This document shows positions 1-7,652 of a stretch of DNA of 7,652 nucleotides, piece by piece (within the stretch, counting starts at the first letter, position 1; every line of letters starts with the position of its first letter). The stretch spans positions 1 to 7,652 of the forward strand of contig JAGLYR010000039.1 of NCBI GenBank assembly GCA_023132135.1. Direction: 5' to 3'. The stretch comes from Candidatus Eiseniibacteriota bacterium (lineage in GTDB: Bacteria; Arandabacterota; Arandabacteria; JAGLYR01). Both the position numbers and the translations under genes were made by a program. A model generated the notes under the pieces. It saw nothing but the letters and a program-made list of their open reading frames with translations. It ran no database searches and had not been told where the DNA came from.

Positions 1-44
1 ACTGATTAAGAGTCAGTTGCTCTGCCTAGTTGAGCTAACGGCGC
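1..44 (-). tRNA. trnK: tRNA-Lys (CTT), 5' part, truncated by window start
   Basis: Read on the minus strand, positions 44-38 form the 5' acceptor strand GCGCCGT. T8-A9 and a D arm of the GCTC...GAGC type follow. The anticodon stem is ACTGA/TCAGT (13-17 with 1-5) around the 7-base loop CTCTTAA, giving anticodon CTT (complement of 8-10), which reads the Lys codon AAG. The variable loop, T arm and 3' end lie outside the window. It is the most downstream member of the minus-strand tRNA group and is 174 bases from tRNA-His. I see no clear promoter of its own, so it may be read from upstream. Confidence 0.9.
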
Positions 45-102
45 AGTGTTTGCTGATTGGTGAAGGACAGGCGGCACGAGAATCGAAAATCGAAAATAGA
101 CC

Positions 103-168
103 GCAATGGAGCGGCTGTTCACCCATCCGTCGCAACAGGCTGAGCCTTTCTTCCGACTGCTCCATTGC
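103..168 (-). terminator. Long inverted repeat followed by T-rich tract, between tRNA-His and tRNA-Lys
   Basis: A perfect 10-base inverted repeat (GCAATGGAGC at 103-112, GCTCCATTGC at 159-168) encloses a 46-base loop. The loop contains a further 5-base pairing (CTGTT/AACAG). On the minus strand the repeat is followed by a T-rich stretch (complement of 83-100) made of a 7-base unit repeated twice. This could be a composite terminator after tRNA-His or part of a small structured RNA. The loop is long for an intrinsic terminator, so the role is uncertain. Confidence 0.3.
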
Positions 169-171
169 TCT

Positions 172-218
172 GCCTCGACGATACCCGAGCCCCGTACGGG
201 GCTCCTGCACGTCGAGGC
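172..218 (-). other. Two-tier hairpin immediately after tRNA-His
   Basis: The outer arms GCCTCGACG (172-180) and CGTCGAGGC (210-218) are perfectly complementary over 9 bases. They enclose a small internal loop and then an 18-base perfect palindrome at 187-204 centred on GTAC. The hairpin begins at the base directly after the encoded CCA of tRNA-His on the minus strand. It may mark 3' processing or protect the trailer. No T-run follows it directly, so it is not a classic terminator alone. Confidence 0.4.
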
Positions 219-294
219 TGGGGTGGACGACGGGAGTTGAACCCGCGACAGCTGGAGCCACAGTCCAGAGCTCTACCGCTGAGCTACGCCCACC
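219..294 (-). tRNA. trnH: tRNA-His (GTG)
   Basis: On the minus strand there is a complete cloverleaf. The acceptor GTGGGCG (293-287) pairs with CGTCCAC (229-223). The anticodon stem CTGGA/TCCAG surrounds loop CTGTGGC, giving anticodon GTG (complement of 259-261). The T loop TTCAACT follows. The His-specific features are present: an extra G at -1 (complement of 294) opposite discriminator C73 (complement of 222). CCA is encoded at 221-219. It lies 38 bases downstream of tRNA-Arg and is probably in the same transcript. Confidence 0.97.
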
Positions 295-332
295 ACATCA
301 CAGCCCGTCACGATTTTGAGCCACGTTCTTCC

Positions 333-409
333 TGGCGCGCCTGAAGGGACTCGAACCCCTGGCCCGCGGATTAGAAATCCGCTGCTCTGTCCAGCTGAGC
401 TACAGGCGC
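333..409 (-). tRNA. trnR: tRNA-Arg (TCT)
   Basis: On the minus strand there is a complete cloverleaf. The acceptor GCGCCTG (409-403) pairs perfectly with CAGGCGC (343-337), with discriminator G73 (complement of 336) and encoded CCA (335-333). The anticodon stem GCGGA/TCCGC surrounds loop TTTCTAA, giving anticodon TCT (complement of 373-375), which reads AGA. The T arm GGGG-TTCGAGT-CCC is canonical. It is the first tRNA after the minus-strand promoter at 484-512. Only 7 bases separate its 5' end from the leader hairpin. Confidence 0.97.
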
Positions 410-416
410 TGAATTC

Positions 417-470
417 GCCCGGGGTATTTGCAGAACCTCCACTCTGGGACGTTCTGCGAACACCCCGGGC
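417..470 (-). promoter_or_regulatory. Long hairpin in the leader of the tRNA-Arg/His transcript
   Basis: Perfect 9-base arms GCCCGGGGT (417-425) and ACCCCGGGC (462-470) enclose a 4-by-4 internal loop. A second perfect 7-base stem follows, GCAGAAC (430-436) with GTTCTGC (451-457), with a 14-base loop. The structure lies wholly between the predicted transcription start (near 477) and tRNA-Arg. It would therefore form the 5' leader of the precursor tRNA. Likely roles are nuclease recognition or attenuation. No T-run follows it in either direction that would make it a clear terminator. Confidence 0.5.
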
Positions 471-483
471 TCCCAAACTCTGC

Positions 484-512
484 AAGCTAGTTGAACCCAA
501 CCCCGGTGTCAA
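484..512 (-). promoter_or_regulatory. Sigma-70-type promoter for the tRNA-Arg/His cluster
   Basis: On the minus strand a perfect -35 box TTGACA (complement of 507-512) is followed by a 17-base spacer and a -10 box TAGCTT (complement of 484-489). Transcription would start near 477 and read into tRNA-Arg. A short T-run sits just upstream of the -35 box. The perfect -35, ideal spacing and position before a tRNA make this the best-supported promoter here. Confidence 0.6.
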
Positions 513-572
513 GATCAAAAAGCCCTTCGTGGACTTCGTGGTTCAAGCTTTTAGGGTGCGCATACGGTTGCG

Positions 573-601
573 TTGACACCATTCGGCCCGGGTGTTACCT
601 T
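573..601 (+). promoter_or_regulatory. Candidate sigma-70-type promoter for the two-gene phosphodiesterase operon
   Basis: There is a perfect -35 box TTGACA at 573-578 and, after 17 bases, a weak -10 box TACCTT at 596-601. A better -10 match, TACAAT at 601-606, is too far from this -35 (22 bases). The site is about 65-95 bases upstream of the ATG of gene 1 and diverges from the tRNA promoter, whose -35 is about 60 bases away. Confidence 0.4.
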
Positions 602-668
602 ACAATATCGGAACTGCCCCAGCCCGATCTTCCAGGATCGGGTTTTCGACCGTTGAACGGAGACTGGA

Positions 669-3278
669 ATGAAGAAAGTTGTCGGTCTGGTCATCGCACT
701 GGCGCTGGTCGCCGCGATTGTCCTCGTCGCCGGAAGGACCACCATCCCTCCGGACCACGCGTTGGTTGTCTGCTCGCGCCTGGGCGGCGAGCCTCGCCTG
801 GCAACGGGGCCGAAACACTGGACCTTCCCTCTCCTCTCGACCCGCCATCTCTATCCCCTGGGTCCCCGGGCCGACACCCTGGCTTTCCGCCACGGGGCCT
901 TCCGGACGGCAGAATCCGAGCCTGTGGGCGTAGACCTGGTCATCCGGTACAACCTCTCCCGAGAGAACCTCCCCCACCTCGATCGCGTCACCGGGGGGGC
1001 ATGGCAGGCGTGCCTACAGTCCGGGATTGCCGACCTCCTGGGGCCACTTCTCCAGCGCAGGACCACGGATGAGGTCTTCCGGACGGGATGCGCCGACGCG
1101 GCGGACGAGCTTCTCCAAACTGTCGGGAACCGGGACAGTCTGGCGCCATACGCGGTGAGCGGATTGGAAATCGCCTCAGTACACCTGGACCCTGAAACCG
1201 AACGCAACCTGACGGAATCCTACGTCCGCCGGAACCCGCCGGAGGTCAGGGTTGTGATCATCGGCGTGGACGGCGCCGATTGGGACATCATCGACCCCAT
1301 GATGCAGCGGGGAGAGCTCCCGAACTTCGCGTCCCTCGTGGAACAAGGCACGAGGGCCAGCCTCGAATCCATCCATCCCATGCTCTCTCCGAGAATCTGG
1401 ACGTCCATCGCCACGGGCAAGTTCCCGGAGGAACACGGCATCACCGATTTTATCATCAAGGATCGATCCACCGGGAGAATGGTGCCCATCACCTCCAACA
1501 TGCGGCGGAGCAAGGCACTCTGGAACATCCTGTCGGATCTGGACCTGCCGGTCGGGTTCGTGGGATGGCTGGCCACGTGGCCGGCAGAGCCAGTCAACGG
1601 GTTCATGGTTTCCGACCGCATGGCATACTACGCGTTCAATCCGGACCGCCCACTCGACGCGTCGCCCCACAAGACCTACCCGGACGAGCTCTTCGAATCG
1701 TTGCGCCCCCTGGTCAAGGACTACAAGGACCTGGGCTACGAGGATGTCCGCCGTTTTCTGAGCATCCAGCGGGATGAATTCGAGCGCCAAGCCGCAAAGG
1801 GATACGATCCGGACGACGCGATTCATAACTTCCGTCTCATCATGGCTACCACCGAGACCTACCGGGACATCGGTCTCCGCCAGATTCGCAAGCCTGCACG
1901 CCTGTTCGGCCTCTACTTTGAGCTGGTCGACGCCGTGAGCCACCTCTTCGTCCGGAACATGCCCCCGCGCCTCAAGGAGGTGTCCGACGAGGACTTCGCC
2001 CGCTTCCGGGATGCCGTTTTCGAAACGTATCGCTACCAGGACGAGATTCTGGGCGAGATCCTGGCCAAGACCGACGATCAGACCATCGTGATGGTGCTTT
2101 CAGACCACGGGTTCCGGACCGGAGCCAATAGGCTTCTGGAGGATCCCATAGGATCGCCGGCGGCCATGATCCGGGTGGGACACGGGGGCCGCGCCGCTCG
2201 TGCCGTTCTGGATCATGCGCCCTACGGTATTCTTCTTGTCCGCGGCCCCGGAATACGCTCCGGGGCCAGAATCGAAACGGCTTCCGTCATGGACATAGCT
2301 CCCACGGTCCTGTATCTCCTGGGCCTGCCCGTAGCACGCGACATGGAAGGGCGAGTGCTGCGCGAAGTGATGGAGCCCGGGATCGCCGCCGGGAAGCCAC
2401 TCCTGAGAATCACCACCTACGAAACCGGAGAACCCGCGTCAGCTGAGGCCCCTATCGCATCGGTGGATGACCAGGCATTGATAGAGAAGCTCGCGGCACT
2501 GGGCTATGTGGACCGGGGGAGCAACAAGAACCCCGCCACCGAAGGACTCAGAATTCTGAGGGAAGGGCATGCCCGGGAGGCCATCCGGCACCTGGAACTG
2601 GCAGTGGAACTGGATCCCGGATCCGCCGGTCTCTGGGCAAACCTGGGCCTCGCCCACCTCCAGGTGGGCGAAACGGCCAAGGCCGAAAACGCTCTCAGAA
2701 AAACACTGGAGATCAAGCCCGATTCCCCCGGCGCCCTGAGCAATCTGGCCATCGCCTTGACGGAAAAGGAGCAGTACGAAGAAGCGGCAAGCGTGCTGGA
2801 ACACGCCGTCCGGCTTGCTCCCGACAACCCGAAGATGCGCGACAATCTGGGTGTCCTCTACGTCCACCTCAACCAACCGGAGGACGCCCGGCGTCAGTTC
2901 GCCAGGGCGGTCGAACTGGCTCCCGCAATGCCTGAACCCTACAACAACCTGGGGGCCGTGGCCCTGAAGCGCAAGGACTACGACGAAGCCAGGGCGCAGT
3001 TCGAAAGAGCGCTGATTCTGTCGCCCGGTCTCCCGCAAGCCCACATGAATCTGGGCCGCCTTGCCCTGGAAACGGGTGAGCCTGCCGAAGCGCTGGCGCA
3101 TCTTGAGCGGGTTCTGGAGATGGACCCCGAGCACGCGGAGGTGCACTACCGGACCGGATTGGCCCACCGCGACCTGGGGGCCATGGAAAAGGCCCGGACT
3201 GCCTGGCGCAGCGCGGCGCAGCTCGACCCAAAAGGCGAGTTCGGTCGCAAGGCTCGGGATCTCTTGTCAAAGGAGTAG
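669..3278 (+). CDS. Membrane-anchored SPFH-like / alkaline-phosphatase-superfamily phosphodiesterase / TPR fusion protein (paralogue 1)
   Basis: The product is 869 aa. The ATG has GGAG at 659-662, 6 bases upstream. MKK plus a hydrophobic run (about 4-21) is an uncleaved-type anchor that should place the rest outside the cytoplasm. Residues about 26-185 read like an SPFH/Band 7 domain: PPDHALVV..RLGG, then GPKHW..P, a GVDLVIRY strand, and late LAPYAVSGLEIASVHLD. Residues about 193-560 are an AlkP-superfamily type I phosphodiesterase/pyrophosphatase domain. D201, D421, H425, D479, H480 and H516 match the metal ligands. S240 (LSPRIWTS..TG..P..HGI) sits where the nucleophile Thr/Ser belongs. A linker ending LAALGYV follows, then one partial and six full TPRs (about 625-856) with PEPYNNLGA-type consensus. 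Gene 2 follows 3 bases after the stop. Seen: motifs and layout. Known: family metal chemistry. Inferred: membrane assembly and partner binding by the TPRs. The substrate cannot be named. Confidence 0.92.
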   Translation: MKKVVGLVIALALVAAIVLVAGRTTIPPDHALVVCSRLGGEPRLATGPKHWTFPLLSTRHLYPLGPRADTLAFRHGAFRTAESEPVGVDLVIRYNLSRENLPHLDRVTGGAWQACLQSGIADLLGPLLQRRTTDEVFRTGCADAADELLQTVGNRDSLAPYAVSGLEIASVHLDPETERNLTESYVRRNPPEVRVVIIGVDGADWDIIDPMMQRGELPNFASLVEQGTRASLESIHPMLSPRIWTSIATGKFPEEHGITDFIIKDRSTGRMVPITSNMRRSKALWNILSDLDLPVGFVGWLATWPAEPVNGFMVSDRMAYYAFNPDRPLDASPHKTYPDELFESLRPLVKDYKDLGYEDVRRFLSIQRDEFERQAAKGYDPDDAIHNFRLIMATTETYRDIGLRQIRKPARLFGLYFELVDAVSHLFVRNMPPRLKEVSDEDFARFRDAVFETYRYQDEILGEILAKTDDQTIVMVLSDHGFRTGANRLLEDPIGSPAAMIRVGHGGRAARAVLDHAPYGILLVRGPGIRSGARIETASVMDIAPTVLYLLGLPVARDMEGRVLREVMEPGIAAGKPLLRITTYETGEPASAEAPIASVDDQALIEKLAALGYVDRGSNKNPATEGLRILREGHAREAIRHLELAVELDPGSAGLWANLGLAHLQVGETAKAENALRKTLEIKPDSPGALSNLAIALTEKEQYEEAASVLEHAVRLAPDNPKMRDNLGVLYVHLNQPEDARRQFARAVELAPAMPEPYNNLGAVALKRKDYDEARAQFERALILSPGLPQAHMNLGRLALETGEPAEALAHLERVLEMDPEHAEVHYRTGLAHRDLGAMEKARTAWRSAAQLDPKGEFGRKARDLLSKE
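3269..3275 (+). promoter_or_regulatory. Strong ribosome binding site that decides a TTG start for gene 2
   Basis: AAAGGAG lies inside the last codons of gene 1, 6 bases before TTG at 3282. This supports the TTG start over any later ATG. It also implies coupled translation, since the gene 1 stop (3276-3278) falls between the site and the start. Confidence 0.8.
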
Positions 3279-3281
3279 CTG

Positions 3282-5846
3282 TTGCGAATCGGCATCCTGA
3301 CTATTGCCCTGGCCGTGGCCGCTCTGGCCATGGTTCTGGGCATCGACCGCGTAGGTGAAGGCGAAGCAGTTGTGGTCCTTTCCCGCTTCGGTGGCTCTTC
3401 GCACGTGCTCCTCGAGGGCACACACTGGACCGCACCTCTAATCCACCGCAAGGGTCGCTATCCCCTCGGACAAAGCTCTCTCTCCGTCTCCATACCCATG
3501 GGCAGGATCACCTCTTCAGAAGGGGAACCCGTGGGACTCGATCTTGTGGTGGAGATTGAACTGGCCCCGCATGCTCTTCCCCCGCTGCACGCCGAACTAG
3601 GATCCGGATTCCGCACCCGGATCACAGAGGAGGTGACAGCGCGGGCCGGGCAGCTCCTGGACGGCTTCCCGCTGAGCGACATCTACCTTCTCCGCTGGAG
3701 TGAAGTCGGAGCGGAAATATCGCAGTCGCTGGCCGATACCCCGCTGGGGAAACTGAGCGGGCTCAGATCCGTGGAGGTCACCAACATCCATGTGGAACAG
3801 GAAGCAAGACGCTCCCTGTTCGCGGAATTGGGAAAGAGCGGCACTTCGCGCGTCGCTATTCTCGGCATCGACGGCGCCGACTGGAATATCATCGAGCCCA
3901 TGTTTCGCCGGGGGGAGCTTCCCCACCTCCGCCGGTTGGTGGACGGCGGCGTCCGGGCGGACCTGGAATCCATCTATCCCCTCCTCTCCCCACTCATCTG
4001 GACCAGCATCGTCACCGGCAAGACCCCCGACAAGCACGGAATCCTGGATTTCTTCGCCGAGGATCCCGCGACAGGAAAACAGGTCCCGGTCACATCCAAC
4101 CTGCGGCGAGTTCAGGCGCTCTGGAACATCCTGTCGGAGGCTGGGATAAACGTTACCTTCGTCGACTGGATGGCATCGTGGCCGGCGGAACCGGTCGAGG
4201 GAGTCATGGTTTCCGACCGTCTGGCCTTTCATGCGTTCGACCCCTCCCCCGAAAACTACGCGGGGAACCGGAAAACCTACCCGGAGGATCTCTGGGGGAG
4301 TCTGGCCCCTCTCGTCGTCCAGGATCGCGACGTCACCTACCGTGAGGTGAAGCGGTTCCTGAAAATCCAGCCTTCGGAATTCGACGCCCACCCGGGCGGG
4401 CGGTATGATCCGAGCGATCCAATCCAGAACTTCCGCCTCATCCACGCCACCACGGAGACCTACCGCCGGGTCGGGCTGAAGTTGCAGAAGCGTCCCGCCC
4501 GTCTGTTCGGGATCTACTTCGAGCTGCTGGACGCCGTGTGCCATCTGTTCATCCGGCACATGCCGCCGGCGATGGAAGGGATTTCCGCAGAGGACGCCAG
4601 GAAATTCGGAGGTGCGGTGGAGGAAATCTATCGATACCAGGATGAGATCCTTGGGGATTTCCTGGCCCAGTGTGACGAGCGAACCACGGTGATTGTTATC
4701 TCCGACCACGGGTTCCGATCGGGTCCGCTGAGGCTCAGAAGCGATTCCCGGATTCACGGGATGGGAGGAGCGGCCGCCGAGTGGCACCGCCTGCACGGCC
4801 TCCTTGTCATGCACGGCCCACACCTGCAGCGCGGCGCTGTCCTGGAGCACGCATCGGTCCTGGACATCACCCCCACGGTTCTCTACATGCTAGGACTTCC
4901 CGTTGCTTCAGACATGGACGGTGTGGTGCTCACCGAAGCTTTTGCCCGGGGCTTCGTGGAGAACAACCCGGTCCTGCGGATCCCTTCCTACGAGTCGGGC
5001 GAGACGAGCGAACCTCAGGCGCCCGTTGCTTCCCCGGATGACACCGCCCTGCGCGAGCGGCTGGCTGCGCTGGGATACGTGGAGAAGGACGGAGCCAACG
5101 TTCACAACAACCTGGCGCAATCGTATCTCGAGAGGGGCGAGTTCGAGAAGGCCCTGGCCGAGTACCGCCGGGCCCTGGAATTCGAGCCCGCCTCCGCCCG
5201 CCTCTGGAGCAACCTGGGTATGGCCTACCTCCGGATGGAAGCCTACGAGGAAGCGGTGGAGCCCCTCAACCGGGCGCTGGAGCTCAAGCCCGATTTCGAG
5301 GCAGCCCTGAGCAACCTGGCTGTTGCTTACACATACCTGGAGAAGCTCGAAGATGCAGCCCGCGTGATGGAACGGGCCATCGATCTGGAACCAGGGCGCG
5401 CCGAGTTCCATGACAACCTGGGCGTAATCTACACGCGTCTCGGGAAGAAGGACAAGGCCCTCGAATGCCTGCGGACCGCGGCTGCTCTGGAACCGAAGTT
5501 CCCCGAACCCTACAACAATCTGGGCGCCATCGCGATGGAAACCGGGGCTCTCCAGGAGGCCCGCGAGAACTTCCGCCGGGCGATGGCCCTGAGCCCTTCC
5601 TTTTTCGATGCCCCATTCAACTTCGGGCTTCTGGAACACACGGCCGGCAACCTGTCCGAGTCCGCGGCATACTTCCGGATGGCCCTGGAGATCCGGCCCC
5701 GCCATCTTGAGGCCCGCTACCGGCTGGGAGAGGTCTACAGCGAGATGGGTGAAGACGACAAGGCCCTGCGAGAGTGGAACACCGTGGTCACCATCGATCC
5801 CGACGGACCCACGGGGCAAAAAGCTGCGGCCAGAATATCAGACTGA
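3282..5846 (+). CDS. Membrane-anchored SPFH-like / alkaline-phosphatase-superfamily phosphodiesterase / TPR fusion protein (paralogue 2)
   Basis: The product is 854 aa with a TTG start (see ribosome site). It is a full-length tandem paralogue of gene 1. The N-terminal anchor (about 3-20) is followed by an HflC-like SPFH segment (about 24-180: VGEGEAVVVLSRFGG, EGTHW..P, GLDLVVEI). The phosphodiesterase domain (about 189-550) keeps D197, S236 as aligned nucleophile, D417, H421, D475, H476 and H502. The conserved insert carries ALWNILS...SWPAEPVEGVMVSDR. After LAALGYV there are seven TPRs (about 605-842). By eye, about 45 of 69 aligned residues match gene 1 across the first catalytic motifs (residues 189-257). 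Only about 26 of 71 match in the SPFH segment (24-94), so the SPFH domains have diverged more. The loop before H502 also differs in length and sequence from gene 1, which may mean different substrates or regulation. Co-transcription with gene 1 is very likely. The substrate is unknown. Confidence 0.92.
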   Translation: MRIGILTIALAVAALAMVLGIDRVGEGEAVVVLSRFGGSSHVLLEGTHWTAPLIHRKGRYPLGQSSLSVSIPMGRITSSEGEPVGLDLVVEIELAPHALPPLHAELGSGFRTRITEEVTARAGQLLDGFPLSDIYLLRWSEVGAEISQSLADTPLGKLSGLRSVEVTNIHVEQEARRSLFAELGKSGTSRVAILGIDGADWNIIEPMFRRGELPHLRRLVDGGVRADLESIYPLLSPLIWTSIVTGKTPDKHGILDFFAEDPATGKQVPVTSNLRRVQALWNILSEAGINVTFVDWMASWPAEPVEGVMVSDRLAFHAFDPSPENYAGNRKTYPEDLWGSLAPLVVQDRDVTYREVKRFLKIQPSEFDAHPGGRYDPSDPIQNFRLIHATTETYRRVGLKLQKRPARLFGIYFELLDAVCHLFIRHMPPAMEGISAEDARKFGGAVEEIYRYQDEILGDFLAQCDERTTVIVISDHGFRSGPLRLRSDSRIHGMGGAAAEWHRLHGLLVMHGPHLQRGAVLEHASVLDITPTVLYMLGLPVASDMDGVVLTEAFARGFVENNPVLRIPSYESGETSEPQAPVASPDDTALRERLAALGYVEKDGANVHNNLAQSYLERGEFEKALAEYRRALEFEPASARLWSNLGMAYLRMEAYEEAVEPLNRALELKPDFEAALSNLAVAYTYLEKLEDAARVMERAIDLEPGRAEFHDNLGVIYTRLGKKDKALECLRTAAALEPKFPEPYNNLGAIAMETGALQEARENFRRAMALSPSFFDAPFNFGLLEHTAGNLSESAAYFRMALEIRPRHLEARYRLGEVYSEMGEDDKALREWNTVVTIDPDGPTGQKAAARISD

Positions 5847-5860
5847 TTAGCGCCCTCGCC

Positions 5861-7516
5861 CTATTCCAGCCGATCCGCGTAGACAACCACCCCATACTTC
5901 TCCCGCAGCCCCGTGATCCACTCCCTCGTGAGTCGATCCCGCTCCACAGGCTCCAGGATCCGGGCTATCTCGGGGTTGGCTTCTTCCAGACTCAACTGCC
6001 GCGGCGGGCGTTTCTCGAGCGGCTCAACAATGCCCCAGTACCCCATGTAGGGAAAAGGTCTGCTGATCTCCCCCACCTGGAGATCGAAAGCAACGTCGTC
6101 CAGCAGCCCCCCCAACCGTCCCCGGTGAACGAAGCCGATGTCCCCGCCCTGCTGTCCGGAAGTGCCGTGGAGCGAGCGGTCCTTCGCCATCCCGGCGAAA
6201 TCGGCTCCTTCCCGGATTGCCCGAGCAACTGAGTCGGCAGCGACTTCCGTCTCAATCACAATCATCCGAAGGTGAACCTCCTCGGGGCTCCGGAAGTCCG
6301 TCTGGTGCTCCAGGTAGTAAGCTTCGAGCATGGCCGGTGTGATTCTCAGCTTCTTCTCAACTTCAACCTTCCGCAGATCGGATTCCAGCGACACTTCCTC
6401 CAGGATCTTCATTCTTTCCCGGAAACCATCCGACGTCTCGAGCCCGCGATGTTTCGCCTCCTCAACCAGGAGGTTGTTGACAGTCTGCTTCCCCACAAAA
6501 CGAGCAACGCTCTCGAAGCCGCTGCTGGGAATGCGGCGCCCGGCAACGGAGCAGTAATCCAGGAACTCACCGACGGTCCACCGACCGCCCTTGAACGAAA
6601 CCAGGATCCGGGATTTCTCCCCATAGCTGAGAAACGGTCTCACGGCATCGACGACACCCTGCCCGTTCGCCTCTTCAACCTTCTCCACAAGAAGCAGGAC
6701 CCCCTCGTCCCTCACCGCCACATCCCAAGGTTGCTCAAGAGCCCCCCGGAACGCTGTCATACTCGCTGTAATCCGCTCCCGACGGAGATTGGCGAAGATG
6801 TCCTTCCACACCGACGCGTAGGAGCCCTGCGAACCGGGACGCTTGCCCATCAGCTTGATGACGTGGAATCCGTACTGGCTCTCGAGCACTCCGCTGACCG
6901 TGCCGACTTCCATCTCTACAACGGCATTACGAATGGGCGGCACCATCTCCAGCTCCCGCCACACCTTCCATCCCAGGTCTCCACCTGTTCCCACCTCCGC
7001 ACCCTTGCCGCGCGTCTTGGAGAGAGCCTCAAAGCTCTCTCCCTTGTCAAGCAGCGCCAGAATTTCCTCGGCTTCGGCCCGGGTTTCGACCATGACGGAC
7101 CAGATCCGGTAGGCAAACCGCCCCATCTCGTACTCATGACGGATCGTTTCCTCCCGGATCTCGACGGTATCCGGACGCCCGTATACGCGATAGAGTTCCT
7201 GGACCAGCATCTTCCTTTTGTTCCGTGCGAGCTTGTCTTCCTCCATGTCGAAGACAAGCCCTCTCTCACGCGCTTCCCGGGCCGCGATCATCCGGTCCAC
7301 GATTCGGTCCAGATGATCGGCCTTCCATTCGTGGGAAGCCGTCTCCGGATTGGCGCGGAATTTGATGGAGTAGCTCAGGTTGAACTCCTCGAGGGTTATG
7401 GTAGAATCCTCCACCTCCGCCACAACTACCCTCGAAGGATCCACCTTGCAGAATCCGTCGTGGCCGCTCCCGAGGATCACCAGAACCACCAAGCAAATCC
7501 AGCCGTGCTTCAACAA
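5861..7516 (-). CDS. Exported SurA/PrsA-like chaperone with two parvulin (PpiC-type) domains
   Basis: The product is 551 aa from the TTG at 7516. An ATG at 7567 would add 17 residues, but its codon lies within a hairpin and lacks a ribosome site. A signal sequence (about 5-18, GWICLVVLVILGSG) directs export. C23 is not in a lipobox, so I do not call a lipoprotein. Layout: a SurA-N-like chaperone segment (VVVAEVEDSTITLEEF, about 30-130), parvulin domain 1 (about 136-226; GGDLGW at 178-183; GFHVIKL at 216-222), a second chaperone-like segment (WTVGEFLDYC, about 313-410), and parvulin domain 2 (about 414-501; GGDIGF at 457-462). Known for the family: folding of exported and outer-membrane proteins and proline isomerization. 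Domain 2 has GYWGIV where the active-site His is expected, and neither domain has the usual early His, so isomerase activity is doubtful. Its stop is 14 bases from the gene 2 stop, with convergent orientation and no obvious shared terminator. Confidence 0.88.
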   Translation of the reverse strand: MLKHGWICLVVLVILGSGHDGFCKVDPSRVVVAEVEDSTITLEEFNLSYSIKFRANPETASHEWKADHLDRIVDRMIAAREARERGLVFDMEEDKLARNKRKMLVQELYRVYGRPDTVEIREETIRHEYEMGRFAYRIWSVMVETRAEAEEILALLDKGESFEALSKTRGKGAEVGTGGDLGWKVWRELEMVPPIRNAVVEMEVGTVSGVLESQYGFHVIKLMGKRPGSQGSYASVWKDIFANLRRERITASMTAFRGALEQPWDVAVRDEGVLLLVEKVEEANGQGVVDAVRPFLSYGEKSRILVSFKGGRWTVGEFLDYCSVAGRRIPSSGFESVARFVGKQTVNNLLVEEAKHRGLETSDGFRERMKILEEVSLESDLRKVEVEKKLRITPAMLEAYYLEHQTDFRSPEEVHLRMIVIETEVAADSVARAIREGADFAGMAKDRSLHGTSGQQGGDIGFVHRGRLGGLLDDVAFDLQVGEISRPFPYMGYWGIVEPLEKRPPRQLSLEEANPEIARILEPVERDRLTREWITGLREKYGVVVYADRLE

Positions 7517-7522
7517 CTCCTG

Positions 7523-7529
7523 CCTCCTT
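7523..7529 (-). promoter_or_regulatory. Strong ribosome binding site for gene 3, favouring a TTG start
   Basis: On the minus strand AAGGAGG (complement of 7523-7529) is 6 bases from in-frame TTG at 7516-7514, followed by a second TTG. The upstream in-frame ATGs (7567, 7537, 7534) have no comparable site. The spacing matches the AAAGGAG-6-TTG of gene 2. Confidence 0.65.
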
Positions 7530-7544
7530 GCCATCATGAAATCA

Positions 7545-7565
7545 GACCGGGGCTGATCCCCGGTC
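7545..7565 (-). terminator. Perfect hairpin after the Ala-anticodon tRNA, possible terminator
   Basis: GACCGGGG and CCCCGGTC form a perfect 8-base GC-rich stem with a 5-base loop. On the minus strand it is followed by only a weak T stretch (TGATTTC). It starts 18 bases after the ACCC at the tRNA 3' end and covers most of the far-upstream ATG of gene 3. It is probably a weak or Rho-independent-like terminator for the tRNA, or a leader hairpin for gene 3. Confidence 0.45.
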
Positions 7566-7583
7566 ATCCGTTATCATCACATG

Positions 7584-7652
<69 letters not shown>

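Follow-up and report, generated by a model that had tools for sequence, protein, structure and literature searches.

What is the role of a single polypeptide that joins a membrane anchor, an SPFH domain, an AlkP-superfamily phosphodiesterase, and an array of TPRs? An open reading frame with this composition, here called A, lies at 669..3278 on the + strand of the window, by which we mean the whole 7,652-nucleotide stretch of DNA that was analyzed. A encodes 869 amino acids, and a Shine-Dalgarno-like GGAG (659..662, + strand) stands 6 nt 5' of its ATG start. The sequence motifs quoted from this frame in a first-pass annotation are all present in it. What that description of A had missed is a second complete copy, B, and the absence of a coiled coil after the SPFH domain.

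B (3282..5846, + strand) is a tandem paralogue of 854 amino acids with a TTG start, in which Pfam matches repeat the architecture of A; the two proteins are 44% identical over 833 columns. By domain, identity amounts to 57% for the phosphodiesterase, 38% for the TPRs, and 24% for the SPFH domain, which is the part least conserved between the copies. The gap between the genes is 3 nt, and the Shine-Dalgarno sequence AAAGGAG for B (3269..3275, + strand) lies within the last codons of A, at its 3' end. This placement suggests that A and B are translated from one message, and we conclude that they are probably co-transcribed, coupled genes. A SurA/PrsA-like gene with two parvulin domains is convergent with the pair (5861-7567, - strand). 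Genes for tRNA-His and tRNA-Arg lie upstream of the pair on the - strand, and an incomplete tRNA is found at the window end.

The predicted membrane anchor of A is borne out: both structural models place a helix at residues 2-21 (672..731, + strand), with MKK on its N side and a hydropathy peak of 3.03. The SPFH1+SPFH2 domain follows at residues 25-185 (741..1223, + strand). The first-pass annotation had called this segment SPFH-like and had named it as the point on which its reading could be refuted; a Band_7 match, matches to PDB sequences, and a prohibitin/HflC fold all uphold the call. Residues 1-190 of A match Pfam Band_7 (PF01145) with an E-value of 1.4e-8 and 35.4 bits, over profile positions 2-159 of 176. 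The N terminus of B, with its SPFH domain at residues 24-181 (3351..3824, + strand), gives 3.4e-15 and 57.0 bits, so that both copies exceed the curated Pfam cutoff for Band_7 of 23.6 bits. When homologous N termini were scanned singly, 22 of 27 matched Band_7 at E-values up to 0.1. Searched against PDB sequences, a family profile built from 26 homologous N termini matched QmcA (4.7e-11) and HflK (3e-10), and also prohibitins, stomatin, HflC, erlins, and flotillin. Enzyme and TPR matches dominate a fold search with full-length A, and the N terminus was therefore modeled and searched alone. The resulting model of residues 1-190 (pLDDT, 89.4) has an SPFH1+SPFH2 fold beside the membrane anchor, and its top Foldseek matches are prohibitin, HflK/C, erlin, and flotillin (E-values to 1.5e-8). 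VIA-align superposed it on human prohibitin (8rrh; Z, 14.3; rmsd, 4.5; 184 residues) and on HflC in 7vhq (Z, 12.4; rmsd, 4.4; 182 residues). The SPFH identity of the N terminus of A is supported by three methods, namely, Pfam, the family profile, and the fold.

In known SPFH complexes, SPFH2 is followed by the CC1 coiled coil and then by a cap, and the length of CC1 is correlated with how many subunits assemble (PMC12624060). Both the CC1 coiled coil and the C-terminal cap are absent after SPFH2 in the two predicted models of A: a helix of only 14 residues (175-188) precedes the first phosphodiesterase strand at residue 194. Hence, a canonical cage or dome is unlikely for A, though SPFH contacts may still suffice for a ring. 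The oligomeric state that the first-pass annotation proposed is carried over from other SPFH proteins.

The AlkP-superfamily phosphodiesterase that the annotation had described, with its full set of metal ligands, spans residues 191-580 of A (1239..2408, + strand; PF01663, 1.6e-28). Its counterpart in B lies at 3852..5009 on the + strand, the end being approximate (PF01663, 2.6e-30), and carries the same catalytic residues. Seven of these, D201, S240, D421, H425, D479, H480, and H516 in A numbering, are invariant in an alignment of nine homologues, and the set of two-metal ligands and Ser nucleophile is complete in both copies. Type I nucleotide pyrophosphatase/phosphodiesterases share the fold (Z of about 26 for A against ENPP7, ENPP1, and Xac NPP) and the complete metal and nucleophile set, at about 16-22% identity. 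Unlike Xac NPP and ENPP1/7, A has Ser rather than Thr as nucleophile and a conserved family-specific region, WPAEPVNGFMVSDR. In a profile alignment, S240 falls on the nucleophile Thr of Xac NPP. We could name no substrate-specific residues. A and B are thus putative phosphodiesterases or phosphotransferases. The source genome holds a large set of phosphodiesterase-like genes, with 35 PF01663 matches.

About seven TPRs had been anticipated, and the AlphaFold2 model of A contains seven helix pairs at residues 622-852, followed by a capping helix; the whole array covers residues 622-868 (2532..3272, + strand) and matches Pfam TPR_2 with an E-value of 4.2e-42. The array of B (5094..5837, + strand) matches TPR_1 at 1.6e-44 and TPR_2 at 2e-42. 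The Pfam E-values for the domains of A are far beyond chance.

On which side of the membrane do these domains lie? Positive charge (K/R) is greater before the anchor than after it in most of 26 homologues. A lipoprotein-type signal peptide with a lipobox, called by a simple rule that leaves a few calls doubtful, occurs in about 34 of 79 related phosphodiesterases that lack SPFH, which argues that these relatives are largely exported. However, one clade of 12 related phosphodiesterases has no signal peptide, and most of its members are long enough to carry a TPR array; the enzyme domain alone is thus no proof of export. HflK and HflC face the periplasm (PMC2636767). From the charge bias at the anchor and the exported relatives, we favor an HflK/C-like orientation that puts the bulk of A and B in the periplasm, in keeping with the extracytoplasmic location first proposed.

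The first-pass annotation had also suggested surveying the architecture across genomes. All eight genomes examined from the class carry it, some copies being cut at contig ends; at equal stringency, matches in the other 282 sampled genomes span the phosphodiesterase part only. Named records place it in Latescibacterota, Krumholzibacteriia, and Acidobacteria as well. On the phosphodiesterase tree, the SPFH label requires 6 changes, compared to 21.8 when labels are shuffled, and the true count is probably below 6 because two sequences scored as "other" (L013 and L056) are contig-end fragments missing most of the SPFH region. Two fully supported paralogue clades co-occur in three genomes of sister families (G001, G004, and G006), and A and B pair with each other in the tree (support, 99/98). 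Hence, within the class, sets of two copies must have originated on two or more occasions, barring homogenization of A and B by gene conversion. Such recurrent pairs fit alternating hetero-oligomers like HflK/C and PHB1/2 without proving them. In G001, the two copies are not adjacent (C42 and C171). One of the sister-family clades sits directly downstream of tRNA-Thr(CGT), a synteny not seen in the window, and in three of the four genomes tRNA-Phe(GAA) comes just ahead of that tRNA (L120, 8419-8579; L014, 2861-3019; L144, 1992-2312; L146, 1164-1239). Perhaps the reading frame of A is a chance or misassembled in-frame fusion or a gene-calling artifact? We found nothing in favor of this, and the tandem copies, together with the recurrence of one unbroken frame in many independent assemblies from several phyla, rule it out for practical purposes.

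We found no conserved operon around the architecture across phyla. Some neighbors have glycan- or envelope-related roles (GT2, GT4, RmlD, a sugar epimerase, and LptF/LptG), and several serve unrelated housekeeping functions (ruvC/ruvA and iPGM). A gene for iPGM, itself another AlkP-superfamily enzyme, follows on the same strand in Latescibacterota and Krumholzibacteriia (L039, L043, L044, and L050). Two Acidobacteria have the order yebC-ruvC-[SPFH-phosphodiesterase-TPR]-ruvA-ruvB (L047, 1442-7400; L055, 236-6096). The neighborhood links A and B to glycan genes weakly. Since neighbors differ between phyla, gene context was not used as a basis for function; given this mixed, unconserved setting, a phospho-lipid or glycan of the envelope is put forward as no more than the most likely type of substrate.

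SPFH assemblies are scaffolds or cages that act via separate partners such as FtsH. Like A and B, HflC/HflK (SPFH3) and the prohibitins run from an N-terminal transmembrane anchor directly into SPFH1+SPFH2 and come as a paralogue pair. They then continue into a coiled coil and cap and have no enzyme domain, whereas A and B have an AlkP phosphodiesterase and TPRs instead. Close relatives of the enzyme domain are found among lipoprotein-anchored PF01663 proteins of Eisenbacteria and Acidobacteria (e.g., L015, L016, and L080), some of which (e.g., L015) share the C-terminal TPR array; these have a lipobox anchor where A and B have a transmembrane segment and SPFH. Separate canonical hflK/hflC-like genes are also present in the source genome. 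Another SPFH fusion in that genome joins a cation-efflux domain (PF01545) to Band_7 and is followed by two HflC/HflK-like genes (PF01545-Band_7 loci: L127, 5-1423; L148, 840-4471, source genome C118). In the open-access literature, we found no paper that joins SPFH with AlkP/TPR or phosphodiesterase domains and nothing informative on COG3379, and a survey of prokaryotic SPFH proteins mentions neither phosphodiesterase nor TPR (PMC2636767). This agrees with the earlier remark that no function is described for the combination.

How might these domains, in this order, with these active-site residues and in this gene pair, work together? We favor, at about even confidence, a periplasm-facing inner-membrane phosphodiesterase or phosphotransferase that is clustered or placed by SPFH and coupled to a partner by the TPRs. 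A and B would be co-transcribed and anchored in the inner membrane, with their bulk in the periplasm. As in HflC and prohibitin, the N-terminal signal anchor would lead straight into the SPFH domain, which would lie on the membrane and either cluster the enzyme or confine it to a patch of membrane, the likely form being a homo-oligomer or an A/B hetero-oligomer. In each subunit, the coiled-coil wall would be replaced by the AlkP-superfamily enzyme, with its Ser nucleophile and two metal sites. Candidate substrates of the enzyme, at the inner membrane's outer face, are phosphodiesters such as phospholipid head groups and glycans that are lipid linked or phosphorylated. At the other end of the protein, the TPR superhelix would recruit a partner protein.

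Perhaps, instead, SPFH is a mere membrane-lying spacer that has lost the ability to form rings, and A works as a membrane-tethered monomer or dimer in the periplasm, just as the lipoprotein-anchored forms of the phosphodiesterase would? The models lack a coiled coil and cap, the enzyme family uses many anchors (lipobox, multiple transmembrane segments, or none), and SPFH diverges fastest between A and B, as this proposal would have it. However, a complete SPFH1+SPFH2 is kept across several phyla, as the 22 of 27 N termini matching Band_7 attest, which is more than a spacer needs, and paralogue pairs recur; we think a spacer less likely. Alternatively, A and B could form a single hetero-oligomeric ring of alternating subunits, as HflK/HflC or PHB1/2 do, and enclose a chamber of phosphodiesterases and TPR superhelices at the periplasmic face. 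Hetero-oligomeric SPFH complexes solved so far are alternating paralogue pairs (PMC12624060), A and B are tandem and probably coupled, and two-copy sets arose independently in sister families. Yet CC1 and the cap, missing from A, and the separated copies in G001 speak against such a chamber, and we consider it improbable. Clustering or placement of the enzyme by SPFH remains our preferred reading.

The SPFH-phosphodiesterase-TPR architecture recurs in several uncultured, poorly studied phyla and has apparently gone undescribed. It is a speculative proposal, to which we give little credence at present, that it defines a new SPFH subfamily with an enzyme in place of the cage wall: a membrane ring of A and B, a periplasmic rim of phosphodiesterases, and a crown of TPRs. 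If true, the A/B ring would set aside a compartment at the membrane surface for reactions of a phospho-lipid or glycan substrate. With scaffold, catalytic domain, and partner-binding array in one chain, the idea that SPFH proteins organize membrane biochemistry becomes testable on a single enzyme, whether or not such a ring exists.
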